A program made the position numbers and the translations under genes. Under the pieces are notes generated by a model. That model searched no databases, was not told where the DNA came from, and was given only the letters and a program-made list of their open reading frames with translations. Of a DNA stretch of 9,627 nt, positions 1-9,627 are shown piece after piece; the first letter of the stretch is position 1; each line of letters starts with the position of its first letter. The stretch comes from a bacterium (GTDB taxonomy: Bacteria > Gemmatimonadota > Gemmatimonadetes > Gemmatimonadales > Gemmatimonadaceae). The stretch covers positions 1 through 9,627 of the forward strand of contig JAJZRK010000128.1 in NCBI GenBank assembly GCA_021802745.1, in the 5' to 3' direction.

Positions 1-72
1 CTACCCGGCCCGCCCCCTCCCCCCTCACTCCTCTCTCCACTCCTCCCCCCTTCCAAGCCCCTGCACCCCTCC
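1..72. repeat. Palindromic element E1, right half only (left half beyond the window)
   Basis: This is a pyrimidine-rich stretch ending in CTGCACCCCTCC at 61-72, five bases before the dehydrogenase stop codon. From the GGCC at 7-10 outward it aligns without gaps over 62 bases to the right half of E3 (8668-8729), with about ten mismatches by eye. In both copies the distance from the GGCC centre to the outer end is the same. The matching purine-rich left arm would lie to the left of the window. The GGCC at 7-10 being the true centre is an inference from this equal spacing. Confidence 0.7.
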
Positions 73-77
73 TCCTC

Positions 78-1559
78 CTAGTAGTTGTCTATTTGCGCCC
101 TCTGCAGCGCCCCCGAGTAATCGATGTATCCCACCTTCGTCTCCGAGAAGAACTCGTACACTTCCCATCCCCCTTCCCGGTGGCCGTTCCCGGTCGCCTT
201 CACGCCGCCGAACGGCAGGTGCGCCTCCGCGCCGATGGTCGGCGCGTTGATGTACGTGATGCCGTTGTCGAGTTGCTGCAGCGCCTGGAACGAGACATTC
301 ACGTCGCGCGTGTAGACCGACGATGACAGGCCATACGCCACGTCGTTGTTCACCGTGAACGCCTCGGCGGCGTCCTTCACCTTGATGACGCTCAGCACCG
401 GGCCGAAGATCTCCTCCTGCTCGAGGCGCGAGCCTGCCTTCACGTTGGTGAAGATCGTCGGCTGATAGAAGAAGCCGTGGTCGAGGTCGCCGCCGGTCGC
501 CGTCTGGCCGCCGAGCGCGAGCGTGGCGCCCTCGCCCTTCCCGATCTGCACGTAGTTCTCGACGTTCGCGCGCGCCGCCTCATTGACGAGCGGCCCCATG
601 TCGGTCCCCTTCTTGCGGCCGTCGCCGAGCGTGAGCCTGGCGGCGCGGTCCACGAGCATCTGCACAAACTTGTCGTGCACGCCCTCCTGCACGATCAGGC
701 GGCTCGTCGCCGTGCAGCGCTGGCCCGTCGTGCCAAAGGCGCCCCACAGCACGCCGTCGAGCGCGAGGTCGAGGTCGGCGTCATTCAGCACGATCATGGC
801 GTTCTTGCCGCCCATTTCGAGCGACAGCCGCTTGTGCGTCCGGCCGCAGACTTCACCGATCTTGCTTCCGGTCTCCGTGGAGCCCGTGAACGACACGAGC
901 GCAACGTCCGGGTGATTTACGATCGCGTTGCCCACCCGCCCCGGGCCGTGCACCAGCTGCACCACCTCGGGCGGGAGTCCCGCCTCAAGCAGGATCTCGA
1001 CGAGCACGTGCCCCGTGTGCGGCACATCCGTGGCCGGCTTGAAGACCACCGCGTTGCCGCAGAGGAGCGCCGGGAAGATCTTCCAGGTCGGGATGGCGAG
1101 CGGGAAGTTGAACGGCGTGATGATGCCGGCCACGCCAATGGGGCGGCGGAACGACATCGCCCACTTGTTGCGCAGTTCGCTCGGCACCGTGTGGCCGAAC
1201 AGCCGGCGCCCCTCGGTGGCCGCGTAGTAGGCGGTGTCAATGCCTTCCTGCACGTCGCCCTTGGTCTCGGCGATCGGCTTGCCCATCTCGCGGGTCATCA
1301 AGTCGGCGAGTTCATCCTTGCGGCGCACGAGGATGTCGCCCACGCGCCGCAGCACGTCGCCGCGGGCCGGCGCCGGGGTGTTCTTCCAGAGCTCGAAGCC
1401 TCGCTTGGCGCTCGCGACGGCGCGATTGACGTCGGCGGCGTCGCCCTTGGGGAACTGGCCAATCACGTCGCGCGTGTCGGCCGGGTTGCGATTCTCGGCG
1501 TGTTCGCCCGTGGACGAGTCAACCCACTCGCCGGCGATGAAGCTCTTGAACGTTGTCAT
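78..1559 (-). CDS. NAD(P)+-dependent aldehyde dehydrogenase, substrate not assigned
   Basis: This 493-residue protein has the usual length of a soluble ALDH-superfamily enzyme, which oxidises an aldehyde to a carboxylate. The fold markers are in order: TPFNFP with Asn151, FKPA with Lys174 (cofactor binding), FTGST at 224-228, LEMGGKN with general base Glu248, GQRCTA with catalytic Cys282, and EEIFGPV with Glu383 in the cofactor site. The tail reading GAEAHLPFGGVKATGNGHRE suggests the semialdehyde/ALDH7-like side of the family (compare alpha-aminoadipic, ketoglutaric or pyrroline-carboxylate semialdehyde enzymes), but the substrate cannot be fixed from sequence. The ATG at 1557-1559 gives a normal N-terminus (MTTFKSFIAGEW). 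No Shine-Dalgarno sequence is visible before it: the upstream bases read GCCCTTCAT, and the heptamer array starts 12 bases from the start codon. The stop TAG (78-80) is followed after five bases by palindrome E1. It is transcribed away from the blaI unit and has no operon partner in view. Confidence 0.95.
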   Translation of the reverse strand: MTTFKSFIAGEWVDSSTGEHAENRNPADTRDVIGQFPKGDAADVNRAVASAKRGFELWKNTPAPARGDVLRRVGDILVRRKDELADLMTREMGKPIAETKGDVQEGIDTAYYAATEGRRLFGHTVPSELRNKWAMSFRRPIGVAGIITPFNFPLAIPTWKIFPALLCGNAVVFKPATDVPHTGHVLVEILLEAGLPPEVVQLVHGPGRVGNAIVNHPDVALVSFTGSTETGSKIGEVCGRTHKRLSLEMGGKNAMIVLNDADLDLALDGVLWGAFGTTGQRCTATSRLIVQEGVHDKFVQMLVDRAARLTLGDGRKKGTDMGPLVNEAARANVENYVQIGKGEGATLALGGQTATGGDLDHGFFYQPTIFTNVKAGSRLEQEEIFGPVLSVIKVKDAAEAFTVNNDVAYGLSSSVYTRDVNVSFQALQQLDNGITYINAPTIGAEAHLPFGGVKATGNGHREGGWEVYEFFSETKVGYIDYSGALQRAQIDNY

Positions 1560-1570
1560 ATGAAGGGCAG

Positions 1571-1626
1571 ACGGTAGACGGTAGACGGTGGACGGTAGAC
1601 GGTGGACGGTGGACGGTGGATGGTGA
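1571..1626 (+). repeat. Heptamer tandem array, left copy (GTRGACG units)
   Basis: Seven exact-length units read ACGGTAG or ACGGTGG (1571-1619), followed by a decayed eighth unit ATGGTGA (1620-1626). The units differ only by A or G at one position. The array lies 12 bases upstream of the dehydrogenase ATG, where its ribosome site and promoter would be expected. The same heptamer appears in the opposite orientation at 4051-4141. Confidence 0.95.
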
Positions 1627-1816
1627 TGGCGTTCTCCCGCACCGAATCGAAATCTACTCTCAAGCGCGGGGCGCCGGGCATCGTGGAATACCGCTGGCGG
1701 ATGTCGGCGGACCGATGACAGTGTCGCGCGTAGCCACGCGGTCGAGCGGTGAACGACGGCCGGCCATGTCGTCCACGATCACTCACCTTCTCCCCCGTCG
1801 TCGCCGTCGCTCATAT

Positions 1817-1833
1817 AGTACTATGTGCATAGT
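1817..1833 (+). promoter_or_regulatory. Operator 1 of the blaI-like unit
   Basis: AGTACTATGTGCATAGT contains a dyad ACTATG-TG-CATAGT at 1820-1833. Read on the opposite strand, operator 2 matches it at 16 of 17 bases. Its last base is the first base of the TTGACA box, so a bound dimer would cover the -35 element. BlaI/MecI-family repressors bind short dyads of this kind in their own promoters; that this protein binds here is inferred from position and symmetry. Confidence 0.85.
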
Positions 1834-1864
1834 TGACAAAACGGACCGGAGGTTGCAGTATTCT
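1833..1864 (+). promoter_or_regulatory. Probable promoter of the blaI-M56 operon
   Basis: A perfect TTGACA (1833-1838) sits directly after operator 1. The -10 box is unclear: TATTCT (1859-1864) matches consensus best but at a 20-base spacing, while CAGTAT (1856-1861) has the ideal 17-base spacing but a poor match. Operator 2 begins at 1865, so both ends of the promoter would be covered by repressor. Confidence 0.65.
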
Positions 1865-1881
1865 ACTATTCACATAGTACT
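1865..1881 (-). promoter_or_regulatory. Operator 2 of the blaI-like unit
   Basis: ACTATTCACATAGTACT carries a dyad ACTAT-TCAC-ATAGT (1865-1878). Its reverse complement differs from operator 1 at a single base. The dyad centres are 45 bases apart. The site lies just downstream of the -10 region, near the likely transcription start, and 18 bases before the blaI-like ATG. Confidence 0.85.
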
Positions 1882-1899
1882 CCGGACCAGGAGCGCGCC

Positions 1900-2283
1900 A
1901 TGGATGAACTCTCGCTCGGCAGCCGTGAACTCGACGTGATGGCCCTCCTCTGGGAGCACGGCAGCGGCACCGTTGGTGAAATTCGCGACCTGCTGGACGC
2001 GGACCTCGCCTACACCACCGTGCTCACCATCCTCCGCAACCTGGAGAGCAAGGGTCTCCTTCGTCGTGAACCCGAGGGGCGCGCACACCGGTACTTTCCG
2101 CGGATCGCGCAGCGCACGGCGCAGCGCACCGCTCTGCACCGCATGCTGGCCGGCTTCTTCGGCGGCTCGCCCGAAGCGTTGCTCGCCCGGCTGGTGGACG
2201 ACCACGGCCTGGACGCCGCCGACCTGCGTGCGATGGCGGAGCGCATCTCCGCGCACGGCGCCGCCAAGCGGAGGTCGCCATGA
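1900..2283 (+). CDS. BlaI/MecI/CopY-family transcriptional repressor
   Basis: This 127-residue protein has the normal length for the family. Residues 5-60 form the winged-helix DNA-binding domain, with the recognition helix around AYTTVLTILRNLESKGLLRR (37-56) and the wing at REPEGRAHRYFP. Residues 75-118 match the helical dimerisation tail (ALLARLVDD, LDAADLRAMAERI). The family represses its own operon and is inactivated when the partner M56 peptidase is activated. The Asn-Phe cleavage site of staphylococcal BlaI/MecI is not seen at the equivalent region, which reads ARLVDDHG (96-103), so the inactivation step may differ. The start is supported by AGGAG (1889-1893) six bases before the ATG. 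The stop overlaps the next start (ATGA, 2280-2283), which implies translational coupling. Two operators and a promoter lie directly upstream. The specific regulon is unknown. Confidence 0.95.
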   Translation: MDELSLGSRELDVMALLWEHGSGTVGEIRDLLDADLAYTTVLTILRNLESKGLLRREPEGRAHRYFPRIAQRTAQRTALHRMLAGFFGGSPEALLARLVDDHGLDAADLRAMAERISAHGAAKRRSP

Positions 2284-3911
2284 TTGCCACCTGGATGCTC
2301 GCCGCGACGGCGCTCGGCCTGTTGGCCGGCGGCGGCGCCCTCGCCGCCGAACGCGCACTGCGCCTGCTGAACCGACAGGGGCGCCACGTCTGGGTGCTCG
2401 CGCTCGCGGGCACCTGCGCCTGGCCGCTGCTCGCGCCGGCGCTGCCGCGCCCCGACGTCGCGTCGGTGCTGGAGCGCGTGACGACATCGAGCGTCGGCCC
2501 GATCGCCGCCGGCACGTACGATCTCACCCTTGGCGCTCCTGGCGTGCGGGAGCGTCTGGCAGCGCTTGACCGGCCGCTCGTCGTGCTCTGGGCCGCCGTC
2601 TCCGCACTCCTGCTCACGCGCACCCTCCTTGCCGTCCTGACGCTGCGCCGGCTGGCGCGACGTGCGGAGCCGCACACGGTGGACGGCCGCGAGGTTCTCA
2701 TCACGCCCGGCGTCGGCCCGGCCGCGTTCGGCATCGTCCGGCCGCGCATCGTGCTGCCGCGATGGTCGCTCGAACTCGACACGCCCATGCGCGCGCTGGT
2801 GGTGCGCCATGAGGTGGAGCACGTGCGCTGCGCGGATCCCGCCGTGCTGACGATCGGCTGGTTCGTGGCGGCCCTGTTGCCGTGGAACGTCGGGCTCTGG
2901 TGGCTTGTCCGCCGCCTGCGCACCGCCACGGAGCTCGACTGCGATCAGCGCGTGCTCCGCAGCGGCGCCGATTCCCGCCGATACGCCCAACTCTTGATGC
3001 TCATCGCCCAGCGACAGGGGCACGCCGTCTTCGCCTCGATGATCGCCGGCTCGCCGTCCACTCTTCCCATCAGGATTGCTGCCATGCACTCGACTCCACC
3101 CGCTCGCCGCATCCTCCGCGCGGCGCTGTTGTCGCTCGCCGCGCTCGCCCTCGGCGCCCTCGCGGCCTCGCCCGCGCTCGCTCGAGAACTCGCCAGTGTT
3201 CGCGATCGCGTTGCCTCGCTCGCCGACCCGGGCGCGGCGGCGACGGTGGTCGCGTCGAACAGCGCCTCCGACTTCCCACGCGCGCTGCCCGTGGTCACGA
3301 CTATGCCGCCTCGCACGGAAGCCGATCCGCGCCGCCTGACCGCTCAGGACACTGCGAAGAAGACGAAGCTGTCATTCAAGAAGGTCGAGCAGGACACAAC
3401 CGGAAAAGTCGTGCGGGACACGACGAAGAAGGGACTGCCGCCAGGCTACAAGCTCGTACGAGATACCACCTTGGCGGACGGGAAGACGCACGTGTTGACC
3501 ATCCAGGGACCACTCTCGAAGGTCCAGCGAGACTCCAACAAGACGACCCTCGAGGGTCGGGGCGTGCCGGCCCCCGGTTCACTACAACCCCGATACCCAG
3601 AGATCCTCAAGTCAGCTGGGGTGAGCGGCGTCACGATCGTGCAGTTTGTCGTGGACACGACGGGCCGGGCGATCCCCGAGACCATGAAGGTGGTGCGCTC
3701 CAGTCATGAGTTGTTTACCAGGGCCGTGCAGGCCTCGCTGCCAGAGCAGCGCTTCCTCGCGGCGCGCGTCGGCGGGCGGTCCGTCAAGCAGCTCGTGCAG
3801 ATGTACTTCTGGTTCGAAGTCCAGGGATACCCGCCGCGCGACACCGTGGCCGCTCCCACGGGACCGATGCCGACATTCAAGGTCTTTATCACGGGGATTG
3901 TGGCGCGCTAG
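2280..3911 (+). CDS. M56 (BlaR1-like) membrane metallopeptidase fused to a TonB C-terminal domain
   Basis: This 543-residue protein is the partner of the upstream repressor. Hydrophobic segments near residues 3-23, 36-55, 99-121, 189-209 and 279-300 suggest a multi-span membrane protein. The zinc-protease core shows HEVEH (177-181; ligands His177 and His181, catalytic Glu178) and a downstream ELDCD (218-222) supplying the probable third ligand Glu218. After the last helix comes a polar linker (about 301-430) with repeated DTT motifs at 372, 380 and 395. Residues 435-515 match the TonB C-terminal fold (LQPRYPEILKSAGVSG, then VQFVVDTTGRA). The penicillin-binding sensor of classical BlaR1 (SxxK and related motifs) is absent. 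By analogy with BlaR1, a signal in the periplasm would activate the cytosolic-side peptidase and relieve BlaI repression; what the TonB-like end senses or contacts is unknown. GGAGG (2270-2274) lies five bases before the ATG. Confidence 0.92.
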   Translation: MIATWMLAATALGLLAGGGALAAERALRLLNRQGRHVWVLALAGTCAWPLLAPALPRPDVASVLERVTTSSVGPIAAGTYDLTLGAPGVRERLAALDRPLVVLWAAVSALLLTRTLLAVLTLRRLARRAEPHTVDGREVLITPGVGPAAFGIVRPRIVLPRWSLELDTPMRALVVRHEVEHVRCADPAVLTIGWFVAALLPWNVGLWWLVRRLRTATELDCDQRVLRSGADSRRYAQLLMLIAQRQGHAVFASMIAGSPSTLPIRIAAMHSTPPARRILRAALLSLAALALGALAASPALARELASVRDRVASLADPGAAATVVASNSASDFPRALPVVTTMPPRTEADPRRLTAQDTAKKTKLSFKKVEQDTTGKVVRDTTKKGLPPGYKLVRDTTLADGKTHVLTIQGPLSKVQRDSNKTTLEGRGVPAPGSLQPRYPEILKSAGVSGVTIVQFVVDTTGRAIPETMKVVRSSHELFTRAVQASLPEQRFLAARVGGRSVKQLVQMYFWFEVQGYPPRDTVAAPTGPMPTFKVFITGIVAR

Positions 3912-3916
3912 GATGC

Positions 3917-3996
3917 TTCGAAGACGAAGCGGCCGGTTCGAAGACGAATCGGCTGGTTCGAGGACGAGTTGGCCGGTTCGACGACGCAGCGGGCGC
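3917..3996 (+). repeat. Degenerate 20-base tandem repeat, four units
   Basis: Units start at 3917, 3937, 3957 and 3977 and follow the pattern TTCGAAGACGAAKCGGCYGG, diverging progressively to the right. Each begins with TTCG-NNNN-CGAA or a decayed form. The first copy with its flanks forms a six-base stem GCTTCG-AAGA-CGAAGC (3915-3930). The array starts five bases after the M56 stop codon and runs into the left arm of the terminator. Confidence 0.85.
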
Positions 3997-4017
3997 TGAC
4001 CAAGGTCAGCGCCCGCT
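3988..4017 (+). terminator. Hairpin terminator of the blaI-M56 operon
   Basis: AGCGGGCGCTGACC (3988-4001) pairs perfectly with GGTCAGCGCCCGCT (4004-4017), a 14-base GC-rich stem with a very short loop. The following bases CGTTATTG make only a weak U-tract on the plus strand, and none is present on the minus strand. It lies 76 bases after the M56 stop codon, so termination of the plus-strand unit is the likely role. Confidence 0.85.
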
Positions 4018-4050
4018 CGTTATTGCTCCCAGCTCTCCTCCCCCATCCCC

Positions 4051-4141
4051 CGTCAACCGTCAACCGTCTACCGTCAACCGTCCACCGTCCACCGTCTACC
4101 GTCTACCGTCTACCGTCCACCGTCTACCGTCTACCGTCTAC
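4051..4141 (-). repeat. Heptamer tandem array, right copy (inverted relative to the left copy)
   Basis: Thirteen contiguous 7-base units read CGTCTAC, CGTCCAC or CGTCAAC; on the minus strand these are GTAGACG, GTGGACG and GTTGACG. All variation is at a single position. The unit is the same as at 1571-1626 but in the opposite orientation, so the two arrays face each other across the blaI-M56 operon. The last unit overlaps the stop codon (4138-4140) of the minus-strand membrane protein gene. Confidence 0.97.
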
Positions 4142-4584
4142 TTCCCACAACTCCACCCCACCGGATGCGCCGCCGTCGGCTTCGCGTACCCCGTCCGCGG
4201 CAGCACTTCGATGGACGCGAGCACCAGCCCCCACAGCACGAGCAGCAGCGCAAGCATGTGCGCCTTGCCCGCGCGGTGACGGAAGGTCCACACCGACGAC
4301 CAGACGCCGCTCACCACGAGCGCGGTGACCGCACCGAGATAGCCGGCGAGCCCAATCCCGCAGCGCGCGCTGTACGGCCAGAAGACCATGCCGACGCCGA
4401 GCGCGACGGTGAGCGACAGGCGAAGAAAGACGCCCCACGTGCTGGTGCTCTTCTGCGTGGCCACGGCCTGCGCCTGCGCTTGCGGCCCCTTGGCCGATTT
4501 CGCCGGAAAGAGCGCCTCGTCGCTGACGCTCTCGAGCTGGCGGTCAATCTTCTTCAGCTCGGCGTCCCAGTTGCGATCGCTCAT
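4138..4584 (-). CDS. Small three-helix membrane protein of unknown function
   Basis: This 148-residue protein is not recognised as a named family. Residues 1-48 form a charged, then Ala/Gln-rich cytosolic region (MSDRNWDAELKKIDRQLESV may form a short amphipathic or coiled-coil helix). Three hydrophobic segments follow at about 50-70, 76-100 and 108-126, and then a short polar tail. The ATG (4582-4584) overlaps the stop of the upstream response regulator gene in an ATGA junction and has GGGAG about six bases before it, so it is translationally coupled to that regulator. The TAG stop is contributed by the heptamer array, which suggests that the original C-terminus could have been changed by repeat expansion. 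A membrane role connected with the regulator's signal is possible but rests only on gene order. Confidence 0.85.
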   Translation of the reverse strand: MSDRNWDAELKKIDRQLESVSDEALFPAKSAKGPQAQAQAVATQKSTSTWGVFLRLSLTVALGVGMVFWPYSARCGIGLAGYLGAVTALVVSGVWSSVWTFRHRAGKAHMLALLLVLWGLVLASIEVLPRTGYAKPTAAHPVGWSCGK

Positions 4585-5945
4585 GACTGCTCCCGCGCCA
4601 GGGCGTGGCGCTCGATCTTCTTGTAGAGGTTCGACCGCGGCATGTCGAGCGCGCGCGCCGTCTCGGCGACGTTCCAGTCGTGTTCGCGCAGCTTGACGAG
4701 CAGGAAGGCGCGCTCGGCCGCCAGCTTGAACTCCTCGAACGTGCGGCAGGCGTCGAGCCCGCCCAGCGTCGCGCCCTCGACGGCGCGCGCGCCGACGAGC
4801 CGCTCGACGTCCGCTACCGTCACCTGCGACCCGCGCGACAGGATCAGCAGCCGCTCTACCGTGTTGCGCAGTTCGCGCACGTTCCCCGGCCAGTCAAGCG
4901 TGGAAAGCCGGTCGGCCGCCGCGAGCTCCATGCCGCGCGCCGAGCTCCCTTGCGGGGAGAATTGGTCGAGAAAGTGCTGGATAAGCACCGGGATGTCGTC
5001 GCGCCGCTCGCGCAGGGGCGGCACCACCACGGGCACGACGTTGAGCCGGTAGTAGAGGTCCTCGCGAAACCGCCCGGCGGCGATCTCATCCTCGAGCTTC
5101 TTGTTGGTGGCGGCGAGCACCCGCACATCCACGGTGCGCGGTTTCGCCCCGCCGATGCGCGTCACGTCGCCGTCCTGCAGCACCCGCAGCACCTTGGCCT
5201 GGGCGGCGAGCGACATGTCGCCCACTTCGTCCAGGAACAGCGTGCCGCCGTCGGCCTGCTCGAACTTGCCGGCGCGGTCCTGCACCGCCCCGGTGAACGA
5301 CCCCTTCATGTGGCCGAACAGTTCGCTCTCGATCAGCTCGCTCGGAATCGCCGCGCAGTTGACCTCGACAAACGGCGCCGCCGAGCGCCGCGACTGGCGG
5401 TGGAGCGCGCGCGCCACCAGTTCCTTGCCCGTGCCGTTCTCGCCGGTGATGAGCACGCGCGCCTCGGTGCCGGCCACGCGATCAATCGTTTCGATCAGCG
5501 CGCGCACGGCGTACGACCGCCCGACAATCTCGTACTTCTGCTCCACCACCTCGCGCAGCCGCGCGTTCTCCTCGCGCAGCGCCAGGTGGCCGATGGCGTT
5601 GCGCAGGGTGACGAGAATGCGGTCGGTGTCGAGCGGCTTCTCCATGATGTCGTAGGCGCCGCCCTGCGTCGCCTCGACCGCGTTCTGGATGGTGGCGTGG
5701 CCGCTGATCATCACGACGATCGCGGCGGGGTCAATCGCGCGGATCTTGCGCAGCGTCTCGAGCCCGTCCATGCCGGCCATCTTCACGTCGAGGAAGACGA
5801 GCTGCGGGCGGAACTGCTCGTACGCCGCCAGGCCGGCCGCCCCCGTCGCCTCCGTGCGCACCTCGTACCCCTCGTACTCGAGCAGTTGCGACAGCGCGTC
5901 GCGGATGCCCTGCTCGTCATCCACAACGAGAATTCGCCGGCTCAT
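4581..5945 (-). CDS. NtrC-type sigma-54-dependent response regulator
   Basis: This 454-residue protein has three domains. The receiver domain (about 4-118) has phospho-acceptor Asp53 in FLDVKMAGMDG, Ser81 and Lys103. The AAA+ sigma-54 activator domain (about 140-375) has Walker A GENGTGKE (168-175), the sigma-54 contact loop GSFTGA (215-220), Walker B TLFLDE (235-240) and GRFREDLYYRLNV with candidate arginine fingers. A Fis-type helix-turn-helix lies at about 424-447 (NVAETARALDMPRSNLYKKI). It should drive sigma-54 promoters when phosphorylated. The usual GAFTGA loop carries Ser for Ala, a variant seen in other family members. I chose ATG 5943-5945 because MSRRILVVDDE is the normal start of a receiver domain; an in-frame GTG at 5969 would add only eight unlikely residues. 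No canonical Shine-Dalgarno is seen, only a GGGGGAA tract upstream. No histidine kinase is in the window, and the target genes are unknown. Confidence 0.96.
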   Translation of the reverse strand: MSRRILVVDDEQGIRDALSQLLEYEGYEVRTEATGAAGLAAYEQFRPQLVFLDVKMAGMDGLETLRKIRAIDPAAIVVMISGHATIQNAVEATQGGAYDIMEKPLDTDRILVTLRNAIGHLALREENARLREVVEQKYEIVGRSYAVRALIETIDRVAGTEARVLITGENGTGKELVARALHRQSRRSAAPFVEVNCAAIPSELIESELFGHMKGSFTGAVQDRAGKFEQADGGTLFLDEVGDMSLAAQAKVLRVLQDGDVTRIGGAKPRTVDVRVLAATNKKLEDEIAAGRFREDLYYRLNVVPVVVPPLRERRDDIPVLIQHFLDQFSPQGSSARGMELAAADRLSTLDWPGNVRELRNTVERLLILSRGSQVTVADVERLVGARAVEGATLGGLDACRTFEEFKLAAERAFLLVKLREHDWNVAETARALDMPRSNLYKKIERHALAREQS

Positions 5946-5982
5946 GCGCGATTCCCCCGCACCCTGCACCCTGCATTCGGCG

Positions 5983-6639
5983 TCATGGCACCGCCTTGTA
6001 GAGCACGACCTTCCCCTTGGTAATGCGCACGTCCGCCACTGCCGGCGGCACCGGAATCGCGATGATGCCGGGCGCCAGGCTGTCGGTGCGCTGCTTCACG
6101 CCTATGCGCCGCACGATCCGCTCGATCAGCGCCGATGGCAGGCGCAGTTCGTTCACGGTCATCTGCGTCACCTGCAGTCCAAGCAGGCCCGGCTGCAGCA
6201 TGGAGAGCCGCCCGCCAATGAGCACCGACTGACGCCCGTCCAACATGCTGCCAAGCGGGCCGAGCGACTTGGGATCGCCGAGCTCGTTGACGGCGACGTT
6301 GGCGCGCACGAGCAGCACCTCACCCTGCACCGACGCCTCCGGCTGGGCCGCGGCGGTGCCGAGGATCTTCATCGCGGGCGTCAGCTGCCACGCCACGAAC
6401 TCCGCCGGCGTCAGGCTGGCGTAGACGGGGCCATTCTTCGCCGCCAGTCGCTCGGCGGCTCGCGTCCCCGCCGTTGCTGCGTCGGGCGTGATGGGGGTCC
6501 ATGCAATCGTGTCCGCCGGCGGTGTCGCCACCACCATGGCGCGCACCCGCGGATACCACCATGGCTTCGTGTACCAGCCGCCCACCGCGAGCACGGCGAG
6601 CAACAGCAGGCAACCCAGCCGCCCGAGGCATCCGAACAT
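5983..6639 (-). CDS. Membrane-anchored extracytoplasmic protein of unknown function
   Basis: This 218-residue protein has one N-terminal hydrophobic segment (about 8-22) followed by an aromatic patch (WYTKPWWYP, 22-30), consistent with a signal anchor. No lipobox is visible. The rest is soluble and probably beta-rich, ending in a motif-like stretch LRLPSALIERIVRRI (166-179), then IPVPPAVADVRITKGKVVLY. That ending loosely resembles lipid-binding or YpmS/LmeA-like extracytoplasmic proteins, but the resemblance is weak and no function is assigned. The ATG overlaps the stop of larE by one base (TGATG at the junction) and its own stop lies 37 bases before the response regulator start, so it probably belongs to the same operon. 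Confidence 0.87.
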   Translation of the reverse strand: MFGCLGRLGCLLLLAVLAVGGWYTKPWWYPRVRAMVVATPPADTIAWTPITPDAATAGTRAAERLAAKNGPVYASLTPAEFVAWQLTPAMKILGTAAAQPEASVQGEVLLVRANVAVNELGDPKSLGPLGSMLDGRQSVLIGGRLSMLQPGLLGLQVTQMTVNELRLPSALIERIVRRIGVKQRTDSLAPGIIAIPVPPAVADVRITKGKVVLYKAVP

Positions 6640-7538
6640 CAGTCACTCTCCATGAGATCGAGCACGCGCGCGTCGGCCCGTTCTTCGCGCGTCAGTTCGT
6701 TCAGCGATCCGCTGCGGAAGCCGCGCAAGTCCAGTTCGACGCGCGCGAAGCCGGCGGCTTGCACCGCCCCGCGAACTGCGGGCCGCTGGGCCGGCGCGCC
6801 CCAGCGCTCCATCTGGTCGTAGTCCAGCTCCAGGCGCGCCGTCTCGCCGTGGAACCGCACGCGCAGGTTGCCCGTGACCCCAAGGGCACGCAGCGCCCGC
6901 TCGGCGTTCTCCACCTTTCGAAGGCGCAGCGGCGTCACCTCGGTGCCGTGCGGCAACCGCGACGAGAGGCACGGCGAGGCCGGCTGGTCCCAGGTGGGAA
7001 TGCCGCGACGGCGCGAGAGCGCGCGGATGTCCTGCTTGGAGAACTTCAGTTCCTGCAGCGGCGACTTCACGCCTGCCTCGCGGCCGGCCTGCGCCCCGGG
7101 GCGAAAGTCGGCCGTGTCATCGTCGTTGCTGCCGTCCACGATCACGGCGATGCCGCGCTCGCGGGCGATGGGCACCAGCTTGCCCCACAGTTCGGTCTTG
7201 CAGTAGTAGCAGCGATTCACCGGATTGGCGGCGTAGCGCGGATCGCTCATCTCGTCGGTGTCAAGCTCGAGCACCGGCACGCCAAACTCGTCCGCCACCT
7301 GCCGCGCCCGCGTCCACTGCTCCAGCGGATACGAGGCGCTGCGCCCGATCACCGCCAGCACGTGCGACGCCCCCACCGCCTCGAGTGCCACGCACGCGAG
7401 GTAGGCGGAATCAATGCCGCCCGAGTAGCCGATCAGCACGGAACCATGCTGCCGGAACCACTCGAGCAACCGCCCTTCCTTGTCGAGGAGCAGGGATGGT
7501 GCGGTCGTGAGGTCGGTGGAGTCGCGGTCCGTATCCAT
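6639..7538 (-). CDS. larE: LarE-like ATP-dependent sulfur transferase (PP-loop)
   Basis: This 299-residue protein matches the length and motifs of LarE, which adenylates and thiolates the pyridinium dicarboxylate precursor of the nickel-pincer nucleotide cofactor. The PP-loop SGGIDS is at 39-44. NRCYYCKTELW holds Cys110 and Cys113, and ASPCLSSRLPHG holds Cys190, the position of the sacrificial cysteine in Lactobacillus LarE. Having all three cysteines fits the LarE type reported to bind a [4Fe-4S] cluster instead of sacrificing a protein cysteine; this is inferred from sequence alone. ATG 7536-7538 is preferred: a longer frame to 7682 reads low-complexity residues encoded by palindrome E2. 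No Shine-Dalgarno is visible before it. It heads the set that continues with the anchored protein, the response regulator and the small membrane protein. No larA, larB or larC is seen, so the protein may serve a distant lar locus or another thiolation reaction. Confidence 0.9.
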   Translation of the reverse strand: MDTDRDSTDLTTAPSLLLDKEGRLLEWFRQHGSVLIGYSGGIDSAYLACVALEAVGASHVLAVIGRSASYPLEQWTRARQVADEFGVPVLELDTDEMSDPRYAANPVNRCYYCKTELWGKLVPIARERGIAVIVDGSNDDDTADFRPGAQAGREAGVKSPLQELKFSKQDIRALSRRRGIPTWDQPASPCLSSRLPHGTEVTPLRLRKVENAERALRALGVTGNLRVRFHGETARLELDYDQMERWGAPAQRPAVRGAVQAAGFARVELDLRGFRSGSLNELTREERADARVLDLMESD

Positions 7539-7604
7539 AGTGAATGAAAGGTACTGTCCACTATTACGGACGGGAGGAACAAAAGTGCCAATTCTGGGGC
7601 GAGA

Positions 7605-7722
7605 GGAGGAGTGCGGGGGCTTCGGAGGGGGAAGAGTGGAGAAAGGTGGGAGGAGATGGGAGGCCTCATCTCCCACTCTCATCCCTACACTCCTCCCCCT
7701 CCCTTAACCCCTGCACCCCTCC
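7605..7722. repeat. Palindromic element E2
   Basis: This is an imperfect inverted repeat of about 118 bases. A purine-rich left arm starts GGAGGAGTGCGGGG at 7605 and a pyrimidine-rich right arm ends CCCCTGCACCCCTCC at 7722, with AGGCCT (7661-7666) exactly at the centre. The inner part GAGATGGGAGG/CCTCATCTC also pairs with a small bulge. It ends on the base before the methyltransferase stop codon (7723) and fills most of the gap before larE (start 7538). It could act as a transcription terminator or a mobile palindrome; the sequence alone does not separate these. Confidence 0.85.
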
Positions 7723-8574
7723 TCACCCCCGCTCCATCACCACCACTCCCGCCATGCGCGCCGATTCCTCGCGCTGCCGTCTGGTCGAGAGTTTCCCGAT
7801 GAGGTTCCACAGCCACGCCCCGCGCATCGTGCGATTGAGTCGGAAGCTCTCGTGCCAGCTCGACCGGAACTCCCGCTCCAGCCAGCCCGCGCGTGCGAAG
7901 AAAGCGGTCCCCTCCGCCGGGGCGAACTGGAACGGCGCCTTCCCCTGCGCGGCGGCCTTTCCCCACGAGCGCAGCATCCACTTGAGCAGGCGCGGGCTGG
8001 CGAGGTCAATCATCCACCAGCGGAAACTCGCGTGCGCGCCAAGGTCGGCGGAGAGCGACGCGACATCGTCCGTGGCGAGGTAGATGAGCAGGCCTTCGGC
8101 GATGACGAAGACGCGCCGATGCTGCTGCGCCACCCGCGAGAACAGCTCGCGGCGCACCGCCGCGTTCGACAAGTCGGCCGCGGCCCGTTCGTACTGGCAG
8201 CTCGCCTGCCCGTCCTTGAGCACCGTCCACTTGTAGTCGAGCACGTCCTCGAAATCCACGTCCACCCAGTGCAGCGCCGGCGGGAGCGACAGGCGGAACG
8301 GCCGCGCGTCGAGCCCCGCCGCGAGGTTGAGCACGCAGTCCACGCCGTCGTCCCGCACGTGCCGCATCAAGATCTCGTCCATCACGGCGGTGCGCACGAT
8401 CATGGACCAGGCCGCGTGCACGCCGTTCTTCATGGTGCGCACGATCTCCTCGCCGCGCGCGCCGGCGAGTCGTCGAGCGAACGGATCATGGAACAGCGCG
8501 TCAGGGCGCTCCGTCTCCATGGCGCGGTAGACGGCAACCCAGCGGGCGGTGTCGGAGATGTGCGTGATAGGCAT
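7723..8574 (-). CDS. SAM-dependent O-methyltransferase, LCM/TIGR00027 type
   Basis: This 283-residue protein resembles the leucine carboxyl methyltransferase/PPM-like class I methyltransferases often annotated as TIGR00027. The N-terminal signature is TARWVAVYRAME then RPDALFHDPFARRLAG (9-38). The SAM-binding motif I is VLNLAAGLDARPFRL (81-95), followed by WVDVDFEDVLDYK (103-115), where the acidic residue after strand 2 contacts SAM, and IAEGLLIYL (158-166). Family members methylate carboxylate or hydroxyl groups on diverse small molecules; the substrate here is unknown. ATG 8572-8574 is chosen because the conserved N-terminus starts there and GGAG lies nine bases upstream. Longer frames to 8590 or 8697 read into palindrome E3 and look unlike protein. 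The gene is bracketed by palindromes E2 and E3. Confidence 0.92.
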   Translation of the reverse strand: MPITHISDTARWVAVYRAMETERPDALFHDPFARRLAGARGEEIVRTMKNGVHAAWSMIVRTAVMDEILMRHVRDDGVDCVLNLAAGLDARPFRLSLPPALHWVDVDFEDVLDYKWTVLKDGQASCQYERAAADLSNAAVRRELFSRVAQQHRRVFVIAEGLLIYLATDDVASLSADLGAHASFRWWMIDLASPRLLKWMLRSWGKAAAQGKAPFQFAPAEGTAFFARAGWLEREFRSSWHESFRLNRTMRGAWLWNLIGKLSTRRQREESARMAGVVVMERG

Positions 8575-8605
8575 TGAGGGGGGCTCCATATCGGTTGGGG
8601 TGCGA

Positions 8606-8729
8606 GGAGGAGTGCAGCGGCTTAGGAGGAGAGAGGAGTGGAGCGCGGAGGTAGGAGCAATCAGGCCTGCCTCACCGCCCCTCTCTCCTCTCTCCACTCC
8701 TCTCTCCTTCCAAACCCCTGCACTCCTCC
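8606..8729. repeat. Palindromic element E3
   Basis: This is an imperfect inverted repeat of about 124 bases. The outer 50 bases of each arm (8606-8655 and 8680-8729) pair at about 84 percent by eye, starting GGAGGAGTGCAG on the left and ending CTGCACTCCTCC on the right. The exact palindrome CAGGCCTG (8662-8669) is near the centre. The left arm is almost all purine and the right almost all pyrimidine. The right end is one base from the amidohydrolase stop codon (8731), and the left end is about 30 bases from the methyltransferase start. Confidence 0.9.
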
Positions 8730-8730
8730 C

Positions 8731-9627
8731 CTACCGTCGGTAACCCGGCCCGCGCACAACTTGCCCCGGCTTCGCCCCCGTATGCCTGCCGTCCCGCACC
8801 ACCGCCACGCCGTTGACAAAGACATCCTTCATCCCCGTCGAGAGCTGGTGCGGTTTCTCGAAGGTCGCGTTGTCAATGATCGTGTTCGGGTCGAACACCA
8901 CGAGGTCGGCCTTGAGGCCGGGCTTGATGACGCCGCGGTCGTGAATCTGCAGGCGCGTGGCAACCGCGGATGACGCCTTGCGCACGGCGTCCTCGAGCGG
9001 CGTCACCTGCTCGGCGCGCACGTACTTGCCGAGCAGGCGCGGGACGTTGCCGTAGGCGCGCGGATGCACCATGCCGCGGGCGCGCGCGGGATCCTGCGCG
9101 CTGGCATCGGTGCCGAACTTCATCCACGGCAGGCGAATCTGCTTCTGGATGTTCTCCTCGCTCATCAGGAACAGGATTTCGCTGAGTCCAAGGTTCTCTG
9201 CGATGTTGAGGTCAATGATCACCTCGGCCCAGTCCTTGTTCATCGCCGCGGCGATCTCGCTCAGCCGCTTCCCCTCGAACTGCTGGTACTCCGGCTTCTT
9301 GAAGCCCACCACCATCACGTTGGGCGGTGTGGCCGCCTCGCAGAGATTCTCGTAGCCCGCGTCGCGCGCGTGGATCTCCGCGATCATCGTCGCGCGCAGC
9401 GCCGGGTTCCTGAGGTTGTCCATCAGCTTGCCGTCGGCCGCGTACTTGGGCGGGATGCAGCTCGCGAACGAGTTGCCGCCGGCCGGATACAGGTACATGT
9501 CGGCCTGCACGTCCTGGCCGGCGGCGCGTGCGCTGTCAATCTTCGCGATCGCCACGGCCAGCTTGGGCCAGTTGCGGACGCCCGCCGCTTTCAGATGGTA
9601 GATTTCAACGGGAACCGCCGCCTGCCG
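8731..9627 (-). CDS. D-aminoacylase / N-acyl-D-amino-acid deacylase family amidohydrolase (partial, N-terminus outside window)
   Basis: The visible 298 residues are the C-terminal part of a metal-dependent amidohydrolase. The frame is open to the right edge, so the start lies beyond 9627; the GTG at 9555 is internal. Family signatures are clear: VEIYHLKAAG with metal-ligand candidate His11 of the fragment, then NWPK, ADMYLYPAGGNS (42-53), FGTDASA with catalytic or metal Asp174, and GMVHPRAYG with His188. The C-terminal beta-sandwich has the usual IKPGLKADLVVFDPNTI and VFVNGVAVVRDGRHTGAKPG. The family removes acyl groups from N-acyl-D-amino acids or related amides, and many members are secreted or periplasmic. 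Whether this one has a signal peptide cannot be seen. The stop TAG (8731-8733) is followed by palindrome E3, and the methyltransferase follows on the same strand. Confidence 0.93.
   Translation of the reverse strand, partial: RQAAVPVEIYHLKAAGVRNWPKLAVAIAKIDSARAAGQDVQADMYLYPAGGNSFASCIPPKYAADGKLMDNLRNPALRATMIAEIHARDAGYENLCEAATPPNVMVVGFKKPEYQQFEGKRLSEIAAAMNKDWAEVIIDLNIAENLGLSEILFLMSEENIQKQIRLPWMKFGTDASAQDPARARGMVHPRAYGNVPRLLGKYVRAEQVTPLEDAVRKASSAVATRLQIHDRGVIKPGLKADLVVFDPNTIIDNATFEKPHQLSTGMKDVFVNGVAVVRDGRHTGAKPGQVVRGPGYRR

Follow-up and report, generated by a model that had tools for sequence, protein, structure and literature searches.

The nearest published case for the elements described here is that of the G-rich heptamer repeats of Xanthomonas (GGGAATC) and Nostoc (GGGGA(C/T)T), which follow the same positional rule. 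According to PMC4692102, these heptamers lie mostly 0–50 bp past stop codons on the coding strand, sometimes overlapping the stop, and ahead of start codons on the other strand; 70–75 inverted heptamer pairs are given per Xanthomonas genome, related species carry altered sequence at the same intergenic place, and no function was found. REP sequences are dispersed extragenic palindromes as well, and a minority of them lie within 15 nt of a stop codon (RepRanger, PMC12306157; see also the GTAG/CGTC REPs, PMC3733652), most being 20–50 nt in size (PMC12306157). The TAACTGA heptamers of Beggiatoaceae resemble part of our material as 7-nt intergenic repeats at gene borders, but they stand mainly ahead of starts and are direct rather than inverted (PMC4679880). 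BoxC/PIT intrastrand triplex motifs are likewise purine/pyrimidine repeats tied to variable loci; they are described as a 36-nt three-part motif in E. coli (PMC4666352). By title, none of the open PMC papers found on repeats or palindromes of Gemmatimonas or Gemmatimonadetes deals with the elements treated below.

The DNA analysed here is a stretch of 9,627 nt from a member of the Gemmatimonadaceae (contig JAJZRK010000128.1, hereafter the window), carrying three elements, E1 to E3, whose family is called E-type. As in Xanthomonas and Nostoc, a G-rich arm on the coding strand lies within 50 bp of a stop codon. Whereas the Xanthomonas and Nostoc repeats are described as arrays of a single heptamer that form G-quadruplexes in vitro (PMC4692102), non-simple 60-nt arms in palindromes of about 124 nt are also found here, and this one genus has several families, which may differ at a given gene end. 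At 118–124 nt the E-type palindromes are also larger than most REPs, and no REP-associated transposase consistently accompanies them. The intergenic ERIC palindromes of enterobacteria, about 127 bp long, are similar to the E-type in length, place and palindromy; to our knowledge, no post-stop rule applies to ERIC.

Elements and genes of the window

All three elements directly follow genes on the minus strand. E3 (8606..8729, minus strand) lies between the stop of an amidohydrolase gene (8731..9627, minus strand; PF07969; cut by the contig end) and the start of a class I SAM methyltransferase gene of the LCM family (7723..8574, minus strand; PF04072). Its two arms of 61 nt are 80% complementary and separated by a 2-nt spacer, and its fold has an energy of -107.1 kcal/mol (z -11.02). 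E2 (7605..7722, minus strand; -90 kcal/mol, z -7.97) lies between the methyltransferase stop and a NAD-synthase/LarE-like gene (6639..7541, minus strand; PF02540). E1 (1..72, minus strand; blastn place 7–72, 56 of 66 positions identical to E3) stands past the stop of an aldehyde dehydrogenase (ALDH) gene (78..1559, minus strand; PF00171, E 3.5e-169), and is only a half copy, the start of the contig cutting through it. On the minus (coding) strand, the distance from stop to element is 5 nt for E1, 0 nt for E2 and 1 nt for E3. The total length of E2 and E3 is 118–124 nt, with arms of about 60 nt. The two complete copies and one half copy of the original prediction were thus borne out, and the GGCC described there is found in all three. 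The ungapped likeness that it reported between E1 and E3 extends over 66 nt with 10 mismatches (identity 0.848; best of 2000 dinucleotide shuffles 0.714). Over the same stretch E2 and E3 agree without gaps at only 42 of 66 positions, a value reached by 1 of 2000 shuffles, and a good alignment of these two requires gaps.

The arms are purine/pyrimidine-biased, and the intergenic DNA is partly periodic: among lags 2–30, z peaks at lag 7 in all intergenic DNA (10.8 in the window, 11.8 and 7.8 in samples of the related genomes G134 and G128), lags 3 and 6 being high as well. Both features would suit an artefact of C/T-rich spacer composition. However, when each arm was shuffled by itself, which preserves its purine/pyrimidine make-up, the self-complementarity of E2 was reached by 0 of 1000 shuffles and that of E3 by 0 of 1000; the E1/E3 likeness was reached by 0 of 2000, and no such hairpin occurs in the 42 comparable gaps of 13 loci from outside the genus. 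Chance likeness from low complexity, which the original prediction had wished to see controlled, is excluded by these shuffles, and the compositional explanation, being refuted, has practically no probability left. No Rfam family reached its curated cut-off anywhere in the window, and no match was found in the phages and plasmids searched. A strict palindrome scan of 48 sequences (the window and 47 loci) reported E3 alone, at settings that were too strict.

Copies in related genomes and their position past stop codons

The genomes of the relatives are fragmentary, the window is placed in its genus by the ALDH tree and by gene order only, and the genes of all loci were called with a simple gene caller of our own. 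With E3 as query at E 0.001, at least 8 of the 179 genomes from the family of G001 gave matches (four candidates scored per genome), and G128 was richest in the E-type, with at least 86 matches (40 of 54 candidates scored). In stretches selected for their matches, the blastn places numbered 45 in G128, 5 each in G129 and G131, 4 in G126, 1 in G123 and 3 in the window; some of the 45 represent both arms of a single element, some are at the ends of contigs, and the G128 loci, from an incomplete 2.0-Mb genome, were selected for holding a copy. The search for further copies, proposed with the original prediction, therefore returned many. The 29 genomes reached via relatives of the methyltransferase gave just two weak 33-nt matches, both in G024. 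Copies of a second family, named after G134, are present in at least 7 of 11 genus genomes (at most 40 candidates scored per genome); with each palindrome counted on both strands, the matches are at least 79 in G134, 88 in G129, 61 in G126, 40 in G127, 22 in G128, 14 in G130 and 4 in G131. Among 8 hairpins of score at least 80 in 200 kb of G134 chosen blind, one is G134-type, and among 8 such hairpins in 117 kb of G128 none is clearly E-type. The copies of both families are unevenly spread, a point against the reading preferred below. Other hairpin families, of GATTGGG, CGAAGG and ACAACAG types, also lie close to gene ends (L159 and L160 of G128; L145–L154 of G134).

The many copies lie mostly at gene ends, are alike within a genome, and stand at sites that may be occupied in one relative and empty in another. 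A gene 3' end is found within 70 nt of 33 of the 45 places in G128 and within 15 nt of 27 of the 45 (overlap of up to 60 nt allowed). In all these genomes together, 44 elements with a palindrome score of at least 80 comprise 29 between co-directional genes, 9 between convergent genes and 3 each between divergent genes and at contig edges. The convergent class contains at least one error, since one of its elements lies within a called gene. Within the co-directional gaps, 24 of 29 elements are closer to the upstream stop than to the next start (p 0.0005; medians -2 and 58 nt). Single arms also occur past stops, at one site in G128 and two in G126 (sites S1, and S3 and S4, of the G128 contig C70 discussed below). 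Hairpins of score at least 60 were found in 11 of 36 co-directional gaps of at least 80 nt in G134 (the blind 200 kb plus a 19-kb locus picked for its genes) and in 5 of 28 in G128 (10 contig stretches, previously fetched contigs excluded), against 0 of 42 in the 13 Gemmatimonadota loci outside the genus. The purine fraction is higher past stops than ahead of starts (0.568 vs 0.429 in G134; 0.557 vs 0.461 in G128). This post-stop bias needs either a target preference or selection.

Selection could act on an end-of-gene RNA hairpin serving as terminator, 3'-end protector or translation brake, in which case position and fold would count and the sequence would be free. The post-stop position agrees with this, as do the leaders after E1 and E2, which appear promoter-like. 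REPs within 15 nt of a stop lower translation (PMC12306157), and in Xanthomonas the starts or ends of transcripts are more frequent at repeats that form G-quadruplexes than at control ones (PMC4692102). On the other hand, the copies at L112 and L122 lie 53–61 nt past the gene, after an apparent ordinary terminator hairpin, and 3 of 41 elements stand between divergent genes; compared with 11 of 53 gaps, the depletion there is not significant (Fisher p 0.085). A run of at least four T, as expected of an intrinsic terminator, follows just 3 of 30 elements.

Integron attC sites, which are palindromes past cassette genes, are similar to these elements in length, palindromy and post-stop position, and an integron integrase exceeds its family cut-off in 4 of 11 genus genomes (G001, G126, G133 and G134). 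However, neither of the attC cores, RYYYAAC and GTTRRRY, stands at the expected end in any of 32 elements, the copy-rich G128 has no integrase over the cut-off, and the gene order of the window is conserved in G134 and G001 rather than forming a cassette array. The attC explanation is refuted by these observations, and we consider it highly improbable.

Repeat families at matching gene ends

The window and G134 have seven genes in common order, 75–95% identical, the G134 locus being without the BlaI-like and M56-like genes of the window and having a UbiE-like gene in addition. In G134, palindromes stand at the gene ends of E1, E2 and E3, with the arm sequence of the other family. Although the alignment of such low-complexity arms is uncertain, arm identity is 0.735 within the window (8 pairs) and 0.718 within G134 (40 pairs), as against 0.528 for all pairs between the two (50 pairs) and 0.547 for orthologous pairs (5 pairs, range 0.49–0.61). 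Orthologous arms thus resemble each other no more than window and G134 arms do in general. In G001 (locus L001) the genes are present, no hairpin in 20.8 kb has a score of at least 75, and a smaller 7-nt-repeat hairpin (score 60) follows the ALDH gene.

Across the relatives, the ALDH stop is followed by the E-type in the window and G128, by the G134-type in G134 and G126, by various 7-nt-repeat arrays in G130, G131, G127, G129, G001 and G135, by a terminator-like hairpin in G133, and by repeats without a hairpin in G132. Thus some related species have another family at this gene end. When these hairpins were compared with 200 shuffles each, they were reached by none in 9 of 11 genomes, by 1 in G133 and by 138 in G132, the stretches having been cut by hand in a way that favours the hairpins. 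With the same reservation about the cutting, in 10 of 11 relatives the hairpin past this stop is therefore equalled by no more than 1 of 200 shuffles, despite changed sequence, and the occupation of one gene end across many species, with a terminator-like hairpin in G133, would also fit a selected RNA hairpin. Past the amidohydrolase stop, a palindrome with a score above 75 occurs in 2 of 8 relatives (G134 and G127, both G134-type); in G128 an E-type arm runs into the contig end, G126 retains a shortened remnant, and no palindrome is seen in G133, G001, G135 and G130. At this site, where the window has E3, G001 has a 9-nt gap and no element, which counts against an RNA hairpin as the thing selected.

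In the ALDH tree, G126 and G128 are sisters with a support of 100 (another node has 96, the remainder 30–71), and their families differ at the E1 site and at sites S4 and S5 of the G128 contig C70. The five E-type sites of this contig (S1–S5) give a similar picture across relatives, with families assigned by alignment to two consensus strings and a shuffle control for the E-type only. G126 shares the E-type with G128 at S2 and, with a single arm, at S3, a site where G129 has it too; at S4 and S5 the G134-type is found in G126, G134 and G129 (at S4 as a single arm in G126 and G134). Several other relatives are without an element at these sites: G127 has a 9-nt gap at S2, and what looks like coding sequence directly follows the stop at S3 in G134 and G127. 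Since a 9-nt gap or no element stands against an element of 120–150 nt in relatives, sites have been gained or lost. The different palindrome families at matching gene ends of related species suggest that one family replaces another.

The comparison of orthologous loci proposed with the original prediction thus gave occupied and empty sites, target duplications being unreadable at this divergence. The label MITE-like or REP-like, which it also offered, holds for a dispersed palindrome family with many copies and sites gained or lost, and stays an analogy beyond that. As in a classical non-autonomous MITE or REP mobilised by a dedicated transposase, the elements are inverted repeats, non-coding, dispersed and present in many copies, their sites differ among relatives, and single arms occur. 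However, the REP-associated transposase PF01797 was found in 2 of 12 genomes and not in G128, an incomplete genome with the most E-type copies; no target duplications were seen, the empty sites being too diverged to read; and the 7-nt-repeat families at those gene ends are unlike transposon ends. We regard this explanation as improbable. Neither a mobilising enzyme (PF01797 and integron integrase being the families covered) nor a target duplication nor an intermediate came to light, which also counts against the DNA-level reading preferred below.

Arm sequence, pairing and genes between arms

Under selection for an RNA hairpin, G.U should outnumber A.C among coding-strand mismatches. In 32 orientable elements of the 44, the coding strand has 127 G.U and 133 A.C mismatches (86 vs 92 in G128; 15 vs 16 in G129), and it is the more stable strand in 17 of 32. 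In the window, E2 and E3 alone have 12 G.U and 6 A.C, and both give the better fold on the coding strand, which favours the RNA hairpin; two copies are too few to decide. Covariation between arms was not found in the E-type, where identity is 0.737 within a copy and 0.748 across copies (reached by 8681 of 10000 permutations; 22 of 25 copies of G128 and the window, three longer than 170 nt being excluded). In 14 G134-type copies the values are 0.762 and 0.752 (1019 of 5000; not clear), and in six copies of G134 the arm identity within a copy is slightly above that across copies (0.750 vs 0.728; 649 of 5000). Consequently, the dedicated end-of-gene RNA structure suggested by the original prediction agrees with the position past the stop and is not supported by the G.U and covariation tests over the whole sample, and we hold such a hairpin to be possible but rather doubtful as the main object of selection.

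The columns of the E-type arm are of two sharply distinct kinds, near-invariant or free (57 columns, chi2 647.7, indicative only, the arms being related). Uneven columns are not expected from uniform decay after insertion, and this suggests that the arm sequence, rather than the pairing, may be constrained. The 7-nt periodicity of the E-type arm is weak (0.476 at lag 7, the next value being 0.472 at lag 19), and several other families at these gene ends are clear 7-nt arrays.

Such arrays also flank genes. In the window, an array of the TAGACGG type on the coding strand (4043..4141, minus strand) holds the stop of a 148-aa gene and is 92% complementary to 1566–1624; its inverted partner, with inverted-repeat matches to it, lies just ahead of the ALDH start (1566..1625, plus strand). 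A BlaI-like (PF03965) and an M56-like (PF05569) gene are enclosed by these two arrays, which are 2.4 kb apart. Three direct repeats with 20-nt spacing, of TTCGAAGACGAA type, were also noted at 3911–3990, directly past the stop of the M56-like gene. In six relatives, inverted arrays with hairpin scores of 64–125 lie in the gap that separates the 148-aa gene from ALDH; they extend near the ALDH start in G134, G130, G131 and G129 and stop earlier in G126 and G132; no hairpin above 40 was found in this gap in G127, G001, G135 and one G133 contig. The 148-aa gene is absent from the locus in G128 and the other G133 contig, and G128 has relatives of the BlaI and M56 genes upstream of ALDH. At the E2 site of G134, the UbiE-like methyltransferase gene (L144 8769–9605) is flanked by two palindromes; in the window E2 is the only one at this place. 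The window methyltransferase, flanked by E3 and E2, is found in 2 of 11 genus genomes; its best other homologs are 75% identical, one of them labelled Gemmatimonadaceae. These arrangements would be consistent with gene insertion and loss at the repeats. However, the Xanthomonas and Nostoc heptamers are reported in more stable regions (PMC4692102), which counts against a general link with gene insertion.

On balance, E1 to E3 are probably copies of a dispersed non-coding repeat of inverted pairs that is spread and homogenised as DNA and occupies gene ends, a reading to which we lean with some reserve. One purine-rich arm of about 45–60 nt lies on the coding strand directly past the stop, followed by its reverse complement towards the next gene. 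Spread and homogenisation would take place at the DNA level, with transposition in trans, gene conversion and templated copying as candidate routes, and one family would replace another within the same gene-end niche. Each arm appears to be kept for its sequence, which probably serves in recognition or copying, and the RNA hairpin would be a by-product, tolerated or sometimes used by the gene end, and not the main selected thing. A further-reaching proposal is that gene ends in this genus are niches of competing families of inverted motifs, each with its own recognition or copying factor that rewrites both arms at occupied sites. Families would then be replaced site by site while the post-stop position is kept, and genes, such as the UbiE-like gene in G134 and BlaI-M56 in the window, would end up between arms or copies. 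This proposal is speculative, and we judge it unlikely as it stands.

The question at stake is why G-rich inverted repeats gather past stops in unrelated bacteria; PMC4692102 leaves the function of such repeats open. Within the literature searched, the new observation is that several families, long non-simple palindromes among them, coexist at the same gene ends, together with tests of sequence against pairing. A dozen related genomes with different families at one gene end allow position, pairing and sequence to be told apart, so that the question can be tested. In this genus, the position is often kept, the pairing apparently not, and the sequence is kept within a genome.
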